A DNA stretch of 64,000 bases from an uncultured Oscillospiraceae bacterium (GTDB lineage: Bacteria > Bacillota > Clostridia > Oscillospirales > Oscillospiraceae), in the NCBI GenBank assembly GCA_947169975.1, contig CAMVRT010000002.1, positions 1-64,000 of the forward strand. The letters run 5' to 3'. Position numbers and translations under genes: made by a program. The stretch's first letter is position 1; each line of letters starts with the position of its first letter. This document shows, piece by piece, positions 1-64,000 of the stretch. The notes under the pieces were generated by a model. It made no database searches, was not told the DNA's origin, and worked only from the letters and a program-made list of their open reading frames with translations.

Positions 1-89
1 CTCCATCATAAAGGAAAAGCGAAGGCTGTTAAACCCTCGCTTATATATTACTAATAGGTATTTTTTGCGGCTGCCCGGGAAAAATGGGT

Positions 90-116
90 AAAAAAATAGC
101 CATGCCGTTGGCATGG
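90..116 (-). terminator. Intrinsic terminator of the 24-codon mini-gene
   Basis: Read on the minus strand, CCATGCC and GGCATGG form a 7-bp stem around a 3-nt loop, followed by CTATTTTTTT. It starts about 10 nt after the stop codon of the mini-gene at 127-201. The bases from 1 to 89 hold no gene I can recognise. Confidence 0.75.
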
Positions 117-126
117 TCATTCTCTC

Positions 127-201
127 TTACCGCTCGCTGGGCTGCCCGTCACAACCGTCGAAGATCAGGTCATCCAGATCCGCTGTGCTCTTGCTTTGCA
201 T
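127..201 (-). CDS. 24-residue mini-protein, DDLIF family (unrecognised)
   Basis: Short open frame starting with ATG at 201 and ending with TAA. The peptide starts MQSKSTADLDDLIF and ends PSER; it is acidic, has one Cys, and has no signal or membrane segment. A GAGAGGAG sequence lies upstream, with a rather long spacing of about 13 nt. An in-frame stop (TAG) precedes it, so it is not the end of a longer gene. It has its own promoter-like sequence (237-265) and terminator (90-116), so it looks like an independent transcript of about 150 nt. A second frame of the same size at 42575-42646 shares the core D-[LI]-DDLIF and the ending SER. The function is unknown. The similarity of the two copies is the main argument that it is translated. 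Confidence 0.5.
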   Translation of the reverse strand: MQSKSTADLDDLIFDGCDGQPSER

Positions 202-236
202 GGTGGTTCTCACACTCCTCTCTTCAATTTTTACCT

Positions 237-265
237 ATGATACACCCTCTTCCGCAAAAATGCAA
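237..265 (-). promoter_or_regulatory. Sigma-A-like promoter of the mini-gene
   Basis: On the minus strand, TTGCAT (265-260) and TATCAT (242-237) are separated by 17 bp. It lies about 35 bp upstream of the mini-gene start. The spacing is ideal and both boxes are close to consensus. Confidence 0.5.
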
Positions 266-336
266 GGGCTGTTTTGGAAGAAATAACAGAACAGCCGCGT
301 GAAAATTGTGGGAAGTTCCAAATGAGGTCTGGTGCT

Positions 337-2232
337 ATGCGCGAATTCAACGCCGGACAATTTGATATTGCCGTCATCGGCGCAGGACACGCCGGTATTG
401 AGGCCGCCCTGGCCGGGGCACGGCTGGGTATGCGCACCGTCTGCTTCACCATCAATCTGGACGCGGTGGGCAATATGCCCTGCAACCCCGCCATCGGCGG
501 CACCGGCAAGGGCCATCTGGTCCGGGAGCTGGACGCTCTGGGCGGCGAGATGGCCCGGGCGGCCGACGCCGCCTGCATCCAGTACCGGATGCTGAACCGG
601 GGCAAAGGCCCCGCTGTCCACTCCCTGCGGGCCCAGGCGGATCGCCGGCTCTACCAGCAGGTGATGAAGCACGCTCTGGAGCGGCAGGAGAACCTTTGGC
701 TGCGGCAGGGCGAGGCAGTGGATATCCGTCTGGCGGACGGCCGCGTGTCCCAGGTGGTGCTGTCCACTGGGGCGGTGTACGATGCCAAAGCGGTGATCCT
801 CGCCACCGGCACCTTTCTCCACGGCCGCACCATCGTGGGTGAGTGCGTGGAGGACTCCGGCCCGGACGGGATGCACGCTTCTCTTGTGCTGGGCGACAGA
901 CTTCGGGCGCTGGGCCTTCCCCTGCGCCGGTTCAAGACCGGCACGCCGCCGCGAGTCAACGCCCGGACGGTGGACTTTTCCCAAATGGAGCTCCAGCGGG
1001 GCGACGACGAGCCCCTGCCCTTCAGCTTTGAAACGGAGCACGTGCCGGAAAACCGGGCCGTGTGCTATCTCACCTATACCAACGAGGAAACCCACCGGAT
1101 CATCCGGGACAATCTGGACCGCAGTCCCATCTACGACGGCGTCATCGAGGGCGTCGGTCCACGGTACTGTCCCTCCATCGAGACGAAGATTGTCCGGTTC
1201 GCGGACAAGCCCCGGCACCAGCTCTTCATCGAGCCCATGGGACTGGACACGGAGGAGCTGTATATCCAAGGTCTCTCCTCCTCCCTGCCGGAGGATGTGC
1301 AGTGCCAGATGCTCCACACCATCCCCGGTCTGGAGCACGCGGAGATCATGCGTCCGGCCTACGCCATTGAGTACGACTGTATCGACCCGCTGGCGCTGAA
1401 GCCCACACTGGAAACGAAACAGATCCCCGGCTTGTACGGCGCCGGGCAGTTCAACGGCTCCTCCGGCTACGAGGAGGCGGCGGCCCAGGGCTTTGTAGCC
1501 GGCGTCAACGCCGCGCTGGCCTTGAAGGGCGAACCGCCCCTGATCCTCAAGCGCAGCGAGAGCTACATCGGCACCCTCATCGACGATCTGGTGACCAAGG
1601 GCACCAACGAACCCTATCGCATGATGACCAGCCGCTCAGAATACCGGCTGCTGCTGCGGCAGGACAACGCCGATCAGCGATTGTGCCCCATCGGGCACCG
1701 CATCGGGCTTATCAGCGAGGAGCGGCTGCGGGATGTGGAGGCGAAATATGACGCCGTGGCCCGGGAGATCAGACGTCTGGAGCGCACCGGCGTGGCCGGA
1801 AGCGACGATCTCAACGCCTTGCTGACCCAGCGGGGCACCGCACCCGTCACCGACGGCTGCCTTCTTATCGACCTTCTCCGCCGTCCCCAGCTCTCTTACG
1901 CCGATCTGGCGCCCTTCGATCCGGAGCGACCCCATCTTGACGCCGCCACCGCCGAGCAGGTGGAGATCTCCGTGAAGTACGAGGGCTACATCCGCCGCCA
2001 GATGCGGGACGTGGAGGAATTCGACCGGCTGGAAAAGCACGGTATCCCCCCGGACACGGACTACACCCATCTGCAGGGGCTGCGGCTGGAGGCCAGGGAG
2101 AAGCTCTCCGTCGTCCGGCCTGCCAATCTGGGCCAGGCGGCCCGGATCTCCGGCGTGTCCCCGGCTGACATCGCCGCGCTGATGATCCATCTGGAAAAGA
2201 AAAACGGACACACAGAACCGAAAGGAGAATAA
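337..2232 (+). CDS. mnmG: tRNA U34 carboxymethylaminomethyl modification enzyme MnmG
   Basis: FAD-dependent partner of MnmE that installs the cmnm5 group on wobble uridine of several tRNAs, in the cytoplasm. The N-terminus holds the FAD-binding motif [19 protein letters not shown]. The GidA signatures [17 protein letters not shown] and [16 protein letters not shown] are present, and the C-terminal helical domain that binds MnmE is complete. I chose ATG 337 (631 residues, usual for the family) because GAGGT lies 8 nt upstream; ATG 322 or TTG 274 in the same frame are possible. murT starts 4 nt after the stop, so the two may be co-transcribed. mnmA, for the thiolation of the same base, is at 42.7 kb. 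Confidence 0.95.
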
Positions 2233-2236
2233 AACG

Positions 2237-3631
2237 TTGAGCAAACTGAGATTTCTGCTGGCGCTGTGGATGGCCAAGCTGTCCATTCCGGCGCTGAAGA
2301 TCACCCGCCACCAGGGCACCGACTTCCCCGGTCAGCTGGCACTGAAGCTCTGCCCCGATCTGCTGAAATACATGGGCCGGCCCAAAACCGTTATCGCCGT
2401 CACCGGCACCAACGGCAAGACCACCGTCAGCAACATCATCACCGATATTCTGGAGGCCTCCGGCAAGAAGGTCATGGGCAACCGGGCCGGCGCCAACATC
2501 CTCTCCGGCATCTCCACCGCCTTCATCCGCTCCTGCAATCTCTTTGGACAGATCAAGGGCTATGACGTGGCCATTCTGGAGGTGGACGAGCGCTCCTCTC
2601 CCCGGGTCTATCCCTATGTAAAGCCGGACTACGTGGTCATTACCAACCTGTTCCAGGACTCCATCATGCGCAACGGTCACCCCGGCTACATCGCCGAGCT
2701 GATCACCCGCTCCCTCCCTGCCGGAGCCAAGATGATCCTCAACGCCGACGAGATGATCTCCGGCGGCGTGAGCCCGGAGAATCCCCGGGTCTATTTCGGC
2801 ATCGGCCCTATGGACACCGACGTGACCGAGTGCATCAACCTGCTCAACGACATGCGCATCTGCCCCAAGTGTGCCGGCAAGCTGCGCTATGAATATCTGC
2901 GCTATCACCACGTGGGCAAGGCCGTGTGCTGCGACTGCGGCTTCTCCTCCCCGGAGAGCGACTATCTGGCCCAGAACGTGGACTTCGCCGGCAAGACCAT
3001 GGAGGTCCGGGAGGGCGGCCAGGTCTACGCCTATCCCCTCATCACCGACAACGTGTTCAACGTGTACAATATGATCGCCGCCATCGCCCTGCTGCGTCAG
3101 CTGGGCATGACCCACGAGGAGCTGGCGGGCTATATGGGCAAGACAACCATTCTGGCCAGCCGTCACAGCGAAGAACATGTGGGGCAAGTCAATCTGATCC
3201 GCCAGATGTCCAAGGAGAACAACTCCATGGCGGGCTCCCGTGCGCTGGACTACGTCACCGGACGGCCCGGCCGCAAGGAGCTGATCTTCATGATGAACAG
3301 CCTCAGCGACACCGGCGCATGGTCGGAGAACACCGCGTGGCTCTTCGACACCGACTTCGAGTTCCTGAACAAGGAGGACGTGGCCAAGGTCATCTGCACC
3401 GGGCCCCGGTTCATGGACTACCGGCTGCGGCTGCTGATGGCCGGCATTCCCGAGGACCGCATCGTGTGCATCGAGGACGAAAACGACGCACCGGACCACC
3501 TGACCTACGCCCCCGGCGACGACATCTACCTGCTCTACGGCACCGACTCGCTGGAGCAGGCCCAGAAGGTCTATGAGAAGATCAAGCGCCTGGCGCTGGC
3601 GCACAGCGACGGAAAGGAGGCACAGGCATGA
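2237..3631 (+). CDS. murT: Lipid II isoglutaminyl synthase, Mur-ligase subunit MurT
   Basis: ATP-dependent ligase subunit that amidates the alpha-carboxyl of D-Glu in lipid II, at the inner face of the membrane, using ammonia delivered by GatD. It has the Mur ligase P-loop AVTGTNGKTT (about residues 53-62). A four-cysteine zinc ribbon typical of MurT (CPKC then CCDC) lies near residues 212-236, and the C-terminal MurT domain (DUF1727) is present. It starts with TTG at 2237, supported by AAAGGAG 9 nt upstream. The last four bases overlap the start of the GatD gene, so the subunits are translationally coupled. 464 residues is slightly longer than the S. aureus protein. The ligase looks intact, in contrast to its partner. 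Confidence 0.92.
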   Translation: MSKLRFLLALWMAKLSIPALKITRHQGTDFPGQLALKLCPDLLKYMGRPKTVIAVTGTNGKTTVSNIITDILEASGKKVMGNRAGANILSGISTAFIRSCNLFGQIKGYDVAILEVDERSSPRVYPYVKPDYVVITNLFQDSIMRNGHPGYIAELITRSLPAGAKMILNADEMISGGVSPENPRVYFGIGPMDTDVTECINLLNDMRICPKCAGKLRYEYLRYHHVGKAVCCDCGFSSPESDYLAQNVDFAGKTMEVREGGQVYAYPLITDNVFNVYNMIAAIALLRQLGMTHEELAGYMGKTTILASRHSEEHVGQVNLIRQMSKENNSMAGSRALDYVTGRPGRKELIFMMNSLSDTGAWSENTAWLFDTDFEFLNKEDVAKVICTGPRFMDYRLRLLMAGIPEDRIVCIEDENDAPDHLTYAPGDDIYLLYGTDSLEQAQKVYEKIKRLALAHSDGKEAQA

Positions 3632-4350
3632 GAGTCGAAGTTCTGTTTCCCGAGGTCTGTAACCTCTTCGGCGATCTGGCCAACATCCGCTATCTCAAGA
3701 AATGCTGCCCGGACATGGAGATCATTGAGACCGGACTGAAGTCACGTCCCGTGTTTCTGGACGAGCCGGTGGAGCTGGTCTACATGGGCTCCACCACCGA
3801 GCGTGGTCTGGGACTGGTGATCGACGCGCTGCGGCCCGTCCGGGACGAGCTGATCGCCCGGATCGACGCAGGACAGCTGATGCTGGTCACCGGCAACACC
3901 ATGGACGTGCTGGGCAAAACCATCCGCTCCGACTGGGGCGTGGATCTGGAGGGTCTGGGCCTGTTTGACGCTCACGCCGAGTACAGGATGCTCAAGCGTC
4001 ACAACAGCATGTTCCTGGGAACCTTCGGCGACATGGAGATCGTGGGCTTCAAGAGCCTGTTCGGCCTCACCACCGTGGGCGAGGACGCCAACGCTCTGTT
4101 CACCACCGTCCGGGGCTTCGGCCGGGGCGGCAGCGTGGGCGAGGTAAAGGAGGAGGGCTTCCAGCGGGGCGGCCTGATGGCCACCTATCTCATCGGCCCG
4201 CTGCTGCCCATGAATCCCCCGTTCACCAAATATCTGCTGCGGCAGATGGGGGCCGACGACGCCCTGGCCTTCGAGGACGTGGCCATGGAGGCCTATCGCC
4301 GCCGTGTGGCGGAGTTCCACAGTCCCGCCTTTGACCCGGTGTATCATTGA
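3628..4350 (+). CDS. gatD: GatD-like subunit lacking the glutaminase catalytic residues
   Basis: By position, length (240 residues) and fold this is the class I glutamine amidotransferase-like subunit of lipid II isoglutaminyl synthase. The line-up with S. aureus GatD is clear: VTGNTMDVLGKTI corresponds to the nucleophile segment ICGGYQFLGKKY, and ATYLIGPLLPMNP corresponds to GTYLHGPILPKN. The catalytic Cys is therefore Thr and the catalytic His is Ile. The surrounding framework (LEGLGLFD, VGFKS, GPLLPMNP) is conserved and the frame is open, so it is not an obvious pseudogene. I infer that it cannot hydrolyse glutamine and may be a structural or ammonia-handling partner of MurT. ATG overlaps the end of murT; a terminator follows. 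Confidence 0.88.
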   Translation: MRVEVLFPEVCNLFGDLANIRYLKKCCPDMEIIETGLKSRPVFLDEPVELVYMGSTTERGLGLVIDALRPVRDELIARIDAGQLMLVTGNTMDVLGKTIRSDWGVDLEGLGLFDAHAEYRMLKRHNSMFLGTFGDMEIVGFKSLFGLTTVGEDANALFTTVRGFGRGGSVGEVKEEGFQRGGLMATYLIGPLLPMNPPFTKYLLRQMGADDALAFEDVAMEAYRRRVAEFHSPAFDPVYH

Positions 4351-4365
4351 TAAGCTGTCATTCCA

Positions 4366-4398
4366 AAGAAAAGGCCGCCCGGTGGGCGGTCTTTTCTT
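4366..4398 (+). terminator. Intrinsic terminator after murT-gatD
   Basis: CCGCCC-GGT-GGGCGG stem, extended by A-rich and T-rich arms and followed by TCTTTTCTT. It starts 15 nt after the gatD-like stop codon. Confidence 0.85.
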
Positions 4399-4400
4399 CG

Positions 4401-4468
4401 GGAATCCGTTTCTTTTTGTACAGTGAGAACGGATCGCCGCGGCCCCGTTGGGGCCTCGCGATGACATA
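4401..4468. repeat. Probable dispersed palindromic intergenic repeat
   Basis: The region contains two nested inverted repeats: ATCCGTT...AACGGAT, then GGCCCC-GTT-GGGGCC inside an imperfect ATCGC/GCGAT arm, ending GCGATGACAT. It lies between two converging terminators and codes for nothing. The layout resembles short repeats that I remember from intergenic regions of Oscillospiraceae genomes. No second copy was noticed in this window, so the repeat status is inferred. Confidence 0.4.
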
Positions 4469-4472
4469 ATCG

Positions 4473-4510
4473 CAAAAAAGAAAGCGCCCCGGCGGGGCGC
4501 TTCCTTTTTA
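4473..4510 (-). terminator. Bidirectional-looking terminator downstream of por
   Basis: GCGCCCC-GGC-GGGGCGC stem flanked by an A-rich run on the left and a T-rich run on the right. On the minus strand it follows the por stop codon by about 20 nt and ends in a T-rich stretch. Confidence 0.85.
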
Positions 4511-4529
4511 TGCATTTGGCTCTTTTCCC

Positions 4530-7500
4530 TTAGCCCTTGTACATATCCACCAGCTTCAGCAGGTGCTCGTAGCGGGCCTTGGCCTCCTCCTCGTTGCGCT
4601 CGAACAGGACGTCGGCGCGCTCGGGGAACTCGCGGGTCAGACGGGAGTAGCGGGCCTCGTTCATCAGGAACTCCTGATAGCCGCCGGCAGGGGCCTTGGA
4701 GTCCAGCGTGAACTTCTGCTCGGCCTCGGGATTGTAGCGGAACAGGTTCCAGTAGCCGCAATCCACCGCGCGCTTCATCTCCTTCTGGCAGTTCATCATG
4801 CCGCCCTTGATGGAGTGCATCTCGCAGGGGGAGTAGCCGACGATCAGAGACGGGCCGTGATAGGCCTCGGCCTCGGTGATGGCCTTGATGGTCTGAGCGG
4901 GGTTGGCGCCCATGGCCACCTGAGCCACGTACACGTAGCCGTACTGCATGGCGATCTCGGTGAGGCTCTTCTTCTTGACCTCCTTACCGGCGGCGGCAAA
5001 CTGTGCCACCTGGCCGATGTTGGAGGCCTTGGAGGCCTGGCCGCCGGTGTTGGAGTAGACCTCGGTGTCGAAGACGAAGATGTTCACGTCCTGCTTGGAG
5101 GCGATGACGTGATCCAGTCCGCCGTAGCCGATGTCGTAAGCCCAACCGTCGCCGCCGAAGATCCACATGCTCTTCTTGCGCAGGTAGTCCTTCTTGGCCA
5201 GAATGGCGCGGCCCAGCGTGCAGGCGGGGCAGGGGCACTCAGGCATGACGTTCTCCTCCAGCGCCTTGACGTAGGCGTCGGTGGCTTCGCCGTTGGCGTT
5301 GCCGTCGTTCATGGTATCCAGCCACTTCTGGGCGGCTTCCTTCAGCTCGGCAACGGTCATGGGCTGGGCGATCAGCTCGCGAGTCATGTCAGCCAGATCG
5401 TCGCGGATCTTCTGCTGGCCGATCATCAGGCCCAGGCCGTGCTCGGCGTTGTCCTCAAACAGGGAGTTGACCCAAGCGGGGCCCTTGCCCTCCTTGTTGG
5501 TGCAGTAGGGAGAGGTGGAGGCAGGACCGCCCCAGATGGAGGAGCAGCCGGTGGCGTTGGAGATATACATATGATCACCGAACAGCTGGGTGACGAGACG
5601 GGCATAGCTGGTCTCGGCGCAGCCGGCGCAGGAGCCGGAGAACTCCAGCATGGGCTGCTTGAACTGGCTGCCCTTGACGGTGTTGTCCTGCATATCCTTC
5701 TTGTCGGCGACCTTGGCCACGCAGTAGTTGAACACGTCCTGCTGAGGCAGCTCGCCCTCCTGGCTGACCATAGCCAGAGCGTTCACCGGGCAGGCGCCCA
5801 CGCAGACGCCGCAGCCCATGCAGTCCAGCGGGCTGATGGCCATGGTGAACTTGTACACGCCCTTGCCCTTGCCGGCCTTGACGTCCACGATCTTGGCAGC
5901 CTCGGGAGCGGCAGCGGCCTCGGCCTCGGTGAGCGCGTAAGGACGGATGGTGGCGTGGGGGCAGACGTAAGCGCACTGGTTGCACTGGATGCACTTGGTG
6001 GAATCCCAGGTGGGAACGGACACGGCAACGCCGCGCTTCTCATAGGCGGCGGCGCCCAGCTCGAACTGGCCGTCCACGTGATCCACGAAAGCGGACACGG
6101 GCAGGCTGTCGCCGTCCATCTTGCCCACGGGATCCAGAATGGTGGAGACCATCTTCACCAGCTCGGGCTTGCCCTCGCGCTTCACGGCGGGCTTGTTGTC
6201 CTCGGCAGTGGCCCAGTCGGCGGGCACGTCGATCTTCTTGAAGGCGGTGGCGCCCAGATCGATGGCCTTGTAGTTCATGTCCACGATGTCCTGGCCCTTC
6301 TTCAGGTAGGACTTCTTGGCAGCTTCCTTCATGTAGCCGATGGCCTCCTCCTGGGGCATGACCTTGGCCAGAGTGAAGAAAGCGGACTGGAGGATGGTGT
6401 TGTTGCGCTTGCCCATACCGATCTCCAGCGCCAGATCAATGGCGTTGATGGTATAGAGCTGGATGTTGTTCTGAGCGATGTAGCGCTTGGAAGCGGCATC
6501 CATGTGGTGGTTCAGCTCGTCGAAATCCCACTGGCAGTTGATCATGTACACGCCGCCGGGCTTGACGTCCTGTACCATCTTGAAGCCCTTGGTCACGTAG
6601 CTGGGGTTGTGGCAGGCCACAAAGTCAGCCTTGTTGATGTAGTAGGGGCTGCGGATGGGCTTGTCACCGAAGCGCAGATGGCTGATGGTGACGCCGCCGG
6701 TCTTCTTGGAGTCGTACTGGAAGTAGGCCTGAACATACTTGTCGGTGTGGTCGCCGATGATCTTGATGGAGTTCTTGTTGGCGCCAACGGTACCGTCGCC
6801 GCCCAGACCCCAGAACTTGCACTCGATGGTGCCCTCAGCAGCGGTGTTGGGGCAGTTCTTGTCCTCGGGCAGGCTTAGGTTGGTGACGTCGTCCACGATG
6901 CCGATGGTGAACTGACGCTTCATGTTCTCGCGCTTGAGCTCCTCATAGACAGCGAACACGGAGGCAGGAGGCGTATCCTTGCTGCCCAGACCGTAACGGC
7001 CGCCGATGACCTTGATGTCGTTCTTGCCGGCGTTGGCCAGAGCGGTGACAACATCCTGATACAGAGGCTCGCCCATGGCGCCGGGCTCCTTGGTGCGGTC
7101 CAGCACGGCGATGCGCTTGGCGGTGGCGGGGATGGCGGCGATCAGCTTCTCGGGGCAGAAGGGACGGTACAGGCGGACCTTCACCAGGCCCACCTTCTCG
7201 CCGTGGGCGTTCAGATAGTCGATGACTTCCTCGGCCACGTCGCAGATGGAGCCCATGGTGATGATGACGCGGTCAGCGTCGGGCGCGCCGTAGTAGTTGA
7301 ACAGCTGATAGTTGGTGCCCAGCTTCTCGTTGATTTTGCCCATGTACTTCTCCACCACGGCGGGCAGAGCCTGGTAGTACTTGTTGCAGGCCTCACGGTG
7401 CTGGAAGAAAATATCACCGTTCTCGTGGCTGCCGCGCATGTGGGGATGCTCGGGGTTCAGGGCGTGGGCGCGGAACTCGGCCACAGCGTCCATGTCGCAC

Positions 7501-8081
7501 ATATCCTTGAGGTCCTCATAGTCCCAAACGGCGATCTTCTGGATCTCGTGGGAGGTGCGGAAACCGTCAAAGAAGTTGATGAAGGGCACCTTGCCGCTCA
7601 GAGCGGACAGGTGAGCCACGGGGCTCAGGTCCATGACCTCCTGCACGTTGCCCTCGCACAGCATGGCAAAGCCGGTCTGGCGGCAGGCCATGACGTCGGA
7701 GTGGTCACCGAAGATGTTCAGGGCGTGGGTGGACACCGTACGGGCGCTGACGTGGAACACGCAGGGCAGCTGCTCGGCGGCGATCTTGTACATATTGGGG
7801 ATCATCAGCAGCAGGCCCTGGGACGCCGTATAGGTCGTCGTCAGAGCGCCTGCGCCCAGGGAGCCGTGGACGGCACCGGCGGCACCGGCCTCGGACTGCA
7901 TCTCCACCACCTTGACCTTGGTGCCGAAGATGTTTTTAAGCCCGTTGGCGCTCCACTGGTCGACAAAGTCGGCCATGGGGCTGGACGGAGTGATGGGGTA
8001 GATGGCAGCAACCTCGGAGAACGCATAGCTGACGTGCGCCGCGGCGTTGTTGCCATCCATGGACTTCATCTTTCTTACCAT
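4530..8081 (-). CDS. nifJ: Pyruvate:ferredoxin (flavodoxin) oxidoreductase
   Basis: Single-chain homodimeric enzyme that oxidises pyruvate with CoA to acetyl-CoA and CO2 and reduces ferredoxin; central to fermentation in anaerobes. All domains are visible in order: pyrimidine-binding domain at the N-terminus (AAIYPITPSSPMADF), the gamma and CoA-binding regions, two [4Fe-4S] ferredoxin motifs (CIQCNQCAYVCPH and CMGCGVCVGACPV), and the C-terminal TPP domain with CAGCAETSY and GDGWAYDIGYGG. I chose the ATG at 8081 (1183 residues, usual length) because TAAGGAGGT lies 10 nt upstream; a longer in-frame start at 8135 has no such support. It is a single-gene unit with its own promoter and terminator. 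Confidence 0.96.
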   Translation of the reverse strand: MVRKMKSMDGNNAAAHVSYAFSEVAAIYPITPSSPMADFVDQWSANGLKNIFGTKVKVVEMQSEAGAAGAVHGSLGAGALTTTYTASQGLLLMIPNMYKIAAEQLPCVFHVSARTVSTHALNIFGDHSDVMACRQTGFAMLCEGNVQEVMDLSPVAHLSALSGKVPFINFFDGFRTSHEIQKIAVWDYEDLKDMCDMDAVAEFRAHALNPEHPHMRGSHENGDIFFQHREACNKYYQALPAVVEKYMGKINEKLGTNYQLFNYYGAPDADRVIITMGSICDVAEEVIDYLNAHGEKVGLVKVRLYRPFCPEKLIAAIPATAKRIAVLDRTKEPGAMGEPLYQDVVTALANAGKNDIKVIGGRYGLGSKDTPPASVFAVYEELKRENMKRQFTIGIVDDVTNLSLPEDKNCPNTAAEGTIECKFWGLGGDGTVGANKNSIKIIGDHTDKYVQAYFQYDSKKTGGVTISHLRFGDKPIRSPYYINKADFVACHNPSYVTKGFKMVQDVKPGGVYMINCQWDFDELNHHMDAASKRYIAQNNIQLYTINAIDLALEIGMGKRNNTILQSAFFTLAKVMPQEEAIGYMKEAAKKSYLKKGQDIVDMNYKAIDLGATAFKKIDVPADWATAEDNKPAVKREGKPELVKMVSTILDPVGKMDGDSLPVSAFVDHVDGQFELGAAAYEKRGVAVSVPTWDSTKCIQCNQCAYVCPHATIRPYALTEAEAAAAPEAAKIVDVKAGKGKGVYKFTMAISPLDCMGCGVCVGACPVNALAMVSQEGELPQQDVFNYCVAKVADKKDMQDNTVKGSQFKQPMLEFSGSCAGCAETSYARLVTQLFGDHMYISNATGCSSIWGGPASTSPYCTNKEGKGPAWVNSLFEDNAEHGLGLMIGQQKIRDDLADMTRELIAQPMTVAELKEAAQKWLDTMNDGNANGEATDAYVKALEENVMPECPCPACTLGRAILAKKDYLRKKSMWIFGGDGWAYDIGYGGLDHVIASKQDVNIFVFDTEVYSNTGGQASKASNIGQVAQFAAAGKEVKKKSLTEIAMQYGYVYVAQVAMGANPAQTIKAITEAEAYHGPSLIVGYSPCEMHSIKGGMMNCQKEMKRAVDCGYWNLFRYNPEAEQKFTLDSKAPAGGYQEFLMNEARYSRLTREFPERADVLFERNEEEAKARYEHLLKLVDMYKG

Positions 8082-8142
8082 GAATGATTTGACCTCCTTA
8101 TATTGTCCGCGCACATTCGGCGCAGACTTACTCACTTTGGCT

Positions 8143-8171
8143 ATCCTATCACAATCTTTCCGTTCTGTAAA
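8143..8171 (-). promoter_or_regulatory. Putative por promoter
   Basis: Minus strand TTTACA (8171-8166), 17-bp spacer, TAGGAT (8148-8143), about 60 bp upstream of the por start codon. It is a reasonable sigma-A match, not unique in this AT-rich stretch. Confidence 0.4.
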
Positions 8172-8327
8172 TCTAATTTTTCTGGAAAAACCGCAGAAAA
8201 ATCTTTTTTCTTCTCCTCTTTTCCCGTTTTTTACAGGCCGTTCGCGCGGGCTGTCCGTATTTGCCGTTCCGCCTGTGTTTTTCCGGCAGACAGATCGTTT
8301 TTCGGCAAAAACTTTTGGGGAAAGTCA
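8172..8327. other. AT-rich divergent intergenic stretch
   Basis: This is part of the 317-bp gap between the divergent por and comM genes. It is T-rich and C/T-biased compared with its neighbours. I see no convincing open frame, RNA structure or repeat in it. Confidence 0.4.
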
Positions 8328-8356
8328 TTCCATTGCTTTCTCGTTTATGATATAAT
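8328..8356 (+). promoter_or_regulatory. Putative promoter of the comM-thiI-cinA group
   Basis: TTCCAT (8328-8333), 17-bp spacer, perfect TATAAT (8351-8356). It is followed by GAAAGGAG and the ATG at 8399. Confidence 0.5.
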
Positions 8357-8398
8357 GTTTGTACTTTTGTAGTCTTGTGCAGAAAGGAGCCATAAACC

Positions 8399-9913
8399 AT
8401 GGTGGTAACGGTACGCTCGCTGGGCCTGAGCGGCATCAGCGGCTATGAGGTCAGCGTGGAGTGCTTCCTCTCCGGCGGTCTGCCCGCCTTCGATGTGGTG
8501 GGCCTGCCCGATGCCGCCGTGCGGGAGGCACGGGACCGGGTCCGGGCCGCCATCAAGAACTGCGGCGCGAAGTTCCCCGTCAGCCGCATCACCGTGAATC
8601 TGGCGCCTGCCCGGCTGCGCAAGGAGGGCACCCTCTACGACCTGCCTATCCTGCTGGGCCTGCTTACCGCCTCCGAGGAGCTGAAGCCTCTGCCGGAAAA
8701 TGCCGCCTTTCTGGGCGAACTGAGTCTGGGCGGCACCCTGCGCCCGGTGACGGGCGTGCTGCCCATGGCGCTGTACGCTGCCCGGTCCGGCACCCGGGAG
8801 CTGTATGTGCCGGAGGCCAACGCCGCCGAGGCTACGCTGGCCGAGGAACTCACCGTCTACGGGGTACACGACGTGGCGCAGTTGGTGCGCCACCTGCGGG
8901 GCGAGGAGCCCATGACCCCTGCGCCGCCCTGGCAGCCCACCCAACGGGACCTCCATCTGCCGGACATGGCAGACGTCATGGGGCAGGAAAACGTGAAACG
9001 GGCACTGGAGATCGCCGCGGCCGGCGGACACAACGTGCTGCTCATCGGCTCCCCCGGCTCCGGCAAGTCCATGCTGGCCCGGCGGCTGCCCTCCATCCTG
9101 CCGGACATGACCCATGCCGAGTCCATGGAGACCACGGAGATCTACTCCGTGGCAGGTCTCACCGAGGCCCATTCCCCTCTCATCACCCACCGGCCCTTCC
9201 GCTCGCCCCACCACACCGCCTCGCCGGTGTCCCTCTCGGGCGGAGGCACTGTGCCCCGGCCGGGGGAGATCTCACTGGCCCACAACGGCATCCTGTTTTT
9301 GGACGAGCTGCCGGAATTCGACAAGTCCGCTTTGGAAACCCTCCGGCAGCCGCTGGAGGACGGCGTGGTAACCATCACACGGGCGGCGGGCTCCCTGACA
9401 TTGCCCAGCCGCTTCATGCTGGTGTGCGCCATGAACCCCTGCCGCTGCGGCTGGTACGGTCATCCCTCCGGCCGCTGCACCTGTTCGGAAAGCCAGGTGG
9501 AAAGCTACATGCGCCGCATCTCCGGTCCCCTGCTGGACCGCATCGACATGCACATAGAGGTGCCCAGCGTGGCCTACGACGCCATGCGCCGCCGCACAAA
9601 GCCGGAGGACTCCGCCGCCATACGGCAGCGGGTCAACGAGGCCCGGGAGATCCAGAAAGCCCGGTTTGCCGGCACCGACGTCAGCTGCAACGCCTACATG
9701 ACGCCCGCCATGATCGGCCAATTCTGCCAGCTGGACGAGGCAGGTGAGCGCCTGATGCAGAGCGCCTTTGACCGCATGGGCCTCACAGGCCGCAGCCACG
9801 ACCGCATATTGCGCATGGCCCGCACCATCGCCGATCTGGAGGGCAGTGAAAACATCCTGCCCCAGCATCTGGCCGAGGCCATCCAGTACCGCAGCAACAA
9901 CATACTCAAATAA
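8399..9913 (+). CDS. comM: ComM/YifB family Mg-chelatase-like AAA+ ATPase
   Basis: Cytoplasmic ring ATPase. The best-studied member, ComM of naturally transformable Gram-negatives, is a branch-migration helicase that helps integrate taken-up DNA; the role in Clostridia is less clear. The N-terminal ChlI-like domain is marked by GLPAFDVVGLPDAAVREARDR. The AAA+ core has Walker A GSPGSGKS near residue 219, Walker B ILFLDELPEF, and the cysteine-rich segment MNPCRCGWYG typical of the family. The C-terminal Mg-chelatase helical domain (GRSHDRILRMARTIADLEG) is present. 504 residues is the family norm. RBS AAAGGAG. It is followed after 12 nt by thiI. Co-occurrence with cinA, also linked to competence in some bacteria, may be coincidental. 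Confidence 0.9.
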   Translation: MVVTVRSLGLSGISGYEVSVECFLSGGLPAFDVVGLPDAAVREARDRVRAAIKNCGAKFPVSRITVNLAPARLRKEGTLYDLPILLGLLTASEELKPLPENAAFLGELSLGGTLRPVTGVLPMALYAARSGTRELYVPEANAAEATLAEELTVYGVHDVAQLVRHLRGEEPMTPAPPWQPTQRDLHLPDMADVMGQENVKRALEIAAAGGHNVLLIGSPGSGKSMLARRLPSILPDMTHAESMETTEIYSVAGLTEAHSPLITHRPFRSPHHTASPVSLSGGGTVPRPGEISLAHNGILFLDELPEFDKSALETLRQPLEDGVVTITRAAGSLTLPSRFMLVCAMNPCRCGWYGHPSGRCTCSESQVESYMRRISGPLLDRIDMHIEVPSVAYDAMRRRTKPEDSAAIRQRVNEAREIQKARFAGTDVSCNAYMTPAMIGQFCQLDEAGERLMQSAFDRMGLTGRSHDRILRMARTIADLEGSENILPQHLAEAIQYRSNNILK

Positions 9914-9925
9914 GGAGAACACACC

Positions 9926-11113
9926 ATGCACGAGATCATCCTGTGCAAGCTGGGCGAGGTGGTCCTGAAGGGCCTGAACCGCCACAGCTTCGAGTCCAAG
10001 CTCATGAGCAATATCCGCCGCCGCACCAACCGGTTCGGCCGCTTCAAGGTCTATTCCCGCCAGAGCACCATCTATGTGGAGCCTATGGAGGACGGCTGCG
10101 ACATGGACGGCGCCTATGACGCCTGCGCCAAGGTCTTCGGCATCATCGCCATCGCCCGGGCCATGCCCTGCGAGAAGACCAGGGAGGCCATCTTCGAGAA
10201 TGCCCGCACCTATCTGGGCAAGGCGCTGACGGAGGCCAAATCCTTCAAGGTGGAGACAAAGCGGGCCGACAAGAGCTTCCCCATGAGCTCCATCCAGCTG
10301 AGCCAGTGGGTGGGCGGCGCACTCCACGACGCCTTCCCCCATCTGACGGTGGACGTCCACCACCCGGAGCTCACCGTTCACATCGAGATCCGGGAGGACG
10401 CGGCCTACGTCCACGCCCCCTCCGAGAGCGCCGCCGGCGGATTGCCTATCGGCATGGGCGGCAGCGCCGTGAGCCTGCTCTCCGGCGGCATCGACTCCCC
10501 GGTGTCCTCCTACATGATCGCCAAGCGGGGCGTGCAGCTGGAGATGATCCACTTTGCCTCGCCCCCCTACACCAGCCAGATGGCCCGGGACAAGGTGCTG
10601 CAGCTGGCAAAGGAGCTCACCCCCTGGACCGGGCGGCTCAACGTGTACGTGATCCCCTTCACCGAGATCCAGGAGGAGATCCGCCGCAAGTGCCCGGAGG
10701 ATCACTTCACCCTCATCATGCGCCGGTTTATGATGCGCCTTGCCGATCAGCTGGCCCGGGAGCTCCACTGCGGCGCTCTCGTCACCGGCGAAAATCTGGG
10801 GCAGGTGGCCAGCCAGACCATGGGCGCCCTGCGGGTCAGCCAGGACGTCACCGACCTGCCCATCCTGCGGCCCCTGATCGGCATGGACAAGGAGGAGATC
10901 GTCCGCCTGGCCCGGAAGATCGGCACCTTCGACACCTCCATCCTGCCCTATGAGGACTGCTGCACCGTGTTTACCCCCCGCCATCCCAAGACCAAGCCCA
11001 ACGTGGAGGAGGTCCGGGAGATGGAGGCCGTTCTGGACGTGGAGGGTCTGTGCAGGCGTGCTATGGAAGGCAAGGAGCTGGTGAAAATCAAGTACTACGA
11101 CAAGGAGAACTGA
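9926..11113 (+). CDS. thiI: tRNA uracil 4-sulfurtransferase ThiI
   Basis: Makes 4-thiouridine at position 8 of tRNA and can donate sulfur to thiamine thiazole synthesis; works with a cysteine desulfurase in the cytoplasm. N-terminal ferredoxin-like and THUMP domains (about residues 1-165) precede the PP-loop SGGIDSPVSSYM near residue 190. A conserved cysteine pair lies in EDCCTVFTPRHPKTKP. The protein ends without the rhodanese domain found in E. coli ThiI, as is usual in Firmicutes, so persulfide transfer must use another route. Start ATG has AAGGAGAA upstream. cinA follows after 4 nt. Confidence 0.93.
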   Translation: MHEIILCKLGEVVLKGLNRHSFESKLMSNIRRRTNRFGRFKVYSRQSTIYVEPMEDGCDMDGAYDACAKVFGIIAIARAMPCEKTREAIFENARTYLGKALTEAKSFKVETKRADKSFPMSSIQLSQWVGGALHDAFPHLTVDVHHPELTVHIEIREDAAYVHAPSESAAGGLPIGMGGSAVSLLSGGIDSPVSSYMIAKRGVQLEMIHFASPPYTSQMARDKVLQLAKELTPWTGRLNVYVIPFTEIQEEIRRKCPEDHFTLIMRRFMMRLADQLARELHCGALVTGENLGQVASQTMGALRVSQDVTDLPILRPLIGMDKEEIVRLARKIGTFDTSILPYEDCCTVFTPRHPKTKPNVEEVREMEAVLDVEGLCRRAMEGKELVKIKYYDKEN

Positions 11114-11117
11114 TCCC

Positions 11118-12371
11118 ATGTCCTATCGCGCGGAAATCATCGCCGTGGGCACAGAGCTGCTGCTGGGGAACATCGCCAACACCGACGCGCAATTTCTCTC
11201 GGAGCAGCTCTCGTCCGTTGGCGTGGACGTGCTGTACCACACCGCCGTGGGCGACAACCCGGGTAGGCTGGCGGAGGTCATCGACATCGCCCGCCGCCGC
11301 TGCGACCTGCTGATCTTCACCGGCGGCCTCGGCCCCACCTACGACGACCTCACCAAGGAGACCGTGTGCCGGGCCTTCGGCGTGGAGCTGGAATTCCATC
11401 CGGAGATCATCGGGGAGATCCGCCGCTATCTCGACACCGTGTTCGGCGCCGAGGCGCCCAAGCTGGACGAACAGCAGGCCTATCTGCCGGAGGGCTGCGC
11501 CGTGCTCCACAACGCCGTGGGCACCGCGCCCGGCTGCATCTTTGAAAAGGACGGCGTCACCGTTGTCATGCTGCCCGGCGTGCCCCGGGAGTGCCGCTAT
11601 CTCACGGAGCACGGGCTGATCCCGTGGCTGCGGGAGAGGCACGGCGGCGTGATACTGTCCCACGACCTGCGGACCTTCGGTCTGCGGGAGCCCATCGTGC
11701 AGGAAATGCTGGCCGATCTGATGGACGAGGCCGTGAACCCCTCCCTGGCCCCCTACGCCAAAACCGGCGAGGTGATGCTGCGGCTCACCGCCAAGGGCGA
11801 AACGGCGGAGGAATGTGAGGAGCTGATGGCTCCGCTCTTCTGGGACGTGCGCGCCAGATTGGGCGAGTACCTCTACGGCGTGGACGTGGACAGTCTGGAG
11901 CAGCGCTCGGTGCAGCTGCTGAAGGAGCGGCATCTCACCTTCTCCGCCGCCGAGAGCTGCACCGGCGGTCTCATCGCCAAGCGCGTCACCGATGTACCCG
12001 GAGCCTCCGCCGTCTTTATGGGCGGCGTGGTGTCCTACACCAACGGCGTCAAGGCCAAGGTGCTGGGCGTGCCCGAGGTGCTTCTGGAGCAGTACGGCGC
12101 CGTGTCTGCTCCCGTGGCAAAAGCCATGGCGGAGGGCGTGCGGCGCATCACCGGCAGTGATCTGGCCGTGTCCGTCACCGGTGTGGCCGGACCGGACAAA
12201 GACGACCGGGGCAACGAGGTGGGCACCGTGTTCATCGGCTTTGCCGCCCCGGAGGAGACCACTGTCCGGGAGCTTCACCTCGGCACCGGGCGGGAGCGTG
12301 TGCGCACCCTGGCCGCCCACCACGCATTCGACATACTGCGCCGGTATCTCACCGGACTTCCCATTGAATAA
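11118..12371 (+). CDS. cinA: CinA family protein with nicotinamide-nucleotide amidohydrolase domain
   Basis: Two-domain protein. The N-terminal molybdopterin-binding-like domain (residues 1-170; VGTELLLGNIANTDAQFLSE, FTGGLGPTYDDLTKE) corresponds to the COG1058 pyrophosphatase region. The C-terminal PncC domain (about 255-415; SAAESCTGGLIAKRVTDVPG, SVTGVAGPD) deamidates nicotinamide mononucleotide for NAD recycling in family members studied. 417 residues is full length. It starts 4 nt after thiI, pointing to an operon. The small membrane protein at 12388 follows. Confidence 0.92.
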   Translation: MSYRAEIIAVGTELLLGNIANTDAQFLSEQLSSVGVDVLYHTAVGDNPGRLAEVIDIARRRCDLLIFTGGLGPTYDDLTKETVCRAFGVELEFHPEIIGEIRRYLDTVFGAEAPKLDEQQAYLPEGCAVLHNAVGTAPGCIFEKDGVTVVMLPGVPRECRYLTEHGLIPWLRERHGGVILSHDLRTFGLREPIVQEMLADLMDEAVNPSLAPYAKTGEVMLRLTAKGETAEECEELMAPLFWDVRARLGEYLYGVDVDSLEQRSVQLLKERHLTFSAAESCTGGLIAKRVTDVPGASAVFMGGVVSYTNGVKAKVLGVPEVLLEQYGAVSAPVAKAMAEGVRRITGSDLAVSVTGVAGPDKDDRGNEVGTVFIGFAAPEETTVRELHLGTGRERVRTLAAHHAFDILRRYLTGLPIE

Positions 12372-12387
12372 AAAAGGAGAGGATCAC

Positions 12388-12861
12388 ATGGCAAAGAACA
12401 CGTATAAGGGCTACAATCCTGCGGATTTCACCCAGCAGCAGGAGAATATCCGCAAGGCCAAGGGTAACCCCAACAAAAACATCCACCACAAGAAGAACGG
12501 CTCCAACTACGGCGGCTACGCCAGCGCCGCCAAAAAGAAGGCCGAGCGCGTGGCGCCGCCGGAGCGGAAGCGGGAGTCCATCTTCGATATGAACCGCACC
12601 CAGTGGATCGTCTTCGCCGTGCTGATCGTTGCGGCGGCGGTGGGTGTGATCCTGTCCAACACCGCGCTGAAGGACACTGCACCCGCCCGCTATCTGCCCT
12701 CCGTGGCGATGGGCGTCCCCTGCTGCTTCCTGGCCTACGTGGGCTTCACCAACCGCGACAAGAAACACACCGCCATCCAGACCGTCCTGCTGGTGGTGCT
12801 GGCTCTGTGCGGTCTGTACGCCCTGCTGGGCCTGATGGGTCTAATCGGCCTGCTGGGCTGA
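12388..12861 (+). CDS. Small membrane protein, basic N-terminus (unrecognised)
   Basis: 157 residues. The first 65 residues are hydrophilic and rich in Lys, Asn and Gly (NPNKNIHHKKNGSNYGGYAS), likely cytoplasmic. Three hydrophobic segments follow at about residues 72-88 (QWIVFAVLIVAAAVGVIL), 100-117 and 128-157, the last rich in Leu and Gly. I do not recognise the family. The start ATG has AAGGAGAGG upstream and lies 16 nt after the cinA stop, so it may be the last gene of the comM-thiI-cinA group. No enzymatic motif is visible. Confidence 0.75.
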   Translation: MAKNTYKGYNPADFTQQQENIRKAKGNPNKNIHHKKNGSNYGGYASAAKKKAERVAPPERKRESIFDMNRTQWIVFAVLIVAAAVGVILSNTALKDTAPARYLPSVAMGVPCCFLAYVGFTNRDKKHTAIQTVLLVVLALCGLYALLGLMGLIGLLG

Positions 12862-12904
12862 GCGTAAAATCCGCCGTTGACAAATCTGCCCGAAACGCAT
12901 AAAA

Positions 12905-13184
12905 TAGGAGCGTTATGATGCACAAATGCGAGGATGGGGACGAGTAGCGCCCTGACGCGGTGCCAAGAGAGCCGCCGTTTGGTGAAAGGCGGACACCGCG
13001 CGAGCGCGAAGATCACCCCGGAGCAGCCGGCTGAAAGATACAGTAAGCCGGGACGGGAGCGCCCGTTACAGCGCCGTTCCCTGATTCGGGGACATGAGCG
13101 GCCGCCCGCGGGCGGCAACGAGAGTGGTACCGCAGAGGTCATTTTTGCCTTTGTCTCTCTTTTTGGAGGGACAAAGGCTTTTTT
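12905..13184 (+). promoter_or_regulatory. T-box leader controlling ileS
   Basis: The 5' leader has the expected T-box order. A stem I base starts GCGAGGATGGGGACGAGTAG, the apical motifs include AAGAGAGCCGCC and GGTGAAAGGCGG, and a putative specifier ATC (Ile) sits in GAAGATCAC at about 13010. The T-box sequence AGAGTGGTACCGCAG (13120-13134) precedes a strong terminator. Uncharged tRNA-Ile should bind and allow read-through into ileS. The specifier position is my reading; the T-box sequence and the downstream ileS are clear. Confidence 0.9.
13147..13184 (+). terminator. T-box regulated terminator
   Basis: GCCTTTGTC and GACAAAGGC form the stem, followed by TTTTTT. It lies 13 nt after the T-box sequence and 40 nt before the ileS start. 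Confidence 0.85.
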
Positions 13185-13223
13185 ATTTGCTTTCAAAAAT
13201 CAACCATAGATGGAGGAAACGAC

Positions 13224-16028
13224 ATGGAGTACAAAAAGACGCTGAACATGCCCAAGAGCGGCTTTCCCATGCGGGCAGGTCTGCCCATGCGGGAGCCGGA
13301 CATGCTCTCCCGCTGGCAGGACATGGACCTGTATCACGAGCTGCTGAAGAAGAACGACGGCAAGCCCCTCTTCTCCCTGCACGACGGCCCCCCGTTCTCC
13401 AACGGCAACATCCACATGGGCCACGCCCTGAACAAGGCGCTGAAGGACTTTATCGTCCGCAGCTACGCCATGCGGGGCTACTACACCCCCTATATCCCCG
13501 GTTGGGACAACCACGGCATGCCCATCGAGAGCGCCATCATCAAGGAGCAGAAGCTGAACCACAAGGCCATGTCCACCTCCGACTTCCGCAGCGCCTGCCA
13601 CGACTACGCCGAGAAGTACATTCAGCTGCAGATGGCCGGCTTCAAGCGCATGGGCGTGGTGGCGGACTGGGAGCACCCCTACCGCACCATGGACAAGGGC
13701 TTTGAGGCCCGTGAGGTCAAGGTTTTCGGCCAGATGTACAAGAAGGGCTATATCTACAAGGGTCTCAAGCCCGTGTACTGGTGCCCCAAGGACGAGACGG
13801 CTCTGGCCGAGGCGGAGATCGAGTACCATGACGATCCCTGCACCACCGTCTACGTCAAGTTCCCCATGCACGACGACCAGGGCAAGCTGGGCCATCTGGA
13901 CCACAGCAAGCTCTACTTCGTGATCTGGACCACCACCATCTGGACCCTGCCCGGCAACCTGGCCATCGCCATGAACCCGGTGGAGCCCTACGCTGTGGTG
14001 AAGGCCCCCAACGGCGAGATGTATATCATGGCCGAGGCCCTGACCGAGAAGGTCATGAAGATCGGCGGCTTTGACAGCTGGGAGATCGTGGAGACCCACC
14101 CCGGCAGCTTCTATGAGAACATGCTGGCCGACCATCCCTTCCTGCCCAAGACCTCCCGCCTGGTGCTGGCCGACTACGTCACCATGGATTCCGGTACCGG
14201 CTGCGTCCACACCGCACCCGGCTTCGGCGCCGACGACTATCAGACCTGCATGCGCTACGGCATGGACATGGTGGTGCCCGTGGATGATCGCGGCCGCCAC
14301 ACCGACTACGCCGGCAAGTACGCCGGTCTCAGCACCGAGGAGTCCAATCCCGTGATCCTGGCGGATATGAAAGCCGCCGGCTCCCTGTTCGCCAGCGAGG
14401 ACATCATCCACAGCTACCCCCACTGCTGGCGCTGCAAGCACCCCATCATCTTCCGCGCCACCCCCCAGTGGTTCTGCTCCGTGGAGGCCTTCAAGGATGC
14501 TGCCACCGCCGCCTGCGAGGACGTGCGCTGGCTGCCCGCCTGGGGCGAGGACCGCATCAAGGCCATGATCGCCGAGCGCAACGACTGGTGCATCAGCCGT
14601 CAGCGCCGCTGGGGCCTGCCCATCCCCGTGTTCTACTGCAAGTGCTGCGGCAAGCCCGTCTGCACCGATGAGACCATCAATGCCGTGTCTGCCGTCTTTG
14701 AGGAGAAGGGCTCCAACGCCTGGTTCGACATGACCGCCGAGGAACTGCTGCCCAGCGGCTTTACCTGCCCCCACTGCGGCAAGTCCGGCGGCTTCGAGAA
14801 GGAGACCGACACCCTGGACGGCTGGTTTGACTCCGGCTCCACCCACTACTGCGCCATGGAGCGCGATCAGGGCTTCTGGCCCGCCACCATGTACATTGAA
14901 GGCGCCGACCAGTACCGCGGCTGGTTCCAGTCCTCCCTGCTGGTGGCCGTGGGCGCTCTGGGCCGCACCGCTCCTTTCAAGGAGTGCCTGACCCACGGCT
15001 GGACCGTGGACGGCGAGGGCAAGGCCATGCACAAGTCTCTGGGCAACGGCGTGGACCCCAACGAGGTCATCAAGAAGTACGGAGCGGACCTGCTGCGTCT
15101 GTGGGCCGGCAGCGCCGACTACCGGGTGGACGTCCGCTGCAGCGACGACATCTTCAAGCAGCTGAGCCAGAATTATCTGAAGTTCCGCAACACCTGCAAA
15201 TTCTGCCTGGACAATCTGGTGGACTTCGATCCCAACAACCTGGTCGCTCCCGCCGATATGCTGGAGCTGGACCGCTGGGCCGTCACCCGACTGAACGGTC
15301 TGATCCGGAAGGTGTTTGCCGCCTATGACGACTATGAGTTCCACACCATCACCCACGCCGTCAACGACTTCTGTGTGGTGGATCTCAGCTCCTTCTACTT
15401 CGATATCATCAAGGATCGCCTGTACTGCGACGAGGCCGAGGGTCTCAGCCGCCGCAGCGCCCAGACCGCCATCTTCCTGATCCTGGATGCCATGACCCGG
15501 TTCTTCGCCCCCATCCTGTCCTTCACCTGCGATGAGATCTGGCAGGTCATGCCCCACCGCGCCGGTGACGACGGCCGCAACGTGCTGCTCAATGAGATGG
15601 TGCAGCCCTATGCCGAATACGCGCTGGACGAGGAAACCATGGTCCGCTGGGCTTCACTGATCCAGCTTCGCAATGCTGTCAATGTCGCTTTGGAGCAGGC
15701 CCGCGCCGACAAGCGGATCGGCAAATCTCTGGAGGCTCATGTGACGGTAGTCGCCCTGGGCGATGAGCTGGCACTGCGCAAGCAGTTTGAGGGCCAGTGG
15801 GCGGATCTGTTCATCGTGTCCGACGTGGAGGTCAGCGCCGATCCCGACCTGTACGCCCAGGCCGCCGAGACGTCCATCGACGACGTCCGGATCCTGGTCA
15901 GCGAGGCCAAGGGCGAAAAGTGCGGACGCTGCTGGAAGCACCATCCGCTGGTGGGCGCCAACGCCGATTATCCCGATCTCTGCCCCCGCTGCGCCGCCGT
16001 GGTGGCAAAATTGCCCGTCATCGAATAA
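13224..16028 (+). CDS. ileS: Isoleucyl-tRNA synthetase
   Basis: Charges tRNA-Ile with isoleucine and edits valine. Class I signatures are present: GNIHMGHALNK (HIGH motif, near residue 60) and KAMHKSLGN (KMSKS motif, with His in place of the third residue). The editing CP1 domain includes SGTGCVHTAPGFGADD. The C-terminal zinc finger is CGRCWKHH followed by CPRC. 934 residues is full length for the bacterial type. RBS TGGAGGAAAC precedes the ATG. Regulation by the T-box upstream is strongly indicated. Confidence 0.97.
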   Translation: MEYKKTLNMPKSGFPMRAGLPMREPDMLSRWQDMDLYHELLKKNDGKPLFSLHDGPPFSNGNIHMGHALNKALKDFIVRSYAMRGYYTPYIPGWDNHGMPIESAIIKEQKLNHKAMSTSDFRSACHDYAEKYIQLQMAGFKRMGVVADWEHPYRTMDKGFEAREVKVFGQMYKKGYIYKGLKPVYWCPKDETALAEAEIEYHDDPCTTVYVKFPMHDDQGKLGHLDHSKLYFVIWTTTIWTLPGNLAIAMNPVEPYAVVKAPNGEMYIMAEALTEKVMKIGGFDSWEIVETHPGSFYENMLADHPFLPKTSRLVLADYVTMDSGTGCVHTAPGFGADDYQTCMRYGMDMVVPVDDRGRHTDYAGKYAGLSTEESNPVILADMKAAGSLFASEDIIHSYPHCWRCKHPIIFRATPQWFCSVEAFKDAATAACEDVRWLPAWGEDRIKAMIAERNDWCISRQRRWGLPIPVFYCKCCGKPVCTDETINAVSAVFEEKGSNAWFDMTAEELLPSGFTCPHCGKSGGFEKETDTLDGWFDSGSTHYCAMERDQGFWPATMYIEGADQYRGWFQSSLLVAVGALGRTAPFKECLTHGWTVDGEGKAMHKSLGNGVDPNEVIKKYGADLLRLWAGSADYRVDVRCSDDIFKQLSQNYLKFRNTCKFCLDNLVDFDPNNLVAPADMLELDRWAVTRLNGLIRKVFAAYDDYEFHTITHAVNDFCVVDLSSFYFDIIKDRLYCDEAEGLSRRSAQTAIFLILDAMTRFFAPILSFTCDEIWQVMPHRAGDDGRNVLLNEMVQPYAEYALDEETMVRWASLIQLRNAVNVALEQARADKRIGKSLEAHVTVVALGDELALRKQFEGQWADLFIVSDVEVSADPDLYAQAAETSIDDVRILVSEAKGEKCGRCWKHHPLVGANADYPDLCPRCAAVVAKLPVIE

Positions 16029-16033
16029 AAGGC

Positions 16034-16061
16034 TTGCATTTTCCGCCAAAACGGATATAAT
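16034..16061 (+). promoter_or_regulatory. Promoter of the tRNA-Ala unit
   Basis: TTGCAT (16034-16039), 16-bp spacer, TATAAT (16056-16061), directly after the ileS stop codon. Transcription would start inside the palindrome at 16061-16093 and run through the partial tRNA copy into the complete tRNA. Confidence 0.55.
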
Positions 16062-16093
16062 ATATGAGCGGCTCAAAATGAGCCGCTCATATA
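16061..16093. repeat. Perfect 15-bp inverted repeat
   Basis: Arms TATATGAGCGGCTCA and TGAGCCGCTCATATA around AAA. No T run follows, so it is not a standard terminator. It overlaps the last base of the promoter's -10 box and ends 1 nt before the truncated tRNA copy. It could be an operator, an RNA stem at the 5' end of the transcript, or an end of a small mobile remnant. Confidence 0.7.
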
Positions 16094-16094
16094 A

Positions 16095-16115
16095 GGGCTT
16101 GTAGCTCAGCTGGGA
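16095..16115 (+). pseudogene. Truncated copy of the 5' end of tRNA-Ala
   Basis: 21 bases identical to the first 21 nt of the complete tRNA-Ala, exactly 100 bp upstream of it (16195). The match breaks inside the D arm: the next bases are CACCCGCC instead of GAGCGTTC. No anticodon or T arm follows. The 79 bp between the copies contain a hairpin with AACCGCGC/GCGCGGTT arms (16171-16191). Confidence 0.65.
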
Positions 16116-16194
16116 CACCCGCCGCAGGTGGGCGTGCAGCGAGCCAACCGCCGCCCGAAAAATTACATATAACCGCGCACCTTGCGCGGTTTAT

Positions 16195-16270
16195 GGGCTT
16201 GTAGCTCAGCTGGGAGAGCGTTCGGTTCGCATCCGAGAGGTCGAGGGTTCGAATCCCTTCAGGTCCACCA
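16195..16270 (+). tRNA. tRNA-Ala (anticodon CGC)
   Basis: Folds as a complete cloverleaf. Acceptor GGGCTTG pairs with CAGGTCC and includes the G3:U70 wobble that identifies alanine tRNAs. D stem GCTC/GAGC. Anticodon stem TTCGG/CCGAG with loop TTCGCAT, anticodon CGC, reading GCG codons. T stem GAGGG/CCCTT with TTCGAAT loop. The 3' ACCA is encoded. A strong terminator follows after 2 nt. Confidence 0.9.
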
Positions 16271-16272
16271 TG

Positions 16273-16302
16273 AAAAAAGCACTGCTTTCGCAGTGCTTTT
16301 TT
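16273..16302 (+). terminator. Terminator after tRNA-Ala
   Basis: AAAAAAGCACTGC and GCAGTGCTTTTTT form a 13-bp symmetrical hairpin around TTTC; works on either strand in principle. Confidence 0.9.
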
Positions 16303-16311
16303 CAACGAAAT

Positions 16312-16481
16312 TTGCCCTCCGGGCAAGCGAAATACGCCTGCGGCGGTGAAGTGTGCTGCGCACGTGAAATATTCACTGCGTGAACGTGGGCAAATTTCAC
16401 ATCACTTTGCGGCAAAGCCGCAAAACATCACGTTCGCTGTCAAGCGAATACTTCACATCTCGCGTCAGCGAGATACTTCAC
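16312..16481. repeat. Array of seven short hairpins with GTGAARTA-like spacers
   Basis: Consecutive small inverted repeats fill this gap: TTGCCC/GGGCAA, CGCC/GGCG, GTGC/GCAC, TTCAC/GTGAA, TTTGCGGC/GCCGCAAA, TTCGCT/AGCGAA and ATCTCGC/GCGAGAT. They are separated by related AT-rich spacers: GTGAAGT, GTGAAAT, TTTCAC and ACTTCAC. The stems differ in sequence while the spacers are alike, which suggests an RNA or DNA structure that changes by compensatory mutation. No open frame of note. The rest of the gap to 16666 holds only AT-rich sequence and an RBS. Confidence 0.6.
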
Positions 16482-16666
16482 TATTGCTGAATCCTTCATA
16501 TCCGTACCCCAACCAACAAACGGAAAGGCACCCTTTGGGGTGTCATTTTTCTCATCCCGCCGCTTTTTGCAAAAAAGGACTGGACGAATCGCGCAGCTTG
16601 TTATATAATATGCTATATTAGATAAACCGCTTGTGTATACAAGATAATTCAGAGAGGGGGAGAGAC

Positions 16667-17953
16667 ATGGAGCAAAACCGACAGCTGCGCTGGATGCGGC
16701 TGGACAACGCCGCGCTGATCTTTCCGGCGGCGCAGCGCAAGCACTGGAGCAACGCCTTCCGGCTCTCCTTCACCTTCCGGGATCCGGTGGACCCCGCCCT
16801 GCTGCAGCAGGCGCTGGACAATGTGGCGCCACGGTTTCCCTCCGTGTGCGTGCGGCTGCGGCGCAGCACCTTCTGGTACTATCTGGAGGAGGTGGACCGT
16901 CCCCCTGCCGTGCGGGAGGACAGCTATCAGCCGCTGATCCCCATGAGCCGGAACGATATTCGCCGCTGCGCCATCCGGGTACTGTACTACCGCAGCCGCA
17001 TGGCGGTGGAATTCTTCCACGCCGTCACCGACGGCACCGGCGGCATGGTCTTTGCCAAGACGCTGGCGGCGGAATACGTGCGCCTGCGCTACGGAGCCGA
17101 CGTGCCCGCCACCCACGGCGTGCTGGATATCCGCGAATCGCCGAAGCCCGAGGAGCTGGAGGACAGCTTCCAGCGCAACGTTGGCCCGGTGGCCGCGCCT
17201 CGGGACGACGGCAACGTGTTCCGCTACCGGGGCACTCTGGAGCCGGACCGTTTTCTCCACGTGACGCTGGGCATAGCGGACAGCGAGGCTCTCCGCAGCC
17301 GGAGCCATGCGCTGGGCGTTACGGTGACAGCCTATCTCACCGCCGTGCTGCTTCAGTCCCTGCTGGAGCTCCAGGCCGAGAACATACCCCGGCGGCAGCG
17401 GCGGAAAAACGTAAAGATCCAGATCCCGGTAAACCTGCGGAAGCTCTACGACAGCCGCACGATGCGGAACTTCGTGGCGGTGGCCAACGTGGGCGTGGAT
17501 CCCCGGCTGGGGGACTATACCCTGGAGGAGCTGGCGAAGCTGGTGCACCACCAGATGCATCTGAGCATCACCCCCAAGAACATGCAGGCCATTTTCACCC
17601 CCAACGTGACCAGTGAGCAAAACCCCGTGCTGAAGGTGGTGCCCCTGTTTTTGAAGAACGTCATCATGCGGGCGGTATTCGACACCATCGGCGAGCGGGT
17701 GGCGTCCATGACGCTGTCCAACCTGGGCAGAGTGGAGCTGCCGGAGGCCATGGCCCCCTTTGTGGAGCGGGTGGAGTTTGTGCTGGGTCCCCAGTCCACG
17801 GCGCCCTACAACGCCAGCGTCACCAGCTGGCAGGGCAAAACCTTCATCAACATCGTGCGCAACACCGTGGAGCCCCGGCTGGAGGAGATATTCTTCACCA
17901 AACTGGTGAAGCTGGGCTGCCGCGTCGCCGTGGAGTCCAACGACAGAGCATAG
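16667..17953 (+). CDS. Condensation-fold acyltransferase (alcohol acetyltransferase-like)
   Basis: 428 residues of the chloramphenicol acetyltransferase/condensation superfamily. The catalytic HxxxDG motif is seen as HAVTDGTGG near residue 119, with a typical N-terminal acceptor half and a C-terminal half containing SNLGRVELPEAMAPFVERVE and PYNASVTSWQGKTFINI. No signal peptide. Family members transfer acyl groups between CoA or carrier proteins and alcohols; the substrate here is unknown. The start ATG 16667 has a GAGAGGGGGAGAG RBS. It is followed after 12 nt by a zinc-ribbon membrane protein, a pairing that I believe recurs in Clostridia and suggests joint work at the membrane. Confidence 0.75.
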   Translation: MEQNRQLRWMRLDNAALIFPAAQRKHWSNAFRLSFTFRDPVDPALLQQALDNVAPRFPSVCVRLRRSTFWYYLEEVDRPPAVREDSYQPLIPMSRNDIRRCAIRVLYYRSRMAVEFFHAVTDGTGGMVFAKTLAAEYVRLRYGADVPATHGVLDIRESPKPEELEDSFQRNVGPVAAPRDDGNVFRYRGTLEPDRFLHVTLGIADSEALRSRSHALGVTVTAYLTAVLLQSLLELQAENIPRRQRRKNVKIQIPVNLRKLYDSRTMRNFVAVANVGVDPRLGDYTLEELAKLVHHQMHLSITPKNMQAIFTPNVTSEQNPVLKVVPLFLKNVIMRAVFDTIGERVASMTLSNLGRVELPEAMAPFVERVEFVLGPQSTAPYNASVTSWQGKTFINIVRNTVEPRLEEIFFTKLVKLGCRVAVESNDRA

Positions 17954-17965
17954 GAGGAACCCCGT

Positions 17966-18670
17966 ATGTATTGTGTCAAATGCGGTGTGGAGCTGCAAAA
18001 GGGCGTGGAGCGCTGCCCTCTCTGCGGCCTGACCGTCTATCATCCCGAGCTGACAGAGACCCCGGAGCCCCGCCCTTATCCCCGGTATGCCGAGGGCGGC
18101 GAAACCGTGCGCCACGGCGGACTGCTGTTCGTGCTGACGGTGCTCTTTGCCGTGCCGGTGCTGGTGTGCATCGTCATGGATCTGAACATGAATCACGGCA
18201 TCCGCTGGAGCGGCTTCGTGGCCTTCGGTCTGCTGTGGGCCTACGTGGCCGTATGCCTGCCCCTGTGGTTCCGGCGGCGCAGTCCCACGGTCTTCTTCCC
18301 CATTATTATGGCGGCGGGACTGGGTGTGGCGCTGTACGTCTGTCTGAAAACCGGCGGGCGGTGGTTCTTGCCTTTGGCCTTCCCCGTGGGCGGCGCCGTG
18401 ACGCTGCTGGGGGAGACGGTCATCGTGCTGCTGCGCCACGCGGTGGGAGCGCACCGCCACCGGGCGCTGTTCGTATTCGGCGGGGCGTTCATCGCCGCAG
18501 GCGGGCTTTGCATGCTCATTGAGTTCCTGCTCCATGTGACCTTTGCCCTGCCCATGCAGTGGTGGTGTCTCTACCCCCTGTCTGCCCTGGGTCTGATCGG
18601 GCTGATGCTCATCGTCATCGGCATCTGCGCGCCGCTGCGCGCGTCCCTGCACAAAAAATTCTTCATCTGA
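17966..18670 (+). CDS. Zinc-ribbon membrane protein (DUF6320-like)
   Basis: 234 residues. The N-terminus is a rubredoxin-like zinc ribbon, MYCVKCGVELQKGVERCPLC, with both CxxC pairs. After a short linker there are about six hydrophobic segments, for example LLFVLTVLFAVPVLVCIVM, SGFVAFGLLWAYVAVCLPLW and LIGLMLIVIGICAPL. The C-terminus is short and basic. The naming as DUF6320 is from memory. It probably forms a membrane partner for the acyltransferase encoded 12 nt upstream. A terminator follows directly. Confidence 0.75.
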   Translation: MYCVKCGVELQKGVERCPLCGLTVYHPELTETPEPRPYPRYAEGGETVRHGGLLFVLTVLFAVPVLVCIVMDLNMNHGIRWSGFVAFGLLWAYVAVCLPLWFRRRSPTVFFPIIMAAGLGVALYVCLKTGGRWFLPLAFPVGGAVTLLGETVIVLLRHAVGAHRHRALFVFGGAFIAAGGLCMLIEFLLHVTFALPMQWWCLYPLSALGLIGLMLIVIGICAPLRASLHKKFFI

Positions 18671-18674
18671 CACG

Positions 18675-18702
18675 AAAAAGGCGCCCACAGGCGCCTTTTT
18701 TT
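18675..18702 (+). terminator. Terminator after the acyltransferase pair
   Basis: AAAAAGGCGCC-CACA-GGCGCCTTTTTTT, 5 nt after the stop codon; strong symmetric hairpin. Confidence 0.9.
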
Positions 18703-18724
18703 GCCGAACCGAAAAATATCCGGC

Positions 18725-18755
18725 TGAAAAACCTGTCTATAGGAGTAAAGGGCTC
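18725..18755 (+). promoter_or_regulatory. Possible ECF-type autoregulatory promoter
   Basis: TGAAAAACCT (18725-18734) resembles the AAC-centred -35 element of ECF promoters. GGCTC lies 16 bp further on at the -10 position. It sits 30 bp before the sigma factor gene, where an autoregulated promoter is expected. The -10 match is weak. Confidence 0.25.
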
Positions 18756-18784
18756 TTTTCAGAAAACGAGAGAGGAGGCGGCAC

Positions 18785-19342
18785 ATGGAGGATTCCCGGA
18801 TCGTGGAGCTGTACTGGCGGCGGGACGAGAGCGCCATTGCCGAAACGCAGCGGAAATACGGCGGCTTCTGCTATACCGTCGCCCGGAATATCCTGTCCGA
18901 CCGGCAGGACGCCGAGGAGTGCGTCAGCGACACCTGGCTGCGCGCCTGGAATGCCATGCCGCCCCAGCGCCCCCGACTGCTGCGTCCGTGGCTGGGCAAG
19001 GTGGTGCGGAATCTGGCCATCAACCGCTGGGAGAAAAACCGCGCCCAGAAGCGCTACAGCGGCGTGGAACTCCTTCTGGATGAGCTGGCCGACGCTATCC
19101 CCTCTCCCCAGACGTTGGAAAAGCATATGGAGGCGGAGGAGCTGGGCGCGCTTATCAGCGCGTGGCTGAGAGGGCTGGACAGCGACGACCGGACGCTGTT
19201 CCTCCGCCGCTACTGGAACGGAGAATCGCTGAAGGAGCTGGCAAGGCTGTTGGGCGAGAGTCCCGGTCGGCTGGCCCAGCGGACGTACCGCCTGCGCATG
19301 GCGCTGAAGGCGGAATTGGAAAGGAACGGTGTATCCCTATGA
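18785..19342 (+). CDS. ECF-type RNA polymerase sigma factor
   Basis: 185 residues. Region 2 is visible in RILSDRQDAEECVSDTWLRAWN-like spacing (ILSDRQDAEECVSDTWLRAW, near residues 37-56). Region 4 with its helix-turn-helix is near residues 135-180 (RRYWNGESLKELARLLGESP). Regions 1.1 and 3 are absent, as in ECF factors. The TGA stop overlaps the ATG of the next gene, which encodes a membrane-anchored serpin. That overlap is the arrangement normally seen for a sigma factor and its membrane-bound anti-sigma factor. Confidence 0.88.
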   Translation: MEDSRIVELYWRRDESAIAETQRKYGGFCYTVARNILSDRQDAEECVSDTWLRAWNAMPPQRPRLLRPWLGKVVRNLAINRWEKNRAQKRYSGVELLLDELADAIPSPQTLEKHMEAEELGALISAWLRGLDSDDRTLFLRRYWNGESLKELARLLGESPGRLAQRTYRLRMALKAELERNGVSL

Positions 19343-20868
19343 AAGATGAACGCAGCAGGAAGCTGTACGACGGCATTACCAATGTAGATGACGAACTGGT
19401 GGAGGAGGCTCAGGCGGACAAATCCCGGCACAACCGGACGTGGCTCAAGTGGGCGGCGCTGGCCGCCTGTCTGGTGATCGTGGCGGCGGGCGCGATCAAA
19501 CTGTGGCCCTCCCGCGCCCCGACGCAGCAGCAGGAGCCGGGTACGCAGCAGGAGCCGGGTACGCAGCAGGAGCCGGGTACGCAGGAGGAACACGAGCCTT
19601 CACCACCGCCGGATACCATCGAGCCGTATGAGCCCATCTGCTTCCAGCTGGCCGGACCGGCGTACCCGGGGGTGGTTCCCTACCCCGGAGAGAATGCAGA
19701 CAGCCAGGCATATGAGTTGTGGGCGGACTATCTCCGTTCCCTGCGGGAGCGGCCCACCGGCTACAAAAACGGACTGGACGGTTATCTCGCCGAGAGCACT
19801 GTGCAGTTTCTCTCCGGCGCGGGGACGGAAAACCGGGTCTATTCCCCGCTGAACGTGTATATGGCGCTGGCCATGCTGGCAGAGATCACCGACGGAGACA
19901 GCCGCCAGCAGCTTTTGGATTTGTTGGGTTCAGACAGCATCGAGAGCCTCCGCGACCAGGCCCATGCCGTATTTGAAGCCAGCTATCGGGACGATGGTCT
20001 GGTCACCACCGTGCTGAGCAACTCCCTTTGGCTGCGGAACGACATGACGTACAGCCAGACCGCCGCGGACACGTTGGCGGAGCAGTATTACGCCTTTACC
20101 TTCCGGGGCGAGATGGGATCGGACGAATATAACAAAATGCTGCGCGACTGGCTCAGCTCCCAGACCGGCGGATTGCTGGACGACTATATCAACGACGTGG
20201 AGTTGTCCCCGGAGACCGTTCTGGCTCTGGCCTCCACCGTCTACTATAAGGCCGGATGGGCCGACGAGTTCTTCGAGGGAGGCACCTCCCCCGATGTATT
20301 CCACGCCACGGACGGCGACGTGGAGCGGGACTTCATGCACCAGACCCGGGAGGGTACCGTGTACCGGGGCGACGGCTTCACCGCCGTGTCCAAGCGCATG
20401 CACGAGGGCGGCTGGATGTGGCTGATCCTGCCCGACGAGGGCACTGACGTGAACGCCGTTCTGGCCGGGGATATGATGCCCTTCCTGTTGAACGGCGGAA
20501 CCGGCGCCTCGCAGGGCTATTACAACGTCCACCTGTCCCTGCCGAAGTTCGACGTGTCCTCCCGGATGGATCTGGCAGACGGACTTTGCGCACTGGGCGT
20601 GACGGACGTGTTTGGCAGCACCGCTGATTTTACCCCCATCACCGACGGCGAAGGCGTCTTCGTGGACAAGGTGGAGCACGCCGCCCGGGTCACTGTGGAC
20701 GAAGAGGGCGTGGAGGCCGCAGCCTACACGGTGATTCCCGCACCGGGCGCTGCGCCTCCGGGCGATGAGCCGGAGGACTACTACTTTACCCTGAACCGCC
20801 CATTCCTGTTCGCCATCACCGGCACCGACGGCCTGCCCCTGTTCGTGGGCGTGGTAAATCAGCCCTGA
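19339..20868 (+). CDS. Membrane-anchored serpin, probable sigma-factor partner
   Basis: 509 residues with three parts. Residues 1-34 are cytoplasmic (LYDGITNVDDELVEEAQADK), residues 35-55 are a single membrane helix (WAALAACLVIVAAGAIKLW), residues 60-100 are a QEPGT-repeat and Pro-rich linker. From about 135 to the end there is a full serpin: NRVYSPLNVYMALAMLAEIT, LPKFDVSSRMDLADGL, hinge DEEGVEAAAYT and the closing NRPFLFAITGTDGLPLFVGV. The hinge has the small residues needed for loop insertion, so it should be inhibitory. By count, the scissile bond falls near an Ala-Ala in IPAPGAAPP, pointing to elastase-like targets, but this is tentative because the loop is longer than in alpha-1-antitrypsin. 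Coupled to the sigma gene by ATGA. Gut-commensal Clostridia are known to make secreted serpins; the anti-sigma role is my inference. Confidence 0.85.
   Translation: MKDERSRKLYDGITNVDDELVEEAQADKSRHNRTWLKWAALAACLVIVAAGAIKLWPSRAPTQQQEPGTQQEPGTQQEPGTQEEHEPSPPPDTIEPYEPICFQLAGPAYPGVVPYPGENADSQAYELWADYLRSLRERPTGYKNGLDGYLAESTVQFLSGAGTENRVYSPLNVYMALAMLAEITDGDSRQQLLDLLGSDSIESLRDQAHAVFEASYRDDGLVTTVLSNSLWLRNDMTYSQTAADTLAEQYYAFTFRGEMGSDEYNKMLRDWLSSQTGGLLDDYINDVELSPETVLALASTVYYKAGWADEFFEGGTSPDVFHATDGDVERDFMHQTREGTVYRGDGFTAVSKRMHEGGWMWLILPDEGTDVNAVLAGDMMPFLLNGGTGASQGYYNVHLSLPKFDVSSRMDLADGLCALGVTDVFGSTADFTPITDGEGVFVDKVEHAARVTVDEEGVEAAAYTVIPAPGAAPPGDEPEDYYFTLNRPFLFAITGTDGLPLFVGVVNQP
19528..19584 (+). repeat. 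18-bp tandem repeat coding for QEPGTQ
   Basis: About three copies of ACGCAGCAGGAGCCGGGT inside the serpin gene, coding for the flexible linker between the membrane helix and the serpin domain. The near identity suggests that linker length may vary by slippage. Confidence 0.8.
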
Positions 20869-20884
20869 CAAGGAGGTGCGCTCG

Positions 20885-21553
20885 ATGAAAAAGATTCTAT
20901 CCCTTCTGCTTGCCCTGTTCGTCTGCCTCGGCGCGACCGGCTGCGGAAGCAAAAGGCCGGAGGCCGCGCCTTCCGGATCGGTTGAGAGCCAAGCAGATCG
21001 CCAGGCAGATGACCAAACGGACGACCAGACGGATGACCAGGCGGAAAAAACGCGGGATTTCCCGGAGGATCTGGCCGCGTTCTTCCGGGAAAACGGGATT
21101 GAGGGTCTGGAATTCTGGATCCTGCAGGACGCGAAGGACTGTGACTTCTCCGGCTGTACGAATGACCCCTACGTGCTGGGATCACAGGGCGCGTATTACG
21201 GCAGGAAATATGATATCACACCCACAGGGGAGTCGGATCTTTCGACGCCGTTCGTCGAGTATTTCCTCGGCTGCTGGCCGGATCTTTCTGACAAAGAGGT
21301 ATACGTAACCGATATCCATATCACGGATCCTGACGTCAGAATCTACGGATTGAGCCTTGAGAACACCCTGGCGGAGTGGCGGGAGACACTCACCGGAAAG
21401 GGCTATTCCTGCGTGAGAGACTATGAGGGTTACCGTGCGGACATGATCGCCGTTTCTCCCGACGGCACCTACATCATTTGCCTTAACTCCCATTCGCGCA
21501 GCATCAGCGTGATTGCGCCGAGCACGAACAGAGAAGGGATCTGCAACGACTGA
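20885..21553 (+). CDS. Secreted lipoprotein (unrecognised), third gene of the sigma/serpin unit
   Basis: 222 residues. A lipoprotein signal is clear (KKILSLLLALFVCLGATGC, lipidated Cys20). It is followed by an acidic, repetitive spacer (QADDQTDDQTDDQ) and a folded domain of about 170 residues with several Cys (DAKDCDFSGCTNDPYVLGS). I do not recognise the domain. The ATG at 20885 has AGGAGGT 7 nt upstream and starts 16 nt after the serpin gene, so all three genes are probably one transcript. It may be an output or sensor component of the same system. Confidence 0.75.
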   Translation: MKKILSLLLALFVCLGATGCGSKRPEAAPSGSVESQADRQADDQTDDQTDDQAEKTRDFPEDLAAFFRENGIEGLEFWILQDAKDCDFSGCTNDPYVLGSQGAYYGRKYDITPTGESDLSTPFVEYFLGCWPDLSDKEVYVTDIHITDPDVRIYGLSLENTLAEWRETLTGKGYSCVRDYEGYRADMIAVSPDGTYIICLNSHSRSISVIAPSTNREGICND

Positions 21554-21630
21554 CCGCAGGCGCTGTCAATCAAACGTAACGCCGAGGTGACCAACGAGCA
21601 GGGGATCGTGTTTTGACACCCCGATAAACA

Positions 21631-21671
21631 AAAAACGGAGCGTGAACGGTTTTCGTTCACGCTCCGCGTTT
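21631..21671. terminator. Bidirectional terminator between lipoprotein and CPBP genes
   Basis: CGGAGCGTGAACG and CGTTCACGCTCCG form a 13-bp stem, with AAAAA on the left and GTTT on the right. It serves the converging genes on both sides. Confidence 0.8.
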
Positions 21672-21683
21672 ATGCCATAACAG

Positions 21684-22751
21684 TTATTGGATGTTCAGCA
21701 CGATGCTGGCGGCGCAGAGGACAGCAAACAGGATCATGCCCACGTTGATCCAGACGGTGGAGAAGCGCTGCCCGCGGGGCAGCTCCAGCGGCGCGCTTTG
21801 GAAGCGCACCCGGCGGCCCTTGACGATCAGCAGCACCAGACCCGCGATCACAGCGCCGAAGATCGCAGCGGTGTAGAGATAATAGGCTGCCAGGCCCAGC
21901 ATCTGCAAAGCGGTCAGATCCGCCGCGTTGGCGGCTCCCGTCTTCTCCATGGCCTCCAGACCCGGGGTGGCCCAGTGGAGGATCTCCACCGACAGCACGC
22001 CGAAGAAGAAGTTGACGATCATGTGCAGCCCCACCGTGTAGCGCAGCTTGCCGGTGCGCAGGTACACCCAGCCGAACACCAGCCCCAGGGTAAAGGCGTA
22101 GAACATCTGGGAGATGTTGCCGTGGAACAGGCCGAACATCGCCGCGGAGGTCACCACCGCCAGCTTCTCGCCATAGGGGCGCATGCGGTCGATAAGCGTC
22201 TTGCGGAAAACGAACTCCTCGATGAGCGGCGCCAGGATCACCATGAACAGTATGCGCAGCAGCAGTGACTCATCCTCGGCAAAGGTCTCGATGGGGTTGA
22301 CCGCCTCGAGGCCCAGCAGCACCCGAATCAGCTCCTGCACCGTGAGGCCGATCATGTTGCCGGCCTGCATCACAAAGACGCAGATGAGGATGATGCAGAA
22401 ATAGCGGCCCACGGTCATGGGGCCTTGTTCCGGCGGCATGGCAGGCGCCCTGCGAGCCACCAGCACCCCCGCGGGGATGCCCACCAGATAGAGCGGGGCA
22501 AAGCCCATCAGCCACATGCTGTAAGGCCAGCTCCGCCAGCCGGGAGCTGCCCGCTCCAGCACGGCCGCCAGGATCAGCTGCACAGCTGAAGACAGCACCA
22601 GCACCAGCGTGACGCCGATCCCCAGCCGGGAAAAGATCGCTCTGGCTCTGCGGCGATCCGGTGCGGGCAGTTGGCTCTCGCCGACCGGCTCCGGCCGGAT
22701 GCCGGGATCCGTATGTCCGGTCATATTCATCTCGTTGGGTTCAAATTCCAT
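21684..22751 (-). CDS. CPBP family intramembrane metalloprotease
   Basis: 355 residues with about eight hydrophobic segments. The CPBP (CAAX protease and bacteriocin-processing) motifs are present: EEFVFRKTL near residue 190 (EExxxR), then FGLFHGNISQMFYAF and GLHMIVNFFFG with the conserved His residues. These are the putative zinc ligands of this glutamic-type or metal-dependent membrane protease. Family roles include peptide maturation and bacteriocin self-immunity; the substrate here cannot be told. The cytoplasmic N-terminus of about 40 residues is polar. It is a single gene. Confidence 0.85.
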   Translation of the reverse strand: MEFEPNEMNMTGHTDPGIRPEPVGESQLPAPDRRRARAIFSRLGIGVTLVLVLSSAVQLILAAVLERAAPGWRSWPYSMWLMGFAPLYLVGIPAGVLVARRAPAMPPEQGPMTVGRYFCIILICVFVMQAGNMIGLTVQELIRVLLGLEAVNPIETFAEDESLLLRILFMVILAPLIEEFVFRKTLIDRMRPYGEKLAVVTSAAMFGLFHGNISQMFYAFTLGLVFGWVYLRTGKLRYTVGLHMIVNFFFGVLSVEILHWATPGLEAMEKTGAANAADLTALQMLGLAAYYLYTAAIFGAVIAGLVLLIVKGRRVRFQSAPLELPRGQRFSTVWINVGMILFAVLCAASIVLNIQ

Positions 22752-22901
22752 ATTTCCATTCCCATCCTTTCCAGGAATCCTGTATCATATTTATTATACC
22801 CGTCTGTCCCTGTTTTCGCAACCGTCTTTCTCTCCAAGCGCGGAGAGCGAGGGTTGACTTTGCCGGGGCCGTGGACTACCATAGTCCCGGGAGGTGATGA
22901 C

Positions 22902-23702
22902 ATGGCTGATCGCACAACGCTGCTGGACGGCGCCACCGGCACCAATCTGTGGGCCATGGCGGCGGCGCGGGGCATTCCCCATCTGCCCGTGTGGCAATAC
23001 AATCTCACCCACCGGTCGCTGGTGCGGGAGCTGGCGGGGCAGTTCGCCGCCGCCGGAAGCGAGATTCTGTCAGCCAACACCTTCTGCGCCAACCGGCCAT
23101 CCGTACTGCAGCACCCCGGCTTCACGGTACCCGGCGTGGTATCCGCCGCAGTCGCTCTGGCAAAGGCGGCCTGCGGAGCGGCGCGAGTGGCGCTGGACGT
23201 TGCTCCATTGCCCAAGCCCCCTGCGGACAAGGCAGAGCGGCTGGAGGCCGCCGCCGTCTACGACCAGCAGATCGGCGCCGGCGTGGACGCCGGGGCGGAC
23301 CTCATTTTTCTGGAGACATTCTGGGAGCCCACGCTGCTGGCCGTGGCAGCGGAGCGGGCGGCGCAGTATGAGCTGCCGCTGCTTTGCTCCATGACCTTTG
23401 AGAAGAACCGCGCCACCTTCGGCGGCGTCACGCCAGAGCATATGGTGAAGTTGCTTTTGCCGTATCACCCCGCCGCCGTGGGGCTCAACTGCTCCTGCGG
23501 GCCGACGGACTCCCTGCCTGTTCTGCGGGAGTTTGCCCGCATTACCGATCTGCCCCTTATTTACAAGCCCAACGCCGGGGAGCACACCCCCGACTCCTTT
23601 GCGGCGGCCATGCTGCCTGCACTGGAGCTCGCACAGTACGTGGGCGGCTGCTGCGGCACCACCCCGGCGGACATCGCCGCGCTGAAACAGGCGATGGATT
23701 AG
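22902..23702 (+). CDS. Homocysteine S-methyltransferase family protein
   Basis: 266 residues, matching the zinc-dependent homocysteine-binding barrel of MetH or MmuM. The N-terminus reads LLDGATGTNLW, and the three zinc-binding cysteines are in GLNCSCGP and GGCCGTTP. It lacks any folate, cobalamin or reactivation domain, so it either uses S-methylmethionine or betaine-like donors or works with separate methionine synthase subunits encoded elsewhere. Start ATG 22902 is supported by GGGAGGTGATGAC. It stands alone. Confidence 0.85.
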   Translation: MADRTTLLDGATGTNLWAMAAARGIPHLPVWQYNLTHRSLVRELAGQFAAAGSEILSANTFCANRPSVLQHPGFTVPGVVSAAVALAKAACGAARVALDVAPLPKPPADKAERLEAAAVYDQQIGAGVDAGADLIFLETFWEPTLLAVAAERAAQYELPLLCSMTFEKNRATFGGVTPEHMVKLLLPYHPAAVGLNCSCGPTDSLPVLREFARITDLPLIYKPNAGEHTPDSFAAAMLPALELAQYVGGCCGTTPADIAALKQAMD

Positions 23703-23837
23703 GCAAAAAATCGTCTTTGCAACCGTGGGTTGCGCAATTGGGAGGCTGAATCGGTGGAACGCAACTGCAGAATGTGGTATTTTTCTTGACGGAAACGGGA
23801 GGTGACGTCCCGAAAAAACGTAAAGGAGAAATAAGAA

Positions 23838-24518
23838 ATGTCCTTCTGCGAGAATCTGATACAGGCCAGAAAGCTGCGGGGTATGACCCAGGAGGAGCTG
23901 GCGGAAAAGCTGGATATCAGCCGCCAGGCCGTCAGCAAGTGGGAGAACGGCGAATCCGTGCCTGACACGGACAAGCTGATACGTCTGGGCGATGTGCTGG
24001 GCGTCAGCCTGGATGAGCTGGCCGGGAAAGCGTCTGCTCCCGCACATCAAGCACCGATAAGCGCGAAGAAAGCGGGCGTCCGCCCCACGATTGCCGTCCT
24101 GCTCTGTCTCCTTGCAGCAGTATGCGGCTTTGTCCTCGGCGGGCTCCTGCGCCCCTTCGGAGGTCACGAAGCCCCGGCAGAACAGGCTGACCGGCTGCCC
24201 GCTCAGTTGACCGCCGACCATGTGGAGATCATCCACTATGGCGATGGCAGTACGATCATCCGTTTTGTCTCCAATGTCACACTGGACGGAAAAGTCTTCC
24301 TCTCCCGCGGCGAGGGTCTGACCCCGATCAGTGCCGAGGCAAAGTGGTCCGACGGTATCTACCGCGCAGAGCTGAAGACCTCTGCGGAGAACCTTGCCGC
24401 CTTTGACGCGCTGACCTTCGTGGTAGAGTCCGACGGCGTTCAGCGCAGCGTTCTGCTGGCCACCCAGATCACCCTGGAGCCGGGCGGCGGCGCAGGTTTT
24501 ATACCGGCGCAGCCATGA
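23838..24518 (+). CDS. XRE-family membrane-bound transcriptional regulator
   Basis: 226 residues. An N-terminal helix-turn-helix of the Xre/Cro type covers residues 1-60 (GMTQEELAEKLDISRQAVSK). A single membrane segment lies near residues 85-108 (TIAVLLCLLAAVCGFVLGGLL). An extracytoplasmic domain of about 110 residues follows, rich in beta strands by composition. This layout suggests a one-component regulator sensing something outside the membrane. A GCAACC/GGTTGC hairpin precedes it at about 23719-23735. RBS AAAGGAG. It ends at a shared terminator. Confidence 0.8.
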   Translation: MSFCENLIQARKLRGMTQEELAEKLDISRQAVSKWENGESVPDTDKLIRLGDVLGVSLDELAGKASAPAHQAPISAKKAGVRPTIAVLLCLLAAVCGFVLGGLLRPFGGHEAPAEQADRLPAQLTADHVEIIHYGDGSTIIRFVSNVTLDGKVFLSRGEGLTPISAEAKWSDGIYRAELKTSAENLAAFDALTFVVESDGVQRSVLLATQITLEPGGGAGFIPAQP

Positions 24519-24535
24519 CAATATCTCCCCGCAGC

Positions 24536-24572
24536 AAAAAACACGCTTGACCTGTCGGCCAAGCGTGTTTTT
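24536..24572. terminator. Bidirectional terminator between XRE and sugar kinase genes
   Basis: AAAAAACACGCTTG and CAAGCGTGTTTTT around a 10-nt loop; T runs on both strands. It separates two converging genes. Confidence 0.85.
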
Positions 24573-24581
24573 GTTGATGCT

Positions 24582-25514
24582 TCATTCCTCCACCGGCACG
24601 TTCAGGCCGAACTCGCCGGGCAGGAACCGGGGGCAGACGTTCTCGCCGGTGCAGATGACGGAGGCGGCCAGACGGGTGCCGATCTGACAGGCCTCGCCCA
24701 GGGTCTTGCCGTAGGTCAGGCCGATGGTGACACCGGCGAAGAAGGCGTCGCCGGCGCCGGAGGTGTCCTTCACATCCACCTTCTGGGGCGGGCAGAAGCC
24801 CACGCTGCCGTCCTCATCCACATACACGGCGCCCTCGCCGCCCATGGTGACCACCATGCGGCGGATGCCGGCGTTGGCCACCCGCTCAGGCAGGATGGAC
24901 ATCATCTCCGCCGGGGTCTTGCCGATATAGTCCTCCAGAAACAGGATGCCCGCCTCCTGCTTGTTGCACACGAAGCAGCCGCACCTGCGCAGGAAGTCCC
25001 GGCGCTCCACAGCGATACTCATGTTGGACACCACGGCGTACACGTCCTTGCCATACTTCTCTGCCCTGCGGAACACCTCCTTGACGATGTCCGGATCCAT
25101 GTCGATCTCGATGGCAACACTGTCCGCCCGGGAGAAGATGGCGTCGCCGTGCTTTTCCAGCGTGTTCAGAATGGGCCGCAGATCCGGCCGCTTGGAGATG
25201 GAGGCCACCACGTCGCCGTCGTTGTTGAAGATCACCAGCCAGGTGCCCATGCCGTCCGGCGCGACAGCCACGTAATCGGTGTTGACCTTGTGGCGGCGCA
25301 GCTTCTCCAGCACGTCCAGCCCCGCGCCCGTGCGGTCCACCAGGCTGACGAAGGTGGGGCGCAGCTCCACGTTGGCAATGTCCTCTACGATGTTGCGGCT
25401 GACGCCGCCGTGGAAATACTCCACCCGCCCGGCGTTGCGCCCGCCGGGAATGTAGGTGTCCAGGGGGTACCCCTTGATGTCCACAAAGACCGCGCCAAGT
25501 ACCACGATGCCCAT
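24582..25514 (-). CDS. PfkB family carbohydrate/nucleoside kinase
   Basis: 310 residues of the ribokinase/PfkB superfamily. The C-terminal signature with the catalytic Asp is DTSGAGDAFFAGVT (residues about 243-256). The N-terminal GGRNAGRVEYFHGGVSRNIVED fits the substrate-binding GG motif. The substrate (sugar, nucleoside or aminosugar) cannot be told from sequence. A GGAGGA RBS precedes the ATG at 25514. It follows ogt on the same strand after 32 nt, so the two may be co-transcribed. Confidence 0.85.
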   Translation of the reverse strand: MGIVVLGAVFVDIKGYPLDTYIPGGRNAGRVEYFHGGVSRNIVEDIANVELRPTFVSLVDRTGAGLDVLEKLRRHKVNTDYVAVAPDGMGTWLVIFNNDGDVVASISKRPDLRPILNTLEKHGDAIFSRADSVAIEIDMDPDIVKEVFRRAEKYGKDVYAVVSNMSIAVERRDFLRRCGCFVCNKQEAGILFLEDYIGKTPAEMMSILPERVANAGIRRMVVTMGGEGAVYVDEDGSVGFCPPQKVDVKDTSGAGDAFFAGVTIGLTYGKTLGEACQIGTRLAASVICTGENVCPRFLPGEFGLNVPVEE

Positions 25515-25546
25515 ATGCGTATCCTCCGCTTGTCGAATTTTGTCTA

Positions 25547-26026
25547 TTATAGCACGTTTTTCTGTCCGTTAAAAGGCTTTTTCTCCAGCTCCAGCAGCTT
25601 TTCCTTTCGCCAGAGCCCTCCGGCGTAGCCCGTCAGGGCGCCGCCCTTCCCCACACAGCGGTGGCAGGGGATGGCCAGCCACACAGGGTTGCGTCCCGCC
25701 GCAGCGCCCACCGCACGGGCCGCACCGGGACGGCCGATCTGCCCGGCGATCTCCCCGTAGGTTCGCGTCTCTCCGTAAGGGATGGCGCACAGCGCACGCC
25801 ACACGGCGTGCCGGAAGCTCGTGCCGGAGGCGGTGACGGGAAGATCGAAGGCTCGCCGCTCCCCTTTCAGATACTGCCGCACCTGACGGGCCGCCTCGTC
25901 TGAGAGCGGCGTGGGCTCGTGCAGGCGGGAGGGCTCGTCCACCCAGCGCAGATGGGTCACGGCACCGCCGGTGCAGCCCACCTCCAGCGTGCCCAGATCG
26001 GTGTCGTAATAAGCAAAGGTTTCCAT
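25547..26026 (-). CDS. ogt: Methylated-DNA-protein-cysteine methyltransferase
   Basis: Suicide repair protein that takes methyl groups from O6-methylguanine. The active site AIPCHRCVG is present, with the preceding helix-turn-helix (YGETRTYGEIAGQIGRPGAARAVG region; quoted key part TYGEIAGQIG). 159 residues, standard Ogt/MGMT length. Start ATG 26026 is favoured by AAAGGAGGGG upstream; the frame remains open further upstream but without a start that has an RBS. Confidence 0.92.
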   Translation of the reverse strand: METFAYYDTDLGTLEVGCTGGAVTHLRWVDEPSRLHEPTPLSDEAARQVRQYLKGERRAFDLPVTASGTSFRHAVWRALCAIPYGETRTYGEIAGQIGRPGAARAVGAAAGRNPVWLAIPCHRCVGKGGALTGYAGGLWRKEKLLELEKKPFNGQKNVL

Positions 26027-26151
26027 GCCGTTCCCCTCCTTTATTTCACTGTACCACATCGGCAGCCGCAGGGCAAGCACACCGGCAGCCAGCCGGCCAT
26101 AAAATGACCTCGGAGAGTATTTCTCCATTACTTTACACACAAGGAGGTCAT

Positions 26152-26913
26152 ATGAGTATGATCATTGAGCTCCGGGACGCCGCCATGACCTATCAGTCAC
26201 CCGACGGCGAGGTAGAGGCCCTGGCCGGCGTATCCTTTGCCATGGAGGAGGGGGAGTTCTGCAGCATCGTAGGGCCGTCCGGCTGCGGGAAATCCACCCT
26301 GCTGGGCGCCATCGCCGGGCTGGAAAAGCTGGACCGGGGCAGTGTACAGGTGGATGGCCAGACCGTCACCGGACCATCCCCCCGGATCGGGCTGATGCCC
26401 CAGCGGGATCAGCTCTTTGAGTGGCGGAGCATCTGGGACAACGTGACGCTGGGGCTCACCGTACAGGGCAGGAACACACCCGAGCGGCGAAAGCACGTCC
26501 GGGAGCTGCTGGAGCGGTACGATCTGGCGGAGTTTGCCCACAAGCGGCCCTGTCAGCTCTCCGGCGGCATGCGCCAGCGGTGCGCCCTGATCCGTACGCT
26601 GGCCACGGAGCCCCGGATCCTGCTGCTGGATGAGCCCTTCTCCGCTCTGGATTACCAGACGCGGCTGAGCGTGTCATCCGACATCTACCGCATCATCCGG
26701 GAGCAGGGCAAGACGGCGCTGCTGGTGACTCACGACATCTCCGAGGCCATCAGCATGTCGGACCGGATCTTTGTATTGAGCCGCCGTCCCGCCGTGGTAA
26801 AGGCCACCTTCGACACCGGCGAGCTGAAGGCCCTGCCGCCGCTGGAACGCCGGGACAATCCGGCCTTCTCCGGCTATTTCAATCTCATCTGGAAGGAGCT
26901 GGATCTCCAATGA
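26152..26913 (+). CDS. ABC transporter ATP-binding protein (SsuB/TauB type)
   Basis: Nucleotide-binding subunit of an importer of the nitrate/sulfonate/taurine or thiamine-precursor group. Walker A GPSGCGKST, signature LSGGMRQR, Walker B RILLLDEPFSALD and switch His in LLVTHDISEA are all present. AAGGAGGT lies 3 nt before ATG 26152 and 9 nt before ATG 26158, so the true start may be the second, giving a protein two residues shorter. The 3' end overlaps the permease gene by ATGA. Confidence 0.9.
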   Translation: MSMIIELRDAAMTYQSPDGEVEALAGVSFAMEEGEFCSIVGPSGCGKSTLLGAIAGLEKLDRGSVQVDGQTVTGPSPRIGLMPQRDQLFEWRSIWDNVTLGLTVQGRNTPERRKHVRELLERYDLAEFAHKRPCQLSGGMRQRCALIRTLATEPRILLLDEPFSALDYQTRLSVSSDIYRIIREQGKTALLVTHDISEAISMSDRIFVLSRRPAVVKATFDTGELKALPPLERRDNPAFSGYFNLIWKELDLQ

Positions 26914-27725
26914 ACGAACGGTCTCCCTCCCCCCACCGCGCGGCGTATCTGCGCCGCCGGCGCCATCGCGCGCGGATCATTCTGGCCTGCCAGATCGCCC
27001 TGCTCATCGCCCTGTTCGGCATGTGGGAGCTGTCCACACGCCTGGGCTGGAGCGACGGCTTCCTCATCAGCAGCCCCAGCCGCATGGCGGCCACCGTGGA
27101 GCGGCTGTGGCGCAGCGGACAGCTGTGGCAGCATATCGGCACATCGGTGCTGGAGACGGTCATCGGCTTTACCGCCGGAACGGTGCTGGGTACGGCCGTG
27201 GCGGTGTGCATGTGGTGGTGGGACGGTCTTTCCCGGGTGCTGGATCCGTATCTGGTGGTGCTCAACGCCCTGCCCAAGACGGCCCTTGGACCCATCTTCA
27301 TCGTGTGGATGGGCGCCGGCATGGGTGCCATCGTCACCATGACCCTGGCCATCTCCCTGATCGTCACCATCCTCAATATGTACCAGGGCTTCCGGAACAC
27401 CGATGCCGAGAAGATCCGGCTCATGCGCACCCTGGGCGCCAGCCGGAGCCAGATCCTGCGGCTGCTGGTGTTCCCCGCCAACTACGCCACCCTGCTGGCT
27501 ACGCTGAAGGTCAACGTGGGCCTTTCCTGGGTGGGCGTCATCATGGGCGAGTTTCTCGTCTCGCGTGCCGGTCTGGGCTACCTGATCGTCTACGGCTCCC
27601 AGGTGTTCAACATGGACCTGGTCATGGCCAGCGTGCTGATCCTGGCGGTGGCGGCGGTGATCATGTACCGGCTGGTGCTGCGGGTGGAAAAATATCTGAA
27701 TCGTCTTTTGGGGGTAATGCAATGA
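26910..27725 (+). CDS. ABC transporter permease (SsuC/TauC type)
   Basis: 271 residues, about six membrane segments. A basic N-terminus (YLRRRRHRARII) precedes the first helix. The EAA-type loop that contacts the ATPase is seen near residues 165-185 (EKIRLMRTLGASRSQILRLL). It belongs to the BPD_transp_1 family of the SsuC type. Start overlaps the ATPase stop and its stop overlaps the substrate-binding protein start, so the three genes are translationally coupled. Confidence 0.9.
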   Translation: MNERSPSPHRAAYLRRRRHRARIILACQIALLIALFGMWELSTRLGWSDGFLISSPSRMAATVERLWRSGQLWQHIGTSVLETVIGFTAGTVLGTAVAVCMWWWDGLSRVLDPYLVVLNALPKTALGPIFIVWMGAGMGAIVTMTLAISLIVTILNMYQGFRNTDAEKIRLMRTLGASRSQILRLLVFPANYATLLATLKVNVGLSWVGVIMGEFLVSRAGLGYLIVYGSQVFNMDLVMASVLILAVAAVIMYRLVLRVEKYLNRLLGVMQ

Positions 27726-28717
27726 AACGAAAATGGTGTGCGTCGCTGCTGGCGGCGCTGATGCTGGGATCCCTGCTCACCGGCTGCGGTGAAAAGGGCG
27801 GCAGCGACACGAAGGTGCGTCTCAATGAGGTGACACACTCTGTGTTCTACGCGCCGCAGTATGCGGCCATGGAGCTGGGCTACTTTGCTGACGAGGGGCT
27901 GGATATCGAGCTGACCAACGGCGGCGGCGCCGATAAGGTAATGACCGCCGTCATCTCCGGCCAGAGCGACATCGGGCTGGCCGGCGGCGAAAGCTGCATC
28001 TACGTCTACAATCAGGGCAAGGCGGACTATCCCCGCATCTTTGCCCAGCTGACCAAGCGGGACGGCTCCTTCCTGGTGGGCCGCACCGACGGACCCTTCT
28101 CCTGGGAGGATCTGCGGGGCAAGACCATCATCGGCGGACGGCTGGGCGGCATGCCGGAGATGACCCTGGAATACGTGCTGCGCCAGAACGGCCTGGAGCC
28201 GGGCAGAGACGTGAATGTGGACACCTCGGTGCAGTTCAACATGATGGCCGGAGCTTTCACCGGCGGCAGCGGCGACTACGTGGCCCTGTTTGAGCCCAGC
28301 GCCACCAAGGTGGAGCAGGAGGGGCAGGGCTATGTCCTCTGCTCCCTGGGCGAGGAGAGCGGCGATGTGCCCTATACCTGTTACTTCGCCTCCCAGAGCT
28401 ATCTCCGGGATCACGCCGACACGGTGCAGAAGTTCACCAACGCCATTGCCCGGGGGCAGAAGTGGGTAGCCGAGCACACCGACGCGGAGGTAGCGGCGGT
28501 CATCGCGCCTCAGTTTCCCGATACGGATGAGGCCGTACTGGCTGAGGTGGTGGGACGCCTGCGGTCCATCGGAGCCTGGAACACCGATCCCGTCATGGAA
28601 TCGTCAGCATGGGAGCGAGTGGAGTCGATCATGATCGGAGCGGGCCAGCTGGCCGAGGCAGACCGGGTGCCCTTTGAGACCCTGGTAACAAATGCGTTCG
28701 CCGAAAAGGCGAAATAA
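27722..28717 (+). CDS. ABC transporter substrate-binding lipoprotein (SsuA/THI5-like)
   Basis: 331 residues. Lipoprotein signal with LLTGC (Cys22). The mature part is an SsuA/THI5-like binding protein: HSVFYAPQYAAMELGYFADE near residues 39-58, and GGADKVMTAVISGQSDIGLAG. Such proteins bind sulfonates, nitrate, or pyrimidine and thiamine precursors. No TPP riboswitch precedes the operon, and there are no neighbouring thiamine or sulfur genes, so the ligand is left open. Last gene of the operon; a terminator follows after 3 nt. Confidence 0.88.
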   Translation: MKRKWCASLLAALMLGSLLTGCGEKGGSDTKVRLNEVTHSVFYAPQYAAMELGYFADEGLDIELTNGGGADKVMTAVISGQSDIGLAGGESCIYVYNQGKADYPRIFAQLTKRDGSFLVGRTDGPFSWEDLRGKTIIGGRLGGMPEMTLEYVLRQNGLEPGRDVNVDTSVQFNMMAGAFTGGSGDYVALFEPSATKVEQEGQGYVLCSLGEESGDVPYTCYFASQSYLRDHADTVQKFTNAIARGQKWVAEHTDAEVAAVIAPQFPDTDEAVLAEVVGRLRSIGAWNTDPVMESSAWERVESIMIGAGQLAEADRVPFETLVTNAFAEKAK

Positions 28718-28720
28718 GCA

Positions 28721-28757
28721 AAAGCCCGGGAGGAACGCCTTATTCTTCCCGGGCTTT
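28721..28757 (+). terminator. Terminator after the ABC operon
   Basis: AAAGCCCGGGA and TCCCGGGCTTT pair around a 15-nt loop; the T run is short. Between here and 28924 I see no gene or convincing structure. Confidence 0.65.
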
Positions 28758-28924
28758 CAGCTTGTCAATAATCAGCTTTGTCACTGCTTTGGCAGTAGAC
28801 ATAAATTTCGCATCTCCTCGCGGCTTTGCCCTGTTATGCCGCGATCCGCCCGGGATTTAGGCCCGGATATAATGGACAAGCTGACAGGATATCCCTCTTT
28901 TTTGTCTTTTTCTCCATTTAGCGG

Positions 28925-28953
28925 TGGACAATCGCCCGGCTCCATGCTATACT
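28925..28953 (+). promoter_or_regulatory. Promoter of the dockerin/cohesin operon
   Basis: TGGACA (28925-28930), 17-bp spacer, TATACT (28948-28953), 54 bp upstream of the dockerin-protein start codon. Confidence 0.55.
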
Positions 28954-29006
28954 GATTTTATCTATTGTTATGTAAAGTAATTTCTTCCTTTGAACAGGTG
29001 GTGTCC

Positions 29007-31391
29007 ATGAGAACGTCCCGCAAGTTCATGTCATTTATACTGTGCGCCGCCATGCTGCTGGGTATGGCGGTTGCGATGCTGCCCCGGGCGTCGGCCACGG
29101 TGGCCGACGATTTGGAGGAGACCATGCTGGGCCAGCTCAGCGCCACCTACGAGTCCAACGGCAATCCCGGCGCCATTGCCCAGGTGGCCGGCGACGCGGG
29201 CGGCAAGTCCTACGGCCTTTACATGTTTGCCAGCTCCGCGGACACGCCGAAGGCCTTTTTCCAGTGGTGTCAGGCCTCGTCCAACGCCTATTATCAGGGC
29301 ATCGGCAATACCCTCAGCGAGGTATACTATTACGGCACCCCCGGCTACGGTCCCATGTTCGACGAGGCATGGCGGAATCTGGCCGCCGACAACCCCGAGG
29401 GCTTTGGCCTTGCCCAGCGGGACTTCGTCCGGGCCGAGTTCTATGACAAATATTTGGTTGCCATCGCCCAGAAGGTGCCCAGCTTTGACATCTCCAATTA
29501 CAGCATTGCCCTGCGCAACGTGCTGTGGTCCCGGGCCATTCAGCACGGCGTGGGCGGCGCCACCAACGTATTTGTCCGCGCCATGGACAGTCTGGGCGGC
29601 TTTGCCAACCAGAATGAGAGCGAGCTGATCAACGCCATTTATCTGGAGAGCAGCCGGCTCACCGACAGCGGCGCCGTGAAGATGTGGGGTGCCTCCGCCG
29701 AGCGCTACGGCGTGGCGGGCAAGTCCCTGGCCTATTACAGCAGCTGCTCCAGCGGCGTGCAGCTGGGCGTCTACATTCGCCTGCGGATCAATGAGCCTGC
29801 CAACGCCCAGGCTATGCTGGCCCAACACGGGTACGGCGACGCCCCCATGGCCGAGGGCAACTACCTCATCTCCCCCGCCGACAACGAGAAGCTGGCTATT
29901 ACCCCCGCCTCCTCCGGACTGACCATCAACACCCTGTCCGGCGAGGATGACCAGCAGTTCCGTCTGGCCTACTACGCCAGCGGCTATTACATCATCACCG
30001 ACAGGAGCAACGCCCTGCGCCTGACGGCGTCTGACGGCGGCGTCAAGCTGGCAGAGCCCGGCACCGACAACGCCCAATTCTGGGCGCTGGTGTCCCTGAA
30101 CAGCGGCTTTGCCCTGCAGAATCGGGCCACCGGGCAATATCTCTCCGCTGCCAGCTTCTCCGCAGGCGGAAAGGTGACGATCGCCGACGAGGCGGCCCAG
30201 TGGCAGCTGGTGCCAGGCGATGCCAACTGGTCGCTGACCGGCGCGTCCTATCCCACCTACGCCAGCGGACTCCATGTGGGCTCGTCCTCCTTCCCCTTCC
30301 GCGGTATCCTGCGCAGCACCTACCCCATAATCAAGGTGCGCTCGGAGGTGCTGAACGACGAAGGCGTCACCTTGTTCTACGCCGAAGCCAAGCCCAATGC
30401 GCTGTATTATGATCTGAGCCGGATGGACGACAAGATGACCTTTGGCCGGCTGGGCAGCGGATCCTACACCCTGCTCATCACCGCCAAGGACTCCTCCGGC
30501 GGCCACTTTGAGCTGCGGGAGCCCTTCTTTGTCTCCGGCGACACCTACACCGTCACCTTCAGAGCCAACGGCGGCGTGTGCAGCGAGACCACCCGGACGT
30601 ACGATCCCGGCCAGGTGCTGGGTGAGCTCCCGGAGCCCACCAAGGACGGCAAAATCTTCATCGGCTGGTACGACGAGGACGAGGAGATGGTCACCGGGGC
30701 CAGCGTCATGCCCGCCCGTGACATGATCCTCACCGCTCATTACGCTCCTCTGTTCACCTACACCTTCTATGACTACGACGGAAAGACGGTGATTGCCACC
30801 GGACAGCTCCATCGCGGCGCAACCATCCCCCTGCCCAAGGATCCCTCCCGCCCGTCCACCGATGACCTTTACTACACCTTCAGCGGCTGGGAGGGCTACA
30901 CCCCCGGCATGACCATGCCCAAATCCGACATCACCTTTGTGGCAAAGTACGAGGAGCACCCCGTGGTGAAATACACGGAGATCGTCGCCTCCGGCGAATA
31001 CCGTCTGGTCGACGGCTATCTGCGGGCCATTCCGGCGGGAACAACCGCCCGGGAAATCCTGGATACCCTGTCTCCCAAGGAATATATCGCCGTTCACCGC
31101 GGCGGTGACAAGGTCACCGGCACGGTGGGCACCGGCATGACCGTGGATCTCACTGTGGACGGAGAAACGGTGCAGAGCGTCCAGATTGTGGTCACCGGCG
31201 ACGTCAACGGCGACGGTGCCGTGACGCTGACCGACATGGTGCAGATCCGTGCCCATCTGCTGGAGCGCAGCACCCTGAAAGGCGCCGCATATCAGGCCGC
31301 TGACCTCAACGGCGACGGCCAGCTGACGCTGACGGACTTCGTGCAGAGTCTGTCCGCCGTGCTGGGCCGCAGCAAGATCAAGCCCAACTGA
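29007..31391 (+). CDS. Secreted dockerin protein with hydrolase-like, InlB-repeat domains
   Basis: 794 residues. Signal peptide at 1-30 (FILCAAMLLGMAVAMLPRASA). An N-terminal globular domain (about 35-250) contains ESNGNPGAIAQVAGDAGGKS and YGLYMFASS, which resembles Vgr-related or lysozyme-like peptidoglycan hydrolases; this is tentative. A ricin-like beta-trefoil-type region follows (about 275-400; NYLISPADNEKLAITPASSG). Two InlB-type B repeats lie at about 510-650, ending LTAHYA and FVAKYEEH. The C-terminus is a complete type I dockerin with two calcium loops, DVNGDGAVTLTD and DLNGDGQLTLTD. RBS AGGTGG. The next gene encodes a membrane-anchored cohesin, its likely binding partner. Confidence 0.85.
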   Translation: MRTSRKFMSFILCAAMLLGMAVAMLPRASATVADDLEETMLGQLSATYESNGNPGAIAQVAGDAGGKSYGLYMFASSADTPKAFFQWCQASSNAYYQGIGNTLSEVYYYGTPGYGPMFDEAWRNLAADNPEGFGLAQRDFVRAEFYDKYLVAIAQKVPSFDISNYSIALRNVLWSRAIQHGVGGATNVFVRAMDSLGGFANQNESELINAIYLESSRLTDSGAVKMWGASAERYGVAGKSLAYYSSCSSGVQLGVYIRLRINEPANAQAMLAQHGYGDAPMAEGNYLISPADNEKLAITPASSGLTINTLSGEDDQQFRLAYYASGYYIITDRSNALRLTASDGGVKLAEPGTDNAQFWALVSLNSGFALQNRATGQYLSAASFSAGGKVTIADEAAQWQLVPGDANWSLTGASYPTYASGLHVGSSSFPFRGILRSTYPIIKVRSEVLNDEGVTLFYAEAKPNALYYDLSRMDDKMTFGRLGSGSYTLLITAKDSSGGHFELREPFFVSGDTYTVTFRANGGVCSETTRTYDPGQVLGELPEPTKDGKIFIGWYDEDEEMVTGASVMPARDMILTAHYAPLFTYTFYDYDGKTVIATGQLHRGATIPLPKDPSRPSTDDLYYTFSGWEGYTPGMTMPKSDITFVAKYEEHPVVKYTEIVASGEYRLVDGYLRAIPAGTTAREILDTLSPKEYIAVHRGGDKVTGTVGTGMTVDLTVDGETVQSVQIVVTGDVNGDGAVTLTDMVQIRAHLLERSTLKGAAYQAADLNGDGQLTLTDFVQSLSAVLGRSKIKPN

Positions 31392-31409
31392 GCAAGGGAG
31401 GAACCGTAA

Positions 31410-33317
31410 ATGAAACAAAAGCTCTCCCGTTTTCTGACGCTTTGCCTGCTGCTCACGCTGCTACTGCTGCCCGACCGGGCATATGCGGCAGGCGCCAGCT
31501 TCTCCGGCACCTCCAGTCTCCGCGCCGGCGACAAGGTGACGGTGACATTCTCCGTCAGCGGCAGCAATATTGTGGCCATCCAGGGCACCCTGTCCTATGA
31601 CAGCAACCTGGAGCTCACCGGCACCTCCCAGCTGATCGGCAGCCCGTGGGCCATGGATATGAACGGCAGCACCGTGGTGCTGTACGACAACTCCGCCGGC
31701 GGCAGCCCCGTCAGCAGCGCCTCGGTTTTCTCCGCCACCTTCCGGGTCAAGAGCGGCGTGGCCTCCGGCACCACGGTGTCGGCCAGCGTCAACAACATCA
31801 CCGTGTCCGACGGCAGCTCCGACACCTCGCTGGGCAGCGCATCCTGGAGCGCCACCATCGCCGCGCCCTTAAGCTCCAACGCCCGGTTGAGCAGCCTCAG
31901 CTGCAGCAGCGGCACCCTGTCTCCTGCTTTCTCCGCCGACACCACCAGCTATTCCGTCACCGTTCCCTACAGCGTGACGTCTCTGTCTCTGAGCTACACC
32001 ACCGAGAACAGCGGCGCCAAGGTGTCCGTATCCGGCAACAGCCTCGGCGTGGGCTCCAACACCGTGACGCTGACCGTCACAGCAGAGAACGGAAATACCA
32101 AGACCTATACGATTCGCGCCACCAGAGAGCAGGATCCCAACTACGTTCCCAGCAGCAATGCCCGCCTATCCTCTCTGTCCGTCAGTTCCGGGAAGCTGAG
32201 TCCCGTGTTTGATCCCGAGGTGGCTGAATACGTGCTCTACGTTCCCTATGAGACGGAGCATATCGACCTGAGCGGCGTGGCGGCGGACGGCAAGGCCCGC
32301 TCCGTTGCCGGCAGCTCCGCCGATCTGGAGCCCGGCGACAACGCGCTGACCGTCATCTGCACCGCCGAGGACGGCTCCACCACCGAGACCTACACGGTAC
32401 ATGTGTACCGCATGCCCGCCTTTACCGGCGTCCTGCCGGAGATCATCGGCGGAGATCCGGCCGATTATTCCGCCGTGGATGAGGCGCTGGCCAGAGTCCC
32501 GGCCGATCTGACCGTCTATACCGACGCCTCTGCCGCAGCCCTGCAGTCCGCGGTGGATGCCGTGGTGCGCGACTATCCCGCAGAAAAGCAGGCGGATGTG
32601 GACGCTATGGCCGCCGCCATTGAGACCGCCCTTGATGCGCTGGAGACAAAGCCCGAGCCCGGCGATGAACCGGGCAACGAGCCGAAAAAAGGCCCGCAGC
32701 CGGCGTCGGATCCCGAGGCGGAGCCCACTCTGTGGGACAAGCTGCTGGCTGTCGGAACCGAAAACGTGACCATCCCCTATGTGGAGCAGCTTACCGGTCC
32801 ACTGCCCCTCTGGATCCCCGCCGCCGTGGCGCTTGGTCTGCTGGTGCTGCTGTTCTACCTCATCGGCACGCTGATCGGCCGGGCTGCCGGCAAGCGCCGC
32901 ACGCTGCGCCGCCTGCAGAAGGAGCAGGAGGCCGCCGAGCAGTTGGACAACGTGATCCCCATCACCCCCGGCGTGGCCGGTGAGGAGGCATGGGAGCTGC
33001 CGGAAGACGCGGCTGCGGCGGAGACGGTGGGCCGTGTAGCTGTTCCCGAGGAGCCGGCGCCTGAAATCGCGGATGCCGAACCGGCAGCAGTGGAACCTGC
33101 CCCCGAAGCGCCGGAGGCCGAAGCTCCTCCTGCAGAGGAGATTCCTTCCTCCCCTGCTGACCCGGAACCCGCTTCTGTCCCGGAGGAGCCCGCCTCCGCC
33201 GAGCCGGAGAGTCCCGTCCCGGAGGTTTCTATTTCGGATGCGCCGGGGATGGATGTCACAGACGATCCGCGCTATATGTCTCTGGACGATCTGCTTCAGG
33301 ATATCCACGACATGTAA
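31410..33317 (+). CDS. Membrane-anchored cohesin protein with cadherin-like domains
   Basis: 635 residues. Signal peptide at 1-26. A cohesin domain follows (about 28-150): RAGDKVTVTFSVSGSNIVAI then GTLSYDSNLELTG. Two cadherin-like beta-sandwich repeats each start SSNARLSSLS (about 152-235 and 249-335). After a helical and Pro/Glu linker there is one membrane helix (PLWIPAAVALGLLVLLFYLI, about 468-490), a basic stop-transfer segment and a cytoplasmic tail of about 140 residues rich in Pro, Ala and Glu, ending SLDDLLQDIHDM. The topology displays the cohesin outside. RBS AGGGAGG lies 19 nt after the dockerin gene, so both are one operon. Confidence 0.87.
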   Translation: MKQKLSRFLTLCLLLTLLLLPDRAYAAGASFSGTSSLRAGDKVTVTFSVSGSNIVAIQGTLSYDSNLELTGTSQLIGSPWAMDMNGSTVVLYDNSAGGSPVSSASVFSATFRVKSGVASGTTVSASVNNITVSDGSSDTSLGSASWSATIAAPLSSNARLSSLSCSSGTLSPAFSADTTSYSVTVPYSVTSLSLSYTTENSGAKVSVSGNSLGVGSNTVTLTVTAENGNTKTYTIRATREQDPNYVPSSNARLSSLSVSSGKLSPVFDPEVAEYVLYVPYETEHIDLSGVAADGKARSVAGSSADLEPGDNALTVICTAEDGSTTETYTVHVYRMPAFTGVLPEIIGGDPADYSAVDEALARVPADLTVYTDASAAALQSAVDAVVRDYPAEKQADVDAMAAAIETALDALETKPEPGDEPGNEPKKGPQPASDPEAEPTLWDKLLAVGTENVTIPYVEQLTGPLPLWIPAAVALGLLVLLFYLIGTLIGRAAGKRRTLRRLQKEQEAAEQLDNVIPITPGVAGEEAWELPEDAAAAETVGRVAVPEEPAPEIADAEPAAVEPAPEAPEAEAPPAEEIPSSPADPEPASVPEEPASAEPESPVPEVSISDAPGMDVTDDPRYMSLDDLLQDIHDM

Positions 33318-33328
33318 TCCTTCTCAAC

Positions 33329-33370
33329 AAAAGGGAACACGGCTGCATCGCAGCCGTGTTCCCTCTTTTA
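33329..33370. terminator. Bidirectional terminator between cohesin and truA genes
   Basis: GGGAACACGGCTGC and GCAGCCGTGTTCCC form a 14-bp perfect stem with AAAA on the left and TCTTTT on the right. Confidence 0.9.
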
Positions 33371-33373
33371 CAT

Positions 33374-34111
33374 TCAGTAATCCACTTTCATCAGGCACAG
33401 GCCCTCCGGCGGCGCGGTTGGGCCTGCCAGCCGGCGGTCCTTTGCCTCCAGTATTGTCTGCACGTATTCCGGCTCCCAATAGCCCCGGCCTACCTCCAGC
33501 AGTGTGCCAACCAGAATGCGCACCATGTTCTGCAGGAAGCCGTTGCCGTGGAAGGTGAAGATCACCCGATCCCGGCGCTCCTCGATGAGAATGGTATCCA
33601 CCGTGCGGACGGTGGATTTTTTCATACGGGGATTGCCGCAGAAGCTGGCAAAATCGTGCTCACCCTGCAGGATCTCCGCCGCCCGGCGCATCCGCTCCAC
33701 GTCGGGCACATAGTCCAGCAGCGTCACGTACCGCCGGTCGAACACCGGCTTCACCGGGCCGACAAAGCAGGTGTAGCGATAGGTTTTGCCCAGGGCGTTG
33801 TACCGGGCGTGGAACCGCTCACCGCAGGGCTTCACCTCCCGCACGGCAATGGCGTCAGGCAGGTAGCGGTTCATGTAGTCCCGGATCTCCTCCGGGGATC
33901 TGTCCGTATTCAGCACAGTGCTGGCGGTCATGGCACGGGCATGGACGCCGGCGTCGGTGCGTCCCGCGCCGATGACCTCCACGGTCTCGCCGGTCAGCTC
34001 CGAGAGCACGCTCTCCAGCTTGCCCTGGATGGTATCCACGTCCGGCTGGCGCTCCCAGCCGAAAAACCGTGTGCCGTCATAGGCCACGGTCAGCTTGTAG
34101 TTCTGTTTCAT
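33374..34111 (-). CDS. truA: tRNA pseudouridine synthase A
   Basis: Makes pseudouridine at positions 38-40 of the tRNA anticodon stem. The catalytic Asp is in AGRTDAGVHARAM (about residue 52). The N-terminal VAYDGTRFFGWERQP and the C-terminal FTFHGNGFLQNMVRILVGTL are typical. 245 residues, normal length. Start ATG 34111 lies 4 nt after the stop of the upstream GNAT gene, with GGAGTG as a weak RBS inside that gene. Confidence 0.95.
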   Translation of the reverse strand: MKQNYKLTVAYDGTRFFGWERQPDVDTIQGKLESVLSELTGETVEVIGAGRTDAGVHARAMTASTVLNTDRSPEEIRDYMNRYLPDAIAVREVKPCGERFHARYNALGKTYRYTCFVGPVKPVFDRRYVTLLDYVPDVERMRRAAEILQGEHDFASFCGNPRMKKSTVRTVDTILIEERRDRVIFTFHGNGFLQNMVRILVGTLLEVGRGYWEPEYVQTILEAKDRRLAGPTAPPEGLCLMKVDY

Positions 34112-34115
34112 CGTT

Positions 34116-35246
34116 TCACTCCGCGATGCGCTTGATGAAGCAGCGTCTGCGCTTGTGCTGCTCCAGAGGCACGCCCTTCCACTGATCCTGCACCTTATCG
34201 TTGGTCTCCAGCATGGGACCGGTCTCGGCGTGGGTGATGCCCATCTCCACGCAGCCATGCACCACCTTGTTGATGACCACGGCGTTGACGCCCTTGCCCT
34301 GATACCTGGGATCCACGGCGATGAGCAGCAGGTCAATGGTGTCGTTCTTGCGAAAGGCCTTCAGCATCCGCGCCCAGCCGAAGGGCAGCAGGCGGCCCCG
34401 GCTCTTCTTCAGTGCCTCGGCAATGGACGGCGCGCCCACGCCCATACCCACCATCTGGTTGTTCTCGTCCATGACAAAGCCGGCCAGCTTGGGGTTGATG
34501 AGCGGCGCAAACTTGACCGAGTACTTCTTGATCTGCTCATCCGTCAGCTCCACCGTGCCGTACAGCGGGGCATAGGCTACGTTGATCAGCCGGAAAAAGC
34601 CCTTCAGCAGCGGGATGTAGGCCAGGCGGTTTTTTGCCGTTACGACATGGAGATGATAGTGCTTCAAAGCAAAGTCGCTGAGCTTCTGCCAGCGGTTCAG
34701 GGTCTTTTCATCGTAGGGAACGGTGATGTAATTCTCCACCCAATCCACGTCCTTGCCGTAGCCCAGGGCGGTGAGATGGTCGATATAGTAGGGGTAATTA
34801 TAATAGGTGAAGAAGCAGCTGCGGCGGTCAAAGCCCTCCACCAGCATGCCCTCCCGGTCCAGGTCGGTGAAGCCCAGCGGCCCCTGCACCTCGTCGCAGC
34901 CCTTCTCGGCAGCCCACTTCTCCACCGTCTCAAAGAGGGCGGCGGACACCTCCCGGTCGTCGATGAAGTCCACCTGGGTGAAGCGCATCCGGTTGGTGCC
35001 CCACTTTTCATTGGCCTTGCGGCTTAAAATGGCGCCGATGCGGCCTACGATCTCACCGTCCCGGTACGCCAGCCAGCAGCGGGCGTCACAGTAGGCAAAG
35101 GCCGGATTCTTTTTGGGGTCCCAGTCGGACAGGTCGTCGTCATAAGTGGCGGGCACGAACTCCGGCACGTCCTTGTATAGTTGATTGGGATAATCCACGA
35201 ACTTGCGAAGCTGCGCCTTTGTGGTCACTTCCACAATAGATACCAT
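34116..35246 (-). CDS. GNAT-fold acetyltransferase-like protein, YghO type
   Basis: 376 residues. The C-terminal half contains an acetyl-CoA binding signature, AVDPRYQGKGVNAVVINKVV (near 305), and ends with a basic tail RRRCFIKRIAE. The N-terminal half (PNQLYKDVPEFVPATYDDDL, GPLGFTDLDREGMLVEGFD) resembles bacterial proteins annotated as YghO or unspecified N-acetyltransferases. The substrate is unknown. It is upstream of truA on the same strand with a 4-nt gap. Confidence 0.8.
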   Translation of the reverse strand: MVSIVEVTTKAQLRKFVDYPNQLYKDVPEFVPATYDDDLSDWDPKKNPAFAYCDARCWLAYRDGEIVGRIGAILSRKANEKWGTNRMRFTQVDFIDDREVSAALFETVEKWAAEKGCDEVQGPLGFTDLDREGMLVEGFDRRSCFFTYYNYPYYIDHLTALGYGKDVDWVENYITVPYDEKTLNRWQKLSDFALKHYHLHVVTAKNRLAYIPLLKGFFRLINVAYAPLYGTVELTDEQIKKYSVKFAPLINPKLAGFVMDENNQMVGMGVGAPSIAEALKKSRGRLLPFGWARMLKAFRKNDTIDLLLIAVDPRYQGKGVNAVVINKVVHGCVEMGITHAETGPMLETNDKVQDQWKGVPLEQHKRRRCFIKRIAE

Positions 35247-35406
35247 CCGGCATCCCTCCTAACATGTATCGTTCAGTTTATCGCCTTTTTCGACAAATTG
35301 CAAGCCTTACCATATTTTATGCGGCGGGTCCGGAAAAAAGCAGTAGCGCGGCAGCGCCGCTCTGTGTTATACTTGTCCTATATTGAAAAACAGGAGGTTG
35401 CAGACC

Positions 35407-35970
35407 ATGGAGCTGCGCTGGTACGATATTTTGCAGGAGGACGGCACGCCCTCCACCGATTACATGAGCGAGGAGCGGCGGCAGCGTGCCGAGGCCATGC
35501 GCTTTGAGGCCGACCGGCTGCGCACCGTGGCCGGGGAGAACCTGACCCGGCAGATGCTCGCGGAGCGTCTGGGCTGCGCCCCTGCCAATGTTCCCCTGCA
35601 GTGGGATGAAAACGGCAAGCCCGTGGTGCCCGGCACCGGACTCTATGTCAGCGTCAGCCACTCCGGCGCCTACGTGGTCTGCGCGGTGGACGACAAGCCC
35701 GTCGGCGTGGACGTGGAAACCGTCCGTGACGTGGACGAGAAGTTCATGCGTCGGGTGTGCAGCGAGGAGGAGTTGGCCTACGCCCTGCGGGGCGGCGACG
35801 TGCAGCGCCGCTTCTGGGAGCTTTGGACGGCCAAGGAGGCCATTTTCAAGCTCACTGGCCACGGTCCCCTGCTGCGTCTGAGCAAGTTCGCATTGCCCCA
35901 GGGCGTCACCGTTTGCTACACGGCGCAGTTTGGCTGCGCCCTGACGGTGGCCAGCTGCCCAGCGGAATAA
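35407..35970 (+). CDS. 4'-phosphopantetheinyl transferase (Sfp/AcpT type)
   Basis: Transfers phosphopantetheine from CoA to carrier proteins. The motifs are GVDVETVRDVDEKFM (magnesium-binding Asp and Glu) and FWELWTAKEAIFKLTG. The N-terminal half ends in SVSHSGAYVVCAV. 187 residues is a little short compared with Sfp (224), mainly at the C-terminus. Start ATG 35407 has CAGGAGG upstream. No NRPS or PKS is in the window, so the partner is unknown. ROK kinase follows after 13 nt. Confidence 0.88.
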   Translation: MELRWYDILQEDGTPSTDYMSEERRQRAEAMRFEADRLRTVAGENLTRQMLAERLGCAPANVPLQWDENGKPVVPGTGLYVSVSHSGAYVVCAVDDKPVGVDVETVRDVDEKFMRRVCSEEELAYALRGGDVQRRFWELWTAKEAIFKLTGHGPLLRLSKFALPQGVTVCYTAQFGCALTVASCPAE

Positions 35971-35983
35971 AGGGGGTCAGGCC

Positions 35984-36916
35984 ATGTATCGCATCGGCAT
36001 CGATCTGGGCGGCACCAACATTGCCGTGGGTGTGGTCAACGAGGCATATGAGATCGTGTCCCACACCAGCGTGCCCACCCTTGCCCACCGCTCGCCGGAG
36101 GCCGTCATCGCCGACATGGGCGACGCCGTGCAGTCCGCGCTGGATCAGGCGGGCCTTTCCGCGGCGCAGTGCGCCTCCATCGGTGTGGGCTCGCCCGGCA
36201 CCTGCGACTCGGAGCGGGGCGTGGTGGTGCGGGCCTATAATCTGGGCTGGCACGAGGTACCCGTCTGCCGGATGCTCACCGACCGCTTCGGTATCCCCGC
36301 CCGCCTCAGCAACGACGCCAACTGCGCCGCTCTGGCCGAGTATGTGGCCGGGGCCGGCGTGGGCTGCCGCAACATGGTGCTCATCACCCTGGGCACGGGC
36401 GTTGGAGGCGGCATCATCATCAACGGAAAGATTTACGCCGGCATGCGCTCGGCGGGAGCCGAGCTGGGCCACACGGTACTGGTGCTGGACGGTGAGCCCT
36501 GCACCTGCGGGCGCCGTGGCTGCTGGGAAGCCTATGCCTCCGCCACTGCTCTCATCCGCCAGACCGGGCAGGCCGCTCTGGCCCACCCGGACTCTCTGCT
36601 GGCCACCGTGCCCGCCGGTGAGATCAACGGCCGCACCGCCTTCGACGCCGCCGACCGGGGCGACGCCGCGGCCATAGCTGTGGTGAACCGCTACTGCGAG
36701 TACGTAGCCGCCGGGCTCACCGATCTGGTGAACGCTCTGGCCCCGGAGAGGATCCTGCTGGGCGGCGGCATCAGCCGTCAGGGCGAACGCCTGCTGGGGC
36801 CTGTGCGGGAATATGTGGCCACCCACTGCTTCGGCCAGCGGGAAGGGGCTGTCCCTCTCATCGCTGCGGCCAGGCTGGGCAACGAGGCCGGCATCATCGG
36901 CGCCGCCGCATTATAA
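35984..36916 (+). CDS. ROK family sugar kinase, probable glucokinase
   Basis: 310 residues. ATP-binding IGIDLGGTNIAVGVVNEAYE starts the protein. The ROK signature includes ITLGTGVGGGIIINGK and the zinc-binding CTCGRRGCWEAYAS. LSNDANCAALAEY supplies the catalytic Asp. Members of this size in Clostridia usually phosphorylate glucose, but N-acetylmannosamine or other sugars are possible. RBS GGGGGTCAG is weak. It is in line with the phosphopantetheinyl transferase gene and ends at a terminator. Confidence 0.88.
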   Translation: MYRIGIDLGGTNIAVGVVNEAYEIVSHTSVPTLAHRSPEAVIADMGDAVQSALDQAGLSAAQCASIGVGSPGTCDSERGVVVRAYNLGWHEVPVCRMLTDRFGIPARLSNDANCAALAEYVAGAGVGCRNMVLITLGTGVGGGIIINGKIYAGMRSAGAELGHTVLVLDGEPCTCGRRGCWEAYASATALIRQTGQAALAHPDSLLATVPAGEINGRTAFDAADRGDAAAIAVVNRYCEYVAAGLTDLVNALAPERILLGGGISRQGERLLGPVREYVATHCFGQREGAVPLIAAARLGNEAGIIGAAAL

Positions 36917-36923
36917 AAACGCT

Positions 36924-36952
36924 AAAAGAGGAGCCGCGTTACGGCTCCTCTT
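36924..36952. terminator. Terminator between ROK kinase and DUF3783 gene
   Basis: AAAAGAGGAGCCG-CGTTA-CGGCTCCTCTT; serves the converging genes. Confidence 0.85.
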
Positions 36953-36954
36953 CC

Positions 36955-37338
36955 TTATTCTTCATGTTCTTCATGTACCTGCCGCCCTTCGGCGATGGCG
37001 GCGCGCTCCTGACACAGCTCGTCATACAACTCCGCCGCTGTCCAGTTGGCGTTGGTGGGCGTCACCACGGCCTTCAGCGCGACATGGACTCTGCGGCGGC
37101 GCAGCTCTGTCAGCACCGCATCCAGCATCCGCTCGCCAAATCCGTCGAACACCAGCAATTCCTCGGTAAATGGCCTGGGCTCCGTGGTCTGGCCGGGATC
37201 GCCGGACAGAAGCTGGGCCAGGGTGGCGCCGGTGCGCTCTGCCGGCACCGCCTGCAGTTTGATGCCGCCCCGCAGGGCGATGACCTGCAGCGCCGCCCGC
37301 TTTTGCGGCGCCAGATTGAATGTCAGCAGCGTAGGCAT
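36955..37338 (-). CDS. DUF3783-like small protein
   Basis: 127 residues, soluble. The central segment EELLVFDGFGERMLDAVLTE followed by RRRRVHVALKAVVTPTNANW fits the DUF3783 pattern as I remember it; the function of that family is not known. The C-terminus is acidic and His/Glu-rich (VHEEHEE). ATG 37338 has GAGGAGG 8 nt upstream; a GTG two codons earlier would sit too close to the RBS. Single gene, divergent from the DUF4340-like lipoprotein. Confidence 0.75.
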   Translation of the reverse strand: MPTLLTFNLAPQKRAALQVIALRGGIKLQAVPAERTGATLAQLLSGDPGQTTEPRPFTEELLVFDGFGERMLDAVLTELRRRRVHVALKAVVTPTNANWTAAELYDELCQERAAIAEGRQVHEEHEE

Positions 37339-37414
37339 AAGCACCGCCTCCTCTCTATTTTATCTTATCACAAATCGTTTCTGCGCTCAAGCCGCCCCGG
37401 CGGATTATTTTATC

Positions 37415-37443
37415 TTCCCTTTTCTGCCATTTTTTGCTATACT
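37415..37443 (+). promoter_or_regulatory. Promoter of the lipoprotein/two-component operon
   Basis: TTCCCT (37415-37420), 17-bp spacer, TATACT (37438-37443), 41 bp upstream of the start codon. The -35 is weak. Confidence 0.4.
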
Positions 37444-37484
37444 GATGTGATAGAGTGAAACATTGCCCGAAAGGGGACTGACTG

Positions 37485-38387
37485 ATGAAGAGAATCCTTT
37501 GGTTTTTCTGCGCCGCGCTGTGTCTGGTGCTGCTGTGCGCCTGCGGAAAGAAGCAGCCCAAGCCCGCCGCTCCGGAGCCGGAGCCGGAACCGGAGCCGAT
37601 CCGGATCGAGTCGCTGGAGTGCAGCGACGGGGAATTGACGCTGCGCTTCCACCGGGACGATGACGGCCGATGGGTCTGGACGGATAACCCCGGCTTTGCC
37701 CTTGACGGTGCCTGCGTGGACGCGCTGGTGGATGACGCCGTCGCCCTGGACGCGCTCTCCCCCGTGCCCGACGCCGAAGGCCCGGAATTCTACGGCCTGT
37801 ACGACACCAGGAAATACGTGACCACCGGGTATTCCGACGGTACCTCCGTCACCTGGCGATTTGGCTCGCGGACCGATGACGGCCTGTATTACGCCAGCCC
37901 GGAGTCGGATCCGTCGCGGATCTGTCTGGCCTCCGGCGTTCTGCTGGAGCAAGCGGGACAGGGTATCTACGTCATGGCGGTGCTGCCGGAGCTGCCGGCG
38001 CTCACCGAGGATCAGATTCAATCGGTGACGGTGGATCGCGGCGGTGAAACCGCCAAGTATACGCTGTACAATGACCAGTGGCGCAAGGACAGCCGCGACA
38101 TAACGGACCCGGCGGAGCTGCAGGCTCTTTCGGACCTGCTGGCTGCCCCCGCGCTGCTGCGCTGCGTGGACTACGCACCGCCGGAGGATGCTGCGCAGAT
38201 ATGCGGGCTCAATCCCCCCGCCGCCGTGGTCACGGTGAACTGTACCGATCCCGACGTCACCTACACGCTGACGGTGGGTACCTATGCCGAGGACGGAGCG
38301 GCTCGCTTTGTCACATTGGGCGCTGACACAACCATCTATCTGATGGACGCAGCTGTGCTGGATCCCCTGTCGGGTGCAAACGAGTAA
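37485..38387 (+). CDS. DUF4340-like lipoprotein
   Basis: 300 residues with lipoprotein signal LLCAC (Cys20) and a Pro/Glu spacer (EPEPEPEPEPI). The rest alternates beta-rich repeats such as GRWVWTDNPGFALDGACVDA and TYTLTVGTYAEDGAARFV, matching the DUF4340 pattern. It precedes a response regulator and kinase by 10 nt, so it may be part of the signal input or the target of this two-component system. The precise function is unknown. Confidence 0.78.
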   Translation: MKRILWFFCAALCLVLLCACGKKQPKPAAPEPEPEPEPIRIESLECSDGELTLRFHRDDDGRWVWTDNPGFALDGACVDALVDDAVALDALSPVPDAEGPEFYGLYDTRKYVTTGYSDGTSVTWRFGSRTDDGLYYASPESDPSRICLASGVLLEQAGQGIYVMAVLPELPALTEDQIQSVTVDRGGETAKYTLYNDQWRKDSRDITDPAELQALSDLLAAPALLRCVDYAPPEDAAQICGLNPPAAVVTVNCTDPDVTYTLTVGTYAEDGAARFVTLGADTTIYLMDAAVLDPLSGANE

Positions 38388-38397
38388 GGAGGCAACT

Positions 38398-39078
38398 ATG
38401 CGGATTTTGATCGTGGAGGACGAGGTGCGGCTGGCCAGGACGCTGGCCGATCTTCTCAAGCGGCAGGGCTACACCGCCGACATGTGCCACGACGGCATCT
38501 CCGGTCTGGACAACGCCGCCTCCGGCATTTATGACCTGATTTTGCTGGACGCGATGCTGCCCGGTATGGACGGCTTTACCCTGCTGCGCCGTCTGCGCGA
38601 AGGCGGCCACACGGTGCCGGTGCTGATGCTGACCGCCCGCAGCGACGTGACAGACCGCGTTCACGGACTGGACAGCGGCGCAGACTACTATCTCACCAAG
38701 CCCTTTGAGCCCCAGGAGCTGCTGGCCTGCATCCGCCTGCTGCTGCGGCGCAGCGGCGGCGAGGTGCGGCTGGACGACGCGCTGACATACGGCGACCTGC
38801 GGCTGGAGACCGGCACCTTTACCCTGAACTGCCAGGATCGCTCTGTCCGCCTGAGCCGCCGGGAATATGATCTTATGGAGCTGCTCATGCGCAACGGCGC
38901 CCAGATCGTCACCAAGGAGCAGCTTCTGTTGAAGGTCTGGGGCTACGACTCCGAGGCCGAGGACAACAATGTGGAGGTCTATATCTCCTTCCTGCGGCGC
39001 AAGCTGACCCACCTTCACTCCGCCGTGCGCATCAAGACCATCCGCCTGGTGGGCTACTGTCTGGAGGTGGAATCATGA
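38398..39078 (+). CDS. OmpR/PhoB-family response regulator
   Basis: 226 residues. Receiver domain at 1-115 with acidic pocket (VEDE), phosphoacceptor Asp in LILLDAMLPGMDGF near residue 51, switch Thr in LMLTARSD and Lys in YYLTKPFEP. The winged-helix DNA-binding domain follows (about 130-225; LSRREYDLMELLMRNGAQIV). ATG 38398 has AAGGAGG upstream. It overlaps the kinase gene by 4 nt. Confidence 0.95.
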   Translation: MRILIVEDEVRLARTLADLLKRQGYTADMCHDGISGLDNAASGIYDLILLDAMLPGMDGFTLLRRLREGGHTVPVLMLTARSDVTDRVHGLDSGADYYLTKPFEPQELLACIRLLLRRSGGEVRLDDALTYGDLRLETGTFTLNCQDRSVRLSRREYDLMELLMRNGAQIVTKEQLLLKVWGYDSEAEDNNVEVYISFLRRKLTHLHSAVRIKTIRLVGYCLEVES

Positions 39079-40271
39079 TCCGCAGGCTGCGCTGGAAGGT
39101 GGTGGCCGTCACCATGTCGGTGGTGACGGCGGTACTGCTGCTGGCGCTGGCCGCCGTGTTCCTCTCCTCCCGCTCCGCCATGGAGAGCCGCACCCGCAGC
39201 CAGCTGCAGCAGGCGCTGCAAAGTGCACCGGGCGCGCCCATGCGACCCGGTCAGGACGGCGGCGCGCCTGTGTTCACCGTGGAGGTCTTTTCCGGCGGAA
39301 CGGTGCGGGTCATCGGCAGCAACTACTTTGATCTGGACGATGAGGAGACGCTGCTGGACATCGTGCAGACATGCCTTGACCGGCAGGAGGATTACGGCGT
39401 GCTGAAGGACTATCGCCTGCGCTATCTGCGGGAGGTCTCCCCCATCTCCGTCCGCATTGCCTTTTCCGACAGCACCCTGGAGCAGGATACCCTCCGCTCT
39501 CTGGCCGGCACCATGGCTCTGATCGGGGTGGCCGCCTTTGCGGTGCTGTTCGGCTTCAGCTATCTGCTCTCCGGTCTGGTGGCGCGTCCGGTGGAGAAGG
39601 CCTGGCAGGAGCAGCAGCGCTTCCTCTCCGACGCCTCTCACGAGCTGAAAACACCGCTGACCGTGATCCTGTCCTCGGCGGATCTCCTGTCCGAGACGCT
39701 GCCGCCGGACAGCCAGGGCTACGTGGACAACATTCGCAGCGAATCCCGCCGGATGAAAAAGCTGGTGGAGAGCATGCTCACCCTGGCCCGCGCCGACGAC
39801 GGAACCCACAAGCTGGTGTTTACTCCCCTGGATCTGAGCGACGTGGTCACCGACACGGCGCTGCTCTTTGAGCCGGTGGCCTTCGAGGCCAACCGGGAGC
39901 TTCTGTATGACATTCAGGAGCATCTGCATCTCTCCGGTGATGGGGACAAGCTTCGCCAGCTGGTGAGCATCCTTCTGGACAATGCCATCAAATTCTCCCC
40001 CGAGCATGAGCCCATCCGCCTGACGCTGCGCAGAGATGAGAAAAATGCCCGGCTCACTGTGGAAAACGGCGGAGCCCCCATACCTCCGGAGGTGGTAGCC
40101 CATCTCTTTGACCGGTTCTACCGGGCGGATAACGCCCGCTCCGGCGTGCAGGGCTTCGGACTGGGGCTCTCCATCGCCCGATCCATCGCAACAGAACACG
40201 GCGGCGCCATCCGCTGCGAAAGCGACAGCCGATCCACCCGGTTTATCGTCACGCTGCCGCTGCGCAAATGA
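39075..40271 (+). CDS. Sensor histidine kinase of the OmpR-type system
   Basis: 398 residues. Membrane segments near 10-32 and 150-175 enclose an extracytoplasmic sensor of about 115 residues (SGGTVRVIGSNYFDLDDEET). The H-box FLSDASHELKTPLTV holds the phosphoacceptor His. N-box LVSILLDNAIKFSPE and G-boxes GFGLGLSIARSIATEHGG are intact. It overlaps the response regulator gene. The sensor has no recognisable ligand-binding domain. Confidence 0.93.
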   Translation: MIRRLRWKVVAVTMSVVTAVLLLALAAVFLSSRSAMESRTRSQLQQALQSAPGAPMRPGQDGGAPVFTVEVFSGGTVRVIGSNYFDLDDEETLLDIVQTCLDRQEDYGVLKDYRLRYLREVSPISVRIAFSDSTLEQDTLRSLAGTMALIGVAAFAVLFGFSYLLSGLVARPVEKAWQEQQRFLSDASHELKTPLTVILSSADLLSETLPPDSQGYVDNIRSESRRMKKLVESMLTLARADDGTHKLVFTPLDLSDVVTDTALLFEPVAFEANRELLYDIQEHLHLSGDGDKLRQLVSILLDNAIKFSPEHEPIRLTLRRDEKNARLTVENGGAPIPPEVVAHLFDRFYRADNARSGVQGFGLGLSIARSIATEHGGAIRCESDSRSTRFIVTLPLRK

Positions 40272-40284
40272 TGCGCCGGCGGGG

Positions 40285-40313
40285 TTGACACGCTATGCTG
40301 CCGGTGATATAAT
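40285..40313 (+). promoter_or_regulatory. Consensus promoter of the cobalamin-riboswitch operon
   Basis: Perfect TTGACA (40285-40290), 17-bp spacer, perfect TATAAT (40308-40313), directly before the riboswitch. The strongest sigma-A promoter in the window. Confidence 0.85.
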
Positions 40314-40334
40314 GCCAACGCTCAATTGAATACC

Positions 40335-40500
40335 GTACACGGGAACAGGTATTGGAAGCCGGGTGAAAATCCCGCACAAGGCCGTTGCTGTAATTTGCGT
40401 GAAACCGCGGACAACGCAGCCACTGGGCAACCGGGAAGGCGTTCGCGGCAGGGGCGATGCCCCGCGCAATGAGTCAGAATACTTGCCTGCTCCTCCGCCA
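40335..40500 (+). promoter_or_regulatory. Cobalamin (B12) riboswitch
   Basis: Carries the conserved elements in order: GGAAGCCGGGTGAAAATCCC, GCCACTGGG, CCGGGAAGGC and the B12-box-type ending ATGAGTCAGAATACTTGCCT. A terminator at 40600-40631 supplies the expression platform. Binding of adenosyl- or another cobalamin should switch off the chelatase-like lipoprotein and its neighbour. Confidence 0.9.
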
Positions 40501-40599
40501 CGAATGTGGCGCGTTCGGCTCTGCGGATCTCCGGAGTTGTGGACGTGGTGACGACCGGCCATTGCGGTGGCCGTGTTTGTCACGCCATACCGTCCTTTT

Positions 40600-40631
40600 C
40601 CGCCCGCCAGCTGATCGCGGGCGGTTTTTTT
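40600..40631 (+). terminator. Terminator of the cobalamin riboswitch
   Basis: CCGCCCGC and GCGGGCGG around an 9-nt loop, then TTTTTTT; 59 nt before the chelatase-like start codon. Confidence 0.85.
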
Positions 40632-40689
40632 GCGTGTATTGGGAGACACCCTGTACATAGATCAAAAGAATACAGAAAGGAAGATCGCA

Positions 40690-41958
40690 ATGAAAACCAT
40701 GAAGTCCATCCTGGCTCTGCTGCTGGTGTGCGTGATGGCCCTGGCCCTGGCGGCCTGCGGCAACACCACCAAGACCGACGAGCCCGGCAAGCAGGAGGAG
40801 CCTGCCAAGCAGGAGGAGCCCGGCAAGCAGGAGGAGCCCGGCAAGCAGGAGGAGCCTGCCACCCAGGAGCCCACCGATCAGGAGAAGGCCGATGAGGTCG
40901 CCGCTCTGATCGACGCCATCTACGTCCAGGAGCGCAATGACCAGACCGACGAGCAGTGCGCTGCCGCCAAGGCCGCCTGGGACGCCCTGACCGACGAGCA
41001 GAAGGAGCTGGTGGAGGGCGAGAATGCCGATCCCGACTACTTCGGCCGCGACACCGGCGACGCCTCCCAGGACGATCCCCGCAACGGCGACGAGATCGGC
41101 GAGAAGGAGCTGCTGGTGGTCAGCTTCGGTACCTCCTTCAACGACAGCCGCGCCCAGGACATCAAGGGCATTGAGGACGCTCTGCAGGAAGCTTTCCCCG
41201 ACTGGTCCGTCCGCCGCGCCTTTACCGCTCAGATCATCATCAACCACATCCAGGCCCGTGACGGCGAGAAGATCGACAACGTGGAGCAGGCTCTGGAGCG
41301 CGCCGTTGCCAACGGCGTCAAGACCCTGGTCGTCCAGCCCACTCATCTGATGCACGGCGCCGAGTACGACGAGCTCATGGGCGTTCTGGCGGGCTATGAG
41401 GACAAGATCGAGACCATCGTCGTCGCCGAGCCCCTGCTGGGTGAGGTCGGTTCCGACGCCACCGTCATCAACGCCGATAAGCAGGCCGTTGCCCAGTACG
41501 TTGTTGCCACCACTGTGACCGAGAACGGCTACGAGTCCCTGGAGGCCGCCGAGGCCGACGGTGTGGCCTACGTGTTCATGGGCCACGGCACCTCCCACAA
41601 CGCCAAGGTGACCTATTCCCAGATGCAGACCCAGATGAATGAGCTGGGCTACAAGAACGTCTTTATCGGCACCGTGGAGGGTGAGCCTGAGGAGACCGCC
41701 TGCGAGAACATCATTGCCGCCGTTGCTGACGCCGGCTACAAGTCTGTCGTCCTGCGTCCTCTGATGGTCGTTGCCGGTGACCACGCCAACAACGACATGG
41801 CAGACGTGGAGGATCCCGAGTCCTGGATCAGCATGTTCCACGCCAGCGGCAAGTTTGACGGCGTGGCAGCTGACATTGCCGGTCTGGGCCGCATTCCCGA
41901 GGTGCAGGCCCTCTACGTGGCCCACACCCAGGCCGCTATGGACACTCTGTCCAAGTAA
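40690..41958 (+). CDS. CbiK-type sirohydrochlorin cobaltochelatase-like lipoprotein
   Basis: 422 residues. Lipoprotein signal (LALAAC, Cys23), then a KQEEPG repeat linker and a short helical segment (about 55-115). From about 135 to the end is a CbiK-type anaerobic cobaltochelatase fold: LLVVSFGTSFNDSRAQDI, VVQPTHLMHGAEYDELM with the metal-binding His, and VFMGHGTSHNAK with the second active-site His. Normal CbiK inserts cobalt into sirohydrochlorin in the cytoplasm. This copy is exported and anchored outside the membrane and is under B12-riboswitch control, so it more likely binds or processes a tetrapyrrole or cobalt at the surface. RBS AAAGGAAG. Confidence 0.88.
   Translation: MKTMKSILALLLVCVMALALAACGNTTKTDEPGKQEEPAKQEEPGKQEEPGKQEEPATQEPTDQEKADEVAALIDAIYVQERNDQTDEQCAAAKAAWDALTDEQKELVEGENADPDYFGRDTGDASQDDPRNGDEIGEKELLVVSFGTSFNDSRAQDIKGIEDALQEAFPDWSVRRAFTAQIIINHIQARDGEKIDNVEQALERAVANGVKTLVVQPTHLMHGAEYDELMGVLAGYEDKIETIVVAEPLLGEVGSDATVINADKQAVAQYVVATTVTENGYESLEAAEADGVAYVFMGHGTSHNAKVTYSQMQTQMNELGYKNVFIGTVEGEPEETACENIIAAVADAGYKSVVLRPLMVVAGDHANNDMADVEDPESWISMFHASGKFDGVAADIAGLGRIPEVQALYVAHTQAAMDTLSK
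40789..40860 (+). repeat. 18-bp tandem repeat coding for KQEEPG/A
   Basis: Four copies of AAGCAGGAGGAGCCYGSC encode the linker next to the lipidated Cys of the chelatase-like lipoprotein. Confidence 0.85.
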
Positions 41959-41976
41959 CGGAAAAGGATTTTCTCC

Positions 41977-42501
41977 ATGAAAAAAAGATTTCTTGCCATA
42001 CTTGCGCTTCTGGCCCTCTGCTGCGCCCTTTTCACCGCCTGCGGCAGCCAGACGCCCGCTAAACCTGCTGATTCCGGCAAGCCAAGTCAGTCCAGCCAGC
42101 CTGCTCCCAGCGAGCCCGCTCTGCCCGACGGCGTCTATTCCGCCGAGTTTAAAACCGACAGTACCATGTTCCACGTCAATGAGGTATATGACGGCAAGGG
42201 CACGCTGACGGTGAAGGACGGCCAGATGACCATCCACATCACCCTGTCCGGCACGAAAATCGTCAACCTCTTCCCCGGCTCCGCCGAGGACGCCCAGAAG
42301 GAAGGCGCCGTGCTTCTCCAGCCCACCGTGGATTCTGTCACCTATCCTGACGGTCTGACCGAGGATGCCTACGGCTTTGATGTGCCCGTGCCCGCTCTGG
42401 ATCAGGAGTTCCCCTGCGCCCTCATCGGCACCAAGGGAGTCTGGTATGACCACCAGGTCTCCGTTTCCAATCCCCAGCCCGTGGAGACGCCCGCTGACTG
42501 A
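41977..42501 (+). CDS. Surface lipoprotein, NEAT/heme-binding-like fold (tentative)
   Basis: 174 residues with lipoprotein signal (ALFTAC, Cys22) and a Pro/Ser-rich spacer. The domain after residue 50 runs DGVYSAEFKTDSTMFHVNEV, then KGTLTVKDGQMTIHITLSGT, and resembles small surface domains found in Firmicutes lipoproteins annotated as iron or heme binding. It starts 18 nt after the chelatase-like gene, so it is in the riboswitch operon. I infer a role in capture of a corrinoid, cobalt or heme. Confidence 0.72.
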   Translation: MKKRFLAILALLALCCALFTACGSQTPAKPADSGKPSQSSQPAPSEPALPDGVYSAEFKTDSTMFHVNEVYDGKGTLTVKDGQMTIHITLSGTKIVNLFPGSAEDAQKEGAVLLQPTVDSVTYPDGLTEDAYGFDVPVPALDQEFPCALIGTKGVWYDHQVSVSNPQPVETPAD

Positions 42502-42574
42502 TTCTTTTCCGTTTTCCCGCATCCTTTTCCCCTCTTTTGCATATGATATGGGAAAGAGAGCAAGGAGGGATCGT

Positions 42575-42646
42575 GTGGGAGAGGATCGCAGAGGCGATAT
42601 CGACGATCTGATCTTCGGCAACGAGCGGGAGATCAGTGAAAGATGA
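42575..42646 (+). CDS. 23-residue mini-protein, DDLIF family (unrecognised)
   Basis: Short frame starting with GTG at 42575, with AAGGAGGG 5-6 nt upstream. The peptide begins MGEDRRGDIDDLIFGNER and ends ISER; it is highly charged. A terminator starts 4 nt after the stop. The size, the D-[LI]-DDLIF core, the SER ending and the position directly before a terminator all match the mini-gene at 127-201. An upstream ATG in the same frame (42548) lacks an RBS. No clear sigma-A promoter was found; a weak sigma-E-like pair (GCATCC, 15 bp, CATATGAT) lies just upstream. The function is unknown. Confidence 0.5.
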   Translation: MGEDRRGDIDDLIFGNEREISER

Positions 42647-42650
42647 AAAA

Positions 42651-42687
42651 ACATCCGCACCGGCTTCAGCCGGTGCGGATGTTTTCT
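42651..42687. terminator. Bidirectional terminator between the mini-gene and mnmA
   Basis: CATCCGCACCGGC and GCCGGTGCGGATG form a 13-bp stem; A run on the left and TTTTCTT on the right. Confidence 0.9.
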
Positions 42688-42697
42688 TATCAGATTG

Positions 42698-43753
42698 TCA
42701 CTCAATGGTTCCGCCGCCCAGAACGGCGTCGCCGTCGTAGAGCACCGCCGCCTGTCCGGCGGTGATGGCCCGCTGGGGCTCATCAAAGTCCAGGCGCAGC
42801 CGTCCGTCCGGCAGAGGCGTGGCGGTGGCGGGCGTGTCGATCTGGCTGTAGCGGGTCTTGGCGGTGCAGCGGATGGGGGCGGCAGGCGCCTCGCCGCTGA
42901 TCCAGTTGACGGCACAGGCTGTGAGGGTACGGCGGTACAGTCGGTCGTTGTCCCCCAGCGTCACCGTGTTGGCCGACGGGTCCTTGTTCAGTACGTATAC
43001 GCGGCGGCCCAGGCTGATGCCCAGTCCCTTCCCCTGTCCGATGGTATAGCAGGGCAGACCGCGGTGGCGGCCCAATACGGCGCCGCTTTCGTCTACGAAG
43101 TCGCCGGGCATCAGCTCCGCGCCGCTGCGCTGCAGGAAGCCCACGTAGTCGCCGTCCGGCACGAAGCAGATGTCCTGGCTGTCCGCCTTGTCGGCGTTGC
43201 GCAGCCCGGCGCGGCGTGCCTGTTCCCGGATGGCCGGTTTGTCGAAGTCCCCCACCGGCAGCAGCAGGTGGGCCAGCTGGCGCTGGGTCAGCTGGTAGAG
43301 CACGTAGCTCTGATCCTTGCCCCGATCCGCACAGCGCAGCAGGGTATATTTCCCGGTTTTTTCATCCCATGCCACCCGGGCATAGTGCCCCGTGGCCAGA
43401 TAGTCGTAGCCCAGCGTCAGCGCTTTGTCCATCAAAGCGCCGAACTTCAGGCAGCGGTTGCAGTCGATGCAGGGGTTTGGGGTGCGCCCGGCGCAGTATT
43501 CCGCTACGAACCGGGCCGTCACATCGCGGCGGAACCGCTCCGTCTCGTTGAACACGTAAAACCTCATGCCCAGCCGGACGGCCACGGCGCGTGCCTCCTC
43601 AGCGGCCTCGGCGCTGCAGCACTTGCTGTCGTCACCGGGCAGCAGCTTCAGCATGGCGCCGTCGCAGTCATAACCCCGCTCCCGGAGCAGCACGGCGGCG
43701 GCGGAGCTGTCCACCCCGCCGGACATGGCCACAAGAACCTTCTTCCCGTTCAT
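42698..43753 (-). CDS. mnmA: tRNA-specific 2-thiouridylase MnmA
   Basis: Adds sulfur to C2 of wobble uridine 34 of Lys, Glu and Gln tRNAs. PP-loop VAMSGGVDSSAAAVLLRE lies near the N-terminus. The two catalytic cysteines are in TPNPCIDCNRCLKFG and KADSQDICFVPDGDY. The C-terminal beta-barrel domain is complete. 351 residues from ATG 43753, preceded by GAGG; the frame stays open upstream but would overlap the kinase gene. It starts 7 nt after the stop of an atypical histidine kinase gene, so the two are probably co-transcribed. Confidence 0.94.
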   Translation of the reverse strand: MNGKKVLVAMSGGVDSSAAAVLLRERGYDCDGAMLKLLPGDDSKCCSAEAAEEARAVAVRLGMRFYVFNETERFRRDVTARFVAEYCAGRTPNPCIDCNRCLKFGALMDKALTLGYDYLATGHYARVAWDEKTGKYTLLRCADRGKDQSYVLYQLTQRQLAHLLLPVGDFDKPAIREQARRAGLRNADKADSQDICFVPDGDYVGFLQRSGAELMPGDFVDESGAVLGRHRGLPCYTIGQGKGLGISLGRRVYVLNKDPSANTVTLGDNDRLYRRTLTACAVNWISGEAPAAPIRCTAKTRYSQIDTPATATPLPDGRLRLDFDEPQRAITAGQAAVLYDGDAVLGGGTIE

Positions 43754-43760
43754 ATCGGCC

Positions 43761-44573
43761 TCACGCATTCCCATCGCCATGCAGGAACGCGCGGTAGCTC
43801 AGCGCGTCGCTCAAGCCCACCAGCGCACGCGGGAATCCGCCGTCCGGCAGAGCAAAGGGCTCTTCAGCCGCATTCCCCTGCTCCTGATCCGGCAGCGCCA
43901 CCGTGGCTACGGTGCCCTCTCCCTCCCGGGAGGTCAGCAGAAAGCGCCCGCCGTGGCCCTCGGCGATCCGCCGGCACAGCGGCAGGCCCAGGCCCAGCCC
44001 GTGGGGCTGGGGATCCAGCCGCTCGGGATGCAGATACCGGTCAAAAACCGTCTCCATCAGCTCCGGCGCGATGCCGCAGCCGTCGTCCGCCACCGAAAGC
44101 AGCATCTGGCCGCCGCGAAAGTCCAGCGACACCTCGATATGACCGCCGGCCGGAGTGAACTTCATGGCATTGGACAGCAGATTCCACACCAGCCGCTCCA
44201 TCAGCCCCTTGTGCATGCTGATGCGGTGATAGGGCTGCGTGCTGCGGAAGGTCAGCTCCAGCCCTTGCCGGCGCGCCAGCGGCGCGGCCTGATCTATCAG
44301 CTCCTTCAGCCAGGACACCACATCCTCGTCCACGCCGCAGATCACCTTTCCATCCGCCAGCAGCGGCGCGTCGGACATATTATCCACCAGCCGCAGCAGC
44401 CGGTAGTAGCTTTGGGTCAAAATGGCGGCGGCTCGCTCTCCGGCCTCATCACGGGGCTGCTCGGTCTCCAGCTGCCGCAGGGCAGCGTGAATGTTGCCCA
44501 TGGACGTGCGCATCTGCGCGGCGGTGCTGTCCAGCACGCGGCACAGCAGCCGCAGTTCTTCCTCACGGTCCAC
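43761..44573 (-). CDS. Soluble GHKL histidine-kinase-like protein lacking the usual H-box His
   Basis: 270 residues from GTG 44573, which has AGAGGGGGG 7 nt upstream. The ATPase domain is complete: N-box WNLLSNAMKFTPAGG, G1 ADDGCGIAPELMETVFDRYL and G2 GLGLGLPLCRRIAEGHGG. No membrane segment or sensor domain. The dimerisation helix reads STAAQMRTSMGNIHAALRQL; lined up with the usual SHELRTPL, the phosphoacceptor position is Ala. A His lies eight residues later, which might replace it. No response regulator is adjacent. It precedes mnmA. It could be a degenerate kinase, an anti-factor or an unusual kinase. Confidence 0.8.
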   Translation of the reverse strand: MDREEELRLLCRVLDSTAAQMRTSMGNIHAALRQLETEQPRDEAGERAAAILTQSYYRLLRLVDNMSDAPLLADGKVICGVDEDVVSWLKELIDQAAPLARRQGLELTFRSTQPYHRISMHKGLMERLVWNLLSNAMKFTPAGGHIEVSLDFRGGQMLLSVADDGCGIAPELMETVFDRYLHPERLDPQPHGLGLGLPLCRRIAEGHGGRFLLTSREGEGTVATVALPDQEQGNAAEEPFALPDGGFPRALVGLSDALSYRAFLHGDGNA

Positions 44574-44740
44574 GGCAATCCCCCCCTCTCTGTGTATAAG
44601 CATGGCGAATCCCGGGGATATTATCCCCGGAAGATCCCGCCATCCAACGCTGTTTCCGTGCCCACTATACCAAATCCGACGCGGAAAAACAAGGAAAATG
44701 TCACCTTTCGGCTCCCGCCGAAACTTTTTGAAAAAGGGGC

Positions 44741-44768
44741 TTGCAATTTGAAAGAAATCGCATATAAT
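44741..44768 (+). promoter_or_regulatory. Promoter of the first gap gene
   Basis: TTGCAA (44741-44746), 16-bp spacer, perfect TATAAT (44763-44768), 49 bp upstream of the ATG. Confidence 0.7.
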
Positions 44769-44790
44769 ACTAAACGTACCATACATTTGA

Positions 44791-45828
<1,038 letters not shown>

Positions 45829-45862
45829 GGCCGACCCTCCGGTTTTCCTTCCTTTTTTGTTC

Positions 45863-45899
45863 CGGAAATACCGCCGCCCTCCCGGGCGGCGCTATTTCC
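45863..45899 (+). terminator. Long hairpin after the first gap gene
   Basis: GGAAATA and CGCCGCCC pair with GGGCGGCG and TATTTCC, one mismatch between the blocks. No good T run follows, so termination may be partial or it may be an RNA-stabilising stem. Confidence 0.55.
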
Positions 45900-45937
45900 A
45901 TCCACCGACGATTTTCATCGGAAAGGACTCTTTCGCC

Positions 45938-46714
45938 ATGGCTTCTCATCAGATCCTCACCAGCAGACTCAGCATGGACAGCGATATTCCCCTGTACACC
46001 CAGCTGGTGGGCATCATCAAACACAACATCTCCTCCGGCGCACTGTCCACGGGCCAGCTGCTGCCCTCCGAGTCGGAGCTGTGCCGGGCGCTGGATATCA
46101 GCCGCAACACAGTACGTCAGGCCATCGGCGAGCTGGAAGCCGAGGGACTGGTGGTGCGCAAGCGGGGCAAGGGCACCTTTGTGGCCGATCCCAACACCAC
46201 CCGCCGGGGCGTGCAGTACTCCTTTACCACAGAGGTCTCCTCCATGGGCAAAACGCCCTCCTCCACTTTGGTGGACTTTGACATTGTGCGGGCAGACGGG
46301 GATATCTGCCGTATTATGGAGCTGCCCGAGGGCACCAGCGTCTACTGCTTCACCCGGGTGCGGAACGTAGACGGACAGCCCCTGATCCTGGAGACCAGCT
46401 ACTACCCCCAATACATCTACCCCAACCTGAACCGCGACATGGTCCAGACCCACAGCTTTTACAGCCTGCTCTACCACGTGGGCATTACCCCCGCCTCCGC
46501 CGAGGAGACCTACGAGGCCGTCACGGTGAACGGCCGCCGCGCCGAGCTTCTGGCCGTGCCGGACGGCAGCTGCGCTTTTTACCATCGCCGCCGCACCCGC
46601 ACCGACGACGGCAGGATCTATGAGTACACCTGCAGCTATCTGCGCGCCGACCGGGTCAGGCTGGATGTGCATATGCAAAAGAGCGGCGTTACCTTTGCCC
46701 GCTCCATCGACTGA
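45938..46714 (+). CDS. GntR-family (HutC/UTRA) transcriptional regulator
   Basis: 258 residues. N-terminal winged helix typical of GntR proteins (residues 15-80): LPSESELCRALDISRNTVRQ and EAEGLVVRKRGKGTFVAD. The C-terminal UTRA ligand-binding domain (about 100-250) contains ETSYYPQYIYPNLNRDM. HutC-type members bind sugars, sugar phosphates, amino acids or nucleosides. Start ATG 45938 has AAAGGA upstream. Position between two GAPDH genes suggests that it controls one or both in response to a metabolite. A terminator follows. Confidence 0.9.
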   Translation: MASHQILTSRLSMDSDIPLYTQLVGIIKHNISSGALSTGQLLPSESELCRALDISRNTVRQAIGELEAEGLVVRKRGKGTFVADPNTTRRGVQYSFTTEVSSMGKTPSSTLVDFDIVRADGDICRIMELPEGTSVYCFTRVRNVDGQPLILETSYYPQYIYPNLNRDMVQTHSFYSLLYHVGITPASAEETYEAVTVNGRRAELLAVPDGSCAFYHRRRTRTDDGRIYEYTCSYLRADRVRLDVHMQKSGVTFARSID

Positions 46715-46737
46715 TCCCGTCCATGGCCAATATGCCC

Positions 46738-46768
46738 CCGCCCCTGTCAAAACAGGGGCGGTTTTTTT
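46738..46768 (+). terminator. Terminator after the GntR gene
   Basis: CCGCCCCTGT and ACAGGGGCGG, loop CAAA, then TTTTTTT. Confidence 0.9.
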
Positions 46769-46902
46769 CGTTTCAGGCAGTTATTTGTATAGTCTCAAAC
46801 GTATGGAACATTCCATTGTATTTTTGCGGAAAAGTTGGCAAAAATGTGAATATCCCACAAAAAGCCCCCACTTTTTTCGTACATCATTCTCTTGAAAATG
46901 TG

Positions 46903-46930
46903 CTGACAGAACGTCTTTTTGTGGTATAAT
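46903..46930 (+). promoter_or_regulatory. Promoter of the second gap gene
   Basis: CTGACA (46903-46908), 16-bp spacer, perfect TATAAT (46925-46930). The 130 bp upstream, from 46770, are AT-rich and hold no gene. Confidence 0.6.
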
Positions 46931-46984
46931 CAGGGTGGAACAAAAAGGCCGTGAGGACGGCACATTTGGAAGGAGACGGTTATC

Positions 46985-48025
46985 ATGCCCATCAAAGTTG
47001 GTATCAACGGTTTCGGCCGCATCGGCCGCGTCATTCTGCGCATCCTGGCGGAGCACCCCGACAAGTACGAGATCTGCGGCATCAACCTGCGCAAAGCGGA
47101 TCTGCCCTACATGGTCTATCTGGTGAAGTACGACTCCGTATTCCGCTGCTTCAACGGCACCGTGGAGCATCAGGACGGCTATCTGGTCATCAACGGTCAT
47201 AAGATCAAGATCTTCAGCGAGAGCGACGCCGTGATGATCCCCTGGCACACCTGCGGCGCAGAGTACATCATCGAATCCACCGGCGCCTTCAACACCATGG
47301 AGAAGGCCATGCGCCACTTCAAGGGCGGCGCTAAGAAGGTCATCATCACCGCCCCCGCCAAGGACGAGGTGACCCCCACCTTTGTGTACGGCGTCAACCA
47401 CCTGGGCTATCAGCCCGATATGGACGTTGTGTCCAACGCCAGCTGCACCACCAACTGCCTGGCTCCCCTGGCCAAGGTCATCCACGATGAGTTCGGTATC
47501 GAGCAGTCCCTCATGTCCACCATCCACGCCTCCACCGCCAAGCAGAAGGCCGTTGACTCCCGCGGCGGCAGCGACTGGCGCACCGGCCGTTCCATTCTGA
47601 ACAACATCATCCCCAGCTCCACCGGCGCCGCCAAGGCCGTGGGCCGCGTCATTCCCTCCCTGAAGGGCAAGATGACCGGTATGTCCTTCCGCGTGCCTAC
47701 CGCCGATGTGTCTGTGGTGGACCTGACCGCCCGTCTCAGCCGCACCACTACCTACGCCGAGATCTGCTACGCCATCCGACACGCCTCCGAGACCACCATG
47801 AAGGATATCATCGGCTACACCACCGACCAGGTGGTGTCCACCGATCTGATCGGCAACCCCTGCCCCTGCATCTTCGACGAAACCGCCGGCATCATGCTGG
47901 ATCACGACTTCGTCAAGCTGATTGCCTGGTACGACAACGAGTTCGGCTACAGCAACATGGTCGTGCGCATGATGGATCATATGTATTCCGTGGATCACCC
48001 CGACGAGGAAGTCGTCGAAAAGTAA
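46985..48025 (+). CDS. Second glyceraldehyde-3-phosphate dehydrogenase, atypical cofactor site
   Basis: 346 residues, a clear [25 protein letters not shown], active site [17 protein letters not shown] and [18 protein letters not shown]. It is well diverged from the first copy. Where the first copy has GINDL, with the Asp that favours NAD, this one reads GINLRKADL. In the loop that also contacts the cofactor it has [11 protein letters not shown] in place of [11 protein letters not shown]. Loss of the Asp and gain of Arg suggest preference for NADP, as in gluconeogenic GapB-type enzymes; this is inference. It has an extra acidic C-terminal tail ([10 protein letters not shown]). RBS AAGGAGACGG. 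Confidence 0.92.
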
Positions 48026-48040
48026 ACTTTTTCCTCTTAT

Positions 48041-48076
48041 ATCGGCCGTCCTTTCCGGACGGCCGATATTTTTTTG
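48041..48076 (+). terminator. Terminator after the second gap gene
   Basis: ATCGGCCGTCC-TTTCC-GGACGGCCGAT, then ATTTTTTTG. Confidence 0.9.
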
Positions 48077-48203
48077 TAACAATTGCGTGAACAATCCGTC
48101 CCGGCGCTTGCTTTCCCGCCCTCTCCGTGGTAAACTGTCCTATCATTATCATGGGTGTTTGTGCGGCACTGCCGCATCCACCCGGGGCAAAGGAGGGTTG
48201 ACC

Positions 48204-51200
48204 ATGCCGGGCTTCAGTGTCAAAAAACCGCTGACCATCTTTGTGGCCGTATTGGCTGTTCTCATTCTGGGCGTGGTGGCCTATCTGAAAATGACCCCCG
48301 ATCTGATGCCCAACATGAACTTCCCCTACGCCATTATTGTCACCGTGGACGCCGGCGCCAGCCCCGAAACGGTGGAGACGGAGGTCACCCGCCCGCTGGA
48401 GCAGGCCATGGCCACGCTGGAGCACATCAAGTCCGTCTCCTCCTCCAGCCGGGACAGCATGTCGCTGGTGGTGCTGGAGTTTGAGGAAGGCGTGAATATG
48501 GAAACGGTGGGCGTGGACATCCAGCAGAAGATCGAGCCCCTGAAGGGCACGTGGAGCGACACCGTTTCCGCCCCCTACGTTCTGAAGATCAACCCCTCCA
48601 TGCTGCCCGTGGAAGTGGCGGCCGTCTCCTATGGCGGCCGGGACGTGTACGCGCTCAGCGAGTTTGTAGAAAGCACCCTGACCAGCCGGCTGGACGGCAT
48701 TCCCGGCGTGGCCCAGGTGGCCATCAGCGGCACCGTGTCCTCCCAGGCTCATGTGGTCATCAGTCAGGAAAAGCTGGACGTTCTGGGCGGCGTGATCTCC
48801 GAGGTGCTGACGCACCGGCTGGACGAGACGGAGGAGCAGCTGCTCCAGACCCGCGCCGACATTGAAGCAGCTCAGCAGGCTATGGCCGACGCCGAGGAGT
48901 CCGCCATCGGCGGCGCGGTGGAGACCGCTCTGGGCACGCTGCAGCAGGGCCTGCGCCAGCTGCAGCAGCAGCGGGACGATCTGACCGCCCAATCCAATCG
49001 GCTGCAGCAGCTGGCCGAAATGCTGTCGGACGTGGACGGACAGTTGGTTTCCGTCCGGGCCCAGATCGCCTCGCTGGAGCTGATAGCCGATCCCACCGAG
49101 GAACAGGCTGCCCAGTTGGCCGCACTGCGGCGGGATGAGGCCGATCTGCTGGCCCAGCGTCAGCTGATTGAAGGTCAGCTGAACGCCATGGGCACCACAC
49201 CGGAGGCGCTGCAGCAGCGTCTGGCGGAGCTGAATGACGCGCTGGAGCAGGTGAACAGCGCCATTGACAATCTCACCCGGGACTCCACCATCGCGGACCT
49301 GTCCCGGCAGGTGACCTCCGGCCTCATTTCCGGACTGGACGCCGTGACCCAGCTCAGCAGCGGCACCGTCCAGATCACCCAGGCTCTGGCCCAGATCGAT
49401 CAGGCTCTGGCCTCCGTCAGCGCCTACCGGGAGCAGATCGCCCGGCAGTCGGATTTGAGCGGGCTTTTGAGCATCCAGACCATTTCCGGCATCCTGACGG
49501 CCCAGAACTTCTCCATGCCCGCCGGCTATATTCGGGACGATGACGGCGTGCAGTACATGGTCTCCGTGGGCGACGCCTTTTCGAGCCGCCAGCAGCTGGA
49601 GGATCTGCTGCTGTTTGACCTGGGTATCGAGGGAATTGACCCCATCACGCTGCACCAGGTGGCGGACGTGTTCATTACCGACGACTCCGATGAGCTCTAC
49701 ACCCGGCTCAACGGGGAGAACGGCATCATCATCACCTTTACCAAGCAGTCCAACGTGTCCACGGCGGAGGTCTCCGACAACATTGCCCTCCGTGTTTCCC
49801 AGCTGGAAAAGGAGTTTGACGGGCTGCACTTCCACAAACTGGTGGATCAGGGCGACTACATCCACCTCATCGTCCGCACCATTATCACATCCCTGCTGTG
49901 GGGTGCGCTGTTCTCCGTGCTGGTGCTGTTTATCTTCCTGCGCGACTGGCGTCCCACCCTCATTACCCTGTTGAGTATTCCCACCAGCGTCATCTTTGCG
50001 GTGGTGCTGATGTACTTCACCGGCGTCACCATCAATATGGTGTCTCTCAGCGGCCTGGCCGTGTCGGTAGGCATGCTGGTGGATAACTCCGTGGTGGTCA
50101 TTGAGAACATCTACCGGCTCCGTGCCAAGGGCGCTACCGTGATCCAGGCCGCCGTATCCGGCGCGCGGCAGGTGCTGGGCGCTATCGTGGCCTCTACGCT
50201 GACCACGGTGTGCGTGTTCCTGCCCATTGTGTTCGTGGAGGGCATCACCAAGCAGCTCTTCACCGACCTGGCTCTCACCATGAGCTACTCCCTGCTGGCC
50301 AGCCTCATCGTGGCCCTGACTCTGGTTCCCGCCATGGCCAGCGGCATGCTGCGGCAGGAAAAGCCCGCCAAGCCGGGCCTGCTGGACCGAATTTACCCCC
50401 TTTACCGCAAGGCCGCCGTCTGGTCGCTGAATCACAAGGCCGTGGTGCTGGGGGTGGCAGCCCTTGCCCTTATCCTGTCCGCCTGGGGCGCCATCAGCCG
50501 GGGCTTCACCTTCATGCCCCAGCTGGATATGAACAACGTCTCCGTCACCGTCACCATGCCGGAGGGCTGTGACCGCGCCACCGCCGTGAAACTGGCCGAC
50601 GAGGTTTCCCGCCGGGCCATGACCTTGGACAAGGTGGAAACCGTGGGCGCCATGATGCGTGCATCCGGCAGCAGCACCTCTGTTTTCCGTGAGGAGGGCG
50701 GCGCATACGATGTGACGCTGTATATCACCCTGCCGGAGGGCGAGTTCGGTCTGGCCGCCGGCCATCAGATCGAAGCGCTGTGCGCGGATCTGCCCTGCCA
50801 GGTGGAGGCCAAGCCGGTGATGAGTCTCGATATGCTCACCGGCACCGGCATCTCCGCCAACCTCTACAGCGACAATATGGAGGATCTTCAGGAGGCCGCC
50901 GCGCTGCTGGGTGAGACCATGGCGTCCGTACCCGGCACTGCCAATGTGTCCAGCGGGCTGGAGGACGCCGTCCCCGCCCTTCACATCTCCATCGACCGCA
51001 ACGAAGCCATGAAGCACGGGCTGACAGTGGCCCAGATCTATCTCCAGATCACCACTGCCCTCACCGACTCCACCGTCAACGGCAGCATGACCCTGGACGG
51101 GCAGCGGATGGATGTGGTCATTGAGACCGATGAATCCGGACGTCTCACCCGGGAGACGCTGCTGGAGCTGCCCATCACCCCCGGCAGCATGTCGCTGCCC

Positions 51201-52130
51201 TCTTCCGGTATGATGAGCGGGACCGGCATGGGCGACCTCTCCGGCATGATGAGCGGAACGGGTATGGGCGACCTCTCCGGCATGATGAGCGGAACGGATA
51301 TGGGCGGCATGTCCGCCATGATGGGCTCCGGCGATCTTTCGCTCCCCTCTGCTTCAGGCGGTCAGTCGGCAGAGAGCTTCCCCCTGGGGGAGGTTGCCGC
51401 CGTGGAGGAGACCGTCAGTCTCAGCACCATCCAGCGCTCCCAGCAGCGGCGCTATATCACCGTCAGCGCCGATATCGCCGAGGGCTACAACGTGACCAAG
51501 GTCACCTCTGCCGTGCAGCGCGCCGCAGCGGATCTGGCGCTGCCGGAGTCCGTCTCGGTGGTCTTTGACGGCGAAAATGAGGCCATTCTGGACGCCATGG
51601 GTCAGGTCCTGCTGATGGTGGGTCTGGGCATCGCGCTGGTCTACTTCATCATGGTGGCCCAGTTCCAGTCCCTCAAATCCCCCTTCATCGTCATGTTCAC
51701 CATTCCGCTGGCCTTTACCGGCGGCTTCCTGGCTCTGCTGATCTCCGGCATAGAGCTGAGCGTCATCTCTCTCATCGGCTTTGTGATGCTGGTGGGCATC
51801 ATCGTCAACAACGGCATCGTGCTGGTGGACTACATCAACCAGCAGCGGCAAGCCGGCATGGAACGGCGGGAGGCTATCGTCGAGGCCGGCGTCACCCGTA
51901 TGCGGCCCATCCTCATGACCTCGCTCACCACCATTTTGGGTCTTATCGTCATGGCCCTTGCCCGGAACGTGGGCACCTCCATGATGCAGCCGGTGGCGCT
52001 GGTCTGCATCGGCGGACTGCTGTACGCCACGCTGATGACGCTGTTCGTGGTACCGTGTATGTACGACATGATGAACAAACGGGAGCTGCGCAAGGTGGAC
52101 GAAGAGGAATTGAAAACGCTGGATCTATAG
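48204..52130 (+). CDS. RND-family efflux permease with long coiled-coil insertion
   Basis: 1308 residues, about 250 longer than usual RND permeases. Standard parts are present: first helix LTIFVAVLAVLILGVVAYL, porter-domain start MTPDLMPNMNFPYAIIVTVD, helices IVRTIITSLLWGALFSVLVL and MVSLSGLAVSVGMLVDNSVV (carrying the central GMLVDN motif), and the C-terminal IIVNNGIVLVDYINQQRQAG. Within the first porter domain, where normal proteins run VVQALRAQN, there is an insertion (about residues 205-430) predicted to be coiled coil: LDETEEQLLQTRADIEAAQQ and LRQLQQQRDDLTAQSNRLQQ. A Met/Gly repeat region lies near 1003-1038. ATG 48204 has AAGGAGGG. No MFP or outer-membrane partner is nearby, as expected in a monoderm. 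Confidence 0.9.
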   Translation: MPGFSVKKPLTIFVAVLAVLILGVVAYLKMTPDLMPNMNFPYAIIVTVDAGASPETVETEVTRPLEQAMATLEHIKSVSSSSRDSMSLVVLEFEEGVNMETVGVDIQQKIEPLKGTWSDTVSAPYVLKINPSMLPVEVAAVSYGGRDVYALSEFVESTLTSRLDGIPGVAQVAISGTVSSQAHVVISQEKLDVLGGVISEVLTHRLDETEEQLLQTRADIEAAQQAMADAEESAIGGAVETALGTLQQGLRQLQQQRDDLTAQSNRLQQLAEMLSDVDGQLVSVRAQIASLELIADPTEEQAAQLAALRRDEADLLAQRQLIEGQLNAMGTTPEALQQRLAELNDALEQVNSAIDNLTRDSTIADLSRQVTSGLISGLDAVTQLSSGTVQITQALAQIDQALASVSAYREQIARQSDLSGLLSIQTISGILTAQNFSMPAGYIRDDDGVQYMVSVGDAFSSRQQLEDLLLFDLGIEGIDPITLHQVADVFITDDSDELYTRLNGENGIIITFTKQSNVSTAEVSDNIALRVSQLEKEFDGLHFHKLVDQGDYIHLIVRTIITSLLWGALFSVLVLFIFLRDWRPTLITLLSIPTSVIFAVVLMYFTGVTINMVSLSGLAVSVGMLVDNSVVVIENIYRLRAKGATVIQAAVSGARQVLGAIVASTLTTVCVFLPIVFVEGITKQLFTDLALTMSYSLLASLIVALTLVPAMASGMLRQEKPAKPGLLDRIYPLYRKAAVWSLNHKAVVLGVAALALILSAWGAISRGFTFMPQLDMNNVSVTVTMPEGCDRATAVKLADEVSRRAMTLDKVETVGAMMRASGSSTSVFREEGGAYDVTLYITLPEGEFGLAAGHQIEALCADLPCQVEAKPVMSLDMLTGTGISANLYSDNMEDLQEAAALLGETMASVPGTANVSSGLEDAVPALHISIDRNEAMKHGLTVAQIYLQITTALTDSTVNGSMTLDGQRMDVVIETDESGRLTRETLLELPITPGSMSLPSSGMMSGTGMGDLSGMMSGTGMGDLSGMMSGTDMGGMSAMMGSGDLSLPSASGGQSAESFPLGEVAAVEETVSLSTIQRSQQRRYITVSADIAEGYNVTKVTSAVQRAAADLALPESVSVVFDGENEAILDAMGQVLLMVGLGIALVYFIMVAQFQSLKSPFIVMFTIPLAFTGGFLALLISGIELSVISLIGFVMLVGIIVNNGIVLVDYINQQRQAGMERREAIVEAGVTRMRPILMTSLTTILGLIVMALARNVGTSMMQPVALVCIGGLLYATLMTLFVVPCMYDMMNKRELRKVDEEELKTLDL
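51210..51317 (+). repeat. Three 36-bp tandem repeats in the RND gene
   Basis: Units start ATGATGAGCGG and encode MMSGTGMGDLSG, MMSGTGMGDLSG and MMSGTDMGGMSA. They form a Met/Gly-rich loop in the second extracytoplasmic domain. Confidence 0.9.
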
Positions 52131-52136
52131 CAAGTT

Positions 52137-52167
52137 AAGAGGCGAGGGCACGTGCCCTCGCCTCTTT
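52137..52167. terminator. Bidirectional terminator between RND and spoVAC genes
   Basis: Perfect palindrome AAGAGGCGAGGGCAC/GTGCCCTCGCCTCTT followed by TT; 6 nt after the RND stop and 3 nt beyond the spoVAC stop. Confidence 0.85.
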
Positions 52168-52169
52168 TG

Positions 52170-52616
52170 CTATGATAATATGTCGATGAGCCACAGCACC
52201 AGCCCGTACAATGCGCTGGCCGCCGTGCCGAACACGATGACCGGCCCGGCGATGGTAAACATCTTCACCGCCGTACCGGTGATAACGCCCTCGGCCCGGA
52301 AGTCCACCGCCGGGGACACCACGGAGTTGGCAAAGCCGGTGATGGGCACCAGCGTACCGGCGCCGGCAAACCGGGCCAGCCGGTGATAGAGTCCCAGGGC
52401 CGTCAGCACCGCGGAGAGAAACACCAGCGACACGGAGGCCGCGGCGGAGGCGTCATCCTTCCCCAGCCCCAGCGAGGCCCAGCCGTCGGCAATAAGCTGG
52501 CCCAGCACGCAGATCAGCCCGCCCACCGCAAAGGCCAGCGCCACGTTTTTCAGCAGAGGCGAGGCGTCCTGCTTTTCCTTGATATACGCCTGATATTCCT
52601 GGGGCGTCATATCCAT
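52170..52616 (-). CDS. spoVAC: Stage V sporulation protein AC
   Basis: Membrane protein of the SpoVA channel, which moves dipicolinic acid into and out of the spore; SpoVAC also acts as a mechanosensitive channel in Bacillus. 148 residues. Recognised by SPLLKNVALAFAVGGLICVL, RFAGAGTLVPITGFANSVVS and VKMFTIAGPVIVFGTA. Four or so membrane segments. It is alone: SpoVAD and SpoVAE, normally next to it, are not here. RBS AAAGGATG before ATG 52616. No convincing sigma-G promoter could be read upstream. Strong evidence that the organism belongs to a spore-forming lineage. Confidence 0.93.
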   Translation of the reverse strand: MDMTPQEYQAYIKEKQDASPLLKNVALAFAVGGLICVLGQLIADGWASLGLGKDDASAAASVSLVFLSAVLTALGLYHRLARFAGAGTLVPITGFANSVVSPAVDFRAEGVITGTAVKMFTIAGPVIVFGTAASALYGLVLWLIDILS

Positions 52617-52673
52617 GGGATCACATCCTTTCTCCCATAGTTTTCCGCCTGCGGTGAAATTTCATGCATCGGC

Positions 52674-52702
52674 TTGTCAAAAGACAGGAAAATCGCTATA
52701 CT
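52674..52702 (+). promoter_or_regulatory. Promoter of the ferredoxin-hemW group
   Basis: TTGTCA (52674-52679), 17-bp spacer, TATACT (52697-52702), 32 bp before the ferredoxin start codon. Confidence 0.6.
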
Positions 52703-52734
52703 GACAGTAACAATCCGCGAAAGGAGGCGCCGTC

Positions 52735-52968
52735 ATGTCCGATTCCGCCCATCCCTTCGGCCGAAAGGCCCGGGCGCTGGCCGTCATCGACCCGGTGAGC
52801 TGCACCGGCTGCGGCTATTGCGCCATGTTCTGCATCATGAAGTGCATCCTCCTGCGGCCGGACGGCCTCTATGAGGTAGACGCGGAGAGCTGCATCGGCT
52901 GCCGTTCCTGCAAGGTCAACTGTCCCTTCGGCGCCGTGACCATCCTGCCCCCCAGACAGGAGGTGTAA
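52735..52968 (+). CDS. Small 2[4Fe-4S] ferredoxin-like protein
   Basis: 77 residues with two cysteine clusters, CTGCGYCAMFCIMKC and CIGCRSCKVNCPFGAV. The first cluster has an additional Cys and lacks the usual Pro after the last ligand, so it is slightly divergent. Small, soluble, electron carrier or electron-transfer subunit. RBS AAAGGAGG. hemW starts 1 nt after its stop codon, suggesting coupled expression. Confidence 0.85.
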   Translation: MSDSAHPFGRKARALAVIDPVSCTGCGYCAMFCIMKCILLRPDGLYEVDAESCIGCRSCKVNCPFGAVTILPPRQEV

Positions 52969-52969
52969 C

Positions 52970-54109
52970 ATGGGCAAGTCTCTGGGCCTGTATATCCACA
53001 TTCCCTTCTGCGCCGCCAAGTGCGCCTACTGCGACTTCTACTCCCTGCCCCATAGCGAGGCGAAGATGGACGCATATGTAGGCGCTCTGTGCCGCCATCT
53101 GCGGACCTTTGCGCCCCGGGCGGCAGATTATACCGTGGATACGGTGTATTTCGGCGGCGGCACTCCCAGCTATCTGGGGGCGGAGCGGCTGACAGCGGTG
53201 CTGGATACGGTGACGTCGTGCTTTCATATGGATCCCCGCGCAGAGATCACGCTGGAGGCCAACCCCGACAGCGCCTGCGCCGACCTTTCCGCTCTGCGCC
53301 GCGCAGGCTTCAACCGCGTCTCTCTGGGCGTTCAGTCCTCCGATGACCATATGCTGCGGCGCATCGGTCGGATCCACACCTGGGCCCAGGTACGGCAGGC
53401 GGTGGACGCCATCCGCGATGCCGGATTTGACAACCTGAGCCTCGACCTCATCTACGGCCTGCCGGAGCAGACCATGGAGCAGTGGCAAAGAACGCTGTCG
53501 GACGCCGTGTCACTGGCCCCGGACCACGTCAGCGCCTACGGCCTCAAGCTGGAGCCGGGAACGCCTCTGTGGCGCAGGCAGACCCAGCTGACCTTCCCGG
53601 ACGACGATCAGCAGGCGGAAATGTATCTGAACGCTGTAACTTTTTTCGCCAAAAATGGCTACTTTCAATACGAAATCTCCAACTTTGCCCGGCCCGGATT
53701 CGCCTCCCGCCACAACCTGAAATACTGGCGGCTGGAGGAATACGCGGGCTTCGGTCCCGGCGCCCACTCCGATTTCGGCGGGGTGCGGTATGCCGCCGCC
53801 CGGGATCTGGACGGGTATATCGCCGGGAGGGCGGTGCTTTCGGAGCGGACGGTGATCACCCCTGCGGAGCGGGCCCGGGAGTATGTGATGCTCTCCCTGC
53901 GGACGGCGGAGGGGCTTTCCCCCGCCGTTCTGGAGGGGCAGTACGGCGTGTCCTTTGCCCCGCTGGAGGCGCTGATGCGCACGTATCAGGCCCACGCCCT
54001 GGCGGAGCCGGTTGAAACCGGCTGGTGCCTGACGCCCCGGGGCTTTCTGGTGTCCAACGCCATCATCGGACAGCTGCTGGACGCATTGGACGGAGAGGAG
54101 ACGGATTGA
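52970..54109 (+). CDS. hemW: Radical SAM protein HemW (coproporphyrinogen III oxidase-like)
   Basis: 379 residues. The radical SAM cluster is CAAKCAYCDFYS near the N-terminus, preceded by LGLYIHIPF. Further HemW/HemN family blocks are VYFGGGTPSYL, EANPDSACADLSALRRAGFN, RVSLGVQSSDDHMLRRIGR and YGLPEQTMEQW. HemW proteins are heme chaperones rather than true oxidases; the older name in annotation is HemN-like. Start lies directly after the ferredoxin gene, which might supply electrons. The next gene starts 1 nt after its stop. Confidence 0.92.
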   Translation: MGKSLGLYIHIPFCAAKCAYCDFYSLPHSEAKMDAYVGALCRHLRTFAPRAADYTVDTVYFGGGTPSYLGAERLTAVLDTVTSCFHMDPRAEITLEANPDSACADLSALRRAGFNRVSLGVQSSDDHMLRRIGRIHTWAQVRQAVDAIRDAGFDNLSLDLIYGLPEQTMEQWQRTLSDAVSLAPDHVSAYGLKLEPGTPLWRRQTQLTFPDDDQQAEMYLNAVTFFAKNGYFQYEISNFARPGFASRHNLKYWRLEEYAGFGPGAHSDFGGVRYAAARDLDGYIAGRAVLSERTVITPAERAREYVMLSLRTAEGLSPAVLEGQYGVSFAPLEALMRTYQAHALAEPVETGWCLTPRGFLVSNAIIGQLLDALDGEETD

Positions 54110-54110
54110 C

Positions 54111-54893
54111 ATGGTGAAGCTGTATAAGGATCTGAACGCCATCCGTATTGCGGGTGAGATCGTTCTATTTCTCTTCTGTATTGTGATTTCCCTTCTTCCC
54201 AAGCTGCCTGCCTTGCCGTGTGCCGCTGCCGTTTTCCTTTTGTTCTTCGGGTGGCGGTATCTGATGCAGCGCGTGGCCGAACGGCGCCTTTCCCGGGTTC
54301 TGGACAACTATAACCGGTGCCGCGCCCGTCAGGGGCTGGATCAACTGGAATCCCTGCTGAAACGCTGTGACAGCGGCACCGTCTATTTGATCCAGACCCA
54401 CATCTCCTTCGGCTATCTGCTGCTTGGGAACGCCGAGCGAGCGCTGGAGATTCTGGACACTCTGCCGCCCTTTCCGGAAGGAGAATCGTGGCTGCCACTG
54501 AAGATCACCTGCGAGGGCAACCGGGGCACGGCCCTTTTGATGCTGGATCGGTTGGATGACGCGGAAGCGTCCATTGCCCGCTTTGCGGACATCCTGTCCG
54601 GGATGCCGGAAAAGTATTTGCGCAACGGAGGACTTCGGGGCACCTATCAGGCCCTGTTCACCGAACTGCGGATGGCACGGGGAGATTATGAGGGCGCCGC
54701 CGACTTCTACGCCCGCCGCCTCCCGGATGCTCCCACCCTGCGCAGGAAAGTCTACAACCACTATATGCTGGCCTGGGCGCTGACCCATGACGGCCGCACG
54801 GACGAGGCGAGGGAGCATCTGCAGTTCGCGGCGGAAAACGGCGGCGACACCTGGTTCGTCGAGGCTGCCCGCAAAAAGCTGGAAACCATGTAA
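54111..54893 (+). CDS. Membrane-anchored TPR-like protein (unrecognised)
   Basis: 260 residues. A membrane hairpin covers about residues 11-45 (AGEIVLFLFCIVISLLPKLP and PCAAAVFLLFFGWRY). The rest is helical and reads like tetratricopeptide repeats: ISFGYLLLGNAERALEILDT, EGNRGTALLMLDRLDDAEAS and YMLAWALTHDGRTDEAREHL. The function is not known; such proteins act as scaffolds. It directly follows hemW and is the end of that operon. Confidence 0.78.
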   Translation: MVKLYKDLNAIRIAGEIVLFLFCIVISLLPKLPALPCAAAVFLLFFGWRYLMQRVAERRLSRVLDNYNRCRARQGLDQLESLLKRCDSGTVYLIQTHISFGYLLLGNAERALEILDTLPPFPEGESWLPLKITCEGNRGTALLMLDRLDDAEASIARFADILSGMPEKYLRNGGLRGTYQALFTELRMARGDYEGAADFYARRLPDAPTLRRKVYNHYMLAWALTHDGRTDEAREHLQFAAENGGDTWFVEAARKKLETM

Positions 54894-54903
54894 AAGGCAA
54901 AAG

Positions 54904-54938
54904 AAAACCGCCTTCCCGACCGGGAAGGCGGCGTTTTT
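54904..54938. terminator. Terminator after the hemW operon
   Basis: CGCCTTCCCG-AC-CGGGAAGGCG with TTTTT shortly downstream and an A-rich run on the other side; shared with the converging gene at 54953. Confidence 0.85.
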
Positions 54939-54952
54939 CATGCTTGGGGAAA

Positions 54953-55423
54953 TCAGCTGTCGGTGCGGTTGCGCCAGGCGATCTCCTGATCCAGATCGTA
55001 GCGGAGCTTGCGGTTCTCCTCTACCAGATCGTCATAGTGCTTGCTCTGAACATAGTACTTGACGAAGGTGAAGGTGGCCTCGTCCAGCTCCTCCTCCGTG
55101 TACTCCTCCATCAGAGAGCCTTCCTTCCGGCGCAGGCCGGACACGTTGATCACCACCAGGCGGCGGTGCTGCTCGCTGAGCTGAAACAGATTCAGCTTCT
55201 CAGGGATCTCCAGACCCAGGTCGCAGGTCTCATTGACGCGCTCCAGCAGGGCACGCTGGCCGGGCTTGGCGGAGACAATGACGCCGTACTCGGCAAACAG
55301 CTTCTTCAGATAGTCCACGGACACGTTCTCGCGGGTGACGGTGCCCTTGCCGATGCCGGTGAACATGGTGTTGGACATGCTGAAACTCACATAGACCTCA
55401 TTTCCGGTCTTGGGATAGCTCAT
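54953..55423 (-). CDS. Conserved-looking soluble protein (unrecognised)
   Basis: 156 residues, no signal or membrane segment. It begins MSYPKTGNEVYVSFSMSN, has a middle part with LLERVNETCDLGLEIPEKLN, and ends in a predicted amphipathic helix (YDDLVEENRKLRYDLDQEIA). I do not recognise the family. AAAGGAGG lies 8 nt before the ATG, so translation is likely. It has no operon partners: the next minus-strand gene upstream ends 106 bp away. Confidence 0.72.
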   Translation of the reverse strand: MSYPKTGNEVYVSFSMSNTMFTGIGKGTVTRENVSVDYLKKLFAEYGVIVSAKPGQRALLERVNETCDLGLEIPEKLNLFQLSEQHRRLVVINVSGLRRKEGSLMEEYTEEELDEATFTFVKYYVQSKHYDDLVEENRKLRYDLDQEIAWRNRTDS

Positions 55424-55529
55424 AGGATGTTCCTCCTTTGGTATTCGTATTCCGCGCGTTGCGCGTTCTTCTCCCTACTAAAGTATCACATTCTGCCGGG
55501 AAAATCAACGGCCATTTGCAGGAAGTTTA

Positions 55530-56462
55530 TCAATGTGTCGACAGAGTATTGTCGACACGCTGATCCGTTTTATCCGCATTTTGGTTTGATCCCTCCACAC
55601 CGGTCAGATCAAAGGGCGGGGTGTACTCCTCCCGGGCGGAGGTGCGCTCCTGGCAAAAGCCCTCGGTGATGCCGCAGTTCTCCATATATTCCACGGCGGC
55701 GCGGTATTCGCCCCGCGTCACGTGGCGGGCCAGCAAGCCCTCCGCCCCCGGCTGGGGCGTGTACTGGCTCATGAGGGAGAACAGCACCTCGCCGGGCCGG
55801 AACGTCCTGGCCACCCAGTCGATGCAGCGGCGGGTATTCTCCAAATGTCCCGGCAGCACCAGATGGCGGATCACCACGCCCCGCTTCATGAGGCCGTCCT
55901 CCACGACCACGGGGCCGGTCTGGCGGAACATCTCGGTAATGGCAGCCGTGGCTGCGTCGAAGTAGTCCGGCGCGGCGGAGAGCTCGGCGCTCAGGGCGCT
56001 GTCGGCGTATTTGAGGTCGGGCAGGTAGACGTCCACCTTCCCCTCCAGCGCCCGCAGCGTCTCCAGGCGCTCGTAGCCGCCGGTGTTCCATACCACCGGC
56101 ACGCCCGGCTCCTCCTCCAGCGCCTCCAGGATCCACGGGGTGAAGTGGGTGGGGGTCACCAGATTGATGTTGTGGGCGCCCTGAGCCACCAGTTCCCGGA
56201 AGATCTGCCGCAGCCGCTCCACGGTGACGGGCCTGCCAAAGCCCTTTGCGGAGATATCGTGGTTCTGGCAGAAGACACAGCGCAGGGTGCAGCCGGAGAA
56301 AAACACGGTGCCGCTGCCCCGTGTGCCGGAGATCACCGGCTCCTCCCAGTGGTGGAGGGCGGCCCGGGCCACCACAGGCCCTGCCGGCATGGCGCAGAAG
56401 CCCTCGCCCCGTTCCGCCGTGCGCTCTGCGTGGCAGCGGCGGGGACACAAATCGCAGATCAT
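55530..56462 (-). CDS. PflA-like radical SAM protein
   Basis: 310 residues from ATG 56462, which overlaps the tdk stop (ATGA). N-terminal zinc-ribbon-like ICDLCPRRCHAER precedes the radical SAM cluster FFSGCTLRCVFCQNHDIS. NINLVTPTHFTPWILEALEE and HLVLPGHLENTRRCIDWVAR are typical of the group annotated as pyruvate formate-lyase activating enzyme-like or AmmeMemoRadiSam-related. No glycyl radical enzyme is nearby, so the substrate is unknown. The last codons carry a 9-bp inverted repeat. Confidence 0.88.
   Translation of the reverse strand: MICDLCPRRCHAERTAERGEGFCAMPAGPVVARAALHHWEEPVISGTRGSGTVFFSGCTLRCVFCQNHDISAKGFGRPVTVERLRQIFRELVAQGAHNINLVTPTHFTPWILEALEEEPGVPVVWNTGGYERLETLRALEGKVDVYLPDLKYADSALSAELSAAPDYFDAATAAITEMFRQTGPVVVEDGLMKRGVVIRHLVLPGHLENTRRCIDWVARTFRPGEVLFSLMSQYTPQPGAEGLLARHVTRGEYRAAVEYMENCGITEGFCQERTSAREEYTPPFDLTGVEGSNQNADKTDQRVDNTLSTH
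55535..55558. repeat. Perfect 9-bp inverted repeat at the 3' end of the radical SAM gene
   Basis: GTGTCGACA and TGTCGACAC around GAGTAT. It is within the last codons of the gene and has no T run after it on the minus strand. It might be an operator for something downstream or a chance palindrome. Confidence 0.5.
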
Positions 56463-57046
56463 ACCTTGTTGATGTCGAAATCGGGGCCCAGATCGCCGCT
56501 CATCCAGTGGCGGCGGCACAGACCGATATACTTGTCGTTGGCGCCGATGACCACCTGGGCGCCCTCCTTGACCACGTGGCCGTGCTCGTCAAAACGGGCG
56601 TTGAAGGCCGCCTTCTTGCCGCACCAGCAGATGGTTTTGACCTCCTCCAGCTTGTCCGCCAGCACCAGCAGGTGGTAGCTGCCGGGGAACAGCTCACCCC
56701 GGAAGTCCGCCCGCAGGCCGTAGCAGATCACGGGGATATTGCAGTCATCCACCAGATGGACCAGATAATAGACCTCCTCCTTGGTGAGGAACTGGGCCTC
56801 GTCCACGATGATGCAGGCGTATTTCTGCAGTTCCCCGTCCGACATGGCCCGCATTTCGTCGAAGTAGACGCAGGGGTGGGTCAGGCCGATGCGGGAGCGC
56901 ACCATGTGGTCGCCGTCCCGGGTGTCCAGCCGCGGCTTCACCAGCAGAGTCTCCTGTCCCCGTTCCTCGTAATTGAACCGGGCCATCAGGGCGTTGGCCG
57001 TCTTGCTGGAGCCCATGGCCCCGTATTTGAAGTAAAGCTGTGCCAT
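56459..57046 (-). CDS. tdk: Thymidine kinase (type II)
   Basis: Salvage kinase for thymidine and deoxyuridine. P-loop YGAMGSSKTANALMARF; catalytic and magnesium region IIVDEAQFLTKEE; substrate lid GSYHLLVLADKLEEVK; zinc cysteines around ICWCGKKAAF and GLCRRHW. 195 residues, normal length. Directly abuts mutY upstream and overlaps the radical SAM gene downstream, all on the minus strand. Confidence 0.95.
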   Translation of the reverse strand: MAQLYFKYGAMGSSKTANALMARFNYEERGQETLLVKPRLDTRDGDHMVRSRIGLTHPCVYFDEMRAMSDGELQKYACIIVDEAQFLTKEEVYYLVHLVDDCNIPVICYGLRADFRGELFPGSYHLLVLADKLEEVKTICWCGKKAAFNARFDEHGHVVKEGAQVVIGANDKYIGLCRRHWMSGDLGPDFDINKV

Positions 57047-58117
57047 CTATTCTCTCTCCTTCCCGGTGGTGTGGATCTCTTCCGTGAAGCGGCCAAAGGC
57101 GGAGGGCACCGCCAGCCTTTGCCGCTCTTCTCTGTCAGCCCAGCGCCAATCAGCGGGGCCTTCACCCTGTACTTCCAGCACGTACCCCGTCATTTCCCAG
57201 CGGATATGCGTAAACTCATGGCGGGCGTTCAGCTTTTTCAACCAGCGATGGGGCGTCAGTCCCCAATCCGCCAGCTGCACCGCGGCCGCTCTCTCGTCCA
57301 GCGTCCCCGGCACGTGGGGGTATTCCCACAGCAGCGCCAGCAGCCCTGTTTTCGGCCGCTGAAGCAGTGCGACCTCATCCTCACGCAGCAGGACGAACAC
57401 CGTCAGATATTCCACCCGCTTTTCCTTCTTTTTCCCACGGACGGGCAGCTCACCTTGCCAGCTCGCCTGCCGGGCGGCGCAGAAATCCCGGGCCGGGCAG
57501 TTGTCGCACAAGGGCTCCCCATGGGGCAGGCAAACCGCAGCGCCCAGATCCATCAGCGCCTGATTGTATTCCCCGGGACGGTCAGCAGGCATAGCCTCTG
57601 CCATCCAGGCCCGGAACAGCTTTTTGTTTTTCCCGTCCAGCACGTCCAGCCGGCTGCCGGTGATCCGGGCGGCCACACGCAGCACGTTGCCGTCCACCGC
57701 CGGAATGCGCTGACCGAAGGCAATGGACAGGATGGCCCCGGCGGTATAGTCGCCGATGCCGGGCAGGGCGACAATCTCCTCATAGGTGCCGGGGAACTGC
57801 CCGCCGTATTGCCCGGTGACAATTTGGGCCGCCTTCTGCAGGTTGCGGGCCCGGCTGTAATAGCCCAGGCCCTCCCACAGCTTCATGAGCTGCTCTGTAT
57901 CCGCCGCAGCCAGCGCCTCCACCGAGGGGAATGCTGCCATGAACCGGGCGAAGTAGGGCAGCACGGCGGTGACCCGTGTCTGCTGCAGCATGATCTCCGA
58001 CACCCAGGTGCGGTAGGCGGACACCTCCTCCCGCCACGGGAGGACACGGCGGTTCTCATCATACCACGCCAGCAGCGGCGCTGCCAGCTGCTTCAGTTTT
58101 GCGATTTCGTCGTTCAT
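57047..58117 (-). CDS. mutY: A/G-specific adenine DNA glycosylase MutY
   Basis: Removes adenine paired with 8-oxoguanine. Helix-hairpin-helix VALPGIGDYTAGAIL with catalytic Asp in AVDGNVLRV; N-terminal catalytic Glu in SEIMLQQTRV. The iron-sulfur ligands are in CLPHGEPLCDNCPARDFC. The C-terminal NUDIX-like domain recognises 8-oxoG (TGLLALLWEYPHVPGT). 356 residues. ATG 58117 overlaps the stop of the SPASM gene; no nucleotide gap to tdk. Confidence 0.95.
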   Translation of the reverse strand: MNDEIAKLKQLAAPLLAWYDENRRVLPWREEVSAYRTWVSEIMLQQTRVTAVLPYFARFMAAFPSVEALAAADTEQLMKLWEGLGYYSRARNLQKAAQIVTGQYGGQFPGTYEEIVALPGIGDYTAGAILSIAFGQRIPAVDGNVLRVAARITGSRLDVLDGKNKKLFRAWMAEAMPADRPGEYNQALMDLGAAVCLPHGEPLCDNCPARDFCAARQASWQGELPVRGKKKEKRVEYLTVFVLLREDEVALLQRPKTGLLALLWEYPHVPGTLDERAAAVQLADWGLTPHRWLKKLNARHEFTHIRWEMTGYVLEVQGEGPADWRWADREERQRLAVPSAFGRFTEEIHTTGKERE

Positions 58118-58959
58118 CGGTTGAACCTCACAGCATAGCCGCAGCGGCGGCACAGCTCCTCCGTGGGCTGCCGGGCGGCAAAGCCCCGGCGCATGGCCTC
58201 GGCACGGGGCGAGGCCAATATCTCCTCCAACTCCTGCTCGAAAAGATTGCCAAGGGGGATACGTCCCTGTCCGTCCAGACAGCAGGGCACCACCGTACCG
58301 TCGCACAGCACGGCGATCTGCTGGCGCAGGGCATGGCAGAACTGGGTATGACGATCCGGCGCCGCCGGATCCGGCCAGTCGAACTTCTCCGCCGACTCCA
58401 GATACAGGTTGTCCCCCAGCTTTCGGTTGCCGTTGCCGTCCCGGGGCAGAGCCGGGATATCGACACCGAAGTGTTGGGAAAGCACCGCCTCGATCTCGCC
58501 GTTGCGGGTGTTTTGTCCGCCCTCGTTCCACAGGCGCAGGGCGCAGATGACGCCCCTTTCGGCGGCACGGCGGCAGAAATCCAGCACGCTGGCCACGTAG
58601 GCAGTCAGATCGTCCCGCCGGTCGTTGCCCTCAAAGCTGTGAAGAGAGACGCTGACCTTATGGAGACACGGTGCGGAGAGCAGCGTCTCCAAGCGCTCCG
58701 TCAGCAGCGTGCCGTTGGTGGTGAGACACACCCGAAAGCCCAAGTCCGATACAATGGTCAGCAGTTTCTCCAGCGCAGGGTGGAGCAGGGGCTCGCCCAT
58801 GACGTGGAGATAGAGATACCGGGTGTGGGGCCGCAGCTTTTCCGCCAGAATCCGGAACTCCGCCGGACTCAGAAACCGGGGCGTACGCTCCGTGCCGGGA
58901 CAGAAGGAGCAGTTCAGATTGCAAACGTTGGTGATCTCCAGATAGATCCGCTTGAACAC
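58114..58959 (-). CDS. Radical SAM/SPASM domain protein
   Basis: 281 residues. Radical SAM cluster in EITNVCNLNCSFCPGTER. HVMGEPLLHPALEKLL and CLTTNGTLL are the usual second and third motifs. A C-terminal SPASM region has CDGTVVPCCLDGQGRIPLGN and ELCRRCGY for auxiliary iron-sulfur clusters. SPASM enzymes mature peptides or sulfatases, or act on RNA or small molecules. No precursor peptide is visible next to it, so its substrate is unknown. Overlaps mutY by ATGA. Confidence 0.88.
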   Translation of the reverse strand: MFKRIYLEITNVCNLNCSFCPGTERTPRFLSPAEFRILAEKLRPHTRYLYLHVMGEPLLHPALEKLLTIVSDLGFRVCLTTNGTLLTERLETLLSAPCLHKVSVSLHSFEGNDRRDDLTAYVASVLDFCRRAAERGVICALRLWNEGGQNTRNGEIEAVLSQHFGVDIPALPRDGNGNRKLGDNLYLESAEKFDWPDPAAPDRHTQFCHALRQQIAVLCDGTVVPCCLDGQGRIPLGNLFEQELEEILASPRAEAMRRGFAARQPTEELCRRCGYAVRFNR

Positions 58960-59021
58960 GGCGCTCCCCCCCCTCCGGCGTTTTTCTTATTGTAACACAG
59001 GCCGGGGATTTTGAAAAGGAC

Positions 59022-59056
59022 AAAGGGACTCCTTTCCGGCGAAAGGAGTCCCTTTT
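59022..59056 (-). terminator. Terminator after the gene at 59064
   Basis: AAAGGGACTCCTTTC and GAAAGGAGTCCCTTT form a 15-bp stem around CGGC. On the minus strand it is followed by GTCCTTTTC. Confidence 0.8.
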
Positions 59057-59063
59057 CATAGGT

Positions 59064-59474
59064 CTAATTCTCTTTGTTTTTGTTCGGCAGCCGAATCCCA
59101 AAAACCGTAATCACAAAGTGATCGGAGGTCTGTTCGTTGGGAATATAATCTCTGTTGAACACAATACTCAGAAACTGGCCGCCGTCCTTCATGTTGATTT
59201 CGTATCTCCCCATTTTCCGGATCGTCCCGGCAACTGTATATGAGGCGAAATGATAGTCGATCTCGTCTCCGTCCTCTGCCCAGCCTGTCTCATCCGGTCT
59301 GCTGACGTCTACACCGAAATCAGCCAGGAAGGCTGACAAAGCGGGAAACCGCGCTTCCACCTGCGTGTAATAGCTTTGGCACCCCGGGCAGTCGCAAAGG
59401 GAGTGGTTTTTGTAATATGCGGCGGTCTTTAGCAGGTCGACATCAAGCTCATAATCACCGCGGATGATCGTCAT
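59064..59474 (-). CDS. Small soluble protein with Cys-rich motif (unrecognised)
   Basis: 136 residues. A CDCPGCQSYY motif near residue 28 may bind a metal. The second half is beta-rich (YHFASYTVAGTIRKMGRYEI, FLSIVFNRDYIPNEQTSDHF). I recall similar proteins in Firmicutes without a known role. AAAGGAG lies 7 nt before the ATG. It lies 26 bp after the glycosidase-like gene and is followed by a terminator. Confidence 0.75.
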   Translation of the reverse strand: MTIIRGDYELDVDLLKTAAYYKNHSLCDCPGCQSYYTQVEARFPALSAFLADFGVDVSRPDETGWAEDGDEIDYHFASYTVAGTIRKMGRYEINMKDGGQFLSIVFNRDYIPNEQTSDHFVITVFGIRLPNKNKEN

Positions 59475-59500
59475 GATTTGCTCCTTTCGATGGCTCCCTG

Positions 59501-60553
59501 TTACGACATCAGCGCGTAGCCGCCCTTCTGGGGCTTGTAAGTCGTCATTATCACCAGACCGCCCACGTTGTCAAAATCCGTCGGCAGCGCGGCGCGCAGG
59601 GCGGTGCCGTCCACCTCGCCGGCCACGTAGATGCGGTCAAAGACGCCAAGCAGCTCTGCTGTCAGGCCGCTGTCGCCGCCCAGCTCGCCCATATCGCCCC
59701 GCAGGGTAATGCTGACAGCCACATCCTCCGGCAGCGCCTCGCGCAGCGCATCGGCAAAGTCCGCCAGCACCGCCGTCTGATTCAGCTTCTCAGGGAGCGC
59801 GATAGCGGAAAGGTCGCCGGTAGCGGGATAGCAGAACCCGTCCAGCAGGATCTCATTAAAGCCCAGATCGGCGCACTCACGGCACAGCGCAATGAGATAA
59901 GCACGCACTTCCTCGTTGCCCGGATCCAGCCATACCCGCCCGGCGGCGTCATACCAGAGCTTGCCGGAGGCGGTGGTCAGCGCCGCGTCGGGATGGGCGC
60001 GGGCAAAGGTCGGGTCGGAGAGGAAATTGAGTCGGGCCACGGTATAGTGGCCGCTTTTCAGCAGGGCAATCAAATTGTCGCGGGTCACACCCTCTTCCAC
60101 CTTGGTGCCGGGAGCTACCTCCACTTCGGTACCGTAGGTGATGCCGCCTTCCGGTCGTTTCACCTCAATAACAATGGCTTCGTCATCCTTGCGAAGGGCG
60201 TTTTCCATCGTCCACCAGAGGCAACCGTACGGAAGCTCACGGGCGTGGAGCTCGTCCAGCTTTCGCACCGGCGTCACCGGCTCCGGCTCCGGCTTGGGTT
60301 CAGGATCAGGCTCCGGTTCCGGCTCCGGTTTTTTTGTTTCGATTTTCACCTCATCCGAGGAGATGGGGTTTTTCTCTTTTTTGAATCCGGGGAGCTCCAG
60401 GTGGGCACCATCTGCATCATATACCACATAGCGCTGGGCGAACAGAACTGCTACCGCCGCCAGCAGCACCAGTATCAGCGCAATGATCCACACGATCCGG
60501 CCACCGCCGCCGGTGCCGCGGCCGCGGTAGCTGTGATATCCTTTTGTTGCCAT
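59501..60553 (-). CDS. Membrane-anchored glycoside-hydrolase-like protein (DUF4015 type)
   Basis: 350 residues. Short Gly/Arg-rich cytoplasmic N-terminus, one membrane helix (IVWIIALILVLLAAVAVLFA, about 20-40), a Pro/Glu repeat linker (about 75-95), then a TIM-barrel-like domain. WLDPGNEEVRAYLIALCREC and LGFNEILLDGFCYP match the pattern of putative glycosyl hydrolases of the DUF4015 family, with candidate acidic catalytic residues. It ends YKPQKGGYALMS. Displayed on the outside of the membrane, so it may act on the wall or on sugars. It follows rpiB on the same strand after 6 nt. Confidence 0.78.
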   Translation of the reverse strand: MATKGYHSYRGRGTGGGGRIVWIIALILVLLAAVAVLFAQRYVVYDADGAHLELPGFKKEKNPISSDEVKIETKKPEPEPEPDPEPKPEPEPVTPVRKLDELHARELPYGCLWWTMENALRKDDEAIVIEVKRPEGGITYGTEVEVAPGTKVEEGVTRDNLIALLKSGHYTVARLNFLSDPTFARAHPDAALTTASGKLWYDAAGRVWLDPGNEEVRAYLIALCRECADLGFNEILLDGFCYPATGDLSAIALPEKLNQTAVLADFADALREALPEDVAVSITLRGDMGELGGDSGLTAELLGVFDRIYVAGEVDGTALRAALPTDFDNVGGLVIMTTYKPQKGGYALMS

Positions 60554-60559
60554 GACTTC

Positions 60560-60997
60560 TTACGGCTCAATGGCGTCCAGCTGGGCCACACGGCGGGCGT
60601 GGCGGCCGCCCTCAAACTCCGTGTTCAAAAAGACCTCCACCATGCGCTTGGCCAGGTTGGGTCCCACAATGCCGGCGCCCAGGGCCAGCACATTGGCGTC
60701 ATTGTGGCGGCGGGTCATCTCGGCGGACAGGGGATCGGCGCAGTGAGCGCAGCGAATGCCCTTCACCTTGTTGGCGGCAATGGAGATGCCGATGCCGGTG
60801 GTGCAGATGACGATGCCCTTGTCGCACGCGCCGGAGGCAACAGCGCGGGCCACCTTCTCACCGTAGATGGGATAATCCACGCTGTCACAGCTGTAGCAGC
60901 CGAAGTCCTCGTAGTCGATGTCGTTTTCCTCCATCCAGATCAGGATGTCCTGCTTGAGCAGGTAGCCGCCGTGGTCGCAGCCGATGGCAATTTTCAT
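60560..60997 (-). CDS. rpiB: Ribose 5-phosphate isomerase B
   Basis: Interconverts ribulose 5-phosphate and ribose 5-phosphate. 145 residues, normal. N-terminal IAIGCDHGGYLLKQDI, active-site Cys in GIVICTTGIGISIAANKVKG and NDANVLALGAGIVG are diagnostic of the RpiB/LacAB family. RpiB rather than LacA/B because it is a single-subunit gene outside a lac operon. Minus-strand neighbours are a PHP phosphatase upstream and the glycosidase-like gene downstream. Confidence 0.94.
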   Translation of the reverse strand: MKIAIGCDHGGYLLKQDILIWMEENDIDYEDFGCYSCDSVDYPIYGEKVARAVASGACDKGIVICTTGIGISIAANKVKGIRCAHCADPLSAEMTRRHNDANVLALGAGIVGPNLAKRMVEVFLNTEFEGGRHARRVAQLDAIEP

Positions 60998-61016
60998 GGG
61001 TCTCTCTCCTTTCCGA

Positions 61017-61826
61017 TCAAAGGGGCCGGAATTCCGGTTTTCCCTTGGTAAACGTGGTCAGATAGCGGAAGCCGCATTGACGCAGCAGCTCCTGTGTCTG
61101 GGCTGCCCGGCATCCCACATACGCCGGGGAGTGGGCGTCGGAGCCTACGGTGATTATTTCGCCGCCCAGCCGGCGGTAGAGCCGCAGGATGCTTTCGTCC
61201 GGCAGGGGGATGGCACCGCGGTTCGTGTTGCACTCGATGCCGATGCCGCGGGGGATGATCTCCCGGAAGATGGCCTCCACAGCGTCCATATGGGCAGAAA
61301 AGTCCATCTTGAGCCCGGCATTGTCCCAGATGTAGCGTACCGGCAGGGTCAGGTGGCCCAGCACCTGGAATTTGCCCCAGCGGCTCAGGGCCATGACGTC
61401 GTCCAGATAGTCGTCGATGACGTCGTGATAGAACGGCTCGTCCGCCTTGGGTATGTAGTAGAGGTCCTCGTGGCCGTGCCGGGGTCCCATCATGTGGACG
61501 GAGCCGATGACAAAGTCCAGCGCCGGCGCATCCGAGAGCAGCTTCTCCGCCCGGTCAAAGGCCAGAGCAGCCTCGCCCAGCTCCGCGCCCAGCCGGATGG
61601 TCAGCCGGTCGCCCCACTTTTCCCGGGCCTCCTCCGCCTGTCGCACCGCCTCTGCCCAGTTAAACGTGGTCCGGGGAGCATAGGTGCCCCACTCCACGGT
61701 ATCCAGATGGTCGGTAAAGCAGATCTCGTTCAGCCCGCGCTCCACGGCGGCCTCCGCCATCCGGGTCATGGTGTAATGGCCGTCCGGGGAGCATGTGGAA
61801 TGCAGGTGATAGTCAGCAAGATACAT
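61017..61826 (-). CDS. PHP-family histidinol-phosphatase-like hydrolase
   Basis: 269 residues. Metal ligands of the PHP fold are visible: YHLHSTCSPDG at the N-terminus, CFTDHLDTVEWG, VIGSVHMMG, LGHLTLPVRY, and C-terminal VGSDAHSPAYVG. This corresponds to the HisK/HisJ histidinol-phosphatase type. No other histidine genes are nearby, so the substrate may be another phosphate ester. Between dnaJ and rpiB on the same strand. Confidence 0.88.
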   Translation of the reverse strand: MYLADYHLHSTCSPDGHYTMTRMAEAAVERGLNEICFTDHLDTVEWGTYAPRTTFNWAEAVRQAEEAREKWGDRLTIRLGAELGEAALAFDRAEKLLSDAPALDFVIGSVHMMGPRHGHEDLYYIPKADEPFYHDVIDDYLDDVMALSRWGKFQVLGHLTLPVRYIWDNAGLKMDFSAHMDAVEAIFREIIPRGIGIECNTNRGAIPLPDESILRLYRRLGGEIITVGSDAHSPAYVGCRAAQTQELLRQCGFRYLTTFTKGKPEFRPL

Positions 61827-61838
61827 GGCGTATCCTCG

Positions 61839-62978
61839 TTATTTATGAAATTTCTTGAAGAAGCTCTTTTGCTTCTCATAGTTGTTCTCGCCCAGCGACT
61901 CACTGAACTTGCGCAGGGCGTCCTTTTGCTCCTTGTTGAGGCCTCTGGGCGTCTCAATGGTGACGGTGACGTACTGATCACCCCGGCCCCGGCCGTTGAG
62001 AACCGGGATGCCCTTGCCCTTCAGGCGGAAGACGGTGCCCGTCTGGGTACCCTCAGGGATGGCGTACTTCACCTTGCCGTCAATGGTGGGAATCTCCAGT
62101 TCACCGCCCAGCACCGCCTGAGTAAAGGTGATGGGCGCCTCGCAAAACACGGCGGTACCATCTCGGCGGAAAATCTCATGAGGACGCACCATGACAGTGA
62201 TCAGCAGATCGCCGCTGGGGCCTCCGTTGCGACCGGCATGGCCCTGGCCCCGCAGGGAGATGGTCTGCCCGTCGTCGATACCGGCGGGGATGGAGACCTT
62301 GATGGTCTTGCGCTTGCGGACAGCACCCCGGCCGCTGCAGTCCGGGCAGGGCTGGTGGATGATCTTGCCGGTGCCGCCGCACTTGGGGCACACGGTCTGG
62401 GACTGCATGACGCCGAAGGGAGTACGCTGGGCACGGGTCACGGTGCCGCTGCCGCGGCAGTCCGGGCAGACCTCCGGCGTGGTGCCGGGGGCGCAGCCGT
62501 TGCCCTTGCAGGTGGGGCACTGCTCGCTGCGCTCCACTGTGACCTCTTTCTCGCAGCCGAAGGCCGCTTCGGTGAAGCTGATGGCCACACTGGCGCGAAT
62601 GCTCTCGCCCCGCTGGGGACCGTTGCGCCGGGCCGCCGCAGAGCCGAAGCCGCCGCCGAAGAAGCTGCCGAAGATGTCGCCCAGATCGCCGAAATCGAAT
62701 CCGGCGCCGTAGCCGCCCGCTCCGCCGGCGCCCGCCCCGTAGCTGGGATCCACGCCGGCAAAGCCGAACTGGTCGTACCGGGCCTTCTTCTCCGGATCGG
62801 ACAGCACCTCGTTGGCCTCGTTGACCTCCTTGAACTTCTCCTCGGCCTCCTTGTCGCCGGGGTTCATGTCCGGGTGGTACTTCCGGGCCAGCTTTTTATA
62901 CGCTTTTTTGATCTCGTCCTCGCTGGCGTCTCTGGAGACGCCCAGAACCTCGTAGTAATCGCGTTTATCCTGTGCCAT
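61839..62978 (-). CDS. dnaJ: Chaperone protein DnaJ
   Basis: 379 residues, the full type I J-protein. J domain with HPD in [11 protein letters not shown], Gly-rich region ([20 protein letters not shown]), and four zinc-finger repeats: [24 protein letters not shown] and CPDCSGRG. The C-terminal substrate domain is complete. Stimulates the DnaK ATPase and hands over unfolded clients. It lies 74 nt downstream of dnaK, the usual order. Confidence 0.97.
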
Positions 62979-63052
62979 GGATGGTCTCTCCTAATAACGC
63001 CGCAAACGGGGGCAGGTCTCCCTGTCCCCCCTTTTGCGGATGCGGTAATTCT

Positions 63053-64000
63053 TTATTTGTTCTGATCGTCGTCGTCCACGACCTTGTAGTCGGCGTCATA
63101 GTACTGACCGCCCTGGGCGCCGCCGGGGTTGGGACCGGCCTGACCGCCCATGTTGGGATCGCCCTGGGGAGCCTGCTGCTGATAGAGCTTCTCGCTCATC
63201 TTGTAGAACAGCTGGGTCAGCTCCTCGGTGGCGGCCTTGATGGCGGCGGTGTCGTCGCCCTTCAGGGTCTCCTTCAGCTTGTCAACGCCGGCCTGGATGG
63301 GGGCCTTCTCGCTCTCGGGCAGCTTGTCGCCCAGCTCGCTGAGGGTCTTCTCGGACTGGTAGACCATCTGGTCGGCCTGGTTGCGGACTTCCACCTTCTC
63401 CTTGATCTTGGCGTCCTCGGCGGCATACTGCTCGGCCTCCTTGACGGCCTTCTCAATGTCCTCCTTGCTCATGTTGGAGGAGGAGGTGATGGTGATGTGC
63501 TGCTCGGTGCCGGTGCCCAGATCCTTGGCGGACACGTTGACGATGCCGTTGGCGTCGATATCGAAGGTCACCTCGATCTGGGGCACACCGCGGCGGGCCG
63601 GAGCGATGCCGTCCAGATGGAAGCGGCCCAGGCTCTTGTTGGCGGCGGCCATCTCGCGCTCGCCCTGCAGCACGTTGACCTCCACGGAGGTCTGGTTATC
63701 AGCGGCGGTGGAGAAGATCTGGCTCTTCTTCACGGGGATGGTGGTGTTGCGCTCGATGAGGCGGGTGCACACGCCGCCCATGGTCTCGATGCCCAGGGAC
63801 AGAGGCGTCACGTCCAGCAGCAGCAGGCCCTTGACGTCGCCGGTCAGCACTCCGGCCTGGAGGGCGGCGCCCATGGCCACGCACTCATCGGGGTTGATGC
63901 CCTTAAAGGGCTCGGCGCCGGTGAAGTTCTTGACGGCCTCCACCACGGCGGGAATACGGCTGGAGCCGCCCACCATCAGCACCTTTGCCAGATCGCTGGG
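63053..64000 (-). CDS. dnaK: Chaperone protein DnaK (C-terminal part, runs off the window)
   Basis: Only the 3' half of the gene is in the window; it continues past base 64000. Visible are the end of the ATPase domain ([40 protein letters not shown]), the linker [18 protein letters not shown], the substrate-binding domain ([20 protein letters not shown]) and the helical lid. The acidic tail ends [14 protein letters not shown]. Upstream grpE and hrcA, usual in Firmicutes, would lie outside the window. Confidence 0.97.

Follow-up and report, generated by a model that had tools for sequence, protein, structure and literature searches.

In the window analysed here, a stretch of 64,000 nucleotides from an uncultured Oscillospiraceae bacterium (assembly GCA_947169975.1, contig CAMVRT010000002.1, positions 1 to 64,000 of the forward strand), the gene of an ECF sigma factor overlaps with that of a membrane-anchored serpin. 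We lean towards a reading in which both proteins form an ECF sigma/membrane anti-sigma pair with an inhibitory serpin as its outer sensing half, attack on the serpin being the signal. Judged from the sequences, the sigma/anti-sigma pairing itself is highly probable. The sequence-based part of the argument comprises this pairing, the tail as a module, the correlation of tail and sigma distances, the promoter motif of the sigma group and the hinge features of the serpin. The steps that we infer, namely binding, inhibition of the sigma factor, a protease signal, a cleavage cascade and autoregulation at the window locus, would run as follows. At rest, the sigma factor would be kept at the membrane by the short tail; an elastase-like protease attacking the reactive loop would be trapped, with a change in the shape of the serpin; cleavage of the anti-sigma protein on the outer side (site 1) and within the membrane (site 2) would then follow, and the freed sigma factor would transcribe its own operon, yielding more sigma factor, serpin and lipoprotein.

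All the features of the locus lie on the forward strand. The sigma factor gene (18785..19342, 185 aa) was recognized as an open reading frame with Pfam (Sigma70_r2 and r4_2) and NCBIfam matches, TIGR02937 scoring 83.4 bits against a cut-off of 42.9, and its product is an ECF factor (group 4). Its stop overlaps with the start (ATGA) of the anti-sigma-like serpin gene (19339..20868, 509 aa). An earlier note on this DNA had pointed out this overlap as well as the order of parts in the second protein, and both were found as described: a putative sigma-binding cytoplasmic tail (residues 1-34, 19339..19440; from the tail profile, the alignment, the distance correlations and a low-confidence model), a single membrane helix (residues 34-55, 19438..19503; from sequence and model), a stalk of QQEPGT repeats (residues 57-100, 19507..19638; from the sequence, the model being mostly of low confidence there) and a serpin domain (about residues 140-509, 19756..20865; from Pfam and fold comparison), with hinge and reactive centre loop at residues 455-485 (20701..20793). 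A lipoprotein-like gene (20885..21553) is the putative third gene of the operon; L121 and L122, the two nearest relatives, have a similar gene (51 bits) in the corresponding position and keep the neighbouring gene order. Further downstream, at 21684-22751, a CPBP-type membrane protease gene is oriented towards the operon and may be a candidate for the site-1 protease; L121 and L122 have related genes in the equivalent position, there joined to a longer membrane part. The site-2-protease family is present in the genome (PF02163, E 3.1e-58), a result concerning presence only, cleavage of the anchor being predicted.

The earlier note had asked whether the N-terminal tail is common to other sigma-linked membrane proteins, which proved to be the case. 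In fact, the motif was also found under other ectodomains, and the same sigma group lies directly upstream in 23/23 tail-only proteins with a full tail match, taken from the family-sample stretches and covering 20 of the 21 tail-only places of the family search. The tail is therefore supported, at the level of sequence, as a sigma-linked module. Because matches to the tail profile tend to run over into the membrane helix, only those beginning by model position 5 were accepted. Tail alignment matches occurred in 45/61 family genomes, many rows consisting of the membrane helix only; 68 tail rows, from 33 genomes, start no later than position 7, and 12 of these are typed serpins (hand count), within which the sigma neighbour was checked. 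A Pfam search of 20 tail-only proteins at E up to 0.05 left 15 without a match, the others being one alpha-2-macroglobulin, one weakly matching DUF3221 and three weak matches below the cut-off. The alpha-2-macroglobulin, another bait-and-trap protease inhibitor, is joined to the tail behind a gene of the sigma group (L110, G061:C20, 1728-6190) and is the only one of the four in the family sample to carry the tail. A class-wide search, with matches in 53/391 genomes, gave one alpha-2-macroglobulin row extending towards the tail (G404), where neither tail nor sigma factor was matched. The window's genome holds a second sigma/tail-protein pair, on contig C7. In L091, L093 and L106, a sigma gene and a tailed protein of unassigned ectodomain are followed on the same strand by one or two lipoprotein serpins.

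The connection between tail and sigma factor was also examined through pairwise distances at 67 serpin loci. Sigma and tail distances correlated with an r of 0.69, as against 0.30 for sigma and membrane helix and 0.30 for sigma and serpin; the values for tail and membrane helix (0.19) and for tail and serpin (0.36) were obtained at the same loci, together with a partial sigma-tail correlation, given the serpin, of 0.65. Tail distances reached 0.71 with the C-terminal half of the sigma factor and 0.51 with the N-terminal half, and with sigma distances over 0.4 only, the correlations were 0.50 for the tail, 0.10 for the helix and -0.03 for the serpin. Since the sigma-tail, sigma-serpin and tail-serpin permutation tests were all passed (0/2000 as high in each), only the correlation sizes discriminate, and these indicate that the tail follows a separate protein, the sigma factor, more closely than the remainder of its own chain, although the sigma-tail correlation may owe something to how closely the tail and sigma DNA are linked. 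In the available portion of a published study using a similar distance measure (PMC7406223), class I anti-sigma domains gave 0.82 and non-partners 0.5-0.6, absolute values not being comparable across sets. Sigma-tail mutual information peaked at 0.288, against a maximum of 0.321 in 12 shuffled pairings, so that no pair rose above the null; eight of the ten top pairs fall in sigma residues 125-161, which is a hint only.

Structure prediction gave two short helices for the tail (pLDDT about 57), which at about 34 residues is shorter than 50 aa, and the tail profile had no match at a meaningful E-value among solved chains. A read-through model of sigma factor and tail, the latter without alignment rows, gave no interface (tail block pLDDT 40-48, pTM 0.46); as the tail was modelled without confidence, no interface is claimed. 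Comparison of this model by VIA-align recovers sigma factors. Two fused sigma and tail alignments (A3, A4) placed the tail rows wrongly onto the sigma N-terminus and were set aside, the alignment with sigma rows alone (A6) being the one folded.

Upstream of the sigma gene, a terminator-like hairpin with a T run (18676..18705), read by eye and absent from the scan's list, separates it from the preceding gene. No sigma-70-type promoter was matched in 18550-21800 (0 matches vs 1.1 expected). When 89 regions upstream of genes of the sigma group were subjected to expectation maximisation, TTTGCGTCTATATAGGTG emerged, with a log-likelihood of 333 vs 51-56 in three mononucleotide shuffles, the search effort being unequal (14 starts and up to 60 rounds for the real set, 5 starts and up to 30 rounds for the shuffles). 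A -35-like TGTMAYATT, which played no part in finding the -10-like motif, lies at a fixed distance upstream of it, and the pair has, as read from the sequences, the layout of an ECF promoter, presumably resembling those of Bacillus. The motif exceeds the 1% null threshold (11.3 bits) in 52/91 sigma upstream regions and fails in 39/91, scored in-sample on its own learning sequences against mononucleotide shuffles; these 91 regions take in L041, whose neighbour protein is without the full tail. The putative promoter of the window, AATATC-N14-GTCTATA (18715..18741), was located with this motif from homologous upstream regions. At 10.1 bits it stays under the threshold, and the site is common to L121 (7.1) and L122 (7.0), which are also low. 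No other place in the genome matches it with fewer than 2 mismatches; at up to 2 mismatches there are 13 genome matches vs 31 for the reversed control.

Altogether, 145 distinct serpins were typed (window included), namely 67 from the family sample plus the named loci from the best 80 of 397 alignment matches, and they comprise 74 with tail A, 13 of type C and 50 lipoproteins. The criterion for type C is proximity to an ECF gene of another group (333-501 nt ahead of the serpin domain) and not a single common tail. Two fragments and seven duplicates were left out of the counts, four rows were untyped (L100, the first ORF of L133, the second serpin of L157, and L169), and assignment was by eye for 9 of the 50 lipoproteins and by hand for L152, which was moved to tail A. 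The sigma group of the window stands immediately upstream of 72/74 tail-A serpins, the exceptions being L077, where the serpin follows another one, and L085, an orphan. Start and stop overlap is possible in 78/94 sigma/tail-protein pairs. Among the 150 genomes of the family sample, 84 match the window protein at 1e-5, some through the tail alone, and two same-genus genomes have no match. The 112 serpin places in this sample (hand count) divide into 67 typed, 3 set aside and 42 left out, the last being mostly weaker matches, except for two on G093:C48. The 67 typed serpins include 29 with tail A, 27 of them with an adjoining sigma gene, 4 of type C, 1 membrane-anchored without sigma and 33 lipoproteins, and tail-A serpins occur in at least 24 of the 150 genomes (hand count). 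The earlier note had regarded its proposal as endangered if the serpin usually occurred without the sigma gene in relatives. Such an objection holds by half: 33/67 family serpins are of a sigma-linked type, and 34/67 are not.

The single-protein query against genome contigs gave no match, and the named loci come from the alignment query, from which the best 80 of 397 matches were kept: 45 tail A, 9 type C, 7 other and 17 lipoproteins, in records labelled Oscillospiraceae, Clostridia, Lachnospiraceae, Ruminococcus and others. This set (L121-L200) is biased towards tails because it was picked by similarity to tailed serpins. In the class sample of 291 genomes, 49 match at 1e-30; the 29 loci examined include one tail A with sigma (L224) and two with another N-terminus and an ECF gene overlapping upstream (L228, L229), L221 standing outside the sigma check as its contig ends there. 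In L228/L251 and L229, this other N-terminus with its membrane helix accompanies an ECF gene of a different group, probably a third sigma-linked type. At one further locus of the class sample (L234/L252), the tail occurs with a serpin broken into two reading frames, and upstream no sigma factor was matched; this copy (L252, 1964-3195) is a decaying or misassembled one. Other arrangements were also met with. In the window's own genome (L041, C24), the stretches 3241-7448 and 10443-14789 hold two neighbouring lipoprotein serpins and, within about 8 kb, a sigma gene (10443-10994) together with another sigma/anti-sigma-like pair. The serpins of L231, L233, L237, L242 and L246 stand behind repeats that seem to be of S-layer-homology type, a further possible way of surface anchoring, and L100 (768-4586) encodes a secreted-looking protein of 1273 aa with two serpin matches in one open frame.

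On the serpin tree (145 rows, LG+G4, short search), the tail-A label changes 18 times, at least 6 of them forced by starred branches, and type C changes 8 times, at least 5 forced. These repeated changes imply that sigma-linked N-termini were either acquired by the serpin on more than one occasion or lost from it several times, gain and loss of anchors being indistinguishable on this tree, and such exchange has placed the serpin on at least two different ECF groups. The sigma tree, with little support, mixes serpin and other ectodomains. A single clade of serpin-type sigma factors was not upheld (16 changes on 88 rows, 2 forced; 15/500 shuffles as low). AxA before the serpin fails to separate tailed from lipoprotein forms.

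As regards the serpin itself, the window protein has a complete serpin fold, and the hinge EEGVEAAAYT, which the earlier note called intact, carries P15 Gly and small P12-P10 residues, features kept in 73/74 tail-A, 13/13 type-C and 50/50 lipoprotein serpins. Found by counting, P1 is Ala471 in the window protein and Ala, Ser or Gly in 60/74 tail-A serpins, a small P1 being suited to elastase-like proteases. The variability of the P5-P3 columns lies in the 92nd-97th percentile in tail-A serpins and in the 71st-79th in lipoproteins. Inhibitory serpins have by consensus a small P9 and Thr or Ser at P14, a combination not found in the tail-A rows, where P9 is Tyr or Phe in 74/74 and P14 is Val or Cys in 72/74. 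These departures lower our confidence; nevertheless, odd loop positions are exposed after insertion, so that Tyr or Phe at P9 may be tolerated. With most inhibitor features present, the protease trap proposed earlier is upheld on the sequence side, and the window serpin is likely to be inhibitory. In L173 (6410-8041), the hinge of a tailed, sigma-linked serpin is degenerate, and an intact copy lies at the same locus.

A non-inhibitory serpin binding a ligand, like the hormone-carrier serpins, is very improbable here. Corticosteroid-binding globulin is among the best folds by Z, tied with cleaved PAI-1, and both the aromatic P9 and the hinge loss in L173 would agree with such a function, but the conserved P15 Gly and small P12-P10 residues speak against it, as do the best sequence matches among structures, conserpin and tengpin. 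It is also rather improbable that the serpin only shields the surface from proteases, its production being driven by the sigma factor, with the tail protein reporting another signal, such as membrane or envelope stress, and the state of the serpin being irrelevant. The separate lipoprotein serpin genes of L091, L093 and L106 would fit this explanation, as would the diverse ectodomains of the tail family with its small share of typed serpins; nevertheless, there would then be no need for serpins fused to N-termini that are linked with sigma factors of two or three ECF groups.

A more serious alternative, which we still consider unlikely, retains a true sigma/anti-sigma system and makes the disordered stalk its sensor. 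The serpin would guard the stalk until an excess of protease cut it, shedding the ectodomain and releasing the sigma factor, so that more serpin would be made. The QQEPGT stalk is in fact mostly disordered in the structure model, its length and sequence vary among relatives, and the same tail carries ectodomains of other kinds. However, the stretch from helix to serpin is short in several relatives (e.g. L042, L044, L063), and the recruitment of the serpin onto different tails is not explained by this alternative itself. The serpin as the sensing half, consumed by the protease that it reports, is the reading to which we incline.

Gut bacterial serpins are usually interpreted as shields, and the induction of a bifidobacterial serpin runs through a two-component system. 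If the present one also served an ECF circuit as receptor, elastase-type activity of host or microbial origin, as in inflammation, could be gauged by commensals at the cell surface and answered with more inhibitor, and an irreversible, stoichiometric type of sensor would be added to the known anti-sigma ectodomains. Tentatively, gut Clostridia may use suicide protease traps (serpins and, once, an alpha-2-macroglobulin) as extracellular sensors on sigma-linked tails of at least two, probably three, ECF groups, the irreversible consumption of the inhibitor being counted and answered by transcription of more inhibitor.

Among known systems, RsiV is the nearest precedent for an anti-sigma ectodomain binding a host enzyme, and RsgI for exchangeable ectodomains in Clostridia. 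The sigma I partner of RsgI is not an ECF factor, and the RsiV family also bears DUF3298. Unlike RsiV, the window protein has no DUF4179, neither this domain nor DUF3298 being among its Pfam matches, and the serpin is its sole match over the cut-off. As described in the accessible text on RsiV/sigma V of Bacillus subtilis (PMC6066255), a membrane anti-sigma factor likewise controls an ECF sigma factor, its ectodomain binds a host defence enzyme, lysozyme, and this binding opens a signal-peptidase site. The RsgI anti-sigma factors of cellulolytic Clostridia, like the tail family, sit in the membrane and carry sensing ectodomains that can be exchanged (CBMs, GHs), but they pair with sigma I and sense polysaccharides; in the portions available of these papers, serpins figure only as cellulosome or dockerin-bearing parts (PMC12484212, PMC3413522). 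The tail, in turn, falls short of the mark of more than 50 cytoplasmic aa given for class I anti-sigma domains (ASDI) in the available part of PMC7406223. The same source sets class II at less than 50 aa, with the first of the two helices of CnrY (Cupriavidus metallidurans) lying on sigma4 and the second on sigma2; the window tail is likewise short, two helices are predicted for it at low confidence, and its type occurs in Clostridia under swapped ectodomains.

The serpin domain is shared with the siropins of Eubacterium siraeum, conserpin, tengpin and miropin. The accessible text of the siropin paper and of a serpin review mentions no anti-sigma link (PMC5127057, PMC6718151), the review describing a bifidobacterial serpin induced by proteases. 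Among the papers listed, judged by title and abstract and with most subscription journals outside, no serpin or macroglobulin fused to an anti-sigma factor was found, and three papers with both words treat, in the text available, serpin and anti-sigma factor apart; this agrees, within these papers, with the earlier note, which regarded a serpin as the sensing half of an anti-sigma factor as not established. By analogy, the serpin-bearing anti-sigma-like protein would resemble anti-sigma factors of the RsiV and RsgI types, with the serpin as ectodomain appearing to be the new element.
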